DNA of 64,000 nucleotides from Halostagnicola sp. A56 (GTDB taxonomy: Archaea; Halobacteriota; Halobacteria; Halobacteriales; Natrialbaceae): assembly GCF_000691505.1 (NCBI RefSeq), contig NZ_JMIP02000018.1, positions 1 to 64,000 on the forward strand, read 5' to 3'. The notes beneath the pieces are model-generated. The model saw only the letters and a list, made by a program, of their open reading frames with translations, was not told the DNA's origin and ran no database searches. This document shows, in pieces, positions 1 to 64,000 of the stretch. Each line of letters starts with the position of its first letter. Position 1 is the stretch's first letter. Both the position numbers and the translations under genes were made by a program.

Positions 1-309
1 CGCGCTCGGATCCAGGGCTTTCGCGAGTCCGCCACTGCCCTCGTCGCCGGACTCCATCTCGGCCAGCGCCGCCTCGGTGGGTCGATCGTCCTGGCCGAAC
101 TCCGCCATCACGTCCTCGTGATACCGCTCGTGGAACTCCGCTTCGGAGAGCGTTCCCTTGGTGACCGCCATCGCGTCGCGGGCCATCTCCATGCCGAGAT
201 CGACGTCGTACTCGGTCTCCTCGAGTAATTCCTCGAGTTCGCGTTCCCACTCCTCGCCAAGCGGGCCGCGGTCGACTCGCCGTCGTTTCGAGGCGACTGC
301 ATCACTCAG
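1..309 (-). CDS. Iron-sulfur oxidoreductase-associated protein, N-terminal part (cut by window edge)
   Basis: A 103-codon open frame enters from the left edge on the minus strand. It reads LSDAVASKRRRVDRGPLGEE and continues with GMEMARDAMAVTKGTLSEA and EFHERYHEDVMAEFG. The EEWE..LGMEMA..LSEAEFHERYHEDV pattern is one I associate with haloarchaeal proteins described as having a 4Fe-4S ferredoxin N-terminal domain, found beside DmsAB-like oxidoreductases; this is from memory. No ATG or GTG precedes the conserved part. The best start is the CTG at 309, whose CTGA overlaps the TGA stop of the small gene upstream. The C-terminal part, where any cluster cysteines would lie, is outside the window. 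Confidence 0.5.
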   Translation of the reverse strand, partial: MSDAVASKRRRVDRGPLGEEWERELEELLEETEYDVDLGMEMARDAMAVTKGTLSEAEFHERYHEDVMAEFGQDDRPTEAALAEMESGDEGSGGLAKALDPSA

Positions 310-461
310 CCGACCAGCAACCGGCGAGCGACGTGAACCCGCGCGTTCTCCTCGAGCGTGCACTCAGCGCGGATGGGCGGTACACGGAACCGTTTCTTCG
401 AGTAACAGCGTATTACGACCAGTTCCTCGGTGAGAACGTCCCGTTCGTGTAACCGTTTCAC
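306..461 (-). CDS. Small conserved-looking protein, 51 residues
   Basis: A 51-residue frame starts with GTG at 461 (MKRLHERDVLTEELVVIRCY...) and ends at a TGA that overlaps the CTG start of the next gene, so the two are probably translated together. It is basic (pI likely high, rich in Arg/Lys), which is unusual among haloarchaeal proteins and may indicate nucleic-acid or partner binding. It has no signal peptide or membrane segment. I do not recognise the family. A weak A/T-rich stretch around 495-510 on the minus strand could be its promoter. The overlap with the downstream iron-sulfur-type gene is the main support. Confidence 0.4.
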   Translation of the reverse strand: MKRLHERDVLTEELVVIRCYSKKRFRVPPIRAECTLEENARVHVARRLLVG

Positions 462-598
462 GAGTAATACAAAATTATCGTTCGAACCGCTCGAGGCAGA
501 TATATTAGAATTCGTGAATTGATGTGGAAAGTATACTGAACGAACGTTCCAATCGAAGCGTACGTAAGTTTATTTTATACATTTTTCCTTGGAAAGGT

Positions 599-835
599 TT
601 ACTCAGACGATGGATCTTCCGCCGATGGAACGTCGATGGAATCTTCGTACACGATCGAATCGTTTGCAGAAATCTCGAGGAACAGTGTGTACGAATCACG
701 CTCGTAATTGACGACCTGTAACTGATCTATTTGGGTATCGGTCCTCGATTCGGCGCGACCGAGACACCCGGTAAGTGCGAACGGAGAACATGTAGTCGCC
801 CAGCAGAGAAATTGACGACGCGACCGTGCGAACAT
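599..835 (-). CDS. Short secreted lipoprotein, apparently C-terminally truncated
   Basis: The 78-residue product starts MFARSRRQFLCWATTC and carries a twin-arginine-like RSRRQF motif followed by a lipobox (LTGC), so it should be exported and lipid-anchored. The mature part (QIDQLQVVNYERDSYTLFLE) resembles the first strands of the small beta-sandwich lipoproteins common in haloarchaea, which normally continue for another 60-100 residues. Here translation stops after DPSSE, followed by A/T-rich sequence without a continuing frame. A longer frame begins at 931, but the TATA box just upstream supports the start at 835. Function unknown. Confidence 0.5.
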   Translation of the reverse strand: MFARSRRQFLCWATTCSPFALTGCLGRAESRTDTQIDQLQVVNYERDSYTLFLEISANDSIVYEDSIDVPSAEDPSSE

Positions 836-850
836 ACGTGATGTCGATAT

Positions 851-860
851 AGTATAAATA
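851..860 (-). promoter_or_regulatory. TATA-like promoter of the short lipoprotein gene
   Basis: The minus strand reads TATTTATACT here, 16-25 bases before the ATG at 835. This fits a haloarchaeal TATA box for a leaderless or nearly leaderless message and argues for that start. Confidence 0.5.
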
Positions 861-997
861 TACACTTTCCGAAAACTCTGGCAATAGAGGGGGACAATCA
901 CCCATCTATCAGAAGCGTCAAATCGTGTCACGAGGAACTCTCGGCTCGACTTCGCCGACGCGTTACCGAGTTAGCCGGTGCGAATTGTATCACACAT

Positions 998-1651
998 TCA
1001 CTCGAGCACGTCCGCGAGCGTCTCCCGAATCGCCTCGAGATACGCCGCGGGTTCGTAGCCGAGCCGGCCGACCCAGACGTCCTGGTACGACGGGTGCAGT
1101 ATCGGCACCAGCCAGACGTCGAGTCCGTCATAGCGAATCGGCTCGAGAACGGTCTCGAGGAAGCCCTCGAGCGATCTCCCCTCCGCTTCGAGCACCGTCG
1201 CCGTCGCGTGTTTGCCGGTCGCGAGCACCGCGTCGGGGTCGACCGTCTCGAGTTCGGTCAGCAGGTGGGTGCGACAGGTCGCTCGCTCCTCGTCGGTCGG
1301 CTCCCGGTTAGTTGTCGGGTCGTCCGAATCCGCGGGAAAGCACTTGACCGCGTTCGTGAAATAGGCGTCCTCGCCGTAGCCGATTCGCTCGAGCATCGAC
1401 CGAATCCGCCGTCCCGAGTGCCTCGAGGTGTAGGCTTTCCCCGTCCAGTTGCCGCCCCGCCAGCGATCGGTGTCGGGGTCGCCGAAGCCGGGTGCCTCCC
1501 CGACCACGACGATGTCCGCCTCGAGACTGCCCGTTCCCCACGAGATGCGCTCGCGGGAGTCGACCAGCGCCGGACAGCGCGCGCACTCGGCCTCGAGGAC
1601 GTTTCGCCGCTTCGGAAACTCGGGATCCGTCCCGGAACTCGGATCGGGCAC
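998..1651 (-). CDS. Uracil-DNA glycosylase superfamily protein
   Basis: Removes uracil from DNA in base-excision repair, by family. The motif VVVGEAPGFGDP is the glycosylase active-site region, HPSYQDVW near the C-terminus is the second conserved motif, and AECARCP, AVKCFP and TCRTHL place four cysteines where Fe-S-containing family 4/5-like enzymes bind a 4Fe-4S cluster. I chose the GTG at 1651 (217 residues) because family members begin shortly before the first CxxC. The frame stays open to an ATG at 1762, but that would overlap the divergent small gene. Exact subfamily not determined. Confidence 0.75.
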   Translation of the reverse strand: MPDPSSGTDPEFPKRRNVLEAECARCPALVDSRERISWGTGSLEADIVVVGEAPGFGDPDTDRWRGGNWTGKAYTSRHSGRRIRSMLERIGYGEDAYFTNAVKCFPADSDDPTTNREPTDEERATCRTHLLTELETVDPDAVLATGKHATATVLEAEGRSLEGFLETVLEPIRYDGLDVWLVPILHPSYQDVWVGRLGYEPAAYLEAIRETLADVLE

Positions 1652-1760
1652 GCTCGAGGCGAGGCGGCGCTCGAATTTGACGCCTTCGCTCGACTCTCGC
1701 GGCGTTCGCTCGCCGATCCGATAGACAAGTTTACAGTCGCCCGGTGGGTAAGGGATCTCC

Positions 1761-1988
1761 ATGAACGCAGAACTGGGGGTCGAACTCGTTACGCTGGTAC
1801 TCTACACGATCGGCGCCGGCGTCCTCACCGCGGGCGGCATCGTCGTCGAGTACGCGAGTTTTCAACACATCGGTGCCGGCGAGGGAACGCTCGCGCTGTG
1901 GCTCGCCGCGATCGGCTTCGTGATGCTCTATGCGGGTATCTACGGCATCGGATATCAGAAATTGCTCGCGAACCTGATCCGAAACTGA
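1761..1988 (+). CDS. Small two-helix membrane protein
   Basis: The 75-residue product has two hydrophobic segments, roughly residues 8-27 and 43-65, separated by a short loop containing EYASFQHIGAGEGTLAL. It lacks charged domains or known motifs, so function is unknown. Its ATG overlaps, through a shared CATG palindrome, the farthest upstream ATG of the divergent glycosylase frame, which is one reason for preferring the internal start for that gene. It is followed 91 bases later by ileS on the same strand. Confidence 0.55.
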   Translation: MNAELGVELVTLVLYTIGAGVLTAGGIVVEYASFQHIGAGEGTLALWLAAIGFVMLYAGIYGIGYQKLLANLIRN

Positions 1989-2079
1989 GTTCGCCGCCAC
2001 GTCGAGGCGTCCCGGAGTCGCTCTATGGCCGACCTGCGATATCGATTCCTCTTTACTTCCCCAGCGAATTAACACAGCC

Positions 2080-5000
2080 ATGAGCAGGTTCGGCGAGGTC
2101 GACGACCAGTACGACCCCGAGGCGGTCGAGCAGCGGGTCTTCGAGTACTGGGACGACGTCGACGCCTACGAGCAAACGGTCGAGCATCGCGCGGACGGCG
2201 AGTCGTTTTTCTTCGTCGACGGGCCGCCGTACACCTCCGGGTCCGCCCACATGGGGACGACCTGGAACAAGTCACTGAAAGACGTCTACATCCGCTACCT
2301 TCGGATGTGCGGCTACGACGTGACGGACCGGCCGGGCTACGACATGCACGGCCTCCCGATCGAAACCCAGGTCGAGGAAAATCTCGGGTTCGAGAACAAA
2401 AAGGACATCGAGGAGTTCGGCGAGGAGAACTTCATCGACGCCTGCAAGGAGTACGCAGAAGAGCAACTCGAGGGACTTCAGGAGGACTTCAAGTCCTTCG
2501 GCGTCTGGATGGACTGGGACGATCCCTACAAGACCCTCTCGCCGGAGTACATGGAAGCCGCCTGGTGGGGCTTTTCGAAGGCCGCAGACCGCGGACTCGT
2601 CGAGAAGGGCCACCGCTCGATCTCGCAGTGTCCGCGCTGTGAAACCGCCATCGCGAACAACGAAGTCGAGTACGAGGACGTCGAGGACCCCTCGATCTAC
2701 GTCAAATTCGACCTTGAGGACCGCGAGGGATCGATCGTCATCTGGACGACGACTCCGTGGACCATCCCCGCGAACACCTTCGTCGCCGTCGACGAGGACG
2801 GCGACTACGTCGGGGTTCGCGCATGGAAAGACGGCGAGCGCGAGGCGCGAAGCGCCTCGGATGGGTCGAGCGGCGATGAGCCGCGAGACGGGGAACTGCT
2901 GTACCTCGCCGAGGCCAAACACGAGGAAGTCCTCAAGGAGGGCCGCTACGAGGACTACGAGGTCGTCGAGGAACTGACCGGCGAGGAGCTGCTCGGCTGG
3001 TCCTACGAGCACCCGCTCGCAGAGGAGGTCCCCGATCACGTCGACGTCGAGGGCGCGCTCGAGGTCTACGCCGGCGACTACGTCGACACCCACGGCGACG
3101 GTACGGGGCTCGTCCACTCCGCACCGGGTCACGGCGAGGAGGACTTCGAGCGCGGGACGGAACTCGACCTGCCAGTCTTCTGTCCGGTCGGCGGCGACGG
3201 CGTCTACACCGACGAGGCGGGCAAATACGAGGGTCAGTTCGTCAAAGACGCAGACGAGGAGATCATCGCCGACCTCGAGGATGCGGGCGCGATGCTGTCG
3301 TCGGGGCACGTCCACCACAGCTACGGTCACTGCTGGCGATGTGACACGGGCATCCTCCAGATCGTCACCGAGCAGTGGTTCATCACGATCACCGACGTCA
3401 AAGACGAACTCCTCGAGAACGTCGAGGACAGCGAGTGGCATCCAGACTGGGCGCGGGATAACCGCTTCCGGGACTTCGTCGAGGACGCCCCGGACTGGAA
3501 TGTCTCCCGGCAGCGCTACTGGGGGATTCCGCTCCCCGTCTGGACGCCCGAGGGACGGGACGACGACGAGGACATGATCGTTGTCTCCACGCGCGAGGAA
3601 CTCGCAGAACGCGTCGATCAGGATGTCGACGCCGAGGCGGTCGACCTCCACAAGGACACCGTCGACGACCTGACGATCACCGAGGACGGCACGACCTACA
3701 CCCGCGTTCCGGACGTGTTCGATGTCTGGCTCGACTCCTCGGTCGCCTCGTGGGGCACCCTAAACTACCCCGGCGAGGAGGAGCAATTCGACGAGCTCTG
3801 GCCCGCCGACTTCATTCTCGAGGCCCACGACCAGACGCGGGGCTGGTTCTGGTCCCAGCTCGGAATGGGCACGGCGGCGATGGGTGAGGTGCCCTACGAC
3901 GAGGTTCTCATGCACGGCCACGCGCTCGACGAAGACGGCCGCAAGATGTCCAAGTCGGTCGGCAACGTCGTCGAGCCCGACGAGGCCATCGACCGCCACG
4001 GTTCGGACGCGATGCGGCTGTTCTTGCTCTCGGCGAACCCGCAGGGCGAGGACATGCGCTTCTCGTGGGACGAGATGGCGACTCTGGAAAACCAGCTTCG
4101 GACCCTCTGGAACGTCTTCCGGTTCCCGCTGCCGTACATGCGCTTGGACGAGTTCGATCCCACCGAGAGCGACCTCGAATCGCTCGAAGACGACCTCGAA
4201 CTGGTCGACGAGTGGGTCCTCGCGCGCCTGCAGTCGACCAAAGCTGAGATGACCGAAGCCTTCGAGGAGTTCCGGCAGGACCGCGCGCTCGATGCGCTGC
4301 TCGAGTTCGTCGTCGACGACGTCTCTCGGTTCTACATTCAGGCGGTCCGTGAGCGGATGTGGGAGGAAGACGACAGCACCTCGAAAGAGGCCGCCTACGC
4401 GACGATCTACCGCGTCCTCCGGGAGACGGTCGCGCTTCTCGCGCCCTACGCACCGTTCGTCACCGAGGAAATCTACGGCACGCTCACCGGCGACGATGAG
4501 CACGACACGGTCCACATGTGCGACTGGCCCGCGGTCGAGGAAACTTGGAGAGATTCGGAACTCGAGACCGACGTCGCGCTCTTGCGCGCCATCGAGGAGG
4601 CGGGTGCGAACGCCCGCCAGCAGGCCGGTCGAAAGCTCCGCTGGCCGATCACGCGCGTCGTAGTCGCCGCGGACGACGAACGCGTCGTCGAGGCCGTGTC
4701 CCGCCACACCAACCTGCTCGAGGACCGGCTCAACTCCCGTGAGGTCGAACTCATCGAACCGGGCGAGCAGTGGGGCGAACTGGCCTACAGCGCCGAAGCC
4801 GACATGAGCGAACTCGGCCCCGCCTTCGGCGGGCGCGCCGGCGAGGTCATGACCGCGCTCAACGAGGCTCGCGTCGAAGAGCCGACCCTCGAGAGCCTCG
4901 AGTCGGCGGTCGACGACGCTCTCGAAGACGGCGAGGAGATAACCGACGAGATGGTCTCGTTCGTCACCGAAACCCCAGACGACATCGCCGGCACCGCGTT

Positions 5001-5337
5001 CGGCCTCGACGGCGACGACCGCGGCGTCGTCTACGTCGACGCCTCGCTCACCGAAGACATCGAGAGCGAAGGCTACGCTCGAGAGGTCGTCCGCCGGGTT
5101 CAGGAGATGCGCAAGGAACTGGATCTGGATGTCGAAGAGCGCATCGCGCTCGACCTCGAGATCGAAGACGACCGCGTCGCCGACCTCGTCGCCGACCACG
5201 ACGAGTTGATCCGCGAGGAAGTCCGCGCCGACGAACGCGGGTCGCTCGAGGACGGCTACCGAAAGGAGTGGGATGTCGAAGGTGTTACGATGGAGATCGC
5301 GATCGAGTCGCTGTCGGTCGCGGAAGCCTCGGATTAG
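2080..5337 (+). CDS. ileS: Isoleucyl-tRNA synthetase
   Basis: Charges tRNA-Ile with isoleucine in the cytoplasm. The 1085-residue protein is full length for the archaeal/eukaryotic-type class Ia enzyme. The HIGH motif appears as HMGT (residues 57-60), the editing domain follows, and the KMSKS loop is at residues 622-626, followed by WFWS..MGTAAMG before it and an anticodon-binding alpha-helical domain after it. A cluster CPRCETA near residue 185 suggests a zinc knuckle. Residues about 252-271, in the editing region, are a low-complexity insert (EREARSASDGSSGDEPRDGE) encoded by palindromic DNA. The ATG at 2080 is preceded by an A/T-rich stretch (ctttac, aattaac). Confidence 0.96.
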   Translation: MSRFGEVDDQYDPEAVEQRVFEYWDDVDAYEQTVEHRADGESFFFVDGPPYTSGSAHMGTTWNKSLKDVYIRYLRMCGYDVTDRPGYDMHGLPIETQVEENLGFENKKDIEEFGEENFIDACKEYAEEQLEGLQEDFKSFGVWMDWDDPYKTLSPEYMEAAWWGFSKAADRGLVEKGHRSISQCPRCETAIANNEVEYEDVEDPSIYVKFDLEDREGSIVIWTTTPWTIPANTFVAVDEDGDYVGVRAWKDGEREARSASDGSSGDEPRDGELLYLAEAKHEEVLKEGRYEDYEVVEELTGEELLGWSYEHPLAEEVPDHVDVEGALEVYAGDYVDTHGDGTGLVHSAPGHGEEDFERGTELDLPVFCPVGGDGVYTDEAGKYEGQFVKDADEEIIADLEDAGAMLSSGHVHHSYGHCWRCDTGILQIVTEQWFITITDVKDELLENVEDSEWHPDWARDNRFRDFVEDAPDWNVSRQRYWGIPLPVWTPEGRDDDEDMIVVSTREELAERVDQDVDAEAVDLHKDTVDDLTITEDGTTYTRVPDVFDVWLDSSVASWGTLNYPGEEEQFDELWPADFILEAHDQTRGWFWSQLGMGTAAMGEVPYDEVLMHGHALDEDGRKMSKSVGNVVEPDEAIDRHGSDAMRLFLLSANPQGEDMRFSWDEMATLENQLRTLWNVFRFPLPYMRLDEFDPTESDLESLEDDLELVDEWVLARLQSTKAEMTEAFEEFRQDRALDALLEFVVDDVSRFYIQAVRERMWEEDDSTSKEAAYATIYRVLRETVALLAPYAPFVTEEIYGTLTGDDEHDTVHMCDWPAVEETWRDSELETDVALLRAIEEAGANARQQAGRKLRWPITRVVVAADDERVVEAVSRHTNLLEDRLNSREVELIEPGEQWGELAYSAEADMSELGPAFGGRAGEVMTALNEARVEEPTLESLESAVDDALEDGEEITDEMVSFVTETPDDIAGTAFGLDGDDRGVVYVDASLTEDIESEGYAREVVRRVQEMRKELDLDVEERIALDLEIEDDRVADLVADHDELIREEVRADERGSLEDGYRKEWDVEGVTMEIAIESLSVAEASD
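2841..2884 (+). repeat. Palindromic in-frame insert within ileS
   Basis: Two adjacent hairpin-forming palindromes sit inside the ileS reading frame. The first pairs CGAGGCGC (2841-2848) with GCGCCTCG (2852-2859) around GAA. The second pairs GCGGC (2870-2874) with GCCGC (2880-2884). They encode the polar insert EARSASDGSSGDEPRD without breaking the frame. This resembles repeat peptide elements that spread inside haloarchaeal coding sequences. Confidence 0.6.
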
Positions 5338-5472
5338 AACTGCCGAGCGGTGCGAGGCAGCTTTTTAGACCAGGTTTTTCGAGGAGTGGTGAGCGATAGC
5401 GAACCCGACGAGAAAAAGGTGGATGCCGAGATCGCGATCGCGTCGCTGTCGGTCGCGGAAGCCTCGGACTGA
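5293..5472 (+). repeat. Duplicated 3' end of ileS
   Basis: The last 45 bases of ileS (5293-5337) recur at 5428-5472 with one internal change and a different stop codon (TAG in ileS, TGA in the copy). The copy is in frame with an upstream GTG, giving a possible peptide that starts SDSEPDEKKVDAEIAIAS. Between the copies, ccaggtttttcg and cgagaaaaaggtgg form an imperfect inverted repeat of a kind seen between haloarchaeal genes. The copy is probably a relic of duplication rather than a gene. Confidence 0.7.
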
Positions 5473-5584
5473 TCGCCGTCGCGTGGAGGAACGCGACGGC
5501 TACCCGTCGCCGTTCTGTTGCGCATCGGACCGTTTCAAAACACGATTGTTCTTGCTCGAGATCGTTCGCGTCTTCGATCGCCCG

Positions 5585-6649
5585 TTAGCGATCGTCGGCG
5601 CCGCTCGCGAGGAAGGATCCGTGGGCCGTCCACAGCTTCTCTGTCTCGACGGAGGCGTCGACGACGAACGTCCAGCCGTCACGGTAGACGCCCTCGTTCT
5701 CGAGCGACCCCGATCCCGAGGTCGCCTGGCTGACGACGTCTACGACGGTGTCGACCGAGAGTCGGTCCGGATCGGCGACGATGCCGTACCGGAGCCGACT
5801 TCGCGTCGGGCCCGCCTGCAGGGCGACGCCGGTGGCCCGTGCGGCCCGAACCGCGGACCGAAATGCCTCCGGCGCGTCGGCCAGTCGATCACACAGCGCT
5901 TTTCGCGTCGCCGAATCCAGCGACGCACACGCGACGGCGTGTCCGGAGAGCAGGGACGGGAGCGAGCCGTACATCTCGTTCAGGTAGAGAGTCGCTTCGC
6001 TCGAGCGCGACCGGTCGTCGGCGACGAGCGCCGCGTCGACGTGGGTTCGGGCGTTGGCGGACTCGCTTCCGTACCCGACAGCGAGTGCCGAGTCGTCGAG
6101 ACCGATAGCGTACGGCTCGTCCTCGGCGGCAAGCCGATCGGCCGTGGTCGGGTCGTCGGTGGTGGGCGTCGTAGTGGTACTCGAGCCGGTTCCCGTCAAA
6201 CTCTGCGGGGCGCCGCCGGTCTCCATCCGGTGGTGGCCCCCGTTCGTGCCGACCTCGTGTAAGCCGTACGCCCTGGCTTCCGTTCTGATCGCTCGCCTGT
6301 CGAACGAGCCGGTTGCGACGGCACAGCCGCCGGTGATCGTTTCGCCGTCGAGCGCCGCACTCGCGCTGACGCGTTCGACGTCCGCGAGCGAGACCGACGA
6401 GTAGCGCCGACGGAGTTCCTCGAACGGGGCTCTGGCGGCCTCGGGAAGGCCGGTGATGTCCAGTACCGATCGATCGACGCTTGCGATAGTCGTCGTTTCG
6501 GCGTCGGCGATCGCCCCGGCGTCGTATCCGTACTGGGTTTCCAACGCCGCCGACCGCTCGTTCGGTGCGGCACCGGCTGTCCCGCTGGCGATGGCTCCGA
6601 CGCCAGCGACTGCGAGGCCGTGACGGAGCAGCGACCGTTTCGATAGCAT
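5585..6649 (-). CDS. Exported protein of unknown function
   Basis: The 354-residue product begins MLSKRSLLRHGLAVAGVGAI followed by a small-residue-rich cleavage region (ASGTAGAAP), so it is very likely secreted; the KR instead of RR makes Tat export less certain than usual. The mature part has a Thr/Ser-rich linker (GTGSSTTTTPTTDDPTTAD) near residue 150 between two alpha/beta-looking halves that share a pattern (residues near 55-145 and 205-345), which may be a duplicated domain. No catalytic motif was recognised. Start supported by the TATA-like box at 6673-6680. It is convergent with ileS. Confidence 0.65.
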   Translation of the reverse strand: MLSKRSLLRHGLAVAGVGAIASGTAGAAPNERSAALETQYGYDAGAIADAETTTIASVDRSVLDITGLPEAARAPFEELRRRYSSVSLADVERVSASAALDGETITGGCAVATGSFDRRAIRTEARAYGLHEVGTNGGHHRMETGGAPQSLTGTGSSTTTTPTTDDPTTADRLAAEDEPYAIGLDDSALAVGYGSESANARTHVDAALVADDRSRSSEATLYLNEMYGSLPSLLSGHAVACASLDSATRKALCDRLADAPEAFRSAVRAARATGVALQAGPTRSRLRYGIVADPDRLSVDTVVDVVSQATSGSGSLENEGVYRDGWTFVVDASVETEKLWTAHGSFLASGADDR

Positions 6650-6672
6650 CGGTCGGGATAAGACGCGACTCT

Positions 6673-6680
6673 CTTATAAG
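6673..6680 (-). promoter_or_regulatory. TATA-like promoter of the exported-protein gene
   Basis: CTTATAAG lies 24-31 bases before the ATG at 6649, as expected for a leaderless haloarchaeal transcript. Confidence 0.5.
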
Positions 6681-6737
6681 TATGCTGTCGGATTTTCTCG
6701 ACGAGAAACTACTCGAATCGCCTGCTATAGCCGTGCG

Positions 6738-7586
6738 TTACAGTTCCTCGGCGATCGCCGGCGCGACCGAGACCGAACTGACTGGTCGTTCGACCGTGTC
6801 AGTTCCGTAGATCGCCTCGACGCCCGCACTCGAGAGCTTCGTATAGGCGTTGTGGACCAAAAGCGGGTGGACGCAGGTGACGAACACGCGCTCGACGCCG
6901 CGCTCGGAGAGGACCGCGACGGCCTCGCTCATCGTCGACCCCGTCGCGATGATATCGTCCGTGACGACGACGTCCCGACCGGCGACCTCGACGTCGCTCG
7001 GGGTGATTTCGACCTCGGTTCCCGAGCGCCGCGTCTTCTCGAAGTAGTCCGTCTTGCCCGTACCGTAGGCGTCCCGGACCGTCTCGGCGAGGGCTATCGC
7101 CCCGGCGTCCGGCGAGAGGAACACGGGATCCTCGAGCGCGTCGGGCAACGGCTCTGCGAGGCGTCCCGCGGCATCGACCGCGGTCGCAGCCGGTTCGAAA
7201 AACTCGCAGACGTCGCGCTCGTGGGGGTTGACCGTCAACACGCGATCGGCGCCCGTCGAGATAGCTCGAGCGACCGCTCGAGCGGAGATCGGGTGTCCCG
7301 CCTCGAACGCGTCGTCCTGTCGGCCGTATCCCATGTAGGGGAGTACCGTGACGACTTCCTCGGCTCCCGCTTCGCGGACGGCGTCCTGCAGTTGCAGGAG
7401 TTCGACGTGCGCGTCGTTCGAGACGGTCGATGCGACGATGACTGCGCGCTCCCCGTCGAACTCCGGCACCGCGGCGAGCGTTTCGCCGTCCGGAAACCGG
7501 TCGTAGGTGGCGGTTGCGAGCGGTTCGTCGAGAGCGCGGGCGAGCGAGGCGGCGAGCGACTGCGAGGCGGATCCGCTGACGATCAT
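6738..7586 (-). CDS. prs: Ribose-phosphate pyrophosphokinase
   Basis: Makes PRPP from ribose 5-phosphate and ATP, feeding purine, pyrimidine, histidine and archaeal NAD synthesis. The 282-residue protein is of archaeal length. It has DRFPDGE near the N-terminus, the ATP/ribose-phosphate region VLPYMGYGRQDDAF, the NPHERDVCEFF loop, and the PRPP-binding loop VVTDDIIATGSTMSEA. The gene is preceded by a TATA-like TTTAG at 7609-7614. It is followed on the same strand, after 88 bases, by the exported protein gene. Confidence 0.94.
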   Translation of the reverse strand: MIVSGSASQSLAASLARALDEPLATATYDRFPDGETLAAVPEFDGERAVIVASTVSNDAHVELLQLQDAVREAGAEEVVTVLPYMGYGRQDDAFEAGHPISARAVARAISTGADRVLTVNPHERDVCEFFEPAATAVDAAGRLAEPLPDALEDPVFLSPDAGAIALAETVRDAYGTGKTDYFEKTRRSGTEVEITPSDVEVAGRDVVVTDDIIATGSTMSEAVAVLSERGVERVFVTCVHPLLVHNAYTKLSSAGVEAIYGTDTVERPVSSVSVAPAIAEEL

Positions 7587-7608
7587 ACTCGCAGAGTCTG
7601 CCCGCTTG

Positions 7609-7614
7609 CTAAAC
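7609..7614 (-). promoter_or_regulatory. TATA-like promoter of prs
   Basis: GTTTAG on the minus strand, 23-28 bases before the ATG at 7586, fits a leaderless promoter. Confidence 0.4.
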
Positions 7615-7684
7615 CCGTTTTCGTTCTCCGTCTGATCTGTTCAGCGTCTCTGACCGTTCAGCGATGTAGCGGTCGTGCGTGTCC

Positions 7685-8251
7685 TCACTCCGCTTCGGTC
7701 GCGTCGTCGGCGTCGTCGTCGCCCAACCCGCAGGGGCCGCCGGAGGTTCCGCTCGCCATCGTCACACCGCTGTCGCCCCTGACGCTGATAAACAGGTTGA
7801 AACAGTCCGGATCGTTCCAGTCGGCCGGCGTCACTTCGCGCACCGATTCGCCGTCGAGACGCGCGACGACGCTGAACGAGCCGGGCTCGCTGGGCCAGTT
7901 CCGCTCGAGGGTCGTGCTCTCGCCGCTGGTCTCGAGGCTCTCGGTGGTCCAGTCTTCGATTTCGCCGTCGAACTCGACGATGACGTCGACCGTGTGGCTC
8001 GTCTCGTCCAAGTTTTCGACGGTGATGTCCCCGAGTATAGTGCCGGTCTGTGCAGCCGATCCCGATTCGTCTGTCCCACCATCGGGTCCGCCATTTTCGT
8101 CTCCACTGTTTTCGTCGCCGGTCGTTTCGTTCCCACCGTCGTCTGTCGCTCCATCGGGGTCGCCGTCGCCCGATCCCATGCACCCGGCGATCGCACCCAC
8201 CGCCGTCGTACTCGCGACGGCCAGCATCTGCCGTCGTGTTCGATCTCCCAT
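7685..8251 (-). CDS. Tat-exported lipoprotein of unknown function
   Basis: The 188-residue product starts MGDRTRRQMLAVASTTAVGA and reaches a lipobox AIAGC at about residue 23, so it is predicted to be exported through Tat and lipid-anchored. An acidic Gly/Asp/Glu/Asn linker (about residues 27-65) leads to a beta-sandwich-like domain (GDITVENLDETSHTVDVIVE) of the type common in haloarchaeal lipoproteins, with two cysteines (DCF and GGPCG) that could form a disulfide. The A/T-rich ctataaatt at 8261-8269 is very close to this start, so a slightly downstream start cannot be excluded. Confidence 0.6.
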   Translation of the reverse strand: MGDRTRRQMLAVASTTAVGAIAGCMGSGDGDPDGATDDGGNETTGDENSGDENGGPDGGTDESGSAAQTGTILGDITVENLDETSHTVDVIVEFDGEIEDWTTESLETSGESTTLERNWPSEPGSFSVVARLDGESVREVTPADWNDPDCFNLFISVRGDSGVTMASGTSGGPCGLGDDDADDATEAE

Positions 8252-8299
8252 CGATCCATCCTATAAATTCCGTCACAGTAAGCCTTCGTCAGACGCGCG

Positions 8300-9214
8300 T
8301 CACACGTCGCCGTCGGCTTCGACCGGTGGGATCGCGATTCCCGTTACGCCGGTGACGCCGAGGACGTGAGGCCGCCAGCCGGTGTCGTCGGCCGCGAAAA
8401 CCGTCCCGTCGCTCGAGACCGCGTAGACGGTGTCGCCGTAGCCGAACCCGACGATCGTATCGCTCGAGGTCGCGGGTCCGCCGCTGTCGTCCGATCCACT
8501 TGCGGTCGCCCACTCCTCGTCCCGGGCCCACTCTCCCGCCTCGTCATCGCCGGCCACGTATTCGTAGACGACTCCGTCGGAGACCGCGTGCGCCCGCTCT
8601 AAGTGTCCCGGCTCGCTGGCCGGATCGGCCGCGACGATTTCCGTGGAGCCGGGTCGAATCTCCATCCATCCGTTGCCGAGTTTGTACAGCCCCGACTCGG
8701 TCGCCGCGAGCGGGACCCCGGCGGCGGAGATGTCGCGAACGTCGCTCAGTCCCGCGTGATCGAGCCCGCCATCGTGGACGCGGTAGACGCCGCGGCCGGT
8801 TCCGAGCAGGTCACCGTCCATTGCCTGAACGTCGGCCTCGAGAGTGTCGGCCAGCGTCTCCCAGCCCTCGGCGTCTCTCCCACTGCCTCCGACGCAGCGC
8901 GCGACGCGACCGTCGGGCCCGACAGCGAGGAGCGTCTTTCCGTGGTAGCTCGCGGCCACAGCGGGGCCGAATCCGGTCTCGGCGAACGACTCGGGATCGG
9001 TCGGATCGGCCACCAGCACGTCCTCGTCGGTCGCGACGGCGATCAAACTGGGGCCGGCGGCAACGTCTCGCGTCTCCGATCGCTGACAGAGCGAGAACTC
9101 GCCGACGGCGCTGTCCGAGAGTTTCACGTGGACGAGCCCCATCGAACTCCCGACGTAGGCGTTGACTGCGCCCTCGCTGTCGCCGTAGACACGTTTTTCG
9201 TCGATCGTACTCAT
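8300..9214 (-). CDS. HVO_0234-family beta-propeller protein
   Basis: The 304-residue product starts MSTIDEKRVYGDSEGAVNAY and consists of about six to seven repeating beta-rich units, each ending with short hydrophobic strands (VLVADPTDPESFAETG, LLAVGPDGRVARC, DGTVFAADDTGWRP), as expected for a propeller. I recognise it as the haloarchaeal HVO_0234-type family, whose biochemical role is unknown to me. No signal peptide, so it should be cytoplasmic. It is divergent from glmM, with about 160 bases between the two starts; this neighbourhood may be conserved in haloarchaea. The frame extends further upstream, but ATG at 9214 best fits the family. Confidence 0.75.
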   Translation of the reverse strand: MSTIDEKRVYGDSEGAVNAYVGSSMGLVHVKLSDSAVGEFSLCQRSETRDVAAGPSLIAVATDEDVLVADPTDPESFAETGFGPAVAASYHGKTLLAVGPDGRVARCVGGSGRDAEGWETLADTLEADVQAMDGDLLGTGRGVYRVHDGGLDHAGLSDVRDISAAGVPLAATESGLYKLGNGWMEIRPGSTEIVAADPASEPGHLERAHAVSDGVVYEYVAGDDEAGEWARDEEWATASGSDDSGGPATSSDTIVGFGYGDTVYAVSSDGTVFAADDTGWRPHVLGVTGVTGIAIPPVEADGDV

Positions 9215-9372
9215 ACTCGAGTCCTCGTCCGGGAACGTCGAAAACATTCTGCTTGGCGACGGCGCGTCGTCCATTCTACGTGGCGATGGGGCTGTGGTTG
9301 ACTCGGCTGTGTGAAGCCCGATGGGCGCACCGTCCGGAACCACTTTGAGGCGTCCGTGCACAGTGTTCGTCG

Positions 9373-10736
9373 ATGAAAGTGTTCGGATCGAGCGGGACCC
9401 GGGGCGTCGCCAACGAGGAACTGACGCCGGAGTTCGTCCTGCGCGTCGCCAAAGCGGCGGGAACAGCCTGGGACGTCGACCGGATCGCGATCGCTCGAGA
9501 CACGCGCCACACCGGTCGGATGCTCGCCGATGCGGCCGCAAGCGGCATCGTCAGCACCGGGATCGACGTCGATCGACTGGGGGTTGTGCCGACGCCCGGC
9601 GCGCAGTTTTACGCCGAGCGCGAGGGCGTTCCGACGATCGTCATCACGGCCTCGCACAACCCGCCGCAGTACAACGGCGTCAAACTCGTCGGTAGCGACG
9701 GCGTCGAACTGGCGATCGACGACCTAGAGCGCATCGAGGAGGCGTTGCTCGCCGAGTCGTTCGACGTCGCGGCGTGGGACGAAACCGGCCGAAGTCGCGA
9801 TGTCGACGGCGTGCGACGGGACTACATCGACGAACTGCGCTCGGCCGTCGATCGCGAGCGAATCGCCGACGGCGACTTGACCGTCGCCCTCGACCCGGGC
9901 CACGGCGCGGGCTCGCTCGTCAGCCCCGAGTTCTTCCGCGATCTCGGTTGTCGCGTTATCACCGTGAACGGACAGGCCGACGGCCATTTCCCCGGCCGCG
10001 ACCCCGAACCGGTCCCCGACAACCTCGAGGACCTCGGCCGGCTCGTTCGCGCGACCGACGCCGACGTCGGGATCGCCCACGACGGCGACGCCGACCGGGC
10101 TATCTTCTTCGACGAAACCGGCGAGTACGTCGAGGGCGACGCAACGCTCGCGGCGCTCGCCGCGGCCGAACTCGAGCCCGGCGATACGACCGTCTCCGCG
10201 GTCAACGTCTCCCAGCGGCTGGTCGACGTGGTCAACGAAATCGGCGCGTCGATCGAACTCACGCCGATCGGTTCGACAAACATCATCACACGAATCGAGG
10301 AACTCGAGGAAAACGGTCGGCGCGTGCCGGTCGCCGGCGAAGGAAACGGCGGCATCTTCTTCCCCGGATTCCGCCTCTCGCGGGACGGGGCCTTCACGGC
10401 CGCGCGATTCCTCGAACTCGTCGCCGATCGGTCGGTGAGCGACATCATCGAACCCTACGGCGGCTACGCCAACGTGCGACGCAACATCGAGTACGATTCG
10501 ACGGCCGAACGCGACGCGATGATCGACGCGGCGGCGAACCAGGCCAAAACCTCCGACGCGGAGCTCAACACGCGCGACGGCTACCGACTCGATCACGGCG
10601 ACGCTGGGTACTCGCCCGCCCCTCCGGCACCGAACCGCTCGTCCGGATCTACGCGGAGGCCCGCGACTCGAGTCGCGCCGAGGAACTCGCGGGCGATATG
10701 TACCGGGCGCTGGCCGAGGCGAAAAACGACGCCTGA
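9373..10736 (+). pseudogene. glmM: Phosphoglucosamine mutase, single-base frameshift near the 3' end
   Basis: Interconverts glucosamine 6- and 1-phosphate for UDP-GlcNAc and surface glycans. Residues 1-413 are normal for this alpha-D-phosphohexomutase: FGSSGTRG at the start, phosphoserine loop TASHNPPQYNG with Ser94, metal loop DGDADR (Asp237, Asp239, Asp241), and sugar loop GEGNGG. At about 10604 one base is missing (GACGC-TGG, expected GACGCCTGG). The other frame then supplies the expected ending WVLARPSGTEPLVRIYAEAR to a TGA at 10734-10736. Read literally, the protein runs on in the wrong frame to 10812 and lacks the phosphate-binding RPSGTEP loop. Assembly error or a true inactivation are both possible; intact length would be 454 residues. 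Confidence 0.85.
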
Positions 10737-10759
10737 TCCTCGCCACCCGCTTTTCTTCC

Positions 10760-11254
10760 TCACACACGGCGCGCTCCCCACCGTTCCGTCGCGAGCAACA
10801 GCCGGTGGGTGAGAACGAGGACGACCACGGCGAGTAGTATCAACGCGCCCTCGAGCACCGTCGGCAGTAGCCCGAGCGCGACGATCAGCGTGGTCGCACA
10901 GGCCGGCGGATGGCGGGTCTTCGTCGCGAGCATCCCCCCGGCAGTCAGCGTCGTCGCGAGCACGCCGCTGGCTGCGAGTCGCAGCCCTCCGACCGATCCC
11001 GGATCCATCGCCGCGGTCATCGCGATACCGCTCGCGAGCAGGTGGTAGGCACCCAGGCCGGCGAGGACGCCGATCGCGTGCCCGCCGATCACGCGCCGGG
11101 GCGAAGTCGCGTCGCTCTCCTCGAAAAGCGCCAGCACGAACGCCGTGGGGCCGAGACTCGGGAACAGCATCGAGAGTCCAGAGACCCACGCCAACGCGGC
11201 CGTCGTCGTGATGAGAAGCCCCGTGTGGAGCGTGCTCCCGACCTGGTCGTCCAT
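10760..11254 (-). CDS. HPP-family membrane protein
   Basis: The 164-residue protein has four to five transmembrane helices and the motifs FPSLGPTAFV and KTRHPPACATTL that define the HPP family. It may act as an integral-membrane transporter; nitrite transport has been reported for plant and cyanobacterial members, but the substrate here is unknown. The start MDDQVGSTLHTGLL is consistent with a cytoplasmic N-terminus. The gene is convergent with glmM and would overlap the out-of-frame extension of glmM, which supports the view that the extension is not real. Confidence 0.75.
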   Translation of the reverse strand: MDDQVGSTLHTGLLITTTAALAWVSGLSMLFPSLGPTAFVLALFEESDATSPRRVIGGHAIGVLAGLGAYHLLASGIAMTAAMDPGSVGGLRLAASGVLATTLTAGGMLATKTRHPPACATTLIVALGLLPTVLEGALILLAVVVLVLTHRLLLATERWGARRV

Positions 11255-11422
11255 CCTACCGGCGCGTTCGAACTCGAGCTACAAACGTCGTCGGGTCCGA
11301 ATCGCGCGAGCGCCGATTCCGGTCGGACTCGAGAATCGCCGCCCCGTTGCGACCGCGACGTCCCCCGCGACGGCGATGTCCATCTCACGACGGCAACGCC
11401 ACTCTCGCGACGGCAAGCTACT

Positions 11423-11824
11423 CTAGGGGACGACCGTCACCGGCACGTCAGCCTGTCGGGTAACCTGCTCGGCGATGCTCCCCAGTAACACCCGTGAGAC
11501 GCCCGAGCGACCCTTGCTTCCCATGACGATGCCGTCGATTCCGTTCTCCCCGACGTACTCGAGGATGGCCTCGGCGGCCGTTCCGCCGACGACCCGCGTC
11601 TCGATCGTCGCGTCGTATTCCTCCGCGATTCGCTCGGCGTCCGCGAAAACGTCCGGCTCCGAACCCGCCTGCGCTGCGGACGGTTGGTCGGCGTATCCCG
11701 CCTCGAGGTCGTCGATCGCGTGAAGGGCCGTGATCTCGGCGTCTGGGAAGTACTCGAGCGCGTACTCGAGGGCCGCCCGCGCGGGGTCGGAGTCGTCCAT
11801 TGGAACGAGGAGGCTGTGGCTCAT
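11423..11824 (-). CDS. Universal stress protein (UspA family)
   Basis: The 133-residue single-domain protein begins MSHSLLVPMDDSDPARAALE and has the ATP-binding signature GSKGRSGVSRVLLGSIAEQV near the end, followed by VPVTVVP. Such proteins are cytoplasmic nucleotide-binding dimers linked to stress responses. The gene lies alone between the HPP membrane protein and the coiled-coil gene, all on the minus strand. Confidence 0.88.
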   Translation of the reverse strand: MSHSLLVPMDDSDPARAALEYALEYFPDAEITALHAIDDLEAGYADQPSAAQAGSEPDVFADAERIAEEYDATIETRVVGGTAAEAILEYVGENGIDGIVMGSKGRSGVSRVLLGSIAEQVTRQADVPVTVVP

Positions 11825-11899
11825 GGGCGATCGTTCGTCCGCATCCGTGGAAAGTACTCCGCCGTCTGTTGGTTCGTATCTCCCGACGTGGAGAACCGA

Positions 11900-13051
11900 C
11901 TACACCGGATCGTCAACATCGAGGGCCGCCGCTAACTGCTCTCGCTCGTTTCGAAGCGCCTCGAGTTCGTCCTTGACCCGCCCGTCGGCCAGCCGCCTGC
12001 GTTCTGCGGGTGTGAGCTGGTCGACAGCTTGGGCCGCCGTCTGCAGTCGGTCGTAGTCCGGATCGCGAGCGATCAATCGAACCTCCCGCAGCAAGGATAC
12101 CGTCTCCTCGTCGGCGATCCGGTCGACGAACGGCCGGTACTCTCGTGTCTGCCGGCGGAGGACGCCCGCGGGTTCGGGCGGCCAGCCGACGGTCAACGGC
12201 TCGGCGTCGATGCCGTCGAGGTAGGTCTGCTGGGTGGCCACCTGTCGCTTGAGTTCGTCGGCGTCGTCGACGTAGTGAGACAGCTTCGAGCGGGTGTACT
12301 CGGCGTACTCGAGCAGTTCCTCGATCGTGTACTCGCCCGCGGGATTCGTCTCGACGTAGGACTCGAGGTCGGCGGGGGGTAGTTCGTACTCAACGAAGGG
12401 ATACCAGCGCGTTCGATCCAGGAACGCGAACACCTCGCATGCGGCGGCCTCGCTACGGTAGGCCTCGAACGCCTCTCGAATCGCCTCGTCGTAGGCTTCG
12501 ATCGGGTCTCGAAGCCGCTCGATCGGCGCGTCGAAATCGGCGTGGGAAAGCTCGAGCAATCGTTCTGTCTCCGCGAGTTCGTCGTCGATCTCCCCGAGGC
12601 GCTGGCTGGCGTTCGTCCGGGCCGCACCCAGCGCCTCGCGCGCGGCTTCGCGCTCGCCGATCAGGTCCGCGTACTCCTTTGCGGGCTCGAGTTCGGCTTC
12701 GGCTCGCTCGAAGTCGGACTCGCTGAGCCGGCGCTTGTCGATCGCGTCGAGCGCGGCCTCGAAGGCCTCCCGGCCCCGCAAATCGTCGTCGAGGCTGTCG
12801 ACGAGCGAATCGAACTTCCCCTCGAGTTCGATGTAGGCCTGAAAGTTCTCCCGACCCGTGCCGGTCGCGCGGTCGACGTACGACTCCAGTAATTCGGTCG
12901 CGTTTCGGTAGGCCGCCGCCGCGTCTTCGACCGCCGTCTCGTCGCCGCCGCCCTGCCGTTCGATTCGTTGCTGTGCCGTCTCGAGTCGCTCGCGGGCGTC
13001 TCGCAGCTCCGCGAGCGCCTCGGCGTCCGCGCGATGAACGGATTCACTCAT
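11900..13051 (-). CDS. Coiled-coil haloarchaeal protein (DUF7118-like)
   Basis: The 383-residue product is mostly predicted alpha-helix with heptad-like stretches (residues about 5-70 and 90-165) and no signal or membrane segment. A conserved-looking C-terminal half contains RTRWYPFVEYELPPADLESY and GEYTIEELLEYAEYTRSKL. I recall this architecture from haloarchaeal proteins filed as DUF7118, but the function is unknown. Located 108 bases downstream of hisI on the same strand, separated by a tandem repeat. Any involvement in chromosome or cell-envelope organisation would be guesswork. Confidence 0.6.
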   Translation of the reverse strand: MSESVHRADAEALAELRDARERLETAQQRIERQGGGDETAVEDAAAAYRNATELLESYVDRATGTGRENFQAYIELEGKFDSLVDSLDDDLRGREAFEAALDAIDKRRLSESDFERAEAELEPAKEYADLIGEREAAREALGAARTNASQRLGEIDDELAETERLLELSHADFDAPIERLRDPIEAYDEAIREAFEAYRSEAAACEVFAFLDRTRWYPFVEYELPPADLESYVETNPAGEYTIEELLEYAEYTRSKLSHYVDDADELKRQVATQQTYLDGIDAEPLTVGWPPEPAGVLRRQTREYRPFVDRIADEETVSLLREVRLIARDPDYDRLQTAAQAVDQLTPAERRRLADGRVKDELEALRNEREQLAAALDVDDPV

Positions 13052-13065
13052 TGTGTTTGGAGTGT

Positions 13066-13129
13066 CGGTGTGGAGTTGTGCTGGTCGAGTACCGGTGTGG
13101 AGTTGTGCTGGTCGAGTACCGGTGTGGGG
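13066..13129. repeat. 27-base tandem repeat, about 2.4 copies
   Basis: The unit begins cggtgtggagttgtgctggt and ends cgagtac (27 bases). Two perfect copies lie at 13066-13092 and 13093-13119, with a partial third at 13120-13129. It occupies the gap between hisI and the coiled-coil gene, ending 14 bases before the latter's start. Confidence 0.85.
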
Positions 13130-13159
13130 TCAGTCGCAGCGCTTCGACGCGACTCGACG

Positions 13160-13546
13160 TTACTCGTAGACCGCGTCGGGGTCGAACACCTGCTCGCCGA
13201 CGTGCTCGCCGTCTACCGTTCGGTAGAAACACGACCGGTGGCCCGTGTGACAGGCGCCGCCCTCCTGCTCGACGAGATAGAGCAGCGTGTCGGCGTCGCA
13301 GTCGACTCGAACCTCTGTCACCTGCTGGGTGTGGCCGCTGGTCTTGCCTTTCTCCCACAACTCCTCGCGGCTCCGCGAGTAGTAGTGGGCTCTGCCGGTC
13401 TCTCGGGTCCGCTCGAGGGCGTCCGGAGAGACGTACGCGAGCATCAATACGTCGCCCGACTCGGCGTCCTGGGCTATCGCCGGCACCAGCCCGTCGTCGC
13501 CGAAATCGACGTCGATATCATCGTCCATACTCCGAGAAAAGTCCAT
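13160..13546 (-). CDS. hisI: Phosphoribosyl-AMP cyclohydrolase
   Basis: Third step of histidine synthesis, opening the purine ring of phosphoribosyl-AMP. The 128-residue monofunctional enzyme contains the typical block [31 protein letters not shown], the metal-binding region [14 protein letters not shown], and the zinc-ligand stretch [13 protein letters not shown]. No phosphoribosyl-ATP pyrophosphatase domain is fused, as is usual in haloarchaea where his genes are scattered. Start ATG at 13546; an internal ATG seven codons later (MDDDIDVDF) is an alternative. Confidence 0.94.
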
Positions 13547-13742
13547 CGGGAGCGATAGGTCTTTTGCTGCACTCGAGATTCTGGGAACGGTGGGACTCGA
13601 TCCGCAGCCGGGCGGGGTGATCGGTCCGTGACTCGCCGTTTCGATCGACCTGTCGCTTCTCGAGGCGGCGGTACCGGCCGAAATATCCGGATCTAACCCC
13701 CGAGAACGTATCGTTCATTACTCGCTGGCTCCGATACCCGGT

Positions 13743-14735
<993 letters not shown>

Positions 14736-14844
14736 TCATCCTGCGTCCTCCGCGCCACTATTGGCGACGCCCCTCGTCGGGAGACCTGCGGACGTGGTTC
14801 CCCACTTCGTGGTCCGGTCTCGAGTGTTCGAACTCCCAGCAAGG

Positions 14845-14850
14845 CTTATG
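14845..14850 (+). promoter_or_regulatory. TATA-like promoter of the sulfatase-like gene
   Basis: CTTATG lies 27-32 bases before the ATG at 14877, in a haloarchaeal leaderless arrangement. Confidence 0.4.
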
Positions 14851-14876
14851 TGCTCGGTTGGAATGCGATGCTGTAG

Positions 14877-15884
14877 ATGGGGCTGCTCCGAAACGCGGCG
14901 AACGTCTACGAGCAGCGGGGACTGACCGGCCTCTGTCGACGGTCGGTCGCGTTTTTCCGCGAGAACCCGGCGTTTCTCTCCCACGGGATCGCGAACGCGC
15001 TCTTTTATCTCCGGTACGGGTCCGGAATAGACGTCACGAGCGAAGACTGGGATAACTTGATCATCCTCGACGCCTGTCGCTACGACGCGTTCGCGGCCCG
15101 AAACACGATCGACGGCGACCTCCAGCGGCGGGTCTCTCGAGGCTCCTCGAGTCTCGAGTTCATCGAGGGGAACTTCGCGGACCGAGAGCTCCACGACACG
15201 GTCTACGTGACCGCGAACACGTACTACACCGCCGCCGGGAGCGAGACGTTCCACTCGGTTATCACCTGCTTCGACCACTGGGACGAGGATCTCCAGACGA
15301 TTCCGCCTGCGGGCGTGATCGAGGAAGCGACGGCCGCGTTCGATCGAAACCCGAACAAGCGGCTCGTCGTCCACTTCATGCAACCGCACGCGCCGTACAT
15401 CGGCCCGCGGGGACGCGAGCTTCGCGAAAAGATCGAAGACGAAGTCGACGTCAGAGGGATGAGTCTCGAGCGGGGACTGAACGACGACTGGGACGAGCGC
15501 CGAGACGGTGCCTCGGAGGCGATTCAGGCGATCGAAGCGCCGACCACCCCGGGCGTCGACGTGACCGACGCGGAGGTCAGAGCCGCTTACGCGGACAACC
15601 TGGACCTCGTTCTCGAGGCACTCAAGGAGCTACTCTCCACGCTCGAGGGCAAGACGGTTATCACGGCCGATCACGGCGAACTGATCGGTGACCGAGTTCC
15701 GCCGTTCTTTCGAAAGCGGTACGAACACCCGCTCTACCTCCATACGCCGGAACTGTGTCTCGTCCCCTGGCTGGTGATCGACGAGGGAGACCGGCGGACG
15801 ATCACGTCCGATCCCCCGGAGCGGTACGACTCGATGGACGAGGACGACCTCGAGGAGAAACTTCGCGCCTTCGGCTACCGGTGA
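14877..15884 (+). CDS. Sulfatase-like (alkaline phosphatase superfamily) hydrolase
   Basis: The 335-residue protein has the superfamily metal-site motifs: NLIILDACRYDAF near residue 60, where the Asp and following region form the first metal site, HFMQPHAPYIGP in the middle, and TVITADHGELIGDR near residue 262, with the DHGE metal ligands. It has no signal peptide, so it probably acts on the cytoplasmic side of the membrane. Haloarchaeal relatives lie in N-glycan or exopolysaccharide clusters, and this one opens such a cluster (ParB-like protein, GT61 glycosyltransferase, flippase). Substrate, sulfate ester or phosphodiester/phosphonate, is unknown. Confidence 0.75.
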   Translation: MGLLRNAANVYEQRGLTGLCRRSVAFFRENPAFLSHGIANALFYLRYGSGIDVTSEDWDNLIILDACRYDAFAARNTIDGDLQRRVSRGSSSLEFIEGNFADRELHDTVYVTANTYYTAAGSETFHSVITCFDHWDEDLQTIPPAGVIEEATAAFDRNPNKRLVVHFMQPHAPYIGPRGRELREKIEDEVDVRGMSLERGLNDDWDERRDGASEAIQAIEAPTTPGVDVTDAEVRAAYADNLDLVLEALKELLSTLEGKTVITADHGELIGDRVPPFFRKRYEHPLYLHTPELCLVPWLVIDEGDRRTITSDPPERYDSMDEDDLEEKLRAFGYR

Positions 15885-15951
15885 GCTACTGTTGCCTACT
15901 CGCCGCATTCAGCTTCCGCTGAACTACTGCTCCCGCCCTCGCCGCCTTCGG

Positions 15952-16707
15952 CTACCGCGAGCACACATCGCGGAGATCCGGATGGGGTGACGTTTCCGTC
16001 TCTTCGCCCCGCGCGATGCGGTCGCGTCGGCGCTGCCACCGGTCGTGTCGAACGACGACTCGAACCGGTATCGAGTCGAGCTCGAGCACTTTGGCGATCG
16101 ATAACCGGTGGTTGCCACCGCCACAGAAGACGAGTTCGCCGTCCCGTCCGACGCTCACGCAGACCTGATCGAGCGACGACGCGATCCGCGAGTCGGTCCC
16201 CTCGTAGCGTTTCGTCGGGTCGTAGCCGTCGTCTCGAATGCTCTCGTACAGGCGATCGATTCGCTCGTATCGACGCTCGAGGTCCGTCCTCGAGAAGCAG
16301 CCGTCGGCTTCGCCCTCCTCGTCGATACGGCGACACAGTTTCTCGTAGACGTCCGTTTCGGTCCACTCCTTCCCGTCGACGTACCGCTGTTCGACCGATC
16401 GGTGTTTGATCGATTCGTCGTAGGGGTTCGTCCGCCGGTCCCACTCGCCCCCTCGAACGGCTCCCGTCGAGAGGTACTTGTCGATGGACCTGTTGGCCAT
16501 CGTGATCTCGTTCGGATCGACCGATATGAGCGCGAAGGGGTCCGCGAGGGCGTCGTACGGCCCGATCGTCCGGTAGTACGCCAGTCGGCCTCGAGCGAGC
16601 GCCCGGACCACAAGCGGGTGATGATGGAGAAACGCCAGCCCGGACGAGACGAGCCCGCGAACGCCGCCCGAAGAGAGAACGGATCGCGCTCTCCCCAGCA
16701 GTGTCAT
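15952..16707 (-). CDS. ParB-like protein in a surface-glycan cluster
   Basis: The 251-residue protein begins with a possibly amphipathic helix (MTLLGRARSVLSSGGVRGLV). Its C-terminal half contains DGELVFCGGGNHRLSIAKVL followed by LDSIPVRVVVRHDRW, which matches the GxxRxxAxxxLG-type ParB/sulfiredoxin nucleotide-binding signature. Similar haloarchaeal proteins, as I recall, sit in glycan gene clusters and are not partition proteins. The function could be a kinase-like or nucleotide-dependent step. It is divergent from the GT61 gene and convergent with the sulfatase-like gene. Confidence 0.6.
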   Translation of the reverse strand: MTLLGRARSVLSSGGVRGLVSSGLAFLHHHPLVVRALARGRLAYYRTIGPYDALADPFALISVDPNEITMANRSIDKYLSTGAVRGGEWDRRTNPYDESIKHRSVEQRYVDGKEWTETDVYEKLCRRIDEEGEADGCFSRTDLERRYERIDRLYESIRDDGYDPTKRYEGTDSRIASSLDQVCVSVGRDGELVFCGGGNHRLSIAKVLELDSIPVRVVVRHDRWQRRRDRIARGEETETSPHPDLRDVCSR

Positions 16708-16730
16708 TGGTCGGGATACGAACAGATCGG

Positions 16731-16740
16731 CTAAATAGTC
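16731..16740 (-). promoter_or_regulatory. TATA-like promoter of the ParB-like gene
   Basis: GACTATTTAG on the minus strand, 24-33 bases before the ATG at 16707. Confidence 0.45.
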
Positions 16741-16831
16741 CGTGATTCCGATCCGGACTGTCGACGAGTCGGTTCCAGCTATCTGCGGCTTGTCCCGAAC
16801 CGCCTGCGAGTCCGAGCCGAACCGTCAGCGA

Positions 16832-16837
16832 CTTATC
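16832..16837 (+). promoter_or_regulatory. TATA-like promoter of the GT61 gene
   Basis: CTTATC lies 23-28 bases before the ATG at 16860. The divergent ParB-like gene has its own box about 95 bases away. Confidence 0.4.
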
Positions 16838-16859
16838 CGCTGCTTCTGGAACGATTCGT

Positions 16860-18143
16860 ATGCCACTCCGGCGAGTTCGACAGAAAGTACGCGACGTCGG
16901 AGTCCTCGAGTTGCTCAAACGCGGAATCGAAACCGGGGCCGCGCCGAGGCTGTTCGCGGCCAAACTGGCGCTCGATACCAGGATCAGCTATCTCGAGCGC
17001 GACGACCTCGCTCGAACGTCCGCTGCGGAGGTGTTCGCGTTCGGCTCCAAGGAATCGATCACGCTCGACGCGCCGCCGAACGCGCCGTCGGAACTCTCCC
17101 GGATGGCGGGCTCGTTCTCGGTCGATCGCCCGTTCGTCTGTCGACTACCGAGGGCTCGACTCGTCGGGCGGGACGCGCTTTCCGTCCGCCCAGACGGCAC
17201 GGTTCCCCTCGAGACCTCGCTCGGTCGACGCGACAGGCTCGAGCGGTCGCTGCTGGCGGAGCCATCCCTGCTCGGGCGGGCGCTGTGGAACCAGTCCGCC
17301 CTCGGAACGCCAACGGCGGACGATCGGTACCGCGAGACGGTTTGCTCGCTCGTCGACGGCTGCCTCGGCGGCTACTCTCACTGGGTGTTGACCGCGCTGC
17401 CTCGACTCGAGGGGCTCCGGCGGTGGGAGGAACGGACCGGCGAGCAGGCGACAGTTCTCGTCCCGGCAGAGGCCCCGGGGTGGGTCCGCGAATCGCTCGA
17501 TTTCTTCGGATACGGTCCGGATCGAGTCGCGGCGTGGGACGGCGAGCCGACGACGGTCGAGGGGCTGATCGTTCCCTCGGTTCGCTCCCCCGAACAGCCC
17601 CGGTCGGCCTACGCACACCGGTTTACGTACGACCTGTCGTACAAGCTCACGTCGCCGGCGGCCTGTCGGTGGCTCCGGTCGGCCGCTCGAGAAGCGCTGT
17701 CCTCGGGAGAAGCGACGTCCTCGGGGCGTTCCGAGAGCAGTTCCGAACTCGAGCCCCTTCCCGCGGGCCGCGGCCGTCACGTCTACATCTCGAGAGCGGA
17801 CGCCGACCGCCGACGAGTCCGCAACCGCGACGAACTACTCGAGTCGCTCGCGGGGAACGGGTTCGAACAGTATACCCTCTCGTCGCTCTCGTTTCCCGAT
17901 CAGGTCCGGCTCTTTCTCGAGGCGGATGTCGTCGTCGCACCCCACGGGGCCGGGTTCGCCAACCTTGCGTTTGCGAGCGACTGTGCGGTGGTCGAGCTGT
18001 TCGGAGCGAAGGTCAAACCCACCTACTGGCTGCTCGCCGGCGCGCTCGGCCTCGAGTACGAGTATCACGTGTGCGAGGCCGTCGGGGACGACCTGCGGGT
18101 CGACGTTGAGACTGTAATCGACTCCATCGAGGCGTTCCTGTGA
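16860..18143 (+). CDS. Family 61 glycosyltransferase
   Basis: The 427-residue protein carries the GT61 (DUF563) hallmarks: GGYSHWVLTALPRL near residue 177, HVYISRADADRRRVRNRDEL near residue 306, and the nucleotide-sugar region VVVAPHGAGFANLAF near residue 355. These enzymes transfer a sugar, often pentose or GlcNAc, in glycan assembly. There is no signal peptide or membrane segment. A short Ser/Glu-rich segment (SSGEATSSGRSESSSE, about residue 281) is a variable linker. It precedes the flippase gene on the same strand, so both likely build and export a surface glycan. Confidence 0.85.
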   Translation: MPLRRVRQKVRDVGVLELLKRGIETGAAPRLFAAKLALDTRISYLERDDLARTSAAEVFAFGSKESITLDAPPNAPSELSRMAGSFSVDRPFVCRLPRARLVGRDALSVRPDGTVPLETSLGRRDRLERSLLAEPSLLGRALWNQSALGTPTADDRYRETVCSLVDGCLGGYSHWVLTALPRLEGLRRWEERTGEQATVLVPAEAPGWVRESLDFFGYGPDRVAAWDGEPTTVEGLIVPSVRSPEQPRSAYAHRFTYDLSYKLTSPAACRWLRSAAREALSSGEATSSGRSESSSELEPLPAGRGRHVYISRADADRRRVRNRDELLESLAGNGFEQYTLSSLSFPDQVRLFLEADVVVAPHGAGFANLAFASDCAVVELFGAKVKPTYWLLAGALGLEYEYHVCEAVGDDLRVDVETVIDSIEAFL

Positions 18144-18340
18144 CCGCCGCGAACTCGTCGACGACGCGGTATGGACACCGCGCGAACAGCCGCCGACCTC
18201 GCGACGGTCGTCCCCGACGAGCAGGTCGTGTGCGAGGAACCTCGAGTCGATCCCGAACGTTTCGCACACATGATTAGACTGATAGGCGTGGCACCGAAAG
18301 ACGGTCCCAGACGGGTGGCCGTCTCCACCTCGAGTCAACT

Positions 18341-19786
18341 ATGAGAATCGGGCAAACGTCGTTCCTCCAGTTCGTTGCCGAAATCGCCGCCTCTGCGGTC
18401 GGATTCGTCGCGACGATCTACTTCGCCCGCGTCCTCGGCGCGGAAGTGCTTGGCTACTACTCGGTCGCGCTGGCTGTCGTCACGTGGCTCGGTATCAGCG
18501 GAAAGGTCGGCCTCTCGAGTGCGGTCACCAAGCGCATGAGCGAGGAAACCGATTCGTACGCGTACTTCTGGGCGGGCGCGTCGATCATCGGGTCGATATT
18601 CATCGTCCTCGCGATCGGCGTGTTCGTCTTTCAGAGCCGGCTGAACGCCTACATCGGCGAGGAGGTCCACCTCATCGTGATCCTCATGCTGGCCGCGGTT
18701 CTGTGCAATTCCCTTTTCAACGCGGCGCTGCAGGGCCAGCACAAGGTACACATCTACGCCGTCCTCAAGCCCCTGAAAATCGGCGGTCGGGCAATCGTTC
18801 AGGTGGCGCTCGTCGTCGCCGGCTTGCAGCTCTCGGGAATGCTGGTCGGTTACTCGTCGGGCTGGATGCTTTCGGCGTTCGTCGCGGCCGTCGTGCTCGC
18901 GCCGCCGTTCGAACGCCCGACGCGTCGTCACTACGAGCGACTCGTCGACTTCGCGAAGTACGCCTGGATCGGACGCGTCCAGGGCAAGACCTTCAGCGAG
19001 GTCGACATTCTCGTGCTGGGCGCGCTCGTCTCGAGCACGCTCGTCGGCGTCTACTCGATCGTCTGGGCGCTGTGTTCTTTTTTCCTGATTTTCGGGTACG
19101 CCGTCAGCACCGCGATGTTCCCCGAAATCAGCAAACGTGATACGAACGACGAGCGAGGGCGGGTCGGGACCCTGACGACGGAAGCGCTCTCGTTCGCGGG
19201 GTTCGTTCTCATTCCGGGAATCGTCGGCGGCCTTCTCGTCGGCGACCGCGTCCTGGCGATCTACGGAACGGAGTTCATCGAGGGCCAGTACGTCCTGCCG
19301 ATCTTGCTGTTCGGCTCGCTGCTGTACTCGTATTTCGACCAGTTGCTCAACACGCTCAACGGGATCGACCGGCCGGATATCTCGTTTCGCGTCAACGGGC
19401 TGTTCATCGTCGCGAACGTCGTCGCGAACGTGGTTCTCGTCGAGGCGATCGGCTGGGCTGGTGCAGCCGTCGGGACAACGATATCGGCCGGAATGGGCCT
19501 CGTAGCTGCGTTTTACGCCCTTCGAGAGCGTCTCGAGTTCGAACTGCCGCTGGCCGAAATCGCCCGCCAGTGGGTCGCGGCCATCGCGATGGGCGCTGTC
19601 GTCTACCCCGTCACGACGTTCGTCGGCCCGCCTTCCGAGAGTCTCGAGTCGACGGCCGTTACCGCGGGCATCGTCGCGGGCGGCGCTGCGGTGTACGTCG
19701 TCGTCCTCTTTGCGATGTCGGCACACTTCCGGAACGTCGTTCGGAACAACGCGCCGATCGACATTCCGCGGGTCACGGGTCGATGA
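18341..19786 (+). CDS. Polysaccharide/lipid-linked oligosaccharide flippase
   Basis: The 481-residue protein has about 14 predicted membrane helices and opens with FLQFVAEIAASAVGFVATIY, followed by LGYYSVALAVVTWLGISGKVGL, as in MVF/MOP-type flippases (AglR/Wzx-like). The conserved central block FSEVDILVLGALVSSTLVG and FDQLLNTLNGIDRPD fits the family. It likely moves a lipid-linked glycan across the membrane for protein glycosylation or exopolysaccharide. It lies 197 bases after the GT61 gene; that gap holds no recognisable gene. Confidence 0.85.
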   Translation: MRIGQTSFLQFVAEIAASAVGFVATIYFARVLGAEVLGYYSVALAVVTWLGISGKVGLSSAVTKRMSEETDSYAYFWAGASIIGSIFIVLAIGVFVFQSRLNAYIGEEVHLIVILMLAAVLCNSLFNAALQGQHKVHIYAVLKPLKIGGRAIVQVALVVAGLQLSGMLVGYSSGWMLSAFVAAVVLAPPFERPTRRHYERLVDFAKYAWIGRVQGKTFSEVDILVLGALVSSTLVGVYSIVWALCSFFLIFGYAVSTAMFPEISKRDTNDERGRVGTLTTEALSFAGFVLIPGIVGGLLVGDRVLAIYGTEFIEGQYVLPILLFGSLLYSYFDQLLNTLNGIDRPDISFRVNGLFIVANVVANVVLVEAIGWAGAAVGTTISAGMGLVAAFYALRERLEFELPLAEIARQWVAAIAMGAVVYPVTTFVGPPSESLESTAVTAGIVAGGAAVYVVVLFAMSAHFRNVVRNNAPIDIPRVTGR

Positions 19787-20101
19787 CCGAGCGTCACAGC
19801 TCGAGCGCAACGGGTCGCTAACGAGAACGGATAAGATGCTCGAGCAACGGGGAAAACCCCTACGAGCGTCGCGGATCACCATCGAGGATGTCGTGAGTCG
19901 ATGATTCACTGTCGATGCCGCTCGTAGAACTCGATCAGCGAACTCGTCGGGGACTCGGACAGCGAATTCACAGGGTAACTCGGTAGCGAACGACGATACG
20001 ACATCGATTCGAGCGCGGAAAATCACAGCGAACGCAGGAAATTGCGGACGAATTCGAAGCGGTTCTCAACGTTTTTCTATCTCTACGGCAAACGTCCTCG
20101 T
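19787..20101 (+). other. Intergenic region without recognisable gene
   Basis: About 315 bases between the flippase and the fumarylacetoacetase-like gene. Long frames on the minus strand run through it but are shadows of the flippase frame. The last 40 bases contain tttttctatctc, a possible promoter element for the next gene. Nothing else was recognised. Confidence 0.5.
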
Positions 20102-20839
20102 ATGAAATACGTCAGATTCCGTGATCCCGCCGGCGCGGTCCGCCGAGGCGAACTCGAGGACGGAACCGTCCACTTCGCGAACGAGAGCTACGATTTCGAC
20201 GCTGAGGAGATCGACATCCTCCCGCCGACCGAGCCGTCGAAGATCGTCTGTATCGGACGCAACTACGCGGACCACGCCGACGAGATGGGGTCGGATCTCC
20301 CCGATCGACCGATGCTCTTTCTCAAGCCGCCGAACACGGTCTCGAGTCACGGCGATACGGTGACCGTGCCGGCGGGCAAAGAGCGGATCGACCACGAAGC
20401 AGAACTGGGCGTCGTCATCGGCGAACAGTGCCGGCACGTACCGGTTTCGGATGCGAAGGACGTCATCGCTGGCTTCACCTGCGTGAACGACCTCTCGAAC
20501 CGCGACGACCAGTCCGAAGAGCGCAACTGGGTCCGCGGGAAGGCCTTCGACGGCGCGGCGCCTATCGGACCGGTGCTCGCGACTCCCGACGAAGTACCCG
20601 ACGATGCGGCAGTTCGGTCTCGAGTCAACGGCGAACTGAAACAGGACGGGACGCTCGATCAACTCATCTTCCCGATTCCGGAGCTGATCGCCGAGATCAC
20701 GACCTACCAGACCCTCGAGGAGGGCGACGTCATCGCGACTGGCACGCCAGAAGGCGTCGGACCGCTCGCCGACGGCGACGAGGTCGAGATCGAAGTCGAG
20801 GGCGTCGGCACGCTCTCGCACTCGGTTCGAATCCCCTGA
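20102..20839 (+). CDS. Fumarylacetoacetate hydrolase-family protein
   Basis: The 245-residue protein begins MKYVRFRDPAG, a short N-terminal domain, then the family core: VCIGRNYADHADEMG, FLKPPNTVSSHG, DHEAELGVVIG with metal-ligand glutamates, FTCVNDLSNRD, and TGTPEGVGPLADGDEVEIE at the end. Members are metal-dependent C-C bond hydrolases, decarboxylases or isomerases in aromatic and 2-oxo acid breakdown. Specificity cannot be read from the sequence. An upstream in-frame ATG at 20042 is less likely, as the family begins at MKYVRF. Confidence 0.88.
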   Translation: MKYVRFRDPAGAVRRGELEDGTVHFANESYDFDAEEIDILPPTEPSKIVCIGRNYADHADEMGSDLPDRPMLFLKPPNTVSSHGDTVTVPAGKERIDHEAELGVVIGEQCRHVPVSDAKDVIAGFTCVNDLSNRDDQSEERNWVRGKAFDGAAPIGPVLATPDEVPDDAAVRSRVNGELKQDGTLDQLIFPIPELIAEITTYQTLEEGDVIATGTPEGVGPLADGDEVEIEVEGVGTLSHSVRIP

Positions 20840-20901
20840 ACCGGGCCCGACCAGTCGCGGGGAGACGAACGTTTTTCGACGCATCGGCCGAACGACCCTC
20901 C

Positions 20902-21660
20902 ATGACAGTCAGCTACGGTGCCGTGGCGTTCGACTGGCTCAGCCGCGCGACGGTTCGACTCGAGTCCCAAACGGGCGTGGTGATCTACGTCGATCCCGAT
21001 CGAGCGGCCGTCCCTGGGGACCCGACCCCTCGAGACGGCGATCTGGTGTTGGTCACCCACGAGCACCACTACGATCCGGACGGGATCGAACGGGTCGCAC
21101 GCGACGATGCGGTAGTGGTGATCCACGAGTCGATAAACGGACGCGAGACCGACGCCCGCGAAGGCGATCGGTCGGAACGAGACCACGCCCCGCCAGCCGA
21201 CCTCCCCTACGATGTCGAACGTGTTCGCGCCGACGAATCGTTCGTACTCGGCCCGCTAGATCTGTTCACGACGCCCGCGTACAACGAGCCGGACGGGCCA
21301 CACACTCGCGACGACGGCTCGGCGCACCATCCCGAGGGGACCGGCTGTGGGTACGCGATCACCGTCGACGGCGTTCGGGCCTTTTTCGCGGGCCATACGG
21401 ACGCCCTCGAGTACCACGAGGATCTCGATGTCGACGTTTTCGTTCCGCCGATCGACGGCGACACCACGATGGATCGACACGAGGCCGCGGCGCTCGTCGG
21501 GCGAATGGCACCCCGACTCGTTTGTCCGATCTACGACGAAGCGGCTTCGGTTGATACGGAGGCGTTCGTCGTCGACGTGGCGACTCGAGCAGTTCCAGTC
21601 GTTCTCGAGAACCGGAATACGTCGACTACTGGACTCGATGGCGAACAAACGACCGAGTAA
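20902..21660 (+). CDS. Metallo-beta-lactamase-fold hydrolase (UlaG-like)
   Basis: The 252-residue protein has the metal-site motif TYPE LVTHEHHYDPDGIE (residues about 51-64), and later FFAGHTDALEYHEDL and DTTMDRHEA, supplying further ligands. This layout is that of MBL-fold proteins related to UlaG/YfiT-like hydrolases. It lies 62 bases after the fumarylacetoacetase-family gene and may be cotranscribed. Substrate unknown. Start ATG at 20902 (MTVSYGAVAFDW); longer frames upstream are shadows of the neighbouring gene. Confidence 0.82.
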   Translation: MTVSYGAVAFDWLSRATVRLESQTGVVIYVDPDRAAVPGDPTPRDGDLVLVTHEHHYDPDGIERVARDDAVVVIHESINGRETDAREGDRSERDHAPPADLPYDVERVRADESFVLGPLDLFTTPAYNEPDGPHTRDDGSAHHPEGTGCGYAITVDGVRAFFAGHTDALEYHEDLDVDVFVPPIDGDTTMDRHEAAALVGRMAPRLVCPIYDEAASVDTEAFVVDVATRAVPVVLENRNTSTTGLDGEQTTE

Positions 21661-21696
21661 GCACCGTCTACGTCCTCGGTGCCCGCCGTGCCAAGA

Positions 21697-22131
21697 TCAG
21701 CGCAACGAGGGCGTCGTAGCATCGACGCTCGAGGAGAGATGGTGTTGGGTCTGGAGCCCCGTCTGGAACCGTTGTACTATCTTCGACTGGTGTTCGGGAC
21801 AGGCCACGACGAGGACTGCTCCCTCACGGACCGGGATCACGGGCTGGGACGCGCTGTGCGGTGCGTGCTGACAGCCCGGACACCGAATGCCGCCGGCCGG
21901 CCGGTGGTCCAGCGTCTCGGCGTCGTCTTGGGTAGTTAATCCACAGACCGAAGCGAACTGCTCGAGGTGGTCCTCACAGCTGACGAGAGGAATCGTAAAC
22001 TGGTCCAAAAGTAGAAACGAGATAGTCCGCCGGCTATCAGCTTCCAAGGCGGATCGGCACGCCTCACATTGGACGGGCGGATGGCCTTCGTCAGCACCCG
22101 GCTCCGAGTACTGAAGATCTGCTGCTGGCAT
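21697..22131 (-). CDS. Small zinc-binding-like haloarchaeal protein
   Basis: The 144-residue product has CEACRSALEAD near residue 22, then SCEDH, CGL, IRCPGCQHAPHS and ACPEHQ, so there are at least two Cys/His pairs that could bind zinc. It is soluble, without signal peptide. I do not recognise a named family. It is convergent with the MBL-fold gene (36 bases) and divergent from the deacetylase gene. Confidence 0.6.
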   Translation of the reverse strand: MPAADLQYSEPGADEGHPPVQCEACRSALEADSRRTISFLLLDQFTIPLVSCEDHLEQFASVCGLTTQDDAETLDHRPAGGIRCPGCQHAPHSASQPVIPVREGAVLVVACPEHQSKIVQRFQTGLQTQHHLSSSVDATTPSLR

Positions 22132-22265
22132 TCGTCCCTATCGGCGGGTCGCCATCCACGTAAGTGGTTGGTTGTCGGATATTCACGCGCCGTCGCTACC
22201 GAACCCAGCACCATCGCTACCGGTACCAGCATTGCTACCGACTCCATCGACTCGCGGGCCGTGAT

Positions 22266-22275
22266 AGCTATATTC
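22266..22275 (+). promoter_or_regulatory. TATA-like promoter of the polysaccharide deacetylase gene
   Basis: AGCTATATTC lies 23-32 bases before the ATG at 22298. Confidence 0.4.
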
Positions 22276-22297
22276 ACCTTCGGGTCGTCCGCTGTAC

Positions 22298-23152
22298 ATG
22301 GCGAGTGCAACGGTCTGCGTTTCGTATCACTTCGACGCCGTCTCGACGTGGCTCTGGGCGTTCGGCGCCTGGGACATGCCGACGCGACACTCCCGAGGCG
22401 TCTACGGCGCGGACGTCGGAACACCCCGGCTCCTCGACCTCCACGACGAACACGACCTCCCCTCGACGTGGTGTATCCCAGGACACACCATCGAGAGCTT
22501 TCCGGCGGCCTGCGAAGCGGTTGCCGACGCCGGCCACGGAATCCAACACCACGGCTGGACCCACCGCGGCCCCTCGAGCTACGAGAGCCGGGAGGCCGAA
22601 CGGGCGGATATCGAGCGCGGCATCGAGAGCATCGTCGAACTGACGGGCGAGCGTCCGACGGGATACGCCTCGCCGGCGTGGGACTTTTCGGAACACACCC
22701 TCGACATCCTCCTCGAGTTGGGGTTCGAGTGGGACTCGAGCGTGATGGCCGCCGATTTCGAACCGCACTACCTCCGGCGGGGATGGCGTGCGCCCGCCGA
22801 AGCGCCGTACGAACGCGGCGAACCAACCGACATCGTCGAACTGCCCCCGTCGTGGGAGCGCGACGACTTCCCGCCGTTTACCTACACGTGGGCGGCCCCC
22901 CACCGGATGGGCTACACCGACGAGGAGATGATCTTCCGGAAGTGGCGCGACCAGTTCGACTGGATGTGCGAGCACGTCGACGGCGGCGTCTACGTCCTGA
23001 CGCTGCACCCACAGGTAATCGGACAAGCGCACCGAATCGGCCGACTCGAGCAACTATTCGAGCACATGTATTCGCGGGAGGACGTCGAGTTCGAGCGGAT
23101 GGAGACCGTCGCGAAGCGTTTCCGAGAACAGAATCCGCCGGAGGTACGGTGA
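22298..23152 (+). CDS. Polysaccharide deacetylase-family protein
   Basis: The 284-residue protein belongs to the NodB-like carbohydrate esterase 4 group in the PuuE/cytoplasmic branch: VSYHFDAVSTW holds the metal Asp, QHHGWTHRGPSSYE contains the two His ligands, GYASPAWDFSEHTLDIL carries the catalytic region, and VLTLHPQVIGQAHR is the last motif. No signal peptide, so it may act on cytoplasmic substrates such as N-acetylated sugars or allantoin-like amides. It stands alone upstream of the convergent topoisomerase VI genes. Confidence 0.85.
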   Translation: MASATVCVSYHFDAVSTWLWAFGAWDMPTRHSRGVYGADVGTPRLLDLHDEHDLPSTWCIPGHTIESFPAACEAVADAGHGIQHHGWTHRGPSSYESREAERADIERGIESIVELTGERPTGYASPAWDFSEHTLDILLELGFEWDSSVMAADFEPHYLRRGWRAPAEAPYERGEPTDIVELPPSWERDDFPPFTYTWAAPHRMGYTDEEMIFRKWRDQFDWMCEHVDGGVYVLTLHPQVIGQAHRIGRLEQLFEHMYSREDVEFERMETVAKRFREQNPPEVR

Positions 23153-23177
23153 GTTGCTCGGACTGGAGGGTGGCCGA

Positions 23178-24269
23178 TTACAGAACGCCCATCGCCTCGA
23201 GGCGTTCGGGCAGGTACGTATCCGTCACGAAGTCCAGTCCGCGCGCCGCGAGGGACTGCTGTTCCGCTTTCTTTCCGATCTCGAGTTGGAGTTCGATCTG
23301 CTCTTCCCAGTAGTCGGTCTGGAAGCGCGGATCGGAGAGTTCGCTCTCTAAGGCGTTGATATCCGAATCTGAGAGCGGGTCCGTCGGCAGGTCGTACTCG
23401 ACGATGTCGGCCGGCTGGATGCCGATGTATTTCGCTTCGGGCGTCGCGAGGTACTCAGAGAGGTGTGCGGACTTGATCGAGCCGTAGGCGACCGAGCCGT
23501 AGATGCGGTAGGACCACGGGTCGCCGTCGGCGAAGACCGTCACCGGAAGTTCGAGTTCGTCGTGGAGCCGTCTGATCAGTCGTCGCGTCGCCCGCGCCGG
23601 CTGGCCGCCGAGGTGGACGATCAGGGCGTCGTAGTCGGCGTCGAATCCGTTTTCGACCAGTCGGTCTCGCATCCCGCCGGTCTCGACGCAGAGGACGAAG
23701 TCGGCGTCGTTGTCGAGGAACTCGATCGTGTCGGGGTTGTTCGGGATCTGGTAGCCGCCCTGGCCCACGTCGAGCTGACAGTGGATGTCGCGTTCGCCGC
23801 GGTTCGTCTGCTCGCGGATGTGGAGCGGCCCCATCACCTTCGCGCCCGACTCCTCGGGGCGCATGTGAAAGTCCTCGCGGGTGACCTCCGAGACGATCTC
23901 TAAGTCCTCGATCAATTGGTTGGACTCGTCCTGATCGTTGAATTGGGCGTTGTCGTTGTTCCAGCTTTCGGAGAGGTAGTACAACTCACGCAGCGTCGAC
24001 GAGCGGTCTTCCTCGAGTTGGTCCGCGAGGAACTCGATCGTGTAGACGGCCTTGAGAAGCTTCTGAGCACCGCGAACCGAGTTCGCAGATCGTGTCGATG
24101 TCCGGTCGCCGTAGACCCAGACGCCCTTTTCCTCGTCGTACTCGATGTTGCTTTTCGTCCGGGTCGGGAGCGTCATGCTCGGAATCTCTCCCCCCTCGAA
24201 CTGATCGTAAAACTCCGCGGCGAGGTCGATCAACTGTTCTCTTGCTTCCTGATTGGTGTCCGTACTCAT
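23178..24269 (-). CDS. top6A: DNA topoisomerase VI subunit A
   Basis: Catalytic subunit of the type IIB topoisomerase that relaxes DNA and separates replicated chromosomes. The 363-residue protein has the winged-helix active site [12 protein letters not shown] (catalytic Tyr98, next to Tyr97) and the Toprim residues in [10 protein letters not shown] and [13 protein letters not shown], which bind Mg2+. It is Spo11-like. The ATG at 24269 overlaps the stop of top6B by four bases (ATGA), so the two subunits are made from one message in matched amounts. Confidence 0.96.
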
Positions 24270-26722
24270 TGGTCTGTCACCGTCAGTTTCTCACTTTCGA
24301 CGCCGCTCACATCGAGGTCGAACGACGCGTCTGCCTCGATTTCGTATTCGAGAGTCGCTTCCTCGCCGCTCGAGACGTCACCGTCCCACTTGATGAACCA
24401 CTCACCATCCATTTCGACGACGTTCGCGCCGTCGGACAGTTCGCGCGGTTCGGCGGTGACGATGTCAGTCAGTTCGAACGACTCGGTCGTGCTCGTGTGG
24501 TTCTCGACGACGATCGAGACCGACTGTCCGTCGCCGTTTTCCTCGAGTTCGCGTTCGACGAGCACGTTGTTCATGATCCGGGCGACGGCGTCGTCGATAT
24601 TCGGCTCGGGATTGTCGGTCACTTCGGCGACCTTCTCGGCCATCTCCGGTAAGATCTGGCCGAGAACGCTCTGCTTGCGCCGGCGTTTTTCCATCGAGCG
24701 GCGCTTGTTGAGGTAGCTCTTGAGCTCTCGAGCGGCCTCGCGGATGGCGAGTTCGATCTCGTCTTCGATCTCGGGGACGTTCGCCACGGCGTCTTTGGAC
24801 TCGCTCGTAAACGGCACGTTCGTCGACGCCACGTGGACCATGATCACTGCGGGACCGTTTGGCACTCCGGAGCCGCCGGGCTGGTCGAGCCCGTAGTTTC
24901 GCCAGCCGATCTGTTTGACGACGTCGGTCGTCGCACAGGCACCGCGCTGGTAGACCAACGGCACGCGGTTCGCGAATCGGAGCACGTCCGCGCTTCCCTC
25001 CGCCTCGAGGTCGTCGCCGTAGGCGATTCCCGCCTCGACGATGAACGGATCGCCGCCGGAAACCCCCGCGTCGCGCGTCGCAGCGGCGTAGAAGTCGGCG
25101 TCGAACTCCTTTCGCAGTCCGGCTTCGATGAGTTCGTCGGTGATCGGCGAGAGACACCGCGTCGGCGGTGCCATGATGTCTGTCGCGCGCATCCCGTCGA
25201 CGAGTTGGCTCGAGGCATCTCGGTCCTCCGTGAGTTCTCGAACCAGCGGCGGGTCGTCGGGAACCGTCCGCATAACGCCCCAGACGGCCTCGACAACGTT
25301 CTCTCGAGCGGTGTCACCGAACGCGGCGTCGTCGTACTCCTCTGTCAACTCGGCGGCGCGGTCGACGGCCGAGCGCAGCGCCGCGTGGGTAAAGCGGTGG
25401 CGCAGGTCCTCCGCGTCTTCGAACTTGCCCGCGAGGCGTTCGGCGAAGGCGTGGATAACCGCGTCGTCCTTTCGCGTGCTCGTCGCGTCGTCGGCCAGCG
25501 CGTAGAGATCGGCGACGATTCGGGAGTCGCCGTCTGACTCGGCCTCCGTGGAACCGCTCTCGTCGGATTCGTCCCCGACGAGTTCGGCCCACGCAGCCTC
25601 GACGGCGTTCTCTCGCACCGTCTCGCCGAAGGTCGTTCCGTGCTCGTCCTCGGCCGATTCGGCGGCGGATTCGACGATGTCGACCAGTTTGTGGTGACAG
25701 ATCCGCTCGCGGTTTTCGACGGTCGTGGCGATGGTTTCTGCAAAGTCCGCCGTCGCGGTCGCTCCCTTGTTCGCCGTGGCGTCTTCGATCGCAGCGGCGA
25801 CGGCGTCCCCGTCGTCGGCAGTCGGGGTTTCCCAGGACATCTCCCGACCGAAGTGGCGGTCGCGGAACTCGTCGATGACCGAGGTCGCGGTCTTCTTTCC
25901 GACGCGAGTGAACTCCTCCTGGAGGAACCCAGAGATGCTGTGTGAGTCCGTCGCCGAGAGCATCTTCATCACGGTGCCGAGTTCGACGCCGTGGGGGTGG
26001 GGTCGGATCTCTTCGGTCTCCTCAGGCAGTTCGTCGGTCGCCCGTTCGGCCTTGAAGTGTTCACTCGGCTCCTTGAGCTCGAGTCGGGCGTGGGGGTTGA
26101 CGACCGCCGTGTGCTTGATGTAATCGTGAAGCTGGGCCCGCGCACGCATGTTCGCCTCCATCTCGAGTTCGATGCGGGTGCCGTGGGGACGGTCCCACGA
26201 GGCGGTCTCTTCGACGCTGATCTCGGGCTCGTTGTCGTCGGTGTCGATGATCAGCTCGAAGTATTCCGCCTCGCTCGAGCCTTGCGTGCGACTCGTGATC
26301 TTGGCGGGTTTCCCGCTGGTCAGTTGCGAGTAGAGGACGGCCGCGGAGATGCCGATCCCCTGCTGTCCGCGAGACTGTTCGCGAGCGTGAAATCGCGAGC
26401 CGTAGAGTAATTTCCCGAAGACTTTCGGCAGCGATTCCTTCGTTAGCCCCGGCCCGTTGTCTTCGACGATCAGCCGGTAGTAATCGCCCTCCTCCTGAAT
26501 TTCGACGTAGATATCGGGGAGAATACCGGCTTCCTCGGCGGCATCGAGCGCGTTGTCGACGGCTTCCTTGACGGCCGTCACGAGGCCTCGAGCACCGCTG
26601 TCGAAGCCGAGCATGTGCTTGTTCTTCTCGAAGAACTCGGCGATGGAGATCGCGCGCTGGTTTTCGGCCAGCTCTTCGGCGATCCCCTCCTCCTCGCCGA
26701 GTGTCGACTGGAACGACGTCAT
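24266..26722 (-). CDS. top6B: DNA topoisomerase VI subunit B
   Basis: ATPase subunit that clamps DNA and drives strand passage. The 818-residue protein starts [20 protein letters not shown]. The GHKL motifs are [12 protein letters not shown] (about residue 50), VEDNGPGL (about 87) and [12 protein letters not shown] (about 120). An H2TH-like part and transducer domain follow, and [20 protein letters not shown] is in the latter. Haloarchaeal subunits are longer than those of other archaea because of an acidic insertion around residues 320-500, present here, and a C-terminal beta domain ([15 protein letters not shown]). Immediately followed by top6A. Confidence 0.96.
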
Positions 26723-26746
26723 CGTTTCCCCTTATTAGCGGCGGGG

Positions 26747-26752
26747 CTAAAA
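26747..26752 (-). promoter_or_regulatory. TATA-like promoter of the top6B-top6A operon
   Basis: TTTTAG on the minus strand, 25-30 bases before the ATG at 26722. Confidence 0.4.
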
Positions 26753-26874
26753 GCTGTGTGCTACCGCGGTGAAAGTGATTGGTGCTCTCGGCCCGGCATC
26801 GTGAACCGGTCAACAGCCCTCACTCCGAGACTCGAGGACGGTTCACCAGCGAATCCGATCACCGGATACCGAGG

Positions 26875-27350
26875 TCACTCGACCGTCGCCCGGGGGTCGG
26901 CGGGCGCGGATTCCTGCTCGTCCGAGTCGAGGTGGACCGTCAATACGGGTACCGGCGACCGGCGAACGACCCGTTCTGCGACGCTCCCGAGCAGGAGTCG
27001 GTCGATCCCGCCTCGGCCGTGGGTCCCCATCACGACGAGATCGCAGTTTTCGGGCGCGGCCTCGTCGACGATGACCCTGCTGGGGGAGCCCTCGAGCACT
27101 TTCGTCTCCACGTCGACATCGGATGGGGCGAGTTCTTTCACCCGTTCGACCGCCACCTCGCCTTCCTCTCGGAGGGCGTCGGTGATGCCGTCCCACGCCG
27201 TCTCCATCGCGAGACGCCGTAACTCGCGGCGTTGACGACATACACCGCACGGATCGTCGCATCGTGGGTTCGGGCGAGTTCGATCGCGTACTCGAGCGCG
27301 TGCTCGCCCTCGGCCGAACCGTCGGTCGGAACGAGGATTCGATCGTACAT
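26875..27350 (-). pseudogene. Universal stress protein gene with single-base frameshift
   Basis: The start MYDRILVPTDGSAEGEHALE and the first 45 residues are a typical UspA N-terminus in one frame (27138-27350). The continuation LAMETAWDGITDALREEGEV, the signature GTHGRGGIDRLLLGSVAERV and the tail lie in another frame. The switch occurs at about 27212-27220, where GGCGTCTC would need one more C (GGCCGTCTC gives SYGRLAMET). The corrected protein would have about 158 residues. Either an assembly error or a real pseudogene. Located upstream of top6B and divergent from the Dna2-like gene. Confidence 0.8.
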
Positions 27351-27545
27351 CGTGATATGTTATCATACAACGCGCAGCAGTAATAACTGTGTTGTTCACC
27401 GTTCCGACGGAGTCCATCGTACAAACGTAACCATCGTGGCGTTCTGTCGAGTCTCGAGTGCGGTTTCGGACGGTATTGAGCATCTCCGACGGCCGGGTCG
27501 ACGGCGACCGATAGCATTTTTCGCCACCGACCCGTTCACGGATCC

Positions 27546-30362
27546 GTGAACGTACGCGGGAGCGTCGCAGGCGAGGTCGACGTGCGAACGGTGACGACGA
27601 GCTACGGCGAGAGCGACCTCGCGGAAGTTCCGCTGCGGTTCGATCGACGCGAGGATTCGATGGCCCCAGCCGACACGTCCAGTTCCGGGTCCGACGGTGG
27701 GTCCCGTTCCGGGTCCGACGATGGATCCGGTTTCGAGTCCGACGATGGGTCCGATTACGAATCTGCGGATGCGTCCGACGGTGCGTCCGCGGGTGCGGGC
27801 GACGGGCGGGACGCCACGACGGTCACGTTGTGGGGCAAGTGGACCGAATCGGCGGAGCTACTCGAGCCGGGGATGGAACTGCTCGTGACGAACGTCGACG
27901 AAGACGAGTACCGGGGCGAGACGCAGTACTCGACGACGGGCGAGTCCTACGTCGTCGTCGAGCCGAGTTTCCTGGTGAACGTGACGGACGTCCGCAACTG
28001 GGTCGAGTGTCCGCGTCTGTACTACCTCAACAAGCTCTCGGGAGTGCCGCTGAACTATCCGGTCCTCAAGGGGACCATCGTCCACGAGGTCTTCGGCGAC
28101 CTCCTTCGGGGACGGGACCTCGAGGCGGCGATCGACGAGCGGATCGACGAACGGGGCCTCGAACTCGGCTTACTGGGCGAAACACCCGAAGGCGTCGCCG
28201 AGGACGTTCGGGACAACGCCGCCGCGATCGAGGGCTGGCTCGAGCAGGGTCGCCTTACAGAACAAGATAGCTGGCGCTCGGAGCAACTGCTCATCAGCGA
28301 GACGTTCGGCATTCGCGGGCGCGCCGACGCCATCCGACGCGGTGCGCCGGTCGAACTCAAGACGGGCAAGAACCTGCGGAAGGATCCGCGATTCAAGGAC
28401 AAGATTCAGGCCGCTTGCTACGCGCTCTTGCTCGAGGAACACGGTGGCGACGTCGACATGGGCACCTTGCTGTATACGAAAAACTCCGCACTCGATCGGA
28501 ACGAAGAGACCGGCGACCTCACACCGGCGAAGGAGTTCACGATGGGCGAAGGTCTCCTGAAGTTCGTCGTTCGCGTGCGAAACGAGATCGCGGCGATGGA
28601 AGTCGCCGGCGACGTGCCGACGGGGTACGAAGGCGACGCCAAGTGCGAGTACTGCTTCGAACAGGACACCTGCATGGTCGTCTCCGGGCGACTGGACCAG
28701 GAGTCGAAGGCGGGCCAGATCGGCCAGTCGCTCCCGCCGGCGGAACTTGAGTACTTCGAGCGACTCTACCACGCCATCGAGGAGGAGCGCCGCGAGATCC
28801 ACGCGGAGTACGCCAAACTCTGGGAGCAGGACCCGGAAGAACGCGCCGAGGACGACCGGGCGATCATCGACCTCGAGTTCGTCGAACGCCGGGAACTCGA
28901 GGGCGGCCGCTGGGAGCTGCGGACCCGCCAGCGCGGCGCGTCCACCTCCAAACTGCGCGAGGGGGACCTCGTGCTGGCAAGCGACGGCCACCCGGTGAGC
29001 GGCAACTCGGAACTCGCACGGATCGAGCGACTCGACGATGAGATCGTCCTCACGGCCGACGAACCCGTCGAGGTCACCCGGCTCGACGTCTATCCGTCCG
29101 AACTGACCACCGACCGGTTGCTCGTGGCGCTTCACGACGCACTGTTGAAAGGTGGCGACCGTCGCAAGGACGTCCTCTTCGGACGCGTCGACCCCGAATT
29201 CGACGATCCGGCTGAGACGTTCATCGACAACAACGACGCGCAGAACGAGGCCGTTCGAAAGGCGGTCGGGGCACAGGATTGCGCGTTGATCCATGGCCCG
29301 CCCGGCACGGGAAAGACCTACACCATCGCTCGGGCGATCCGCGCGATGGTCGAGCGCGGCGAGCGCGTGTTGCTCTCGGCGTTTACCAACCGGGCGGTCG
29401 ACAACGCGCTCGAGGCCTTGCTCGAGCAGGGGATCGATACGACCGACGTGGTCCGGGTCGGCTCCGAAAGCGGCGTCCGCGAGGACATGCAGGCCCACCG
29501 GCTCGACTTCGCGGGCGATCCCGAAGAGCGCGTCGCGGAGCTACAGAACGCGCAGGTCGTCGCCGCGACGACCGCGACCTGCGGCTCGCGGGTCATGAAA
29601 GAGCAGGCCTTCGACGCGGCGCTCGTCGACGAAGCCGCGCAGTTGACCGAGCCGGGGACTTACGCGGCGATCAATCTCGCCAGTCGGTTCGTCCTCGTCG
29701 GCGACCACGAACAGCTTCCGCCGGTCGTCCAGGCCGAAAACGACCTGACGACGTCGCTGTTCGAGCGGCTCGTCGAGCAACACCCCGACGCCGGGATCAT
29801 GCTCGACCGGCAGTACCGGATGAACCAGCGCATCCAGGCCTTCGCCTCGCGGGAGTTCTACGACGGCGAACTCCGCCCCGCGGAGCCGGCCGTCGCGACG
29901 CGGACGCTCGACGACCTCGAGGGCGTCTCCCGGGGAGAATTGCCTCCCGAGCTTCGGGATCCCGTGAGCTTCGTCCCGGTGGCGGGCGACGACAGCCAGT
30001 ACACCGACGACGCCGAGGCCGCCCGGATCGCGGAGCTGATCGAACGGTACGAAGCCGCGGGCCTCGAGCGGTCCGATATCGGCGTCATCGCGCCGTTTCG
30101 CGCGCAGGTATCGAACATTTCGAACTACGTCCCCGACGATGTCGCCGTCGACACCGTCGACCGGTTCCAGGGCTCGAGCCAGGAGGTCATCGTCGTGTCC
30201 TTCACCGCGACCGGAACCCTCGAGGGACCGATATTCGAGGACTACCGGCGAATCAACGTCGCGTTGACGCGGCCGAAACGCGCGCTCGTGCTGGTCGGTG
30301 ACGCCGACGCGCTCGAGACCGATCCGGTGTACGGCCGGATGCTCGAGTGGGCGCGCCAGTAG
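27546..30362 (+). CDS. dna2: Dna2-like nuclease-helicase with Fe-S cysteines
   Basis: Predicted DNA end- or flap-processing enzyme. The 938-residue protein has an N-terminal OB-like part, then a RecB/Cas4-type nuclease domain: a single Cys in VRNWVECPRLYYLN (about residue 156), a GTIVHE motif, GRADAIRRGAPVELKTGK with the catalytic Asp/Glu/Lys, and CEYCFEQDTC, giving the four cysteines of a 4Fe-4S cluster. A superfamily 1 helicase follows with Walker A GPPGTGKT (about 584-591), DEAAQL, GDHEQLPPV, DRQYRMNQ, VDRFQGSSQEV and NVALTRPKRAL. A Ser/Asp/Gly-rich repeated segment (about residues 45-85) is unusual. Start GTG at 27546. Confidence 0.88.
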   Translation: MNVRGSVAGEVDVRTVTTSYGESDLAEVPLRFDRREDSMAPADTSSSGSDGGSRSGSDDGSGFESDDGSDYESADASDGASAGAGDGRDATTVTLWGKWTESAELLEPGMELLVTNVDEDEYRGETQYSTTGESYVVVEPSFLVNVTDVRNWVECPRLYYLNKLSGVPLNYPVLKGTIVHEVFGDLLRGRDLEAAIDERIDERGLELGLLGETPEGVAEDVRDNAAAIEGWLEQGRLTEQDSWRSEQLLISETFGIRGRADAIRRGAPVELKTGKNLRKDPRFKDKIQAACYALLLEEHGGDVDMGTLLYTKNSALDRNEETGDLTPAKEFTMGEGLLKFVVRVRNEIAAMEVAGDVPTGYEGDAKCEYCFEQDTCMVVSGRLDQESKAGQIGQSLPPAELEYFERLYHAIEEERREIHAEYAKLWEQDPEERAEDDRAIIDLEFVERRELEGGRWELRTRQRGASTSKLREGDLVLASDGHPVSGNSELARIERLDDEIVLTADEPVEVTRLDVYPSELTTDRLLVALHDALLKGGDRRKDVLFGRVDPEFDDPAETFIDNNDAQNEAVRKAVGAQDCALIHGPPGTGKTYTIARAIRAMVERGERVLLSAFTNRAVDNALEALLEQGIDTTDVVRVGSESGVREDMQAHRLDFAGDPEERVAELQNAQVVAATTATCGSRVMKEQAFDAALVDEAAQLTEPGTYAAINLASRFVLVGDHEQLPPVVQAENDLTTSLFERLVEQHPDAGIMLDRQYRMNQRIQAFASREFYDGELRPAEPAVATRTLDDLEGVSRGELPPELRDPVSFVPVAGDDSQYTDDAEAARIAELIERYEAAGLERSDIGVIAPFRAQVSNISNYVPDDVAVDTVDRFQGSSQEVIVVSFTATGTLEGPIFEDYRRINVALTRPKRALVLVGDADALETDPVYGRMLEWARQ
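27685..27800 (+). repeat. Degenerate Ser-Asp-Gly-encoding repeats in the Dna2-like gene
   Basis: Imperfect 24-base units of the form tccgacgatgggtccggt recur four to five times and encode GSDDGSGFESDDGSDYES-type sequence. They keep the reading frame and lie before the nuclease domain, so are likely a disordered linker. Confidence 0.6.
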
Positions 30363-30480
30363 AACGTGTGATTTCAGCAATTTCATTTCTGCACTCAAGG
30401 CAGTGCTAAAATTTTCCATGAAGGCTGATTCGCCGTAGGAGCGGCGTTGATAGCCATTGTGGCCGAAAGGTACAACCGTC

Positions 30481-30490
30481 AATATAAGAA
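30481..30490 (+). promoter_or_regulatory. TATA-like promoter of the membrane glycosyltransferase gene
   Basis: AATATAAGAA, 18-27 bases before the ATG at 30508, in an A-rich leaderless context. Confidence 0.5.
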
Positions 30491-30507
30491 GAAACAGAGA
30501 AAGAAAC

Positions 30508-31761
30508 ATGATTGTCTTCGTGCAGGAAAACCCACTGGCGGGAGCGATTCTCGTTTTGCTCTGGATCGGCCTGCTCCTGTACCTGCTGTCGGCGTGCTGG
30601 TGGTTGCTCGAGACGGTTGTTCTGGCTCGCGGCTGGAAGACCGATTCCACCGACATCGAGTGGGGGTTCGACGATATTCAGGTGCGGATTCTGACGATCG
30701 ACGCCGAGGAAGTCGTCCAGACGACGGTCGACGCCATCCCCGACGCAATCGAGGACGTTCGCGTGATCGCCGAGGCGGACCTCGAAATCGACGGTGCGAC
30801 CGTCCACGTCGTCCCCGACGACTACGGCTGTACCGCGACGAACAAGGGACGAGCGGTCGAGTGGGCGCGCCGACACGTCTTCTGTGACAAAGAGTACGTC
30901 CTGTACTTGGACGAGGATACGCTCATGGCGGGGTTCAACGGGCTGCCAGACACCGACGTGGTTCAGTTTACCGAGAAACCGATCTACACCGGCTCTCGAC
31001 TCTCCTATCTCAGCGAGGTATTCCGGATCGGCTACCAGTTCGAGCAGTTCGGATTCCACCGGCTCACCTACCCTCTCTACGCGTGGGGAGGCGGCATCGC
31101 CATCCGATCGTCCATCGAAGACGACATCACGTGGGATGTCGCGACGATCACCGAAGATACGAACTTCCTGTGGCGAGCGGCCAATACTCGAGACCTCTCC
31201 TATACGCTACTCAACGCTCGCTTTCGAAACCAGGCACCGCCGTCTCTCCGTGCGATGATCCACCAGCGCCGTCGCTGGATCTCCGGAACGATGGCGGACG
31301 GTCACATTCTCCCGAGGTGGTACCAACCGCTCTACTACACGCGGATCATCGCGTGGGCGTTTTCACCGCTCGTCGTGGTTCTCGCGCTCGTCGCGGCGAT
31401 GCTCCCGGGTTCGATTCCGACGCTCGAGTGGTACACGCTGTTCTCGATCGGACTGGTTGGCATTCTGTTCGTCTACATGGCCGTTGGTCTCGTCGGCTAT
31501 CGAAAGCACCCCGTCATCTGGCCGCTGTTGCTCGCGCTTACGCCGATCGCGGTCGCCGCCCACTCGATCGGTGCGCTGTGGGGGATCCTCAGCCCGGTCG
31601 AAACGTTCGAAGTGACCGAGAAGGTAACGCCGGACACGATCGAGACAGTCCACAGCGAACTCGAGACCGGCGATCTCGCGAAACACGATGGAACGGAGCG
31701 ACTCGTCCGGGACTCCGAGAACGAGTTCGATATGAACGCGAATATCCTCGATGACGACTGA
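30508..31761 (+). CDS. Membrane-bound family 2 glycosyltransferase (Egghead-like)
   Basis: The 417-residue protein has an N-terminal membrane helix (about residues 10-35), a GT-A domain with QVRILTIDAEEVV, a DXD-like YVLYLDEDTLM, WGGGIAIRSSI, ITEDTNFLWRA and QRRRWISG, then three C-terminal membrane helices (about 278-370). This order matches processive or Egghead-like GT2 enzymes that add sugars to lipids or extrude polysaccharide. An acidic tail ends NANILDDD. ATG at 30508 is supported by the TATA box; an in-frame ATG at 30457 would fall before it. It stands alone, away from the other glycan cluster. Confidence 0.82.
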   Translation: MIVFVQENPLAGAILVLLWIGLLLYLLSACWWLLETVVLARGWKTDSTDIEWGFDDIQVRILTIDAEEVVQTTVDAIPDAIEDVRVIAEADLEIDGATVHVVPDDYGCTATNKGRAVEWARRHVFCDKEYVLYLDEDTLMAGFNGLPDTDVVQFTEKPIYTGSRLSYLSEVFRIGYQFEQFGFHRLTYPLYAWGGGIAIRSSIEDDITWDVATITEDTNFLWRAANTRDLSYTLLNARFRNQAPPSLRAMIHQRRRWISGTMADGHILPRWYQPLYYTRIIAWAFSPLVVVLALVAAMLPGSIPTLEWYTLFSIGLVGILFVYMAVGLVGYRKHPVIWPLLLALTPIAVAAHSIGALWGILSPVETFEVTEKVTPDTIETVHSELETGDLAKHDGTERLVRDSENEFDMNANILDDD

Positions 31762-31823
31762 TGCCTGAACTCGAGTTCACGTCGGCACTCGCGGACGCCT
31801 CCAGAACGCGGTCGCCACACTGG

Positions 31824-31997
31824 TTAGTCCCACTGCCGAAGGGACACGACCGCATCGCACCGAACTGACAGCCACGCGTCCTCGGCGGCGTGCTCGACGA
31901 GTCGAAACCGAGGGACGGTGTGTCCGTGATCGATCGTCGCCCGAACACAACCTGGCTTGTCCGTGTCCGTCGATTCTCGAGGCTCGTCTCTGCCCAT
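31824..31997 (-). CDS. Small haloarchaeal protein, 57 residues (DUF7556-like)
   Basis: Frame MGRDEPRESTDTDKPGCVRA ends AEDAWLSVRCDAVVSLRQWD. The EDAWLSV...W ending resembles small haloarchaeal proteins that I recall as DUF7556, of unknown function. A GTTTATG box at 32021-32027 on the minus strand sits at the right distance for a leaderless start at 31997. The frame continues upstream to 32150, but those residues look non-coding. It lies between the glycosyltransferase and histidine kinase genes. Confidence 0.5.
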   Translation of the reverse strand: MGRDEPRESTDTDKPGCVRATIDHGHTVPRFRLVEHAAEDAWLSVRCDAVVSLRQWD

Positions 31998-32020
31998 ACT
32001 TGTGCCATGATAGCATTGGA

Positions 32021-32027
32021 CATAAAC
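32021..32027 (-). promoter_or_regulatory. TATA-like promoter of the 57-residue protein gene
   Basis: GTTTATG on the minus strand, 24-30 bases before the ATG at 31997. Confidence 0.4.
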
Positions 32028-32210
32028 ACACCGTGTGAATGCCTCGAGTCGTCCGCACCAACTTGCAAATACAACTCGAACGGGCGTAATCGGTATGAGA
32101 AATACGAAGCTATCACAATTAGACGGATCCTCCCGATAACCCGGACACATCTTGCATTATATCCCAGATAGTCAGCAGAGAGTGACGATCCGTTCAAATT
32201 CATACAAAGG

Positions 32211-32218
32211 TCTATAGC
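32211..32218 (+). promoter_or_regulatory. TATA-like promoter of the histidine kinase gene
   Basis: TCTATAGC, 23-30 bases before the ATG at 32241. Confidence 0.4.
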
Positions 32219-32240
32219 GATCCCTTTCCCAGTAGCGACA

Positions 32241-33419
32241 ATGGGCCTCGTTCGGCCGCTCGCTTCTCGAGTCAGCGGACGCCCGCTACTCGCACTCATC
32301 GGAGCGGTGTACGTCGCGTTGGCGATCGGCTGGACGATCGGACAGCTGATCGACGGCGAGATGCTCGTGAACCTCCTGGTCGTGCCGCTGATGGTCGGTA
32401 CTCCGGGCGTCGTGCTCATACTCGGGGCGTATCGACTCCCCCAGACGGACATCGATTCGGACTTCTACCGAGTCGTCGGCCGATGGTGTCTCGCGAGTAT
32501 CGGTGCGATAATCGGCGTCCTCGTCGTCTACCACGTCCAGCCGGCCGACGACCTTAGCAATCCGAGGCGGAGTATCCTCATTCTCTCGGCGTTGAGCAGC
32601 GTCGCAGGCTTCGGCGTCGGCATTCACGACGCGCGAGCGAAGACGCGAGCGCGCGAAGTGGCAAAACGGAACCGGGAACTGCGGCGGGTGCGGGCCGAAC
32701 TCGAGCGCTCTAACGAACGCCTAGAGCAGTTCGCCTACACCGCCTCTCACGACCTCGAGGAACCGATCCGGATGGTCACCAGCTATCTCTCCTTGCTCGA
32801 GGACCGGTACGCGGACGACCTCGACGAGGACGCCGAGGAGTTCATCGAGTACGCAGTCGACGGCGCAGAGCGCATGAAGGCGATGATCGACGCACTCCTC
32901 CAGTACTCCCGGGTCGAGACGCGAGGGGAGCCTCTGGAGCCGGTTGACCTGGATGAGGTGCTCGCGACCGTCAGGAAGAATCTCGAGGTCCAGATCGAGG
33001 AGAGCGACGCCAGCATCGAACCCGAGGCGTTGCCGCGAGTGTTAGGCGATCGGGGACAACTCCAGCACGTCTTTCAGAACCTGTTGAGCAACGCGATCGA
33101 ATACAGCGAGGATGAGCCGCCTCGCGTTACCATCTCCGCTGACCGCGAGGACTCGATGTGGACCGTCTCCGTCCGAGATCGCGGTATCGGAATTCCCGCG
33201 GAGCATCAGGAGAGCGTCTTCGAGGTTTTCGAGCGCCTGCACGCACACGAGGAACACACAGGTACCGGTATCGGCCTCGCACTCTGCAAGCGGATCGTCG
33301 AGCGCCACGGCGGGGACATCTGGGTCGACTCCGAACCCGGCGAGGGCGCGACGTTTTCGCTCACGCTCCCCGCCGTGTCCACACGGCACGAACTCGAGCC
33401 GAGTCATTGGGGGAACTGA
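32241..33419 (+). CDS. Membrane sensor histidine kinase
   Basis: The 392-residue protein starts with three to four membrane helices (about residues 15-125) and no extracellular sensor domain, then a coiled coil (NRELRRVRAELERSNERLEQ). The phosphoacceptor is in FAYTASHDLEEPIRM (His about 169). The ATPase has N-box FQNLLSNAIEYS, G1 RDRGIGIPAEH and G2 HTGTGIGLALCKRIVERHGG. It should autophosphorylate and signal to a response regulator, but none is encoded nearby. The stimulus may be membrane state or a ligand of the helices. Confidence 0.88.
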   Translation: MGLVRPLASRVSGRPLLALIGAVYVALAIGWTIGQLIDGEMLVNLLVVPLMVGTPGVVLILGAYRLPQTDIDSDFYRVVGRWCLASIGAIIGVLVVYHVQPADDLSNPRRSILILSALSSVAGFGVGIHDARAKTRAREVAKRNRELRRVRAELERSNERLEQFAYTASHDLEEPIRMVTSYLSLLEDRYADDLDEDAEEFIEYAVDGAERMKAMIDALLQYSRVETRGEPLEPVDLDEVLATVRKNLEVQIEESDASIEPEALPRVLGDRGQLQHVFQNLLSNAIEYSEDEPPRVTISADREDSMWTVSVRDRGIGIPAEHQESVFEVFERLHAHEEHTGTGIGLALCKRIVERHGGDIWVDSEPGEGATFSLTLPAVSTRHELEPSHWGN

Positions 33420-33497
33420 CGGGACCCGTCCCACCTGACCCGCCGACTCGCTGTTGCAAGCACTAGTTACTCACCGCAGATACGCATCCGTCAACGC

Positions 33498-33836
33498 ATG
33501 CGAACCGTCGTACACATTCCCTCGGGAGACGAAGCCGAACAGGAGACCGGACTCGCCATCGCGCGCAACTTACTCGAGGACGAAACCGACAGTATCGATG
33601 ATGTCGCCCTCGTCGCTCAGGGCGGTGGGATTGCGACCGTCAGGGCCGACGGCGACACCGTCGACGAGATCGAAGCGCTGCTCGAAGACGGCGTCGCGGT
33701 GAACGCCTGTTCGAATACGCTCGAGATGATGGATCTCGAGGAGTCGGATCTCGTTTCGGGCGTCGAAACCGTTCCCGAGGGCGCGGTCGAAGTAACCCGT
33801 CTGCAGGACGAGGGGTACGCGTACGTGCGGCCGTAG
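33498..33836 (+). CDS. DsrE-family protein
   Basis: The 112-residue single-domain protein begins MRTVVHIPSGDEAEQETGLA and contains VALVAQGGGIATVRADGD, VNACSNTLEMMDLEESDLV and a C-terminal VTRLQDEGYAYVRP, matching DsrE/DsrF-like folds that are linked to sulfur relay or reduction. The Cys in VNACSNT is at the position used by active family members. No sulfur genes are near, so its role is open. Confidence 0.8.
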   Translation: MRTVVHIPSGDEAEQETGLAIARNLLEDETDSIDDVALVAQGGGIATVRADGDTVDEIEALLEDGVAVNACSNTLEMMDLEESDLVSGVETVPEGAVEVTRLQDEGYAYVRP

Positions 33837-33941
33837 GGTGGGTTGCGGACGCGACGAACCGGTGTTGATCGAGGCAGAGTCCGGATCGACTCGTCTCGAC
33901 GGGCCACGGCAGTTAAACGACAGCGGTGCGAAGTATGTGGT

Positions 33942-34391
33942 ATGGGTACTCGAGTCGTGGACGCCATGACTGAAGACGTCGTTACCTGTGGGGCCGACAC
34001 TGCACTCGAGGCCGTCGCAGAGCGGATGCTTCGCCACGGAATCGGCAGCGTCGTCATCACGACGGAGGGGAACTCGTACGGAATCGTCACGGAGACGGAC
34101 GTCGTCTTCGCGACCTACCGAACGGGGGCGTCGCTCGCGGAGATTCCGACGCGAACGGTCGCGAGCCATCCTGTCGTGACCGTCGAACCCACACAGACGC
34201 TTCGATTCGCAGCGAAGCGGATGCGCGAGGAGGAAGTCAAGAAACTCGTCGTCGTCGACGGCCTCGACATCACGGGCATCCTGACGACGCAGGACCTGAT
34301 CAGCCACTACGGCGAGCTGACGAAGGAAGTCGAAGATATTCGACGGAACAGCAACCGACGGACGAACAAGTGGCCGCGTGAGGAGTTCTGA
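33942..34391 (+). CDS. Two-CBS-domain protein
   Basis: The 149-residue protein consists of tandem CBS motifs: VVDAMTEDVVTCGADTALEA to IVTETDVVFATY, then TRTVASHPVVTVEPTQTLRF to ILTTQDLISHYG. CBS pairs bind adenine nucleotides or related ligands and regulate partner proteins. No partner domain is fused. A basic tail (RRNSNRRTNKWP) is present. Its stop abuts the stop of the convergent surface-protein gene without spacing. Confidence 0.88.
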   Translation: MGTRVVDAMTEDVVTCGADTALEAVAERMLRHGIGSVVITTEGNSYGIVTETDVVFATYRTGASLAEIPTRTVASHPVVTVEPTQTLRFAAKRMREEEVKKLVVVDGLDITGILTTQDLISHYGELTKEVEDIRRNSNRRTNKWPREEF

Positions 34392-35633
34392 TTACTGCTC
34401 GGTGATACTGATTCCGTCCGGCTCGAGGCGGACGCCGACGCCGTTAGGTTTCGTCTGGAAGACCTCCGCGTGGGAGTCGATGTCGTCGACGCCCGCACCG
34501 ACTTCGAACTCGCCGCTGTCTGGCAAGCATCTGAACTCGCGCTGTTCGCCGTCGGCCAGGGTGAGATCCTCGAGGAAGACGACCTCGTCCGAGTTTCGCA
34601 CCCGGAGTCGAACCGTCGCATCCCGCGAGAGGCCGTTCTCGACGACGACCGTATTACCGCCGCCGACGATGCCTCCGACCGTCTGCTGTGCTCTGGCCGC
34701 GATAGCCGACGCGCGCGAGCGGAACGCCTCCCGGTTGTTCTGGTAGACGAGGAGGATGCCGACGAGCGCGAGCAGTCCGAGCACCGCTGCACCGAACTGA
34801 ATCGGCGAGATCCGATCGAGCAGTCCCTGGCTAGACGACCCCTCGATAGTAGCGCTCCGTTCGACAGCCGACGAAGCGTTCAACGACTCGTTGTTGGTCG
34901 TGATCCCGTACGTGTACTCGCCGCTCTCTTCGGGCCGTTCGAATTCGGCGGCGACGGCTTCGGTCTCGGACGACTCGAGCGTGAGTTCCTCCTCGAACAT
35001 CGTCTCACCGTCGAGTACGAACTGGACTGTCTGGGTGTCGGTCAGATCCCCGACGTTCGTTATGTTCCCGGACATCGACACGTTCGAGCCCGGATCCGAC
35101 GCCCCGACCAACTCGAGGTCGCTGGCCTCGAACATCGACCGGTTCGCCGTCACGTTTTTCGAGACGTGGCTCGTGTTCGCGGTGAGTTCGACGCCCGAGG
35201 ACGCGTTTGCCGTCAGGTCGAACGAGAACGTTTCTTCGGTTCGTTCCGATGCGTTGAGCAGGAATTCCCGCGTCTGTGTCGCGTTCGAGACCACGTTGTC
35301 CGGGTCCGTGACACTCACGGTGAGATTCTGTGACTCCGGCACCTCGCCGTCGTTCTCGACACGTACCGTCGCCTCGAGCGGTTCGCTCGAGGAGACCGTC
35401 TCGTCGAACTCCTCGAACTCGAGGTTTAGGTCTCGGTGGATATCGGTCACGTTATCCCCACCAGGTGTTCGGATAGAGACGTTCTCTATCGGCACGGTGC
35501 TCTTGTTGAGTTCCAAAGAAAACGTTTCCTCGTACGGCGATTCATCGATTGTCACGTCTCGTTCCTCAATAACGGTCCCGTTGACCAAGAATTCGGCCGG
35601 GATGTCCGTCTCACCGTTCAGAAAGTCAGACAA
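34392..35633 (-). CDS. Surface protein with Asn-rich extracellular domains and one membrane helix, N-terminus missing
   Basis: The 413-residue frame holds beta-sandwich repeats with many N-glycosylation-like sites (SNATQTREFLLNASERTEE, LTANASSGVELTANTSHVS), CARDB-like stretches (LEATVRVENDGEVPESQNLT), one membrane helix near residue 280 (FGAAVLGLLALVGILLVYQ) and a 120-residue cytoplasmic-looking C-terminus. There is no signal peptide. The frame is open to 35675, reading NGYGEFEYNGDETT before an in-frame TGA at 35676-35678, with only TTG at 35633 as a start. The protein is therefore probably the 3' remainder of a larger gene cut at the edge of the accessory module. Confidence 0.65.
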   Translation of the reverse strand: MSDFLNGETDIPAEFLVNGTVIEERDVTIDESPYEETFSLELNKSTVPIENVSIRTPGGDNVTDIHRDLNLEFEEFDETVSSSEPLEATVRVENDGEVPESQNLTVSVTDPDNVVSNATQTREFLLNASERTEETFSFDLTANASSGVELTANTSHVSKNVTANRSMFEASDLELVGASDPGSNVSMSGNITNVGDLTDTQTVQFVLDGETMFEEELTLESSETEAVAAEFERPEESGEYTYGITTNNESLNASSAVERSATIEGSSSQGLLDRISPIQFGAAVLGLLALVGILLVYQNNREAFRSRASAIAARAQQTVGGIVGGGNTVVVENGLSRDATVRLRVRNSDEVVFLEDLTLADGEQREFRCLPDSGEFEVGAGVDDIDSHAEVFQTKPNGVGVRLEPDGISITEQ

Positions 35634-35678
35634 CGTCGTTTCGTCGCCGTTATATTCGAACTCACCATAGCCATTTCA

Positions 35679-36051
35679 ATCTTGTTGCCGATTTGACATG
35701 GATATTCGGAGTGGAAATCTGCAGTAGTGGCCGCTACCAGCGACAAAGGTGATAGGAAAACGCCAGGTGAGCTTGTATCGACATGGGGGAAGTCAATACA
35801 GACTGGCGCAAGTTGACGTTGTAGTGCCACCCATATCAATCTCGTGTCGGTATCAAACGGTAAAAGCGTCAGGTGGGGATAACTGGTGGGTATGGAAATG
35901 TCCACGCAGACCTGACGCAGTCACACCTACTATGGCATTCACAATCATAATGTGGGGTGGCAAACACCTTTCGTAAATTCGGCTTTAAGATCGAACGAAC
36001 CCACCACCCAGCCCCGACTTGCAAAATGCCGGGATCAAACTATCGAGTAAA
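35679..36051. other. A/T-richer gap at the edge of the accessory module
   Basis: About 370 bases between the truncated surface gene and the HerA-like gene. A frame on the minus strand (to 35905) is not convincing: codon use is unlike that of the neighbours. No promoter, repeat or attachment site was recognised by eye. Confidence 0.45.
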
Positions 36052-37836
36052 CTACCCGACCTGTTGTTCGGCCACCTGAATCCGGCGCTCGAGAAAGTCC
36101 TCGTCGAGCGCGTACGCATGGGCACGCCCATCCGATTCTCGTCGAACTACGCCGGCTTCGAACAGCGCTTTGCAGGCCTGCCGAACCGTTGTCTCGGAAC
36201 CTTCTGTCAGCGGTTCGATCTCGCCAACTGACAGCGGCCCGCCGTCTGAACTCGCAAGGACGGCCAGCATCCGATCGACATGCTCCCCGGAACGATCGCA
36301 GTTATCCTTCGCGACGTCGACGGCGCTTTGGACAGCATCATGTTGGACCAAGCTTCCAAGGTCGGTTGGTCCGTCGACATCGTTCGTCTCCTCGAGGCGT
36401 TCCTTCTCGTGTTGTAGCTGTTGGATCGTCTCCTGTGCATCCTGAAGCCGGCTGCGAAGCTCCGCCACTTCGTCGTCGACGTCCTGGTCGCCGACCGTCG
36501 CGAACAACTCCTGGGCTTTCTCGTCGGTGTCCCGCAGCGCTGCCGGAGCCGAGGCGAACCAGGCTTCGATCTCGTTCATTCGGTCTTCGATTCGCTCGGC
36601 TTCGTCGACGCGGTCTTCGATCCCGCGGAGTCGTTCGACCTCGGTCGCGAGTTCGTCCCGTTCGTTCTGGACATCGGCCAGTTCGTCCTCGAGGCCGTCG
36701 ACGCGATCGCGAAGATTAGCAATCTCTTCGTTCTTGCTCTCGAGTTGGTCCTCGAAGTCCTCCGGAACGCCGACGTCGTCGGTGTCTCCACCTGAGAGTG
36801 CTTCGGCCAGTTGCGTCGCCGCGTTGCTGACGTCCTGGGCCTGATCACGCTCCTGTTTCAGCTCCTCGATGCGATCGTCTTTCTCCTCGAGGCGCTGCTC
36901 GAGGCGGGCAACCTCGTCGCGACGCTGATCGGCCGCGTCGGAGATCTCCGCGAGCTCGTCGACGAGGTCCTCGTCGATCGACTTGAGATCGGGGCGGTCG
37001 ACGTCATCCAGTCCAGGCGTCGCGCCGGCATCGAACGTGCGCTTTCGACGGAACTGGACGGTTTCGACATCCGTCTCGTCCCAGTCAGCTTGCACGAATG
37101 CCTCGCCATCCTCGAGACTCGAGACCGCGTCGGCGTGTTCGGCACCAATCACGTCTCGGACAACGTCGACGTCGTTGCCCCAGGTGAGGCGATGCCAGAC
37201 GAGACAATCGGCCTGCGTGATGAACGCCTTGTCGACGTCCGCGGGGCGCTGCGAGAAGCCGGCAATCCCGAGCCCCCGTTTCCGGCCACGCTTGGCGATG
37301 CGTGTGAGGACATCACCGACGTCGCCGGCGCTGCCCTGCTGGGGGATGTACTCGTGGATCTCCTCGACGAGAAGCAAGAACGGTTGCATCGCCTGCTGCT
37401 CTTTCGCGAAGAGTTCGCGGGCTGTCTCCCGAACCAGGGCGTCGGCATCGTCGCCGTCGACGTACCCCGAGACGTCTAGGACGATCGGGACGTGCTGCTC
37501 GAGTGCGAGCTCGGCAAGCTTCCCGGCGTGGTCGGCGGTCACTTGGAGATCGCACTCGTCGGTCGCGCCGACGTGGAGGACCTCGTAGGTTTCTTTGAGG
37601 CCCCAGTACTCGCCGTCGACGTCGACGATCAGGAGTGGATGTCCGCGCTCGAGGAGTTCCTCGGCGATCACGCTCCCGGTGTTGGACTTCCCAGCGCCGG
37701 ACTTGCCGGTCGCGAACAGCCGGCCGGTGAGGATGTCCTCGACAGGGAGTTCGTAGGGTTCGCCAGCAGTGGTCTCGCCAACGGTAAGCGTCTTCTCGGG
37801 TCGCTCGCCACCGTCTGTGGCCTGGGCGCTACTCAT
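36052..37836 (-). CDS. HerA-like ATPase with coiled coil and winged-helix tail
   Basis: The 594-residue protein has Walker A FATGKSGAGKSNTGS (residues about 42-56), a DVDGEYWG motif, Walker B QPFLLLVEEIHEYIPQQG (about 164), and an arginine-finger-like block TRIAKRGRKRGLGIAGFSQR, as in the HerA/FtsK DUF87 group. A long coiled coil (about residues 310-480) follows, and the end (LAVLASSDGGPLSVGEIEPL to VVRRESDGRAHAYALDEDFL) looks like a winged helix. Such proteins occur on haloarchaeal plasmids and integrated elements, where they may move or pump DNA. Start ATG at 37836 overlaps the end of the upstream small gene (ATGAGTAG). Confidence 0.8.
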   Translation of the reverse strand: MSSAQATDGGERPEKTLTVGETTAGEPYELPVEDILTGRLFATGKSGAGKSNTGSVIAEELLERGHPLLIVDVDGEYWGLKETYEVLHVGATDECDLQVTADHAGKLAELALEQHVPIVLDVSGYVDGDDADALVRETARELFAKEQQAMQPFLLLVEEIHEYIPQQGSAGDVGDVLTRIAKRGRKRGLGIAGFSQRPADVDKAFITQADCLVWHRLTWGNDVDVVRDVIGAEHADAVSSLEDGEAFVQADWDETDVETVQFRRKRTFDAGATPGLDDVDRPDLKSIDEDLVDELAEISDAADQRRDEVARLEQRLEEKDDRIEELKQERDQAQDVSNAATQLAEALSGGDTDDVGVPEDFEDQLESKNEEIANLRDRVDGLEDELADVQNERDELATEVERLRGIEDRVDEAERIEDRMNEIEAWFASAPAALRDTDEKAQELFATVGDQDVDDEVAELRSRLQDAQETIQQLQHEKERLEETNDVDGPTDLGSLVQHDAVQSAVDVAKDNCDRSGEHVDRMLAVLASSDGGPLSVGEIEPLTEGSETTVRQACKALFEAGVVRRESDGRAHAYALDEDFLERRIQVAEQQVG

Positions 37837-38074
37837 CGTCTCCCCCTCCACAAACGATGTCCTGCAACTCTTCGTACAATCCTTCGTGGTGATCCTCGAG
37901 GACTTCGACATCGTCCTCAAGTGCGTCCATTTTCGTCCTGATACGGCTCACGACGCGGTAGCGGTAGTTATCCGACACGTCCGCGTCACCGGAGAGAATC
38001 TCGCGCTCGCGCTCGGTGAGAAGACCCCGGTATTGATCATCAGCCATCGTTGGCTGTTGGTTCTTCGTCGCCAT
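37829..38074 (-). CDS. Small regulator-like protein, partner of the HerA-like ATPase
   Basis: The 81-residue product has the core LLTEREREILSGDADVSDNY followed by RYRVVSRIRTKMDALEDDVE, a short helical domain widespread on haloarchaeal elements. The basic RxRxxxxIR helix could bind DNA, and the C-terminus is acidic (GGGDDE). It overlaps the HerA-like gene by eight bases, so the two are coupled. Its position beside three palindromes makes it a candidate autoregulator, but that is inferred only from location. Confidence 0.6.
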   Translation of the reverse strand: MATKNQQPTMADDQYRGLLTEREREILSGDADVSDNYRYRVVSRIRTKMDALEDDVEVLEDHHEGLYEELQDIVCGGGDDE

Positions 38075-38079
38075 ACATT

Positions 38080-38163
38080 ACTGTATTCAGTCGCCACTAC
38101 CAAATAGTTACTGGATACAGTACTGTGACTACAAGCAGTAACCTTTATGTGACTGCATATAGT
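38080..38163. promoter_or_regulatory. Three related 12-base palindromes between divergent operons
   Basis: ACTGTATTCAGT (38080-38091), ACTGGATACAGT (38110-38121) and ACTGCATATAGT (38152-38163) share the imperfect palindrome ACTGNATNNAGT. Start-to-start spacing is 30 and 42 bases, near whole turns of DNA, so proteins could bind on one face. They occupy the only intergenic space between the two operons of the module, as an operator would. Confidence 0.6.
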
Positions 38164-38248
38164 AAGTACTGATAGAGACACGGGGTGGCCGGGAAAACGA
38201 TTCTCGGCCGGGTGCTCTAACACCCGACCTGTGTCCTGTAGAAGGACA

Positions 38249-38443
38249 ATGAGTATTCAAACGCAGACCCACGAAAGCGTATCGGAAATCGAATCGGAAA
38301 CGGAAACCGCAGACCGTCAGCTAAGTGCTGTCGCTGGCGAGCACACATCGATGACCGATGAGCTCCCAGATTTCGACGTCTTCTGTGCCGCACGAGAGTT
38401 CGCGACCGACGCCCTCGAGACCACGGTCGCGGAGGCGATCTAG
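38249..38443 (+). CDS. Small acidic element protein, 64 residues
   Basis: The product starts MSIQTQTHESVSEIESETET and ends DVFCAAREFATDALETTVAE. It is acidic, without recognised domain. It opens the six-gene right-hand operon; GAAGGAC (38241-38247) just before the ATG may be a weak ribosome-binding site. Its stop TAG is immediately followed by the ATG of the next gene. Confidence 0.5.
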   Translation: MSIQTQTHESVSEIESETETADRQLSAVAGEHTSMTDELPDFDVFCAAREFATDALETTVAEAI

Positions 38444-38977
38444 ATGAGCATCACCGCTGCGGACATTCGCGACCAGGACGCCGACCCGCGTCGGGAAGAC
38501 CAGCACCGTGCGGAGGCACTCGAGATCGAACGCGCCCGTGCGACGACTGCACCGGAAGTCCGGTGTGACGGCGGTGAGTCAGATCACGCCGAGTTGCGCG
38601 AGTGTGAGACGCGAGACGACGACAACGCCCACGCCAAAGGGAACCTGGAGCAAGCGAAGATCGCCGAAGCCGAGCTCGAGTATCCGCCCGTCGACGTCGG
38701 CGATCACGTTCAGGACCGGGAAGACAACAGTGAAAAGACAATGGTCGTCGTTCGAACACCACTCGAGCCGGCGAACGCGATCGACGCTCGCGACGGGGAG
38801 ACGGTTGCCGAGTGCAACCCCAAATACCCGGCTGACGATGACGTCATCGTGGTGAAGTTCCCAGAGCGGACGAGTACCGATCTTGGATCGCTGCAGGGCT
38901 ATGCGTTCCCACGGACTCGCCTCGAGGTCGTTGCTCACGTCCACGATCGCGACGGCGACGATGGAGGTGCGGAGTGA
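38444..38977 (+). CDS. Element protein of unknown function, 177 residues
   Basis: The first 85 residues are charged and probably disordered (MSITAADIRDQDADPRREDQ). The rest (VDVGDHVQDREDNSEKTMVV, VIVVKFPERTSTDLGSLQGY, YAFPRTRLEVVAHVHDRD) looks like a compact beta-rich domain. I do not recognise the family. It starts directly after the previous stop and its own TGA overlaps the next ATG (TGATG). Confidence 0.55.
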   Translation: MSITAADIRDQDADPRREDQHRAEALEIERARATTAPEVRCDGGESDHAELRECETRDDDNAHAKGNLEQAKIAEAELEYPPVDVGDHVQDREDNSEKTMVVVRTPLEPANAIDARDGETVAECNPKYPADDDVIVVKFPERTSTDLGSLQGYAFPRTRLEVVAHVHDRDGDDGGAE

Positions 38978-39402
38978 TGTCGGGGTTCGAAACGAAGATT
39001 TCCTCGCTGCAGCCGGAGTACTGCCAGCGCGATAACCGCGGTCACGGCGATCGAATCGAGCTCCAGTCGATAGACGTGACGACGCGAGTTACGAAACGTA
39101 TCTCCGGTGACCGATCGTACAGCTGGCAGTTCGAATTCGACTTCGGCGTGAGTGAGGAAGGCGTCGTTCAACTGCAGTCGTTCAAGTGCAAAGAAGGCGA
39201 CCGGGGGATGGACGGCCACGTCGCCATGACGCGGTTCGTTCGCGCCCAAGCCGCCGCCGAGTCGGCTGTCGCGGACTGGATCCGACGCGAGGACGCCTCG
39301 AGGCTTGCACTGCGGTCGTTCCATTCGATCGTCGAGAACTTCTCGAGTCGCGCCGAGACGCCCGACGTCGGACTTCGACCCGAAACGGAGGGGGTCGAGT
39401 GA
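38977..39402 (+). CDS. Element protein of unknown function, 141 residues
   Basis: Begins MSGFETKISSLQPEYCQRDN. The segments IELQSIDVTTRVTKRISGDR and SWQFEFDFGVSEEGVVQLQS alternate hydrophobic residues like a beta sheet, and the C-terminal half is helical and basic. No known motif. Flanked on both sides by TGATG stop-start overlaps, so translation is coupled. Confidence 0.55.
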   Translation: MSGFETKISSLQPEYCQRDNRGHGDRIELQSIDVTTRVTKRISGDRSYSWQFEFDFGVSEEGVVQLQSFKCKEGDRGMDGHVAMTRFVRAQAAAESAVADWIRREDASRLALRSFHSIVENFSSRAETPDVGLRPETEGVE

Positions 39403-39689
39403 TGTCGGTCGCCAAGTCCGTCCAGGACGACGTCGACGAACGCGATCGCCGCGCTGCCAGTGAGGCGATGGTCGTCGTTCCCAACGGACCGGGGCTCTAC
39501 AAGGTCCACTCCGGCGAGAAATCGATCTACACCGTCGACCTCGTCGGTGGCGCGTGTGAGTGTGCCGATTCGCGATACCGCGACAGCATCTGTAAACACA
39601 CGCGGCGGGTCGAAATGGCGATCGGTGAACGGGAGATCCCCGCGGGCGTGCGCGTCGATCCGACGCTACGGCTTCGGAGGGAGCTGTAG
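39402..39689 (+). CDS. SWIM zinc-finger protein
   Basis: The 95-residue protein has VVPNGPGLYKVHSGEKSIYT followed by the SWIM motif CECADSRYRDSICKH (Cys52, Cys54, Cys64, His66), a zinc site that binds DNA or proteins. Stand-alone SWIM proteins of this size are common on haloarchaeal plasmids and proviruses. Role in the module unknown; it may be a DNA-binding accessory of the operon. Confidence 0.75.
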   Translation: MSVAKSVQDDVDERDRRAASEAMVVVPNGPGLYKVHSGEKSIYTVDLVGGACECADSRYRDSICKHTRRVEMAIGEREIPAGVRVDPTLRLRREL

Positions 39690-39836
39690 ATGTCCGGAAG
39701 CGGGCAAGACGGTTGTCCGTACTGCGGGGACACGGACGCGCCGACCACGTCCCACTATCCCCCGTTCTGCAGCCTCTATCACAAGGAGAAGTTCCAAGAG
39801 CAGATCCAAGACGGCGATACGGACACCGATGACTGA
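39690..39836 (+). CDS. 48-residue CxxC zinc-ribbon-like protein
   Basis: MSGSGQDGCPYCGDTDAPTT leads to PPFCSLYHKEKFQEQIQDGD. CPYC with FCSLYH gives three Cys and a His suited for zinc. Too short for other analysis. It starts at the base after the SWIM gene stop and overlaps the next gene by eight bases (ATGACTGA). Confidence 0.6.
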   Translation: MSGSGQDGCPYCGDTDAPTTSHYPPFCSLYHKEKFQEQIQDGDTDTDD

Positions 39837-40026
39837 CGATCGCGAGGAGTTCGTGATCCGATACACGCCGCCGCGTGGCCCAGCCCGCAAAGTCGTCTTC
39901 GCGCCTCGAGCGGTCGGCGGCTACGATCGCGAAACCTACGAGCGCCGAAACGGTGAGTGGCGCTGCACCGGTCGGGAGATCGTCGCGCACGTCTCGCTCG
40001 AGACCCCCGACGGGATCGCCGGGTAA
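39829..40026 (+). CDS. Small element protein, 65 residues
   Basis: The product MTDDREEFVIRYTPPRGPAR to GREIVAHVSLETPDGIAG is basic in its first half and appears to form a small beta-rich domain. Family not recognised. Last gene of the right-hand operon, overlapping its predecessor; a T5 run follows at 40041-40045. Confidence 0.55.
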   Translation: MTDDREEFVIRYTPPRGPARKVVFAPRAVGGYDRETYERRNGEWRCTGREIVAHVSLETPDGIAG

Positions 40027-40040
40027 AATAGCGGTTCGTC

Positions 40041-40045
40041 TTTTT
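40041..40045 (+). terminator. T-run after the right-hand operon of the module
   Basis: TTTTT, 15 bases after the last stop codon, consistent with the U-tract termination used by archaeal RNA polymerase. Weak on its own. Confidence 0.3.
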
Positions 40046-40133
40046 CTCCATTCGAGACCACCAGATCGTGCAAATACCGATCAGCTACTGTTGCTACCGC
40101 TGGATTTGGGACCTCTCCACAGGGGAGACACAA

Positions 40134-40141
40134 TGTATAAG
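40134..40141 (+). promoter_or_regulatory. TATA-like promoter of the 33-residue protein gene
   Basis: TGTATAAG, 26-33 bases before the ATG at 40167. Confidence 0.45.
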
Positions 40142-40166
40142 ACTCTCGTCGGTACTGTTGATACCC

Positions 40167-40268
40167 ATGGGAGTGAACCGGGACGCACAGCGCAACATGG
40201 ACCAGGACGGAGAGGAGAACAAAGAACTGTACGAGGCGCTTGCGGGCAGTTCTGACGACGGCGAGTAA
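40167..40268 (+). CDS. 33-residue acidic peptide, antitoxin-like context
   Basis: Frame MGVNRDAQRNMDQDGEENKE continues LYEALAGSSDDGE. It has a well placed TATA box and convergently abuts the PIN-domain remnant (stops at 40268 and 40269). The ENKxLYEALAG ending resembles the C-terminus of small haloarchaeal regulators, as I recall. It could be the remains of an antitoxin, but this is conjecture. Confidence 0.4.
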   Translation: MGVNRDAQRNMDQDGEENKELYEALAGSSDDGE

Positions 40269-40418
40269 TTAGTCCACAAACTCCGCTGGTGATACCGCAC
40301 CGTTTTCTTGAAGTTCCGAATCGAAGGTGACCAGGACCCCGTCCGTTTCTTCGGCTGTCGTGAGGAGAAGACAGTCCATCGGGTACAACAGCGTGTTTTC
40401 TTGGACCGAGTTGAACAT
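40269..40418 (-). pseudogene. C-terminal remnant of a PIN-domain (VapC-like) protein
   Basis: A 49-residue frame contains PMDCLLLTTAEETDGVLVTF followed by DSELQENG, which resembles the last third of a PIN nuclease: an alpha-helix, then the LVTFD strand with a conserved acidic residue. The N-terminal LLDTN part is absent, and a TAG lies four codons before the ATG at 40418. It is probably debris of a toxin gene. Between this and rlmE (40419-40675) no gene is seen. Confidence 0.45.
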
Positions 40419-40675
40419 ATGCGACGGCTACGAACGGTCCGCATAAAAAGCCACCTTTTGCGGTCGACCGGAGCCGCTTCCGGTCTGCGTTCGGCGACAT
40501 CTCGAGGCCCGTCATCCCCGCGGTGAGGGCGACCAGTGTGTCTCCCGCTTGTCGTCGACGATCGCTGTCGGGTGATATCCGATGTCCCTTTCCGGTTCGG
40601 CCACTTCTCTCGAAGCATGAACGGATCATCGTCAGTTCACGCCACCTCGTCGAAGTTTACACGGGTGGTCGAAAA

Positions 40676-41452
40676 ATGACCGGCAAAGACCACTACTACA
40701 ACAAATCCAAACAGGAGGGCTATCGCTCTCGAGCGGCCTACAAGCTCAAACAGCTGACCGACCTCGAGAGCGTCATCGACGGGGGCGACACGGTCGTCGA
40801 CCTCGGAGCCGCGCCGGGCGGGTGGCTGCAGGTCGCCGCCGAGCGCGTCGGTCCCCAGGGAACCGTCATCGGCGTCGACCTCCAGCGAATCAAATCGCTC
40901 GAGGGCCACGACAACGTCGAGACGGTCCGCGGGGACATGACCGAGGATCGAACGCGCGATCGGGTGACCGACACGGCGGGCGGCGATGTCGACGTCGTCG
41001 TCTCGGACATGGCACCGAACATGACTGGCGAGTACCACCTCGATCAGGCGCGTTCGCTGCACCTCGCCCGGCAGGCGTTCGAAACGTCGTTAGAACTGCT
41101 CGAGACCGGCGGCGACTTCATCGTGAAGGTGTTCGAAGGCCCCGACGTCGACGAGTTCCGCTCGGACGTCGAAGACGAGTTCCAATACGTTCGCGCGACG
41201 AGTCCGAAAGCGTCCCGCGAGGCGTCCTCGGAGATCTACCTCATCGCGAAGGGGCGACTCACCGCGCCGGTCGAGTCGGGCGACGAACTCGAGGTCGACA
41301 TCGTCGATGTCGGCACGGAGGGGGATGGCATCGCCTCGGTCGAGGGGTATCGACTGTTCGTCCCCGACACGACGGAAGGCGAGACGGTGACGGTCCGGGT
41401 CGAGGATGTCAAACCGAACTTCGGGTTCGCACAGCGGCTCGATCGCGACTGA
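40676..41452 (+). CDS. rlmE: 23S rRNA (uridine-2'-O-) methyltransferase with TRAM domain
   Basis: RrmJ/FtsJ-type enzyme that 2'-O-methylates a uridine in 23S rRNA. The 258-residue protein starts MTGKDHYYNKSKQEGYRSRA, with the K-D-K-E catalytic set in YRSRAAYKL, VVSDMAPNMTGEY, FIVKVFEGPD and SREASSEIY, and the SAM-binding VVDLGAAPGGWLQVA. A C-terminal TRAM domain (about residues 205-255, VDIVDVGTEGDGIASVEGY) typical of haloarchaeal members probably binds RNA. The upstream-extended frame to 40523 is not supported. Confidence 0.93.
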   Translation: MTGKDHYYNKSKQEGYRSRAAYKLKQLTDLESVIDGGDTVVDLGAAPGGWLQVAAERVGPQGTVIGVDLQRIKSLEGHDNVETVRGDMTEDRTRDRVTDTAGGDVDVVVSDMAPNMTGEYHLDQARSLHLARQAFETSLELLETGGDFIVKVFEGPDVDEFRSDVEDEFQYVRATSPKASREASSEIYLIAKGRLTAPVESGDELEVDIVDVGTEGDGIASVEGYRLFVPDTTEGETVTVRVEDVKPNFGFAQRLDRD

Positions 41453-41499
41453 TCGGCGTGACTGGCTGAGTGGTTGTCGATCCAACCGCCCGCGTCGTC

Positions 41500-41676
41500 T
41501 CACTCCTCGGTCTCGAGGCGATCGTGTCGGTCGTCGATCTCGTCGAGGATGTCGAGGTTTTTGCGGATCGACGAGCGGATGGCGTCGCTTCGGTTGACGA
41601 ACTTGCCGTCGTCGCCGACGTGTGCATCGAGATCGTCGAGTAATTCCTGCGGAATTTCGACGCTGATTTTGGGCAT
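41500..41676 (-). CDS. Ribbon-helix-helix DNA-binding protein
   Basis: The 58-residue protein MPKISVEIPQELLDDLDAHV, NRSDAIRSSIRKNLDILDEI is a typical RHH/CopG-fold regulator: a beta strand contacting DNA, then two helices. It should bind as a dimer. Its position between rlmE and tatC2 shows no target. The frame extends upstream to 42015 in the shadow of tatC2, but MPKISVEIP is the family's normal start. Confidence 0.8.
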   Translation of the reverse strand: MPKISVEIPQELLDDLDAHVGDDGKFVNRSDAIRSSIRKNLDILDEIDDRHDRLETEE

Positions 41677-41807
41677 GGCTGTGGGTTCACAACAGCGTTC
41701 CTTAACAGTTGATAGCTCCTCGCCTCGCGTTCGAAACTTCGATTCGAGCGCCTGCAGTTCGTGATCGCGAGGGCGCGAAAAAAGCGCTTGCAGTCCCGTC
41801 GCGGCCC

Positions 41808-44144
41808 TTACTCGGGAACGGCCGCGGTTTCGGAGTCGGCTCGCCCGCCACCGCCGCCGCCGAACAGTCGCCCGCCGCCGGTGAGGAGGTACAGTATGCC
41901 GAGTCCGAGGACGTACGTGAGCGCGATCGGCGTCGCGAGCGCGAGCATCGTCAGGATGCCTTTCGGACTCGCGACGGCCGCGATCACGAAGATGCCGACG
42001 ACGACGGATCGCCATCGCTCGAGCATCGTTCGATAGTTGACGATGCCACCGACGTGGAACATCGCCATCGTGACGATGATGTTAAAGAGGAAGCCGACGC
42101 CCAGCGTCGCGTAGATCACGAGCCAGGAGAAGCTGTTGATCCGATAGGTGACTTCCATGCCGTTGTTGACGGCGTCGGTGATGAGATAGGAGATCACCGC
42201 GGGTGCGATCCAGTAGAATCCGAGGAAGAGCCCAACGGTGAAGCCGACAAGCAAGAGCCCGCTCCAGACGAGTATCACGCGAGAGTTCCCGCTGACGAGT
42301 CCGCGCTCTTTAGCGGCCGGCCAGGCCCAGTAAAGCACCAGCGGGAGGACTGCGAGGAACGCCAGAATCGTACTGATCTTGATCATGAAGATCAGCACTT
42401 CCACGGGATCGAGCGCGATGACGAAGCCGGCCTCACGAAGCAACTCCGTCGTCGATTCGGTGCCCGCGACCTGGGCGTCGTTGGCCGCTGCGACCTCCGC
42501 TAGGACGTCGTCGGGCACGCGGTCGACGAACTGTGCGAGGATAACCGTGAACCCGCCCCGATACAGCGCGAAGAACGACGCGCCAAGGACGAGCATGAAC
42601 AGCCCGACGATGTAGATTGCCTTCGAAGTGAGGCTGTTGAAGATGAACGCGAGGTCGTAGGCGTAGCCGCCGATGTCGTCTTCGGTCGTTTCGTCCTCGG
42701 TGAACGGGTCGAGCATTCCCGCAGCCGTACTCGAGAGGAGGCCACCCTCTTCTTCGGGGGCCTCATTCTCGGCGACGGCGTTCGCGGTCCCGCCCGCGTC
42801 TGCTCCCTCGGCGGTCGCATCGTCGTCTGCAGCCTGCATGGCCTGCAGCGAGTCGAACCGGCTGAGAACCGTTTCGGCTTTCTCCTTGTCGTCGTCGTAC
42901 ATCGCCTGCCGGGAGATCTCGAGGGCCTGCTCCTCGTCCATCTTGCGGAAGACCTGCGCGGGCACGTTTCCGATGTCCTCGGTCTCGAGGGTCTGGAAGT
43001 CGACGTCGTCGGGGTCGGTCGCGTTGCGAAGGTCGCCTTCTCGCGGGTAGATCGGGGACCGCAGGATAGCGATCATGTAGCCGACGAGGATCACGAGGCC
43101 GACGCCGAGAGCGACCAGCAAGCCGACTGCGATGTCGCCGAGTGTTCCGTACTCGATTGCGATCGACTCGAGGACGGTGGTGCCGCCGGGCTCGAGGCCC
43201 GACGGGAGCAGGGGAAAGACCGACTCCTCGAGGCGGTCGAAGCCATCACGGTTGACGAAGACGGCCGTCAGCGCGGAGACGCCGAGCAAGATGCCGCCGA
43301 ACTGGAGCACCCGCCGTTTCATGAATCCGGTTCCGGTATCGAGTTCGGCCGCGCCGCGCCGGCGGATGTTGGCAACGATCTTCGCGAGACCGAGGCTGAA
43401 CGCGTACAGGCCACACAGCGGGAGCGCCCACATGATCTGCGTGATTGGATCCGGCGGCGAGAAGACGGCACCGAAGACGGTGATGATGACGATGGCGTGG
43501 CGCCACTTGTTTCGGAAGGTTTCGTAGGAGACGATCTCGGTGTAGGAAAGGACGCCCATGATGAGCGGTAACTGGGCCGCGAGCCCGAACGAGATCGTCA
43601 ACAGCGCCATGAACTGCGTAAATTCCGTGATCCCCCAGCTCGGGTCGACGCCCGCCGTGAAGGCGACCCTCGCGAGGAATTCGAACGTAAACGGGAAGAA
43701 GACCACGAACGCGTAGGCCAGTCCCAACCAGAACAGCACGAACGCGATCAGCGCGAACCCGGCCATGTACCACCGCGAGATGGGAACGACCGATCGGAGC
43801 CCGCGCTTTCGAAGCGCGTCTCGAGAGTAGTACAGAATTGCCGGAATCGCGACGATGACGCCGACTATCATCCCGATTTTCGCCTGTAGGAGGATCACTT
43901 CGAACGGCGTCCGGGTGATGATGTTCGTCGCCTCGGAGAGGCTCTGGTTCATCCCCGTCCGAGCCGTCTCCTCGAGGAAGTCCCAGATGAAGACCCGAAG
44001 CGCGTAGAAGGCTCCGACGAAGCCGAGCAGAAAGACGATGAACACCCGCTGGAGGTTATCCTGTGCGCTGGAGAGGACGGCGCCGATCGTCTCCCGACCG
44101 GTGTTGATGGCTCGGGCGGTGTCTTCGCTGACCGCAGAACTCAT
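41808..44144 (-). CDS. tatC2: Double TatC twin-arginine translocase subunit
   Basis: The 778-residue protein is a tandem fusion of two TatC domains, an arrangement seen only in haloarchaea (TatCt), which export most secreted proteins folded. The first domain spans about residues 10-370 (starting with the cytoplasmic TIGAVLSSAQDNLQRVFIVF), then an acidic linker (about 380-500), then a second domain (about 505-760) with FFALYRGGFTVIL and PKGILTMLALATPIALTYVL. At least 14 membrane helices. Divergent from tatC1, as in other haloarchaea. The Tat-type lipoproteins in this window are its likely substrates. Confidence 0.92.
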   Translation of the reverse strand: MSSAVSEDTARAINTGRETIGAVLSSAQDNLQRVFIVFLLGFVGAFYALRVFIWDFLEETARTGMNQSLSEATNIITRTPFEVILLQAKIGMIVGVIVAIPAILYYSRDALRKRGLRSVVPISRWYMAGFALIAFVLFWLGLAYAFVVFFPFTFEFLARVAFTAGVDPSWGITEFTQFMALLTISFGLAAQLPLIMGVLSYTEIVSYETFRNKWRHAIVIITVFGAVFSPPDPITQIMWALPLCGLYAFSLGLAKIVANIRRRGAAELDTGTGFMKRRVLQFGGILLGVSALTAVFVNRDGFDRLEESVFPLLPSGLEPGGTTVLESIAIEYGTLGDIAVGLLVALGVGLVILVGYMIAILRSPIYPREGDLRNATDPDDVDFQTLETEDIGNVPAQVFRKMDEEQALEISRQAMYDDDKEKAETVLSRFDSLQAMQAADDDATAEGADAGGTANAVAENEAPEEEGGLLSSTAAGMLDPFTEDETTEDDIGGYAYDLAFIFNSLTSKAIYIVGLFMLVLGASFFALYRGGFTVILAQFVDRVPDDVLAEVAAANDAQVAGTESTTELLREAGFVIALDPVEVLIFMIKISTILAFLAVLPLVLYWAWPAAKERGLVSGNSRVILVWSGLLLVGFTVGLFLGFYWIAPAVISYLITDAVNNGMEVTYRINSFSWLVIYATLGVGFLFNIIVTMAMFHVGGIVNYRTMLERWRSVVVGIFVIAAVASPKGILTMLALATPIALTYVLGLGILYLLTGGGRLFGGGGGGRADSETAAVPE

Positions 44145-44285
44145 TGCTGACAGTGGCTAACTTGCATCCAGTTATCAACCTTTCGAGTACGGAAGTCGGC
44201 GGCCCACCGGACGAGTCGTTCTCGACCGCTCGCCGCTCCGATCTCGACTGGGTTTCGCTGTCAACGCATGCTCGTAAGAAAAAGG

Positions 44286-44294
44286 CCTATAACC
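44286..44294 (+). promoter_or_regulatory. TATA-like promoter of tatC1
   Basis: CCTATAACC, 26-34 bases before the ATG at 44320. Confidence 0.45.
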
Positions 44295-44319
44295 AGTGGC
44301 GGATCTATGTCACCATAGA

Positions 44320-45222
44320 ATGTCGGACGACTCGGCTGGCGATGCAGACGCTGGATCCACAGGTCACTCCACCGAGCCATTGCCAACCACATCCGACGAG
44401 ACGCCGGAAGCCAAAACGGACGGCGAGGGGTACGTCGGCGACACCCCGGACCGCGAGGAGGAGTATCCCGACCCGGACGACGATATCGGCGGTATCTCGA
44501 CGCCGCCGGACGACGAGGAGATGCCGCTCGCGGATCACATCGAGGAGATGGTCCTCCGACTCGCAGTGGTCTTTCTGTTCGGTGCCGCAGGAACCGCGAT
44601 CGGAATCCTCTGGGCGTCGGAGGGAATCTCGTTCATCTGGACAGACGTCGTTCCACAGGCCGCAGAGCGCCCGCCGCACCTGTACAGCCCGCTCGAGTTG
44701 TGGCTGACGCGGATCAAGCTCTCCGCGCTGTTGGGGATCATGATCGCGTTGCCGATGTTGATCTATCAGTGTTACCTGTTCATGCGACCGGGGCTGTACC
44801 CGAACGAGCGCAAGTACTATCTCGCCGCCGTCCCGACCAGCGTCGTCCTCGGCGGGCTCGGCATGATCTTCTCGTATCTCATCGTCCTGCCGGTGTTGTT
44901 CTCGTACTTTACTTTCTATTCGGAAGGGAGCGCCGAAATCGCGTACGCGCTCGGCGAAACGTTCAACCTCGTCATCACGCTGACCGGCTTCCTCGCGATC
45001 GTGTTCCAGATTCCGCTGTTTATCCTGCTGGCGATCATGCTGGGGGTGACGACTCGACAGTGGCTCGCACAGAAACGGCTCTACTTCTGGACCGCCTTCG
45101 CGGGCCTTTCTTTCATGTTCACGATGGATCCGACATTCATGGCCCCGATCTTCGTAGCCATTACGATGATCCTCCTGTTCGAAGGAACCCTGCTGATCGT
45201 CAAGTGGACCGGCCGGGGATAG
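44320..45222 (+). CDS. tatC1: Twin-arginine translocase subunit TatC
   Basis: The 300-residue single-domain TatC has an acidic N-terminal extension of about 75 residues, then PLADHIEEMVLRLAVVFLFG, the family's first-helix region. PMLIYQCYLFMRPGLYPNER and TMDPTFMAPIFVAITMILLF are further hallmarks. Six membrane helices. It recognises Tat signal peptides together with TatA. Start chosen at MSDDSAGDADAGS (44320), supported by the TATA box; a frame to 44296 exists. Confidence 0.93.
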   Translation: MSDDSAGDADAGSTGHSTEPLPTTSDETPEAKTDGEGYVGDTPDREEEYPDPDDDIGGISTPPDDEEMPLADHIEEMVLRLAVVFLFGAAGTAIGILWASEGISFIWTDVVPQAAERPPHLYSPLELWLTRIKLSALLGIMIALPMLIYQCYLFMRPGLYPNERKYYLAAVPTSVVLGGLGMIFSYLIVLPVLFSYFTFYSEGSAEIAYALGETFNLVITLTGFLAIVFQIPLFILLAIMLGVTTRQWLAQKRLYFWTAFAGLSFMFTMDPTFMAPIFVAITMILLFEGTLLIVKWTGRG

Positions 45223-45419
45223 TCACCCGCTCGAACTGAGTGTCCCGTCTCGCACAGTTAGTCCATCGATCGAATCGGTGTTCGGTTTTCGACGTTCGTT
45301 TTCCCGCGTCCGAACGGTTGCTCCGACACTGATCGGCGTGAGCGTCTATCGCCGCACAGAATCTGATAGATCCCCTCCGACAACTGGAATATCTGTCCTT
45401 ATATTACGCCAGTTCAGAA

Positions 45420-45818
45420 GATGGAAGCTCAGGTGATGGTGGGCTCGCAATCGGAGGTGGCAACGAAGAAAATTGTAGAACGGAAACGACTGTAGAGGAA
45501 GAGACTCTCGTAGATGAATGGAGAGATTATTCTGCAGGTGTAGAGGACTCGTACAGATTTGATCTTGAAGAGGGGCATACACTTGAGGTCACTGCCCGAC
45601 AAACTGGCGGCGAAGCACGGCCTGCTGTTGAGATAGAAGATCCATCGGGAGCGACTATTGCTGATATTGGTCCCAAAGAACACATCTCACGGGAGTTTAG
45701 TGCTTCAGAAGAAGGTAGGTACTACATCACCTTTGAGAATGAAGCAATAATTAACTCTGGCGAGTGGGATGTTTCGATTGTTCAAAAGGTCGAAGTCGAA
45801 GAAGAGGTTTGTGACTGA
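45420..45818 (+). pseudogene. Secreted-protein gene lacking its 5' end
   Basis: A 133-codon frame reads DGSSGDGGLAIGGGNEENC, then EEETLVDEWRDYSAGVEDSY, TLEVTARQTGGEARPAVEIE, and ends SIVQKVEVEEEVCD. It looks like the mature part of a haloarchaeal lipoprotein with a pre-peptidase-C-like beta domain (two Cys could pair). No start codon or signal peptide exists: the frame is open only back to a TGA near 45340. Codon use is A/T-rich compared with neighbours. The 5' end was probably lost when the element inserted or decayed. Confidence 0.6.
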
Positions 45819-45895
45819 TTAGTTAAATCAACTTCCATAAGTGGACTATAGACCTTCGAATTAAAATTGATCCGTTCTTCGAATAGCCGCTGAGA

Positions 45896-46186
45896 CTATC
45901 CCTGAATAGCCCGGGGAGAGGGCCGAGGCCGATTCTCAGCGTCGAGCCGGCCATTGAGGTATTCCTGTCCGTTGCTGGTAATCTCGTACATGTTACTGCC
46001 CTCAAAAATTGGAGCAAGGAAACCCGCGTGAGAAAGCATTTGACACCGCTCTTTGACCCGCCCACGCGAAGCGTCGAATTTCATTACTCGAGACATGTGG
46101 CGCGGCGTCGACCAGGAATCTTCCGCAAGGTGTTCTAAGATCCGCTCATCCAGCGTACACATCCAGCGGGCAGGCTTTCGGCTCAT
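45896..46186 (-). CDS. Winged-helix repressor-like protein (phiH1-type)
   Basis: The 96-residue protein begins MSRKPARWMCTLDERILEHL, then STPRHMSRVMKFDASRGRVK and a wing MYEITSNGQEYLNG. The WM..DERILE..L start and C-terminal wing match the PhiH1 repressor group found in haloarchaeal viruses and elements. It probably controls element genes. Its ATG overlaps the TAA of the upstream repressor gene by one base (TAATG), so both are made together. Confidence 0.75.
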   Translation of the reverse strand: MSRKPARWMCTLDERILEHLAEDSWSTPRHMSRVMKFDASRGRVKERCQMLSHAGFLAPIFEGSNMYEITSNGQEYLNGRLDAENRPRPSPRAIQG

Positions 46187-46497
46187 TATGATTCAGAGGT
46201 TTCACTGGCGCTCGGACCACTGTTCGAGTTACCCTGATTAAGGAAAACTTCATTTTCAGCGTCGTACTCCTCATCAAGATAGGCTTTCCCCACGTCCGTA
46301 ATGACGTATGCACCATTTCCGATAGGCGTCAGTAATCCGTGTTCTGCAAGCTTCTTACATCGGCGAGAAACATGCGCGTTCGAGACTCGAATACTCTCAC
46401 TATCGGTGAGTTCGCCTACTGTGGCCCCCTCATTCTCACGAAGATACTCGAGGATGCGATCGTCCCATATTGTCATCCACGTTCCCGATTCTCTCAT
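46186..46497 (-). CDS. Winged-helix repressor (phiH1-type)
   Basis: The 103-residue protein has MTIWDDRILEYLRENEGATV, recognition-helix region RVSNAHVSRRCKKLAEHGLL and wing GNGAYVITDVGKAYLDEEYD, a clear PhiH1-like winged helix. A start at the internal Met8 (MTIWDD) is also plausible, since family members begin there. Divergent from the integrase operon, with a perfect palindrome between them that is a likely binding site. Ends in a polar tail (SNSGPSASETSES). Confidence 0.8.
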   Translation of the reverse strand: MRESGTWMTIWDDRILEYLRENEGATVGELTDSESIRVSNAHVSRRCKKLAEHGLLTPIGNGAYVITDVGKAYLDEEYDAENEVFLNQGNSNSGPSASETSES

Positions 46498-46576
46498 TAC
46501 ATTCTCTTAGGGAGACACTCACCTTTTTGTTCGGTTTTCTACCTAAACGAATCTATTATCCTGATTAGGAGTACCG

Positions 46577-46590
46577 TTACATATATGTAA
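46577..46590. promoter_or_regulatory. Perfect 14-base palindrome, operator and TATA candidate
   Basis: TTACATATATGTAA is fully self-complementary. Its central CATATATG could serve as a TATA box with transcription starting near 46608-46612, just where the structured leader begins. A winged-helix dimer binding here would block the operon. Placed between the repressor genes and the integrase operon. Confidence 0.55.
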
Positions 46591-46610
46591 TATCGGTTCT
46601 TTGTGCTGAG

Positions 46611-46765
46611 CACGGAGCTACCAACGCGGGTGAAGATGACTCTTGTTGGTATGTGAGACCGGGCGGCGTCTCAGCGCCGCCCAGAAGGTAGCTCCGGTGA
46701 TCAGGAATGAATCTCGGAACTTCCGTGGGGGCTGTACCCCACGCACGACAAGAAGCATCGCCCAC
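46611..46765 (+). ncRNA. Structured RNA or leader, resembling an IS200/IS605-type right end
   Basis: Perfect stems are visible: GGAGCTACC (46614-46622) with GGTAGCTCC (46687-46695); TACCAAC (46619-46625) with GTTGGTA (46645-46651); GGGCGGCG (46661-46668) with CGCCGCCC (46675-46682); CGTGGGG (46724-46730) with CCCCACG (46737-46743). The first two share TACC and exclude each other, and TGAGAC/GTCTCA (46654-46659/46668-46673) competes with the third. The string GCACGACAAGAAGC after the last hairpin resembles, from memory, the right end of haloarchaeal IS1341/TnpB elements, where the guide (omega) RNA is encoded. No tnpB is present. It may be an element scar now serving as the operon's leader. 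Confidence 0.5.
46696..46702 (+). promoter_or_regulatory. Strong ribosome-binding site of the zinc-ribbon gene
   Basis: GGTGATC matches seven bases of the complement to the 16S rRNA 3' end (GGATCACC) and lies four bases before the ATG at 46707. It directly abuts the right arm of the long leader stem, so folding could influence translation. Confidence 0.5.
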
Positions 46766-47303
46766 GAATAATTCTGACGCAACGCGAGCAACGTGCGTCT
46801 GCGGCGCTCGGGCAACCGGATACGACGCCCGGCTCGAGGCGGCAGTCTGTGGCCGCTGTGCGCGGCTCCGCTGTGACGGTGGCGGACAGAAGCAACTTCC
46901 GGAGCACGTCCTCGAGGCTACTTCTGACGACGTACTCGAGCAAGGCCGTGTGATGGCCCTCTACGAGTACGAGAAGAACCACATCTCGATCGAGCACGAG
47001 GAACGCGAGTGTCGCGTCTGCGAGGGCGAGACCTACCACCGAATCGAAACCGACGACTACCGTTCTCGGACAGCTTCGGTGTGTGGAACTTGCGGTGAGA
47101 CCACCGTGACCCTCACCGATGGCGGTTCCAACCTCTACACCTGTGACACGCCCCAGTGCGACGGGTGGAAAGAGGTCGTCACGCCGGACGGCTACGTTTG
47201 TCACGACTGCGCGGACAAACTCGAGGAGCAGTACCAGAACACAGGCCAAGACGCGAAGCTGCTCACTGACGGCGGCGTTCCAAACTCTGGTGGTGAGCCA
47301 TGA
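46707..47303 (+). CDS. Multi-zinc-ribbon element protein
   Basis: The 198-residue protein has several Cys pairs: ATCVCGARATGYD, AAVCGRCARLRCDG, RECRVCEGETYH, ASVCGTCGET, YTCDTPQCDGW and YVCHDCADK, enough for about three zinc sites, with a helical region between (LEATSDDVLEQGRVMALYEY). Its first 20-25 codons overlap the structured RNA, so the N-terminus may be derived from the element scar. First gene of the four-gene operon; its TGA overlaps the next ATG (ATGA). Probably binds nucleic acid; family unknown to me. Confidence 0.65.
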   Translation: MNLGTSVGAVPHARQEASPTNNSDATRATCVCGARATGYDARLEAAVCGRCARLRCDGGGQKQLPEHVLEATSDDVLEQGRVMALYEYEKNHISIEHEERECRVCEGETYHRIETDDYRSRTASVCGTCGETTVTLTDGGSNLYTCDTPQCDGWKEVVTPDGYVCHDCADKLEEQYQNTGQDAKLLTDGGVPNSGGEP

Positions 47304-47470
47304 GCAAACCGCAGAAGTTCTGGCTCGAGGGCGAGATTCAGTTTTCAAACCAAACCGATCCAGATGGTGCGTTCGATGCGCTCGCGGATGAACTCGACGA
47401 CAGCACCTTTCGGGCGGTCTACGACGCGACGAACGCCAAATACCTACTGCTCAGTGAGGTAGTCGAATGA
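47300..47470 (+). CDS. 56-residue element protein
   Basis: MSKPQKFWLEGEIQFSNQTD then FDALADELDDSTFRAVYDAT and KYLLLSEVVE. A predicted beta-alpha-beta mini-domain, acidic. Too small for confident assignment; it could be an accessory subunit of the methyltransferase-like protein that follows. Both ends overlap neighbours by ATGA, which supports that it is a real gene. Confidence 0.6.
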   Translation: MSKPQKFWLEGEIQFSNQTDPDGAFDALADELDDSTFRAVYDATNAKYLLLSEVVE

Positions 47471-48234
47471 CTGAGACCGAATCGAGGGCCCAAGATAGGG
47501 AAGTAGGCGGTCAATCTGTGAGCGATACAGAGCGAATTAGTCTCGATCTCTGTGCCGGTCTGGGGGGCTTCTCGTCTGCCTTTGAGGACGCCGAGAACTG
47601 GCGAGTTGTCACCGTTGATATAGAGGAGGAGTTTGACTCCGATATCTGCGCTGACGTGCTTGACCTCCGGCCGGCAGATCTGCCAGCCGCCGACGTCGTC
47701 CTCGCCAGTCCACCATGCACGACCTTCTCAAAGGCGTGCCCAGTCGAGAAGTACTGGATCCCGGGGACGAAGGAACCAGACCATCCGAAGACTCGGAAGC
47801 ACATCACGCTCACGCACCATGTTGTTGGGCTCATCAAGGCAATCGCGCCCGACTACTGGTTCCTCGAAAACCCGGTTGGTCGGATGCGTTGGATCCTCGG
47901 TCAGCCGGCTGGCACGGTGAGCTACTGCCAGTACGGAAAGGACGTGATGAAACCAACCGACTTGTGGGGCAACCATCCGCAGGGCTTCGAGTATCGGTGG
48001 TGCGGCTACGCCGACGACTGCCACAAGTCGAACACGCACGGCGGCTGTGCGAATACGGAAGATCCATATCCGCGTGACCCAGCGGAGAGGGCAAAGGTCC
48101 CATATGAACTGTCTGAGAGCATCCTTCAGGCCGTTGAGGGGCGGCAAGAACAGCAGACTCTATCAGCAGTCGTAGATGGGGGAAACGCCCGGTCAGTAGA
48201 TGCGAACACTGACCGAACAGGTGAGAACCGATGA
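47467..48234 (+). CDS. Cytosine-C5 DNA methyltransferase-like protein
   Basis: The 255-residue protein has the SAM-binding motif LDLCAGLGGFSSAF (residues 26-39), VTVDIEEEFDSDICADVLDL as the second motif, the PC motif LASPPCTTFSKA with Cys84 as nucleophile, and FLENPVGRM with Glu134. A short Cys/His region (YADDCHKSNTHGGC) follows. The large variable target-recognition domain of classical enzymes is reduced. No restriction gene is nearby, so it may protect or regulate the element, or be a modified-base enzyme. Overlaps both neighbours by four bases. Confidence 0.78.
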   Translation: MTETESRAQDREVGGQSVSDTERISLDLCAGLGGFSSAFEDAENWRVVTVDIEEEFDSDICADVLDLRPADLPAADVVLASPPCTTFSKACPVEKYWIPGTKEPDHPKTRKHITLTHHVVGLIKAIAPDYWFLENPVGRMRWILGQPAGTVSYCQYGKDVMKPTDLWGNHPQGFEYRWCGYADDCHKSNTHGGCANTEDPYPRDPAERAKVPYELSESILQAVEGRQEQQTLSAVVDGGNARSVDANTDRTGENR

Positions 48235-49238
48235 GCGACGATCTCGAGCCGCTCTCACCTCAGGAGGCCGTCGACCTCTACGTAGCCCACCGCGAACTCG
48301 AGGTGAGCGCAAAGACGCTCCAGAACCACGAGTATCGACTCAACGCGTTCGTGGAGTGGTGTAACGAGGTTGGGATCGACAACCTCAACGACCTCTCCGG
48401 GCGCGATCTTCACCGATACCGCGTCTGGCGACAGAAAGACGTCAATGTCGTCACCCTTCGCGGCCAGCTCGCAACACTGCGCGTGTTCCTCGAGTTCTGC
48501 GCGTCGATCGACGCCGTCGAGCCGGGAATGCGCGAACGCGTGAAGCTTCCCGATGTCGACCGAGCCGACGAAGCTCGAGACGTGATGCTCGACGAAGATC
48601 GTTCCCAAATGCTACTGAGTTACCTCGAGCGGTACAGCCGCGCGAGTCGGAGTCACGTTATCGTCGCGATTCTCTGGCACACGGGAATCCGTCTCGGCGG
48701 TCTTCGAGCGATCGATCTCGACGACTACGAACCGGACGAACAGTGCGTTTGGCTACGCCATCGTCCTGAATCCGAGACGCCACTGAAGAATCAAGGGCCC
48801 GCTGAGCGCCCCCTCGCGTTGGACGACTACTATACCGACGTGATCGACGAGTACATTCGATTTCACCGGCACGATGTCGTCGACGAGTACGGACGCGAAC
48901 CACTCGTAACGAGTGACCGAGGGCGGCTTAGTTCCGGTCAGATTCGGTCGGAGGTGTATCGACTGACACAGCCTTGTCTCTACAAGGACTGTCCGCACGA
49001 TCGCGACCCGGACGACTGCGAGGCTCGAGTCTACGGTCACTATTCAGAGTGTCCGAGTAGCCTCTCACCGCACACGATTCGGCGAGGTTCGATTACCTAC
49101 CAACTTCGCGAGGACATCCCCGAGGAGATCGTCAGTGATCGCTGTGACGTTTCCTCAGATATCCTCGAGCGACACTACGACCGACGAACAGACCGCGAAA
49201 AGATGGAACAGCGACGCGACTTCATCACCGATCTTTAA
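48231..49238 (+). CDS. Tyrosine recombinase (integrase)
   Basis: The 335-residue protein has an N-terminal SAM-like domain (about 10-100) and a catalytic domain with Arg154 (WHTGIRLGGLRAID), His281-x-x-Arg284 (SPHTIRRGSITY) and nucleophile Tyr316 (ILERHYDRRTDREK). An insert at residues about 249-275 (CLYKDCPHDRDPDDCEARVY) carries four cysteines that could bind zinc. It probably integrates the element at the tRNA-Ala gene 115 bases downstream. It is the last gene in the ATGA-linked operon, so its level is tied to that of the methyltransferase-like protein. Confidence 0.92.
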   Translation: MSDDLEPLSPQEAVDLYVAHRELEVSAKTLQNHEYRLNAFVEWCNEVGIDNLNDLSGRDLHRYRVWRQKDVNVVTLRGQLATLRVFLEFCASIDAVEPGMRERVKLPDVDRADEARDVMLDEDRSQMLLSYLERYSRASRSHVIVAILWHTGIRLGGLRAIDLDDYEPDEQCVWLRHRPESETPLKNQGPAERPLALDDYYTDVIDEYIRFHRHDVVDEYGREPLVTSDRGRLSSGQIRSEVYRLTQPCLYKDCPHDRDPDDCEARVYGHYSECPSSLSPHTIRRGSITYQLREDIPEEIVSDRCDVSSDILERHYDRRTDREKMEQRRDFITDL

Positions 49239-49352
49239 AAGGAAAATGACCCACACGAAACGCGGAGTTAGCACTCCTACGAAGAGATGCATCGAAAAAG
49301 TCCGAGGGAACGGAACTCAGGCGGTAGAGGGCCTGAAACACTTAATTACGTA

Positions 49353-49424
49353 TGGACTCGCCGGGATTTGAACCCGGGGCCTCTCCCATGCCAAGGGAGT
49401 GATCTACCACTGATCTACGAGCCC
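49353..49424 (-). tRNA. tRNA-Ala (anticodon GGC)
   Basis: The 72-base sequence folds into a full cloverleaf: acceptor GGGCTCG with CGAGTCC, D stem GATC/GATC, anticodon stem CTCCC/GGGAG around TTGGCAT with anticodon GGC, T stem CCGGG/CCCGG around TTCAAAT, discriminator A. The acceptor has G3 opposite U70, the identity mark of alanine tRNA. Its 3' end faces the integrase, as in an attachment site. CCA is not encoded. Confidence 0.95.
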
Positions 49425-49735
49425 TCGTCGTACATACGGATTTCCGGTGGGCATAGATAAACCCCTCGAATTAGACGGAACCGCGCGACGGCCCACACTC
49501 GAGACGGCCCCAACCCTCGAGTACGCTCCCGACACAGCACCCAGACCGACGAACACAGCGCACGCGATCGGAGGTAGAAACGCTTTAGTCGCTGACCGAA
49601 TAGGTACCAGTGGGAACCGCACGGCCGCAAATCTGACCCCGTCGCCCGCTCTCTTTGGGCGACTCGAGATTGCGGAAGTGCAACCCGGCGAGAGCCGGAC
49701 ATCTGCGGCGGTCAGTGCGTTTCCTATCCTCAACA
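49425..49735. other. Intergenic region between tRNA-Ala and rps15
   Basis: About 310 bases. It holds the tRNA promoter at one side and must hold the promoter of the rps15 operon at the other (gctttagtcg at 49582-49591 is a weak TATA candidate). An open frame from 49447 has no support. Confidence 0.45.
49456..49461 (-). promoter_or_regulatory. TATA-like promoter of tRNA-Ala
   Basis: TTTATC on the minus strand, 32-37 bases before the tRNA 5' end. Confidence 0.45.
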
Positions 49736-50203
49736 ATGGCACGAATGCATACGCGCCGCCGAGGCTCGTCCGGATCGGACAAGCCCGCGGCAGACGAACC
49801 ACCGGAGTGGAGCGACGTCGACTCAGAGCAGATCGAACAGCGAGTCGTCGAACTCGCAGAACAGGGCCACGACCCGAGCCAGATCGGCATCAAGCTGCGT
49901 GACGAAGGCGTCACCGGCACGCCGATTCCGGACGTCAAGCTGGCGACCGGCAAGAAGCTCACCGAGATTCTCGAGGAAAACGACGCGAAGTCCGAACTCC
50001 CAGAGGACCTCCGAAGCCTAATGCAACGCGCGATCCGCCTGCGCGAGCACGTCCAGGAGAACCCACAGGACTACCAGAACAAGCGCGCGCTGCAGAACAC
50101 CGAATCGAAGGTGCGCCGACTGGTCGATTACTACCGTGGGAAGGAAATCGAGCCCGAGTTCACCTACTCCTACGACGTCGCGAAGACGCTGCTCGAGGAG
50201 TAA
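49736..50203 (+). CDS. rps15: 30S ribosomal protein S15
   Basis: The 155-residue archaeal S15 (eukaryotic S13-like) starts MARMHTRRRGSSGSDKPAAD. Family features are IGIKLRDEGVTGTPIPDVKL, LRSLMQRAIRLREHVQENPQ and NKRALQNTESKVRRLVDYYR. It binds the central domain of 16S rRNA. First gene of a conserved haloarchaeal operon with recJ-like, pcc1 and rps3ae. Confidence 0.95.
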   Translation: MARMHTRRRGSSGSDKPAADEPPEWSDVDSEQIEQRVVELAEQGHDPSQIGIKLRDEGVTGTPIPDVKLATGKKLTEILEENDAKSELPEDLRSLMQRAIRLREHVQENPQDYQNKRALQNTESKVRRLVDYYRGKEIEPEFTYSYDVAKTLLEE

Positions 50204-50209
50204 CCCGTC

Positions 50210-51451
50210 ATGTCCACCGAGGGTCGTTCGATCGACGCCGCAACCGCCACCGCCGACCTCGAGAGCGCGAGCTTCGTCCGGCTGGTCACGCGACCGGCCG
50301 GCGACGCGTTCGCCGCCTGCGGGGTGGTCGTGGACGCGCTCGCCGAGCGGGAGATTCCGTATCAGGTGAGCGCCGTCCGGACGGTCGGCGAGCGAACGAC
50401 CCTCGCCGAGGAGAGCCAGGAGCGGGGCCCAGCCGATCGAACGCTCGTCGTCGGCGCGGTCGACGGCGATGCGACGCGACTCGGTTCGGCGGACCGGCCG
50501 GCTACCCTCGAGGCCTGCGATCTCGTGCGAGAACTGGGTTCGACGCCGAACCCGGTGCTCGCGCTCGCGGGCGTCGTCGCCGCCGGCGTCGAACCCGGCG
50601 CTGGCGAAACCGAGTGGCTTCTCACGGACGCCCTCGAGCGGAATCTGCTCGAACAACGACCGGGCGTTTCGGTGCCGATCGCGGACCCAATCGACGGGCT
50701 CGCTCACTCGACCCGCGTGCTCGCTCCGTGGTCCGGCGACCGCAAGGCGACTCGTGATGCGGTTTCGGACCTCGTTCCCGACGCAGGGACCGACGCCAAG
50801 TCGGCCACGCTGGAGCGGGAGACGCACCGAAAAATCAGCTCGCTCGTCGCGATCGACGCCGTCGGCGCACCGAACGCCGTCGACAGCGCATCGCACTCGG
50901 TCACGCGAGCGCTGAGTCCGTACGTGCGACCCGTCGGTTCGGACGACGCACCCGAATCGACTCGGCAGACTCGCCCCGATCGCAGCTTCGAGACCATCGG
51001 CGGCTACGCCGACGTCCTCGAGGCGACCGCGCGCGTCGAGCCGGGAACCGGTATCGCGCTGGCGATCGGCCACGACGCGCGCAAACCGGCGCTCGAGGCG
51101 TGGCGGGAACACGGTCGCAGCGCCCACGACGCGCTCGAGTCCGGATCGACCGGCCGCTACGACGGCGTCTTCGTCGTCGATGTCGACGACGGTCCCGTCG
51201 AAACCGTCGCTCGGCTCGCGACAGCCTACCGGTCGCCGGAGCCGACTGTCCTCGCGGTCGGCGACGGCGAGGCCGGGATCTCGACGCGCGAGGACCGCAC
51301 CCTCGGGTCGACGCTCGAGGCGGTCGCACGGGATCTCGACGACGACGGAGTCGAGTGCGGCTACGACGTGGGTCGTCGCCGGGGCTACCTGACCTACGAC
51401 CCCGACGTGGACGATTCGACGATCATCTCGGCAGTACGAGGGAACCTATGA
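50210..51451 (+). CDS. RecJ-like single-strand exonuclease homologue
   Basis: The 413-residue protein resembles the haloarchaeal RecJ-like DHH-superfamily proteins encoded between S15 and Pcc1. The N-terminal segments (VVVDALAEREIPYQVSAVRT, RTLVVGAVDGDATRLG) replace the classical DHHD motif, so catalytic residues are not evident, while ALAIGHDARKPALEAWREHG and the C-terminal glycine-rich part (VECGYDVGRRRGYLTYDP) resemble a DHHA1-like half. In other archaea RecJ/GAN binds the replication complex. This one may be inactive or regulatory. Six bases after rps15. Confidence 0.7.
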   Translation: MSTEGRSIDAATATADLESASFVRLVTRPAGDAFAACGVVVDALAEREIPYQVSAVRTVGERTTLAEESQERGPADRTLVVGAVDGDATRLGSADRPATLEACDLVRELGSTPNPVLALAGVVAAGVEPGAGETEWLLTDALERNLLEQRPGVSVPIADPIDGLAHSTRVLAPWSGDRKATRDAVSDLVPDAGTDAKSATLERETHRKISSLVAIDAVGAPNAVDSASHSVTRALSPYVRPVGSDDAPESTRQTRPDRSFETIGGYADVLEATARVEPGTGIALAIGHDARKPALEAWREHGRSAHDALESGSTGRYDGVFVVDVDDGPVETVARLATAYRSPEPTVLAVGDGEAGISTREDRTLGSTLEAVARDLDDDGVECGYDVGRRRGYLTYDPDVDDSTIISAVRGNL

Positions 51452-51470
51452 CGATCGCAGGTGGGCACCG

Positions 51471-51779
51471 ATGACGAGACACGCGACGATTCGGACGACA
51501 CATGACGATCCGGAGCTCCTCGCCCGGGCGCTCGAGCCCGATAACACCGAGGAGATGGAGACGACCATCGAGGGCGCTCGAACGCTCGTCACGCGGATCG
51601 AACGCGAGACGACAGGCGGGTTACAATCGACGGTCGACGATTACGTCGTCAACCTCGACGTCGCCTGCAGTATCGACAGACAGACACCCAACCCGTCGGA
51701 TGCAAACTCGAGCGCGGACGGACGCGGCGTCTCGACCGCGGCGAGATCCGACACGAACCACGAACCTAACACACAATGA
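51471..51779 (+). CDS. pcc1: KEOPS complex subunit Pcc1
   Basis: Dimerising subunit of the KEOPS complex, which makes t6A at position 37 of ANN-decoding tRNAs. The 102-residue protein has the two-strand motif ATIRTTHDDPELLARALEPD and METTIEGARTLVTRIERETT, followed by LQSTVDDYVVNLDVACSI and a polar tail longer than usual (about 30 residues). Starts 19 bases after the recJ-like gene; its TGA overlaps the ATG of rps3ae. Confidence 0.88.
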   Translation: MTRHATIRTTHDDPELLARALEPDNTEEMETTIEGARTLVTRIERETTGGLQSTVDDYVVNLDVACSIDRQTPNPSDANSSADGRGVSTAARSDTNHEPNTQ

Positions 51780-52417
51780 GTGAACGATCAGTTTCACGCG
51801 CGAAACAAGAAAAGCGGTGGTACACCGTCCACGCCCCGGCGCAGTTCGACCGGGAAGTGCTCGGTGAGACACCCGCAGACGAACCGGACAAGGTCTACGG
51901 ACGGACCATCGAAACGACGCTCGGCGACCTGACAAACAGCGCCAGCGAAAACAACACGAAGCTCACGTTCAAGATCACCGACGTGGGCAGCGACAGCGCC
52001 TACACGGACTTCGTCGAACACTCGCTGACGCGGGATTACCTGCGCTCGCTGGTTCGACGCGGTGCCTCGAAGATCGAGGCCTACGTCACCGTCCTGACGA
52101 CGGACGACTACCGCGTTCAGATCCAGCCGGTCGCGTTCACGACGAAGAAAGCCGACGCGAGCCAGGAGAAGGCCATCCGCGAGAAGATGGTCGAGATGGT
52201 CGAGGAAGCGGCTCAGGAGCGAACCTTCGAGGACCTGATCGACGGCGTCGTCGAAGGCCGTCTCTCCTCTGCGATCTACGGCGAAGCGAAGCCGATCTAC
52301 CCGCTTCGCCGGGTCGAGATCCAGAAGACGACCCTCGAGGCACATCCGGAAGAAGTCGCAGAAGAGCAGGCGACGGCCGTCAACGTCGACGAAGAAGACG
52401 TCGCGACGGACGACTAA
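51776..52417 (+). CDS. rps3ae: 30S ribosomal protein S3Ae
   Basis: The 213-residue protein begins MSERSVSRAKQEKRWYTVHA and has LGETPADEPDKVYGRTIETT, FKITDVGSDSAYTDFVEHSL and YPLRRVEIQKTTLEAHPEEV, all standard for archaeal S3Ae (S1e). Component of the small subunit near the mRNA exit. Four-base overlap with pcc1 indicates coupled translation, ending the operon. Confidence 0.96.
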   Translation: MSERSVSRAKQEKRWYTVHAPAQFDREVLGETPADEPDKVYGRTIETTLGDLTNSASENNTKLTFKITDVGSDSAYTDFVEHSLTRDYLRSLVRRGASKIEAYVTVLTTDDYRVQIQPVAFTTKKADASQEKAIREKMVEMVEEAAQERTFEDLIDGVVEGRLSSAIYGEAKPIYPLRRVEIQKTTLEAHPEEVAEEQATAVNVDEEDVATDD

Positions 52418-52460
52418 ACTCGAACTGGCGCGATTCGATTCGAGTATCGGTTGGAAGTCG

Positions 52461-52466
52461 TTTTTT
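52461..52466. terminator. T-run between convergent rps3ae and halocyanin genes
   Basis: TTTTTT on the plus strand, 44 bases after the rps3ae stop; plausible U-tract terminator for the ribosomal operon. Confidence 0.35.
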
Positions 52467-52482
52467 CGACGCGAAATACGGC

Positions 52483-52926
52483 TTATTCAGTGACTTCGAT
52501 AACGCCAATCATACCGCCCTCTTCGTGCGGCAAGCAGGCGTAGTTGTACGTTCCGGGGACCTCGAAGGTGTGTTCGAACGTTTCTCGAGTGTGGAGTGCG
52601 CCGTTGTTCTCGTTCCAGAACTCCTCGTGTGCCGTTTCGAAGTCGTCGTAGTCGCCCGTCGAGAAATACTCCGCTCCCTCGTCCTCGAAAAGCGAGGAGT
52701 CATACGCAGTAACCGTGTGGATCGCTTCGCTCGTGTTCTTCCAGACGACAGTATCGCCGACGGAGATCTCGTACGTTTCGGGGACGAACTCGGTCCGAGT
52801 CATCCCAATGTCGCAGTCGTTCCCGCTACAAGGCTCGCCTCTGAGCGTTCCGGTGACCGTTGAACAACCCGCGACCCCGACTGTCGAGACCGTTCCCAGG
52901 GACGCGAGATAGGCACGGCGGTTCAT
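52483..52926 (-). CDS. Halocyanin-type blue copper lipoprotein
   Basis: The 147-residue protein MNRRAYLASLGTVSTVGVAG has an RR-containing signal and lipobox VAGC, so it is exported and lipid-anchored. The cupredoxin domain has YEISVGDTVVWKNTSEAIHT (first His ligand) and YNYACLPHEEGGMIGVIEV (Cys, His and Met ligands). It should carry electrons at the outer membrane face. Two extra cysteines near the mature N-terminus (PCSGNDC) are unusual and could form a disulfide. The ATG at 52926 is the family start. Confidence 0.9.
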   Translation of the reverse strand: MNRRAYLASLGTVSTVGVAGCSTVTGTLRGEPCSGNDCDIGMTRTEFVPETYEISVGDTVVWKNTSEAIHTVTAYDSSLFEDEGAEYFSTGDYDDFETAHEEFWNENNGALHTRETFEHTFEVPGTYNYACLPHEEGGMIGVIEVTE

Positions 52927-53046
52927 AGACGGGGGTTGGGAGAGACCGAATATAAGCCCCCGGTTCGATTCCCACTCGTCGTTTCTCGAAGTGTGGCCGT
53001 CGAAAAACGAAAACACGTAAGGTAACTGCCCATCGAATGCCGGAGT

Positions 53047-53802
53047 ATGCTTCCCCGGTTCGTCGGTCGGCTCGGCGCCGCCGACGCAGTGACGATCGCG
53101 AACGGAGCGCTGGGCTTTCTCGCGGTCGTCATCGCGTTCGTCGACATCGATCTCGCCGCTCGACTCATCCTCTTTGCTGCGATCGCTGACGGACTCGACG
53201 GCATCCTCGCTCGCCGGTACGGCGGAACCAAAGCGGGACCGTATCTCGACTCGCTGGCCGACGTCGCCTCCTTCGGTATCGCCCCCGCCGTTCTCGCGTT
53301 CGTCGTCGTCACGGACGGGTTCGGTATCGGGTTCGAGACGATATCGCTCGAGTTGCTCGTCGTGACCGGCGTCTGTGCGCTGTTCGTCGCGATGGCCATC
53401 GCGAGACTCGGGATGTACACTGCCTACGATACGGCGACCAATTACACGGAAGGGATTCAGACGACGCTCGCCGCGACGATCATCGGATCTGCAATCCTGG
53501 CGCACAAACCGGCCGCCGAGCCGTGGCTCGTACTGACGATTACCGGCCTGTTCTGTTATCTCATGGTCTCGCGGATCCAGTACCCGGACCTGCTGGTTCG
53601 GGATACCCTCATCATGGGCGTCGTCCACGCGCTCGCGATCCTCATTCCGGGCTTTGCCGGCCGAACGTTTCCCTACGCCCTTCTCACGCTCGGAATCGCG
53701 TACATGACGCTCAGTCCGTGGTTTTACTGGCGCGAGGATACCCACGCCGATCCGGCCGACGCCGAGGAGCCCGAGGGTGCGGAGATGCACAGAAACGTCT
53801 GA
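53047..53802 (+). CDS. pssA: CDP-alcohol phosphatidyltransferase, archaetidylserine synthase type
   Basis: The 251-residue protein has about six to eight membrane helices and the family motif DGLDGILARRYGG followed by GPYLDSLAD (the D-G-x2-A-R-x8-G-x3-D-x3-D signature, residues about 54-76). Haloarchaeal members of this size make archaetidylserine from CDP-archaeol, a lipid linked to C-terminal protein sorting by archaeosortase. A short acidic tail (ADAEEPEGAEMHRN) ends the protein. It is divergent from the halocyanin gene by about 120 bases. Confidence 0.85.
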   Translation: MLPRFVGRLGAADAVTIANGALGFLAVVIAFVDIDLAARLILFAAIADGLDGILARRYGGTKAGPYLDSLADVASFGIAPAVLAFVVVTDGFGIGFETISLELLVVTGVCALFVAMAIARLGMYTAYDTATNYTEGIQTTLAATIIGSAILAHKPAAEPWLVLTITGLFCYLMVSRIQYPDLLVRDTLIMGVVHALAILIPGFAGRTFPYALLTLGIAYMTLSPWFYWREDTHADPADAEEPEGAEMHRNV

Positions 53803-53904
53803 CCGGACCCGCTTACGTCTACCCACCTGTTTTTCGAACTGGACGGATTCGTCCAGACGCTCTGCATGGAAACGCTTAGGAGCGTCCTGACACGATACCT
53901 TCGT

Positions 53905-53955
53905 ATGAACGCAGTCAGGAGACAAGCGGCGGCACCTCGCCGGGTGGTGGGATGA
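53905..53955 (+). CDS. Possible 16-codon upstream ORF of the HEAT-repeat gene
   Basis: Reads MNAVRRQAAAPRRVVG and stops with TGA that overlaps the ATG of the next gene (ATGA). The peptide is strongly basic, unlike the acidic protein downstream. It could be a translated leader that couples to, or controls, the following gene. Supported only by position and overlap. Confidence 0.3.
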   Translation: MNAVRRQAAAPRRVVG

Positions 53956-55421
53956 GCGACGAGGACGCTCCCGACTCCGAGCAGACACGGGATCTCGAGG
54001 AGCGCGCCGACGATATCCGCGAGGAGTTCGCGTCGATCGAAGCCGACCTCGAGCCCATCCGCGACGACCTGGACCCGATTCGAGACGAGATCGAACCGGT
54101 CCACGATACCTTCGAGGCCGCCGAGACCGAAGACGACCTCGACGACGTCGAAGCGGAACTCGAGCCGGTTCGATCGGATCTCGAGGACGTTCGCGAGGAG
54201 TTTGACGCCGTCCGCGAAGAGTTCGACGAGATCGAGCTTCCGGAACCCGAAACGGACGAGGACGAAGACGAGGAGGAAGCGGGCGATGGGGAAGACGACG
54301 CTCCCGACGGACCGATCGAGGAACTCGAGGCCGAACAGGAGGCGCTCGAGGAGACACTCGACGATCTCGAGGGAGAAATCGAGGATCTCGAGGACGAGGT
54401 CGACGACATCCAGTCCGATGTCGACGACCAGCGAGGGCCGTACGCGACGGATGTCATCGACGAAGTCGGTAGCGCCAAAGGGGACATCGAGAGCACCCGT
54501 TGGACCGAAGAGGGCGAGGAAGAACTGCGAGAAGCGGTCGAGGAGGCACTCGAGGACAGCAACGCCGTGCTTGGAACGTCGATTTCGATTCCAGCGGATG
54601 ACTCCCTGCTCGACGCACTGGTGGAGGCGCTCGAACGCCTCGAAGAAGAAATCGAGGCCGCGGAACTGGATCCCGACGAGGACGACGAGGATATCGCCTC
54701 GCTGCTCGAGATCACCGACGCGTTACAGTCCGGCGTCGACGACGCGACGGCCTGGGAGAACCTGCAGGTGCGCGAACAGCTCCGACGCGAGGGGTTCTAC
54801 GACGTCCTCGATCACGTCAAGGACTTCCCGCCGGAGTGGCACGCGCTGAAAGTTCACGAGAAACGCGGCAACACCGACATGGTCCTGCTCGCACTCGAGT
54901 CGCTGGGCTCGGACTTCATGGAAGAACACTGCCTCGAGTCCTTAGAGCGGATGGGTCCCGAGGAGGCGACCGAACCGATGCTCCAGCGTGCGAACCGTCG
55001 GGATACGACCGCGATGTCGATCCTCGGCAAGATCGGCAACGACGACGAGGACGTCGTCGAGACGCTCCTCGAGTACGTCGATTCGAACCCGCAACTGCAA
55101 CGCCCCGCGATGCGAGCGCTCGGCGAAGTCGGCAGCGAAGACGCGGTGCAGCCGATCGCGAACCAGTTGGTCGCCGACGAATCGGTCGTTCGAAGCTCCG
55201 CCGCCCGCGCGCTGGGACTGATCGGCGATACCCGCGCGATCGAGCCGCTCGCCGAGCGGATCGACGAGGACGACGAAGACACGGTGCGTGCGAGCGCCGT
55301 CTGGGCGCTCACCCAGATCGGAACCGAACGCGCCCTCGAGGTGGCCGCGGGCGCAGCCGACGACCGCGCGTATCTCGTACAGGCTGAAGCCGAGAAGGCG
55401 AATCTCGAACCCGCCGCGTAG
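53952..55421 (+). CDS. Acidic coiled-coil protein with HEAT-like repeats
   Basis: The 489-residue protein has a very acidic helical N-terminal half with repeated LEPIRDDLDPIRDEIEPVHD-like units and DLEGEIEDLEDEVDDIQSDV (coiled coil, residues about 10-165). From about residue 290 come HEAT/PBS-lyase-like repeats: LLEYVDSNPQLQRPAMRALG, EDAVQPIANQLVADESVVRS and TRAIEPLAERIDEDDEDTVR. This layout suggests a scaffold for other proteins. No signal peptide. Preceded by a basic 16-codon frame. Confidence 0.8.
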   Translation: MSDEDAPDSEQTRDLEERADDIREEFASIEADLEPIRDDLDPIRDEIEPVHDTFEAAETEDDLDDVEAELEPVRSDLEDVREEFDAVREEFDEIELPEPETDEDEDEEEAGDGEDDAPDGPIEELEAEQEALEETLDDLEGEIEDLEDEVDDIQSDVDDQRGPYATDVIDEVGSAKGDIESTRWTEEGEEELREAVEEALEDSNAVLGTSISIPADDSLLDALVEALERLEEEIEAAELDPDEDDEDIASLLEITDALQSGVDDATAWENLQVREQLRREGFYDVLDHVKDFPPEWHALKVHEKRGNTDMVLLALESLGSDFMEEHCLESLERMGPEEATEPMLQRANRRDTTAMSILGKIGNDDEDVVETLLEYVDSNPQLQRPAMRALGEVGSEDAVQPIANQLVADESVVRSSAARALGLIGDTRAIEPLAERIDEDDEDTVRASAVWALTQIGTERALEVAAGAADDRAYLVQAEAEKANLEPAA

Positions 55422-55524
55422 GTAGGTGAGTGGGTAGGGTTCTGTTGCGTAGGGGGATTTCTGTTCGTGCGGCAATTCGGAGACGGTATTTTCACAGGAT
55501 ATCGCCGTCCTCGACGGCCGAGGG

Positions 55525-55530
55525 TTTACA
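55525..55530 (+). promoter_or_regulatory. TATA-like promoter of the phospholipase D-like gene
   Basis: TTTACA, 26-31 bases before the ATG at 55556. Confidence 0.45.
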
Positions 55531-55555
55531 TACCGAGACGCGGCCAGACCGCCCA

Positions 55556-57553
55556 ATGCGTGCTAGGGTCCTCCTCGTTGCGGTTCTCGTCTGCGGACTC
55601 GTCGCCAGCGCGTGTGCCGTCGGGTTCGTCGACGCGCCCCCGAGCACCGACGTGCGATCGGCCGCTCCCGGCGAATCCGCCTCGAGTGAACGGACGGTAC
55701 TTTCCACAGCATTGAAGAGCACGCCGGGAGGCGGATCCGCTGCCCAGACGCTCGCGTGTCCGGTCGCCGCGCGGTCGGACGACGGCCACCGCAACGCATC
55801 CGAGTCCCGGATCGTCGAACTGTATCCGAATCCGACGACGCCGGAGAACGTCGGCGAGTTTTTCGTCCTCGAGACGCCGCCGGAGACCTCGCTCGAGAAC
55901 TGGACGGTCACGGACGGTCACACGACCGCGTCGTTTCCGAACGAAACCGTCTCGGGCGCGGTCGCCGTCACGGTCGATCCCAACGAAACGGCGTCGCTCA
56001 CGGACGAACCAACTCTCGAGCTCGAGGGCCATCTCCGCCTCGCGACGGATGGGGATCGCCTCGAGATCCGAAACGGCTCCGACCGAATCGACGCGGTCAG
56101 TTACGAGGATGCACCGGTCGGCGAACGGTGGTACCGAAGCGAACGGACGAGCGAATCGGGCAAGCAGTCGAACTCGGGCGCGAGCGCACCCTCGAGTGGG
56201 GACGCGACCGGCCGATGGTGGCCCAAGGGCGCGACCTGTCTTCCGTCGACGCGCGTCGCCGCGGAGAACGCGACGACGTTCGTCCTCCCCGATAGTCCGG
56301 AGGTTCCGCTGGAGACGATCCGAAACGCAGAGGAGAACCTCTCACTGGCTGGGTACACGTTCACGTCCGAGGCGGTCGCCTCGGAACTCGTCGCGGCGAG
56401 CGAACGCGGCGTCGAGGTCGACGTGCTACTCGAGTCCGGTCCCGTCGGCGGCGCGTCGGCTGCGACTGAAGCACCCCTCGCAACTCTCGAAGACGGCGGC
56501 GTCGACGTTCGGATGACCGGCGGGGAGAACGCACGCTATCGCTACCACCATCCAAAGTACGCGATCGCCGACGATACGGTGCTCGTCACGACCGAAAACT
56601 GGCAACCGTCCGGTGTCGGCGGCGAGTCGAGTCGCGGCTGGGGCGTTTCTCTCGAGAACGCGGCGCTCGCAACGGACCTCGAGACCGTGTTCGACGCCGA
56701 CTTCAGCGGGCCCGATACCGAGTCCGGAACGAGCTATCTCGAGGACGCGTCGTTCAGCGACACAGCAGATCAGGTCCAGACCCCGACCGATTTCCCGTCG
56801 AACCACCCGCCCGAATCAGTCGACATCGAGAGCGCGGAACTCTTGCTCGCCCCCGACAACGCCGAGCCGAGACTTCGCGAACTCCTCGCGTCCGCCGAGG
56901 ACGAAATTCTCATCAAACAGGCGAGTATCGGCGGGCCCGACGTGTCGCTCGTCGAGGAAACGTTCGATGCGGCACGCCGCGGCGTCGAGGTCCGCATTCT
57001 GCTCGATTCGTCGTGGTACGTCGAGGAGGACAACGCTAGAGTGAAATCGGTCCTCGAGGAGACGGCGGCAGCGGAAGACCTCCCGCTCGAGGTTGCGCTC
57101 GTCGAACCGAAAAACAGGTTCGAGAAGATACACGCCAAGGGAGTCATAATCGATGGCGAGACGACGATCGTGGGAAGCCTCAACTGGAATGACAACTCGC
57201 TTCGAAACAACCGCGAGGTCGTCCTCGCAATCCACGGCGAGGAACCGGCCGCGTATTACGAGGCGGTCTTCGATGCCGACTGGAACGGCGGGACGTGGTC
57301 GCTTCCGATCGGGCTCGCTGCCGTCGTCGCGCTCGCCCTCCTCGCGGCCGCAGCACTCGGCCGGCGATACATCTCGTTTGGCGAGTCACGGCGTCCGATG
57401 ACCGACGGTGTTCGTCGGGATCGCCTCGAGTACGACGAGGGCTCGAGTCCGGTCGAACCCCCGCCGCTCGAGGACGACTCTCCCGACCCGGACACGACAG
57501 AAACGGTTCACTCGATCGCTCGTGACGTCGAACGTCGCCGGTCCGACGAATGA
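55556..57553 (+). CDS. Membrane-anchored, secreted phospholipase D-like protein with lamin-tail domain
   Basis: The 665-residue protein starts with a signal sequence (MRARVLLVAVLVCGLVASAC), then a lamin-tail-like beta domain (SRIVELYPNPTTPENVGEFF, about residues 85-190). Two PLD half-domains follow: the first has YHHPKYAIADDTVLVTTENW (about 325), and the second IHAKGVIIDGETTIVGSLNW (about 523), each with the HxK core. A C-terminal membrane helix (GLAAVVALALLAAAALG) and cytoplasmic tail of about 65 residues end it. It likely hydrolyses a phosphodiester in lipids or nucleic acids outside the cell. Confidence 0.85.
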   Translation: MRARVLLVAVLVCGLVASACAVGFVDAPPSTDVRSAAPGESASSERTVLSTALKSTPGGGSAAQTLACPVAARSDDGHRNASESRIVELYPNPTTPENVGEFFVLETPPETSLENWTVTDGHTTASFPNETVSGAVAVTVDPNETASLTDEPTLELEGHLRLATDGDRLEIRNGSDRIDAVSYEDAPVGERWYRSERTSESGKQSNSGASAPSSGDATGRWWPKGATCLPSTRVAAENATTFVLPDSPEVPLETIRNAEENLSLAGYTFTSEAVASELVAASERGVEVDVLLESGPVGGASAATEAPLATLEDGGVDVRMTGGENARYRYHHPKYAIADDTVLVTTENWQPSGVGGESSRGWGVSLENAALATDLETVFDADFSGPDTESGTSYLEDASFSDTADQVQTPTDFPSNHPPESVDIESAELLLAPDNAEPRLRELLASAEDEILIKQASIGGPDVSLVEETFDAARRGVEVRILLDSSWYVEEDNARVKSVLEETAAAEDLPLEVALVEPKNRFEKIHAKGVIIDGETTIVGSLNWNDNSLRNNREVVLAIHGEEPAAYYEAVFDADWNGGTWSLPIGLAAVVALALLAAAALGRRYISFGESRRPMTDGVRRDRLEYDEGSSPVEPPPLEDDSPDPDTTETVHSIARDVERRRSDE

Positions 57554-57777
57554 GATCGAGTATCGAAAAGCTGTGGGAACTGATCACGTACGGCGGCCGG
57601 TTCACGGGATGGTTCACGTGGGCCGGTCGGTTCGTCGGCTCGCGACGATTCGAGAGTCAGGACCGAGTGTACCACTGTGGAAACTGCGATCGCCGGTTCA
57701 GACTGAATCGACAGTACTGTCCGGACTGTGGTTCGTACCGCATCGAACGGATCCGATACGACGAACTGATCGAGTAG
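57550..57777 (+). CDS. Small zinc-ribbon protein
   Basis: The 75-residue protein ends with a clear rubredoxin-like zinc ribbon, YHCGNCDRRFRLNRQYCPDC, after a hydrophobic N-terminal helix (LITYGGRFTGWFTWAGRFVG) that may touch the membrane. Its ATG overlaps the stop of the PLD-like gene (ATGA), so both are expressed together; it might work on the cytoplasmic face of that protein. Function unknown. Confidence 0.75.
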   Translation: MRSSIEKLWELITYGGRFTGWFTWAGRFVGSRRFESQDRVYHCGNCDRRFRLNRQYCPDCGSYRIERIRYDELIE

Positions 57778-57797
57778 GACTCGGTCGTGCTAAAAGA

Positions 57798-58226
57798 TTA
57801 GTTCGCTGGCCCGCAAACCTCGAGCAGGCTACAGCAGTCGGCTTCGGGGTCGAAACAGTCCGGACACTGCTCCGGGCGGTCGATGATCGTATCGAGTCTG
57901 TCGGCGACCGTATCGTCGATGACGCTCTCGAGCGCGCGGGCTTCGTCGCGGAACTCGTCGACCTCGAGGACGTTCGCGAGGAATCGCTCGATAATGCAGT
58001 AGGTCTGGAGCGCCTCGTGGGCGCGTTCGAGACCCTCGTCCGTGAGACTCGCGCCTTTGTACTTTTCGTGATCGACGAGGTCTTTGTCCTGGAGTTTCCC
58101 GACCATTTCGTTGACACTCGCCGGACTCACGCCGAGGAGGTCCGCGAGCGTGCCCGTCGAGGCCGGTCCCTCCTCCATCCGCTGTGCGAGATAGATCGCC
58201 TTGAGATATTGATCTGCTGTGTTCAT
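57798..58226 (-). CDS. DtxR/MntR-family metal-dependent transcriptional regulator
   Basis: The 142-residue protein MNTADQYLKAIYLAQRMEEG has the family winged helix (TLADLLGVSPASVNEMVGKL, HEKYKGASLTDEGLERAHEA) and a dimerisation part with metal ligands (IIERFLANVLEVDEFRDEAR). The C-terminus PEQCPDCFDPEADCCSLLEV is Cys-rich, as in SirR-like haloarchaeal iron or manganese regulators. It is adjacent to a ferritin-like gene on the same strand, consistent with iron control. Start at the family's normal MNTADQYL. Confidence 0.85.
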   Translation of the reverse strand: MNTADQYLKAIYLAQRMEEGPASTGTLADLLGVSPASVNEMVGKLQDKDLVDHEKYKGASLTDEGLERAHEALQTYCIIERFLANVLEVDEFRDEARALESVIDDTVADRLDTIIDRPEQCPDCFDPEADCCSLLEVCGPAN

Positions 58227-58302
58227 CGCCAACCCTTCATGTGGTGTCTTGGTCGTCGATCGGTCCGACTCGTCTGGCGCTCGTGAGTGGTGCGTATCCC
58301 GA

Positions 58303-58797
58303 TCATGCCCGTCGCTCCATAATTTCTGTGACTTCCTCGACGCCCTCTTTTTCTTCCGCGCGGATCTCTCGGAGGGTCTCGAGAACTCGATCCCGGTCGA
58401 CGGCGAACGTCGAATCGGAGGCCTCGATGGCCTCGATGAGGTCGTCGTAGAACTTGTAGGCCGTTTCCTCGTTGCAGAGTTGGTCGTACAACACGCCGTC
58501 GGTATCCTCGGGCGGGCCGTACTGGGCGTCGACAAGCTGATTGATCTCCTCGTATCCGACCGTTTCCGCCTCGAGGTCGTCTATCAGTGCTTCGAGCCGA
58601 TCGCGGTGATCGGCCGACTCTTCCGTTGCATCCGTAAGTAGCTCCCTGACCTCTCTGTCGATCTCCGCTCGCGCCTCGGCGGGAAGTGACTCGAGGTGGT
58701 GGGCAGCACGCGACTCGACGACTTCCTCTAGGACCACGCCGATCTGGAGAAGGCGGGTCAGTTGGTGGTCTGTCGAGACACGCTGTCCCAGGCTCAT
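58303..58797 (-). CDS. Ferritin-like protein
   Basis: The 164-residue all-helical protein has LQIGVVLEEVVESRAAHHLE and EESADHRDRLEALIDDLEAE, then NEETAYKFYDDLIEAIEASD and LREIRAEEKEGVEEVTEIME. The spaced Glu/ExxH pairs match a ferritin-like di-iron four-helix bundle. It probably oxidises or stores iron, or protects from peroxide. Lies upstream of the DtxR-type regulator gene (76 bases) on the same strand. Confidence 0.75.
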   Translation of the reverse strand: MSLGQRVSTDHQLTRLLQIGVVLEEVVESRAAHHLESLPAEARAEIDREVRELLTDATEESADHRDRLEALIDDLEAETVGYEEINQLVDAQYGPPEDTDGVLYDQLCNEETAYKFYDDLIEAIEASDSTFAVDRDRVLETLREIRAEEKEGVEEVTEIMERRA

Positions 58798-58941
58798 ACA
58801 CGTCTGTGGGTGGTCGTGTTACTTAACTTCCCGTTTTTTCGGCGGTGGGCGTTTGGATAGACGGATCACCTCCCGAACGGTGATTGGCCGCCGCCCCTCG
58901 ATTGAAAGGCGTGATCGACCGCGAAGAAATCGTCGGTGGCG

Positions 58942-60153
58942 TTAGTTTCGCAGACGCGTGTTGACGAGCGACTCGAAGTCCGTTCGGAGTTCGTCGACGG
59001 CGACTTCCTCGAGAACGGGGACGAAGAAGCCCTCGACGAGCATGTTGCGAGCCGCCTCCGGCGTGACGCCTCGAGAGGTCATATACAGGAGGTCCTCCTG
59101 ATCGACCTGCCCGACGGTGGCGCTGTGGGAGGCTTCCGTGTCGTGGTTGTTGATGATGAGCTTCGGCGAGGCGTCGGCTTCGCTCTCGTCGGAGAGCATG
59201 AGCGTGTTCTCTCGCTGGTAGGAGCTCGTATCCCAGGCGGCGTCGCCGACGTCCTGGACGCCCTCGTAGACCGATCGTGCGACGTCGTCGGTGACCCCGC
59301 GGGTGACGAGATCTGCCGTCGTGTGCTCGGCGCGGTGCCAGACCTTGAAGTCCAGATCGAAGTGCTGGTCGTTGTGACCGTAGAACGCGCCGACGATCTG
59401 GCTCTCGGAGCTGTCACCGTTGAGTTCGGTCGAGACCTCCGTCTTGGTCAGCTTCGAACCGACGTTGCCCTCGATCCAGTTGATCGTGGCGTAGGTGTCG
59501 GCGTCGCCGCGTTTGGCAGTGAAGTTGTACGTCTCCTCGGAGAGGTTCTGGAGCGAGCCGTACTGCACGTAGCTGTTTTCGGCCGCGGCGACTTCGACGA
59601 TGCCGCTGTAGTACTGCTCGTCTTCCAGCTCGGTGCCGGTCGACTGGCGCTCTTGGATCGTCACCGACGAGGATTCCTCGGTGACGACGAGCGTGTAGTT
59701 AAACAGCGACCGGGAGTTCATCTCGGTCTTGATCGTCACGTCCTCGGCGTTGACGCCTTCGGGGACGTAGATGACCGTTCCCGTGGAGAAAAGCGCCGTC
59801 GAGAGCGCCGTGAGGTAGTTCTCCTGGGGATCGACGATAGACCCGAAGTGCTCCTCGAGCAACGACTCGTGCTCGTCGACGGCCTCGACCCACGAGAGGA
59901 CCTCGACGCCGTCGGGGCCGACCTGGTCTTTGTTTTCGGCCGCGTCGAGCGGATCGACCAGCGACTCGAAATCCAGTTCGGAGAGGTTGGTCCAGTTCTG
60001 TCCCGGCGTTCGGATCACGTCGGGCATCCCCAGGTCCTCGAGTGCCTCGAGCGCCTCGAGACGGGTCTCTAGGAGCCAGTCGGGCTCGTCGAGCCGATCG
60101 CTGATCTCGCGTACCTGTTCGTCCGTCAGATTGGCGTGTACCTGCGTGCTCAT
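58942..60153 (-). CDS. sufD: Fe-S cluster assembly protein SufD
   Basis: Scaffold partner of SufB in Fe-S cluster biogenesis. The 403-residue protein begins MSTQVHANLTDEQVREISDR, then WLLETRLEALEALEDLGMPD. The right-handed beta-helix core has YVPEGVNAEDVTIKTEMNSR and IVGAFYGHNDQHFDLDFKVW, and the end SHSATVGQVDQEDLLYMTSR, TPEAARNMLVEGFFVPVLEE is the SufBD C-terminal motif. Directly follows sufB (3 bases) in the sufC-sufB-sufD operon. The frame extends upstream as a shadow of sufB. Confidence 0.94.
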   Translation of the reverse strand: MSTQVHANLTDEQVREISDRLDEPDWLLETRLEALEALEDLGMPDVIRTPGQNWTNLSELDFESLVDPLDAAENKDQVGPDGVEVLSWVEAVDEHESLLEEHFGSIVDPQENYLTALSTALFSTGTVIYVPEGVNAEDVTIKTEMNSRSLFNYTLVVTEESSSVTIQERQSTGTELEDEQYYSGIVEVAAAENSYVQYGSLQNLSEETYNFTAKRGDADTYATINWIEGNVGSKLTKTEVSTELNGDSSESQIVGAFYGHNDQHFDLDFKVWHRAEHTTADLVTRGVTDDVARSVYEGVQDVGDAAWDTSSYQRENTLMLSDESEADASPKLIINNHDTEASHSATVGQVDQEDLLYMTSRGVTPEAARNMLVEGFFVPVLEEVAVDELRTDFESLVNTRLRN

Positions 60154-60155
60154 GT

Positions 60156-61585
60156 CTATCCGAGGCTTCCCTCCATCTCGAGTTCGATCAGACGGTTCAG
60201 TTCGACTGCGTATTCGATCGGGAGCTCTTCGGTGATCGGCTCGATGAAGCCGGCGACGATCATCTTCTTCGCGTCGTCGTCGTCCAATCCGCGCGATTGG
60301 AGGTAGAAGATGTCCTCGTCGCCGATCTTCCCGACCGTCGCTTCGTGGGCGACGTCGACCTTCGACTCCTCGATCTCCATGTACGGCATGGTATCGGAGG
60401 TCGATTCGTTGTCGAACATCAGGCGTCACACTCGACTGCCGTACTCGAGTTCTCGGCGCCGTCGGCGATGTGGACGAGCCCGCGGTAGTTGGTGCGGCCG
60501 CCGTCTTTCGAGATCGACTTCGATTCGATCGTCGAACTCGTGTTCGGTGCGTTGTGATAGACCTTCGCGCCGGTGTCGATGTTCTGTCCCTCGCCGGCGA
60601 AGGCGATGGTGATGTGGGTGTCCGTCGCGCCGCGGCCCTTGAGAATGGTACACGGGTAGAGCATGGTCGCTTTCGATCCCATGCTGCCCGACACCCACTC
60701 CATCGTGCCGTTTTCCTCGACGATGGCGCGTTTGGTGTTCAGGTTGAACGTGTTCTTCGACCAGTTCTGCACGGTCGAGTACTGCACGTGGGCGTCGTCT
60801 TCGACGAAGACCTCGACACAGCCCGAGTGGAGGTTGTGCGTGCCGTACTTCGGCGCGGAACAGCCCTCGATGTAGTGGACTTCCGAGCCCTCTTCGGCGA
60901 CGATGAGCGTGTGCTCGAACTGGCCCATCCCTTCCGAGTTCATGCGGAAGTACGCCTGGACGGGCATCTCGACGGTGACGTCTTCTGGGACGTAGACGAA
61001 CGAACCGCCGGACCAGACGGCGCCGTGAAGCGCCGCGAACTTGTTGTCGCTCGGGGGCACGCAGCTCGTCATGAAGTACTCCTTGACGAGCTCCGGGTGC
61101 TCTTTGACGGCGCGATCCATGTTCATGAAGACCACGCCTTTCTCCTCCCACTGGTCTTGCATGTTCTGGTAGACGACCTCGGACTCGTACTGCGCGCCGA
61201 CGCCCGAGAGCGCGTTCTTCTCGGCTTCCGGAATACCGAGCTTGTCGAACGTGTCTTTGATCTCGTCCGGAAGCTCCGTCCAGTCGTCGACGCCCTCGCG
61301 TTTGTCGACGTCGGGGCGGATGTACGGAACGATCTCTTCGATGTCGAGTTCGGTCAGGTCCGGCTGACCCGGCCAGTCCGTCGGCATCGGCATCGCGTGA
61401 TACTGCTGTAGCGCGCGGAGCCGTCGCTCGAGCATCCAGTCCGGTTCGTCTTTGTCCTCACTGATCAGTCGGACGACTTCTTCGGTGAGGCCTGCGTCGG
61501 ACTTGACGGCCGAGCGCTCTTCCTTTTTGAACTCGAAGCGCGCTTCGGTGTCGGTCTCCTTGAGGTGATCTTGTTCGGAACTCAT
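60156..61585 (-). pseudogene. sufB: Fe-S cluster assembly protein SufB, split by a single-base frameshift
   Basis: Core scaffold of the SufBCD complex. The 5' part (60419-61585, 388 residues) carries MSSEQDHLKE, WMLERRLRALQQYHAMPMPT, MTSCVPPSDNKFAALHGAVW and VHYIEGCSAPKYGTHNLHSG, and ends ENSSTAVECDA at a TGA. The 3' part (60156-60419, MFDNESTSDTMPYMEIEESK, GFIEPITEELPIEYAVELNR) holds the conserved C-terminus in another frame. Restoring one C (GACGCCTGATG to GACGCCCTGATG) gives the usual ECDALMFDN. The stop and ATG overlap as TGATG, so reinitiation could make two polypeptides. For an essential gene, assembly error is the leading explanation. Confidence 0.88.
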
Positions 61586-61646
61586 GAGTTGTATGTATTC
61601 GTGTTTACGGCTGTAGCGTTATTACCGTTGTTCTAGCTGGATTCGG

Positions 61647-62558
61647 TTACGCCGTCTCGTAGACCTCTTCGCGGACCCAGTCGTAGCCCTTGTCCTCGAG
61701 TTCGGCTGCCAGCGAGGCGTCGCCGCTCTTGACGACTTTGCCGTCGAGCATGATGTGGACCGTGTCGGGTTCGACGTAGTCGAGGATACGCTGGTAGTGA
61801 GTGATCTGGAGGACGCCCGTTCCCTGCTCGTCGCGAAGCGTGTTGATGCCCTTCGAGACGTCCTGCAGTCGATCGATGTCGAGCCCGGAGTCGATCTCGT
61901 CGAGGACGGCGACCGAGGGCTCGAGGATCGCGGCCTGCAGCACCTCGTTCTGTTTCTTCTCGCCGCCGGAGAAGCCAGCGTTGAGATAGCGCTGGGCGAA
62001 CTGCTCGTCCATGTCCAGTTCCTCCATCTTCTCCGCGAGAATCTCTTGGAACTCGGCGACGCCGATCTCGCCGTCGTCGGCGGGTCCCTCCATCGGCGAG
62101 GACTCGAATCCCTCGTCTTCTTCCTCGGCCTCGTCTTCGTCGTCGCCTTCCTCGAAGAGTTCCTCGCGCTCCTCGAGTTTCGCGTTGAGCGCCGTCCGGA
62201 GGAAGTTGGTCATCGTGACGCCTTCGATCTCGGCCGGGTACTGGAACGCGAGGAAGATGCCGAGGGCCGCGCGTTCGTTGGGCTCGAGGTCGAGGATGTT
62301 CCACGTGCGTTTGTCCTCGGGAATCTCGAACTCGTCGCCGAACTCGTCTTCCTCGAGGTGGAGGAGGACTTTCCCTTCCGTGACCTCGTAGGCCGGGTGA
62401 CCAGCGATGACTTTCGCGGTGGTCGACTTCCCGGAGCCGTTCGGTCCCATCAGTGCGTGGATCTCGCCCGACTCGACCTCGAGGTCGACGCCGCGCAGGA
62501 TCTGTTCGTCGCCTTCTGCCACTTCTGCATGCAGATTTTGAAGCTCTAAGCGTGCCAT
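61647..62558 (-). CDS. sufC: Fe-S cluster assembly ATPase SufC
   Basis: ABC-type ATPase that powers SufBCD. The 303-residue protein has Walker A MGPNGSGKSTTAK (about residue 40), Q-loop region LAFQYPAEIEG, signature NAGFSGGEKKQNEV, Walker B SVAVLDEIDSGLDID and switch TGVLQITHYQRILDYV. An acidic insertion (EEGDDEDEAEEEDEGFESS, about residues 138-157) is typical of haloarchaeal SufC. First gene of the operon, 61 bases before sufB. ATG at 62558 gives the family start MARLELQNLHAEV. Confidence 0.95.
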   Translation of the reverse strand: MARLELQNLHAEVAEGDEQILRGVDLEVESGEIHALMGPNGSGKSTTAKVIAGHPAYEVTEGKVLLHLEEDEFGDEFEIPEDKRTWNILDLEPNERAALGIFLAFQYPAEIEGVTMTNFLRTALNAKLEEREELFEEGDDEDEAEEEDEGFESSPMEGPADDGEIGVAEFQEILAEKMEELDMDEQFAQRYLNAGFSGGEKKQNEVLQAAILEPSVAVLDEIDSGLDIDRLQDVSKGINTLRDEQGTGVLQITHYQRILDYVEPDTVHIMLDGKVVKSGDASLAAELEDKGYDWVREEVYETA

Positions 62559-62612
62559 AGTACGAATACCTCTGTCGTTCGAACGGTGGGTCGTGTGAGT
62601 GATAAGGGTTTG

Positions 62613-62628
62613 GTATCTAATTGGATAC
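62613..62628. promoter_or_regulatory. Inverted repeat upstream of sufC
   Basis: GTATCTAATTGGATAC is palindromic in 14 of 16 positions. It lies 55 bases before the sufC ATG, just beyond CCTTATCAC (62603-62611 on the minus strand), a possible TATA box. It could be bound by an iron- or redox-responsive regulator such as the DtxR-type protein encoded at 57.8 kb. Only location supports this. Confidence 0.4.
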
Positions 62629-62730
62629 GGTTCCGATTCCGGAAGATAATTTTTTGAAAGAGAAACTCCGCGAGGCGACGGCGACCGACGGATTCGGCCA
62701 GCACAAAGTGGTTCTCCGGGCACAGGCGGG

Positions 62731-63240
62731 AAACAGCAGACCGAAGTCCTCTCGAGTGAGGAAGAACAGGAACTCATTGAGAAGATCGAGGGAAAACGCG
62801 AGGAGTACGCAGAGCGAAAGGACAAACTCGACCAAAACGACGACCTCGAGGAACTCGTCGAGGAAGCAGAAGAAGTCCGATCGGAGGCTTCCCAGCACCA
62901 CCAGAAGGTCACCGAACTCGCGGACAAGGCCCAGGAGCACCACAACGAGATGATCGAGGCCTATCGCGAGGCCGACGACATCCGTGACGAAGCCGACGAG
63001 ATGCACGAGTCCTTCGTCGAGGCTCAGGAAGCGGCCGACCAGCACCACGAGGACTTCGTCCGCGTCCAGAAGCGTCTGCGCGAACTCGACAAGAAAGAGG
63101 AAAAAGAGCGCAAGTCCCAGCGGGACAAGAAAAAGGAGGAGGCCAAGGAGGAAGCCGAGGAGATCTACCAGAAGTTCAAGGAAGGAGAGACCCTCGACAC
63201 CGAGGACCTGATGAAACTCCAGAAGACCGGCCTGCTCTAA
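62731..63240 (+). pseudogene. Coiled-coil protein gene lacking its 5' half
   Basis: The frame KQQTEVLSSEEEQELIEKIE, then VTELADKAQEHHNEMIEAYR, EAQEAADQHHEDFVRVQKRL and KEGETLDTEDLMKLQKTGLL is the C-terminal 170 residues of a haloarchaeal coiled-coil protein that normally is about 300 residues. There is no start codon for it; the frame is open only back to a TAA near 62650, and the sequence before codon 62731 does not match the family. An internal ATG at 62950 could give a 96-residue product. A deletion or element excision probably removed the 5' end. Confidence 0.65.
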
Positions 63241-63405
63241 GGACGTCGCCTTCCCGCGTTTCGTTTTTCGACGCTCGATTTGTCTTTTTCGCGCCAGTTC
63301 GAGAGCGTGATAGCTGTGGCGTTATTGGATGCCGATTCGGAGACTGGTACTTTAATTTGCTCGAGCCAGAGAACGCGTCGCGTCGCCGACTCCTCGAGAA
63401 CCCGA

Positions 63406-63762
63406 CTACGCCCGACCCAAACACGTTGCCGTCGCCGACGTGTGGCCGCGGTTGAACGAGGTAATCTTGATCTCGATCGCGTCCGCGACGTCGACATCCG
63501 ACGGGAGGTCTTCGACGAAGACGACGAACCCCTCGACTTTGGTTACCGCCTGACGCTCGCCCGAGTGGTGCTCGGTAAACTCCTCGACGCCGACCGTTCG
63601 TTCGTCGCCGATATCGACCGGCGGCTCGCGCTCTTGGGCCTCCTTATGGCTCTCGAGCGAGTCCTGCCGGTCGCTCGAGGGACCCCGGAACCGCTTGATC
63701 AACCACGATCCGACGACGAGAACGACGATGACGCCGAGTGCGAGCGATACTGGAACGATCAT
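63406..63762 (-). CDS. Membrane-anchored TRAM-domain protein
   Basis: The 118-residue protein has an N-terminal helix (MIVPVSLALGVIVVLVVGSW) then a basic stretch and a TRAM domain (VDIGDERTVGVEEFTEHHSG, AVTKVEGFVVFVEDLPSD, ADAIEIKITSFNRGHTSATA). TRAM domains bind RNA, so this may tether RNA or translation factors near the membrane. Such small haloarchaeal proteins are common; function unknown. Divergent from or adjacent to the next partial gene. Confidence 0.82.
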   Translation of the reverse strand: MIVPVSLALGVIVVLVVGSWLIKRFRGPSSDRQDSLESHKEAQEREPPVDIGDERTVGVEEFTEHHSGERQAVTKVEGFVVFVEDLPSDVDVADAIEIKITSFNRGHTSATATCLGRA

Positions 63763-63867
63763 ACCAAAACGAAGTGAGCTACCACCCCTTTGCTGTTCTG
63801 ATCGGACGTGGCTCGTCGAGGCAGTCGACGACGAGAGCGGACCAATGAGGGTCTGGCAAAGCGACGA

Positions 63868-64000
63868 TTAGGACCGATGGGACTCCGTCAGATCGATCGT
63901 CTCAACGGACTCGGGGAGCGCCTCGAGCACCCCCGCTGGCCAGTCCAGATGCCCCAATCCGAACTCGCTGTTCGGGCTGGACTCGACCAGTCGAGTGACA
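63868..64000 (-). CDS. C-terminal end of an unidentified protein (cut by window edge)
   Basis: A frame from the right edge to TAA at 63868 reads VTRLVESSPNSEFGLGHLDW, PAGVLEALPESVETIDLTES, HRS. Codon use is typical of the neighbours. Only 43 residues are visible, so no family can be named. Confidence 0.45.
   Translation of the reverse strand, partial: VTRLVESSPNSEFGLGHLDWPAGVLEALPESVETIDLTESHRS

Follow-up and report, generated by a model that had tools for sequence, protein, structure and literature searches.

The stretch of DNA analyzed here (the window) comprises 64,000 nucleotides of Halostagnicola sp. A56 (contig NZ_JMIP02000018.1, positions 1-64,000 of the forward strand). It carries an operon that ends in an integrase gene and is preceded by a structured leader. 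The features of this region are as follows.

45896-46186, minus strand: second winged-helix regulator (phrog_2440, 5.2e-27)
46186-46497, minus strand: divergent winged-helix regulator (phrog_2440, 3.9e-32)
46577-46590, plus strand: TATA palindrome TTACATATATGTAA, promoter and probable repressor operator, read from the sequence
46613-46622, plus strand: 5′ arm of P1, CGGAGCTACC, pairing with 46687-46696 (covariation)
46614-46622 with 46687-46695: core stem of P1, GGAGCTACC with GGTAGCTCC; 10 bp including C46613-G46696
46619-46651, plus strand: P2, a weak, optional helix of TACCAAC (46619-46625) with GTTGGTA (46645-46651) that uses the inner P1 arm
46635-46643, plus strand: GAUGACUCU, conserved core of the P1-closed domain (weighted column conservation 0.70-0.97 across lineages)
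46654-46659 with 46668-46673, plus strand: TGAGAC and GTCTCA, a sequence match in the window
46661-46682, plus strand: P3 hairpin GGGCGGCG-TCTCAG-CGCCGCCC (covariation, alignment-free hairpin count)
46687-46697, plus strand: 3′ arm of P1, GGTAGCTCCGG, the putative switching strand, which would pair with either the P1 5′ arm or P5
46696-46702, plus strand: GGTGATC, Shine-Dalgarno-like, not general among the leaders
46707, plus strand: ATG of ORF1
46707-47303, plus strand: ORF1, coding for a zinc-ribbon-like CxxC protein, with P5 and P4 in its first codons
46714-46724, plus strand: downstream arm of P5, TCGGAACTTCC, codons 3-6, mimicking the P1 5′ arm
46724-46743, plus strand: P4 hairpin CGTGGGG-GCTGTA-CCCCACG, within ORF1
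46746-46759, plus strand: P6 candidate CGACAAGAAGCATC, complement of leader positions 46635-46648, long only in the family of the window
47300-47470, plus strand: ORF2, 56 aa, ATGA overlap with ORF1
47467-48234, plus strand: C5 cytosine methyltransferase homologue, ATGA overlap (PF00145, 39.1 bits, cut-off 22)
48231-49238, plus strand: SNJ2-type tyrosine integrase, ATGA overlap (48.7% identity to that of SNJ2, 47.5% to that of HHPV4)
49353-49424, minus strand: tRNA-Ala(GGC), 3′ end toward the integrase, probable attachment gene

No Pfam family scored above its cut-off in ORF1, and no second copy of the tRNA-Ala 3′ end, as a left attachment repeat, was found within the window. The ATGA overlaps that join the genes of the operon would hand control at the leader on to the integrase. 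This gene context recurs in the homologous loci described below: a divergent regulator of a single winged-helix cluster was present in 93 of 99 loci and a downstream integrase, again of one cluster, in 89 of 99. From the leader AUG to the integrase the chain of ORFs was unbroken in 76 of these 89 loci, fused in 1 and broken in 12. Four-base overlaps were counted at 135 of 183 ORF junctions by a script that favored such overlaps. The first ORFs share conserved first 20-40 codons and then continue into differing bodies, which may be a CxxC protein, a PadR-like domain or an integrase, or may stop after about 30-50 codons. The first protein has a CxxC-CxxC pattern in 42 of 100 loci, and a short class (<60 aa) without it makes up 14 of 100.

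The stems, GGTGATC, ATG and palindrome that the first-pass annotation had picked out are all present in the window at the positions listed above. A fold-energy comparison, which it had proposed, showed the window leader to be far more stable than its shuffles (minimum free energy −52.3 against −37.7 kcal/mol, sd 3.8; z −3.9), with 0 of 200 shuffles equally stable. The spacing of the leader is regular. A TATA-like palindrome is centered 30-31 nt 5′ of P1 in 60 of 100 loci, lies at different distances in 5 and was not matched by our pattern in 35. Archaeal transcription starts 26-27 nt past the TATA center, and from this spacing the transcript of the operon would begin about 3-4 nt 5′ of P1 and would carry the leader. 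Between the end of P1 and the ATG lie 9-16 nt in the 100 leaders, 11 being most frequent.

If the leader acts as RNA, its helices should be maintained by compensatory changes, a test set in advance by the first-pass annotation. We fetched 108 loci and aligned 100 leaders, 97 of them distinct, in an alignment termed A3; the 8 weakest loci (L119-L126) stand outside A3 and hence outside all counts. P1 and P3 both passed. Together they are paired in 97.6% of cells, with 14 of 17 pairs changed on both sides and 207 double-changed cells against 44.7 in shuffles; P3 taken separately is paired in 99.0% of cells, with both-side changes in 6 of 8 pairs. A3 had been fitted to P1 and P3, and we therefore added two looser tests. 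In the first, which is free of any structure, column pairs of the leader plus 84 nt of ungapped coding sequence were ranked by corrected mutual information over 98 of the 100 rows (effective number 54). Of the top ten pairs, four belong to P3, three to P1 and two to P4, and the remaining one closes the P3 loop. The ranking recovered neither P2 nor P5, the latter because its register varies. In the second, which is free of any alignment, a perfect hairpin of at least 7 bp, corresponding to P3, occurred in 83 of 97 leaders, with 18 distinct arms, against 2.5% of shuffles. The wobble cells of P1 are G-U in 78 cases and A-C in 5, an excess that points to the sense RNA. No such sense-strand excess was seen in P3 (G-U 1, A-C 8) or P4 (6 and 22), which counts against a switch. 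Besides the unpaired core, the loop of P3 is conserved by column. At the loop-closing columns 80 and 85 of A3 (window positions 46669 and 46674), C-A occurs in 68 of 98 rows and U-G in 24, an exchange expected of like-shaped wobble pairs. Judged by sequence comparison, it is nearly certain that the leader is a conserved cis-acting RNA.

This RNA extends into the first gene through two coding-region elements, P4 and P5, that were absent from the first-pass annotation. In all 100 loci, the best hairpin among the first 96 coding bases has its start between +15 and +20. When the register is fixed at 18-23/30-35, 58 of 92 distinct sequences can form all six pairs of P4, whereas 500 synonymous recodings gave 1.5 on average and never more than 6. 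In comparison with shuffles, the hairpin was found in 93 of 94 sequences against 14%. Covariation links codon 7 to codon 12, in the combinations GTG-CAC (41), ACG-CGC or CGT (17) and GCG-CGC or CGT (9). The first protein has an unusual N-terminus, V-G-x-x-P-H or T-G-x-x-P-R. Because P4 exceeds what recoding yields and its codons covary, this odd, conserved beginning of the peptide is, in part at least, an RNA signature.

The first-pass annotation had described a switch-like leader of the integrase operon just 3′ of the TATA palindrome, an idea that holds in kind, though not in its competing pairs or its ribosome-binding site. One proposed rivalry, TGAGAC with GTCTCA, was rejected: the P3 loop complements this segment in 1 of 100 leaders, that of the window itself, and the pairing looks like a chance match. 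The other, in which P1 and P2 compete for TACC, fared somewhat better. P2 is paired in 77.2% of cells, above the 37.8-49.9% of the nearest and best slid controls, and one column of the shared arm covaries with both partners, so that P2 may exist; it is nonetheless weakly supported, lying outside the top covarying pairs and predicted above 50% in 3 of 97 sequences. GGTGATC, taken to be a strong ribosome-binding site, is present in the window but in only 11 of 100 leaders. A Shine-Dalgarno core of at least 4 nt between P1 and the ATG is absent in 76 of 100, which rules out Shine-Dalgarno masking as a general mechanism.

A better-supported rival of the long stem, as far as sequence comparison can tell, is P5. 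The codons just 3′ of the AUG resemble the P1 5′ arm and complement the P1 3′ arm. Examples are GGUGGCUUCGC/GCGAAUCCACC (Haloarcula-type loci), GGGUUCGG/CCGAACCC (locus L080) and GUCGGUUCCAG/CUGGAACCAAC (locus L084). The complementarity score averaged 8.47 across 81 distinct pairs; exchanging arms between loci 300 times gave 6.97 (sd 0.14, maximum 7.48), and recoding synonymously 200 times gave 6.31 (maximum 6.60). The signal is limited to +3 to +20 (8.51; other intervals 4.9-6.8), and 69 of 79 loci score above their own mean with dissimilar loci. The complement of a locus’s own P1-arm core was found in 49 of 79 loci; 1000 shuffles gave 26.1 and at most 36. By arm type, TCCA is matched by TGGA in 4 of 4 cases and TTCG by CGAA in 12 of 18.

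Folding indicates that P1 and its rivals are nearly equal in predicted energy. When 45 nt of coding sequence were added to 13 hand-picked sequences, P1 was lost to a hairpin of arm and coding sequence in 7 and kept in 6, and across 93 sequences the energy cost of forcing P1 had a median of 0.2 kcal/mol and a mean of 1.8 kcal/mol. Several results count against a switch. The window fold with 45 nt of coding sequence keeps P1, and P5 in the window has 2 mismatches and one G-U in 11 positions. P5 beats P1 in stability in 13 of 79 loci, with mean duplex energies of −11.0 against −15.2 kcal/mol, and its excess of at least 7 contiguous pairs is small (29 of 79 loci against 16.2 expected). Forcing P1 raises the unpaired value of the AUG region from 0.51 to 0.59, under 1 M salt parameters that are not haloarchaeal.

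A further complementarity, P6, links leader positions 46635-46648 to 46746-46759, the codons of a conserved RQEAS peptide. In loci of the Natrialbaceae type it is strong, with a length of as much as 21 nt; in Haloarcula and others it is not. On sequence grounds P6 is a candidate pairing that would exclude P1.

To assess how widely the leader occurs, we began from blastn matches in 11 of 41 close genomes, the window’s own included, although the piece in genome G029 is evidently a chance match, as is a reverse match in G011. A covariance model of 11 sequences and of P1 and P3 only (R1) matched 44 of 125 genomes of the window’s family (E 0.001), with a single match better than 0.001 in the window’s own genome, and, in a sample of 392 genomes of the order, 83. 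A second model (R2), built from the 100 rows of A3, matched 90 of the 392 order genomes, in 39 of 95 genera (E 0.0001). In a draw from the phylum, whose share of genomes from outside the order is not given, the leader occurred in 15 of 294 genomes, all 15 of the window’s order. Searching phage and plasmid collections by blastn with the leader and early coding sequence returned no match, so that a covariance model was required there. In one genome (G004, contig C1) the module occurs twice, in near-identical copies about 22 kb apart (906616 and 928899; L012/L015 and L002/L048).

A related integrase (E 1e-40) is present in 115 of 125 family genomes against the 44 with a leader, a disparity that counts against the switch; either the model misses copies or other loci lack the element. 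Of the 25 full-length integrases from the family with at least 76% identity, 24 have a leader match just 5′. We sampled 20 integrase loci without a model match and found the divergent regulator, by profile, in 5, all of which have a P4-like hairpin after an ATG (chance, 28 of 825 ATGs). These data suggest that the unmatched loci are in part diverged leaders. The leader RNA is widespread and apparently undescribed: we found no description in the literature searched, including the accessible part of PMC7911831, and the primary SNJ2 integrase paper may mention it.

The integrase of the window belongs to a large family found in pleolipoviruses and proviruses. At 48.7% identity over 100% of the query it lies within the SNJ2 type, for which the accessible part of the review PMC8371274 sets the bar at 30% identity across 60% of the protein; more than 500 such integrases are reported in the portion of PMC5867852 available to us. 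The integrase modules of SNJ2, HHPV4, HRPV-9 and Halfgib1 are of this type, and in SNJ2 and HRPV-9, as in the window, a short operon with the integrase as its last gene runs divergently from a winged helix-turn-helix gene. The same part of PMC8371274 describes SNJ2 orf1-3 as a single operon whose transcription can begin at two alternative sites; a structured leader is not mentioned in the accessible parts of PMC8371274 and PMC5867852. Of eight viruses with a related integrase that we fetched, HHPV4 gave a clear model match (46.5 bits) and Halfgib1 a marginal one (E 0.044), while SNJ2, HRPV-9, Harhisp1, Humcor2, LSV-48N and HRTV-25 gave none. In HHPV4 (L190, 5653-6018) an annotated minus-strand ORF2 overlies the leader, and a plus-strand ORF from about 5801 is likely the gene at the leader. 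The predicted folds of SNJ2, HRPV-9, Harhisp1 and Humcor2 contain P1 and P3-like and P4-like hairpins, and it looks as if SNJ2 and its relatives carry a diverged form of the leader RNA. Their leaders differ in the position of the P1-arm copy, which lies directly 5′ of the AUG instead of in the codons. In nine such leaders (five viruses and four of the five regulator-bearing loci), with 3′ arms chosen by eye from the folds, this copy scored 9.4 against 6.9 in cross-type swaps.

By the Rfam scans, the RNA is not a member of a known riboswitch or leader class. Rfam 15 at the gathering threshold returned only an S15 leader and tRNA over the whole window; over 46500-46900 at E up to 10 there were three matches, all sub-threshold, and over ten relatives at E up to 0.1 none. 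The S15-Halobacteria leader (RF03143, 49610-49681, 74.4 bits) lies just past the tRNA-Ala. It is also a structured mRNA leader of haloarchaea, but it regulates ribosomal-protein genes and is unrelated to our RNA by Rfam scan. None of the operon genes here codes for a ribosomal protein, which sets the RNA apart from ribosomal-protein leaders. A hammerhead ribozyme and a kink-turn, weighed by eye from a GAUGA motif, were dropped. The closer likeness is to translational riboswitches, in which a closing helix surrounds a conserved domain and one arm of this helix also takes part in a rival pairing, by which the start region is masked. Here P1, P3 and the core make up an aptamer-like conserved domain closed by a helix, and, as read from sequence, an arm of that helix could enter the alternative, start-occluding pairing P5; the RNA differs in that the rival arm lies in coding sequence or abuts the AUG, and in having no Rfam match. 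To our knowledge, few archaeal cis-regulatory RNAs are known. The accessible part of PMC8241225 (2021) names the fluoride riboswitch of Thermococcus kodakarensis as the only experimentally determined natural archaeal one. It also describes a synthetic theophylline riboswitch in Haloferax volcanii, where an RNA-masked start codon likewise controls translation, although that RNA is designed and not natural.

Many haloarchaeal mobile elements thus appear to have an mRNA that starts with a conserved fold around the AUG, one that looks like a translation switch. Our favored reading, to which we give somewhat better than even chances on the sequence comparisons, is that the RNA switches between two states and in this way controls translation of the operon whose last gene is the integrase. 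It would start a few bases after the promoter and extend about 37 nt into the first gene. In the first state, P1 would close the domain, which includes the core GAUGACUCU, P3 and a GAA before the 3′ arm, and leave the AUG between P1 and P4. In the second, the P1 3′ arm would quit the 5′ arm and pair with its copy in codons 3-6, so that the AUG becomes enclosed by P5 and P4; leaders of the SNJ2-like group would use their copy just 5′ of the AUG. We infer that P1 marks the open state and P5 with P4 the closed one. A putative ligand (metabolite, ion or protein) bound to the core would stabilize P1 and open the AUG, and overlapping stop and start codons would carry the effect on to the integrase. 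A regulator acting at the TATA palindrome may add a transcriptional layer. We propose only tentatively that the RNA is a new riboswitch class of archaeal viruses and elements, or a protein-sensing equivalent, in which the aptamer closed by P1 would respond to a host signal, its 3′ arm moving to the start-codon copy of the 5′ arm, and a small molecule or ion would gate the integrase.

The same RNA could instead be the operator of an RNA-binding protein that directly blocks or assists the ribosome, with no exchange of P1 and P5, the binder being the operon’s own product, a regulator of the element or a host protein. The conserved unpaired core and P3 loop, and the C-A/U-G exchange that closes this loop, are as in protein-binding RNAs, and leaders of ribosomal proteins are the main predicted archaeal class in the accessible part of PMC7247131. 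An operator leaves the P1-arm copy beside the AUG unexplained, and variation of the first protein between loci speaks against own product as the binder; we consider this explanation unlikely.

We would give slightly less weight to a constitutive element of translation or stability, in which P1 and P4 keep open a landing strip for the ribosome on mRNAs that mostly have no Shine-Dalgarno sequence. The distances of 9-16 nt from P1 to the ATG and of +15 to +20 to P4 suit such a role, as the spacing from P1 to P4 is roughly one ribosome footprint, and so does the missing Shine-Dalgarno core in 76 of 100 leaders. It accounts for neither the P5 copy of the P1 arm nor the conserved core.

It is quite improbable that the repeats work as DNA, as an operator or a site of recombination or replication. 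The adjoining integrase operon, the lack of a G-U excess over A-C in P3 and P4 and the TATA palindrome, probably an operator, fit such sites, but the G-U excess of P1 (78 against 5 cells), the fixed distances to the promoter and start codon and the placement of P4 and P5 within codons do not. A chance fold, conceivable in a GC-rich genome, is negligible as an explanation: compensatory changes refute it, and the shuffle, recoding, covariation and hairpin tests all stand against it.

Accounts of how archaeal viruses control their integration have dealt with repressors and alternative transcription starts. Read as a translation switch, the leader would add to these a covarying RNA that is found across several haloarchaeal families, in the isolated virus HHPV4 and apparently in others, and a translational layer of the integration decision becomes testable in laboratory haloarchaea.
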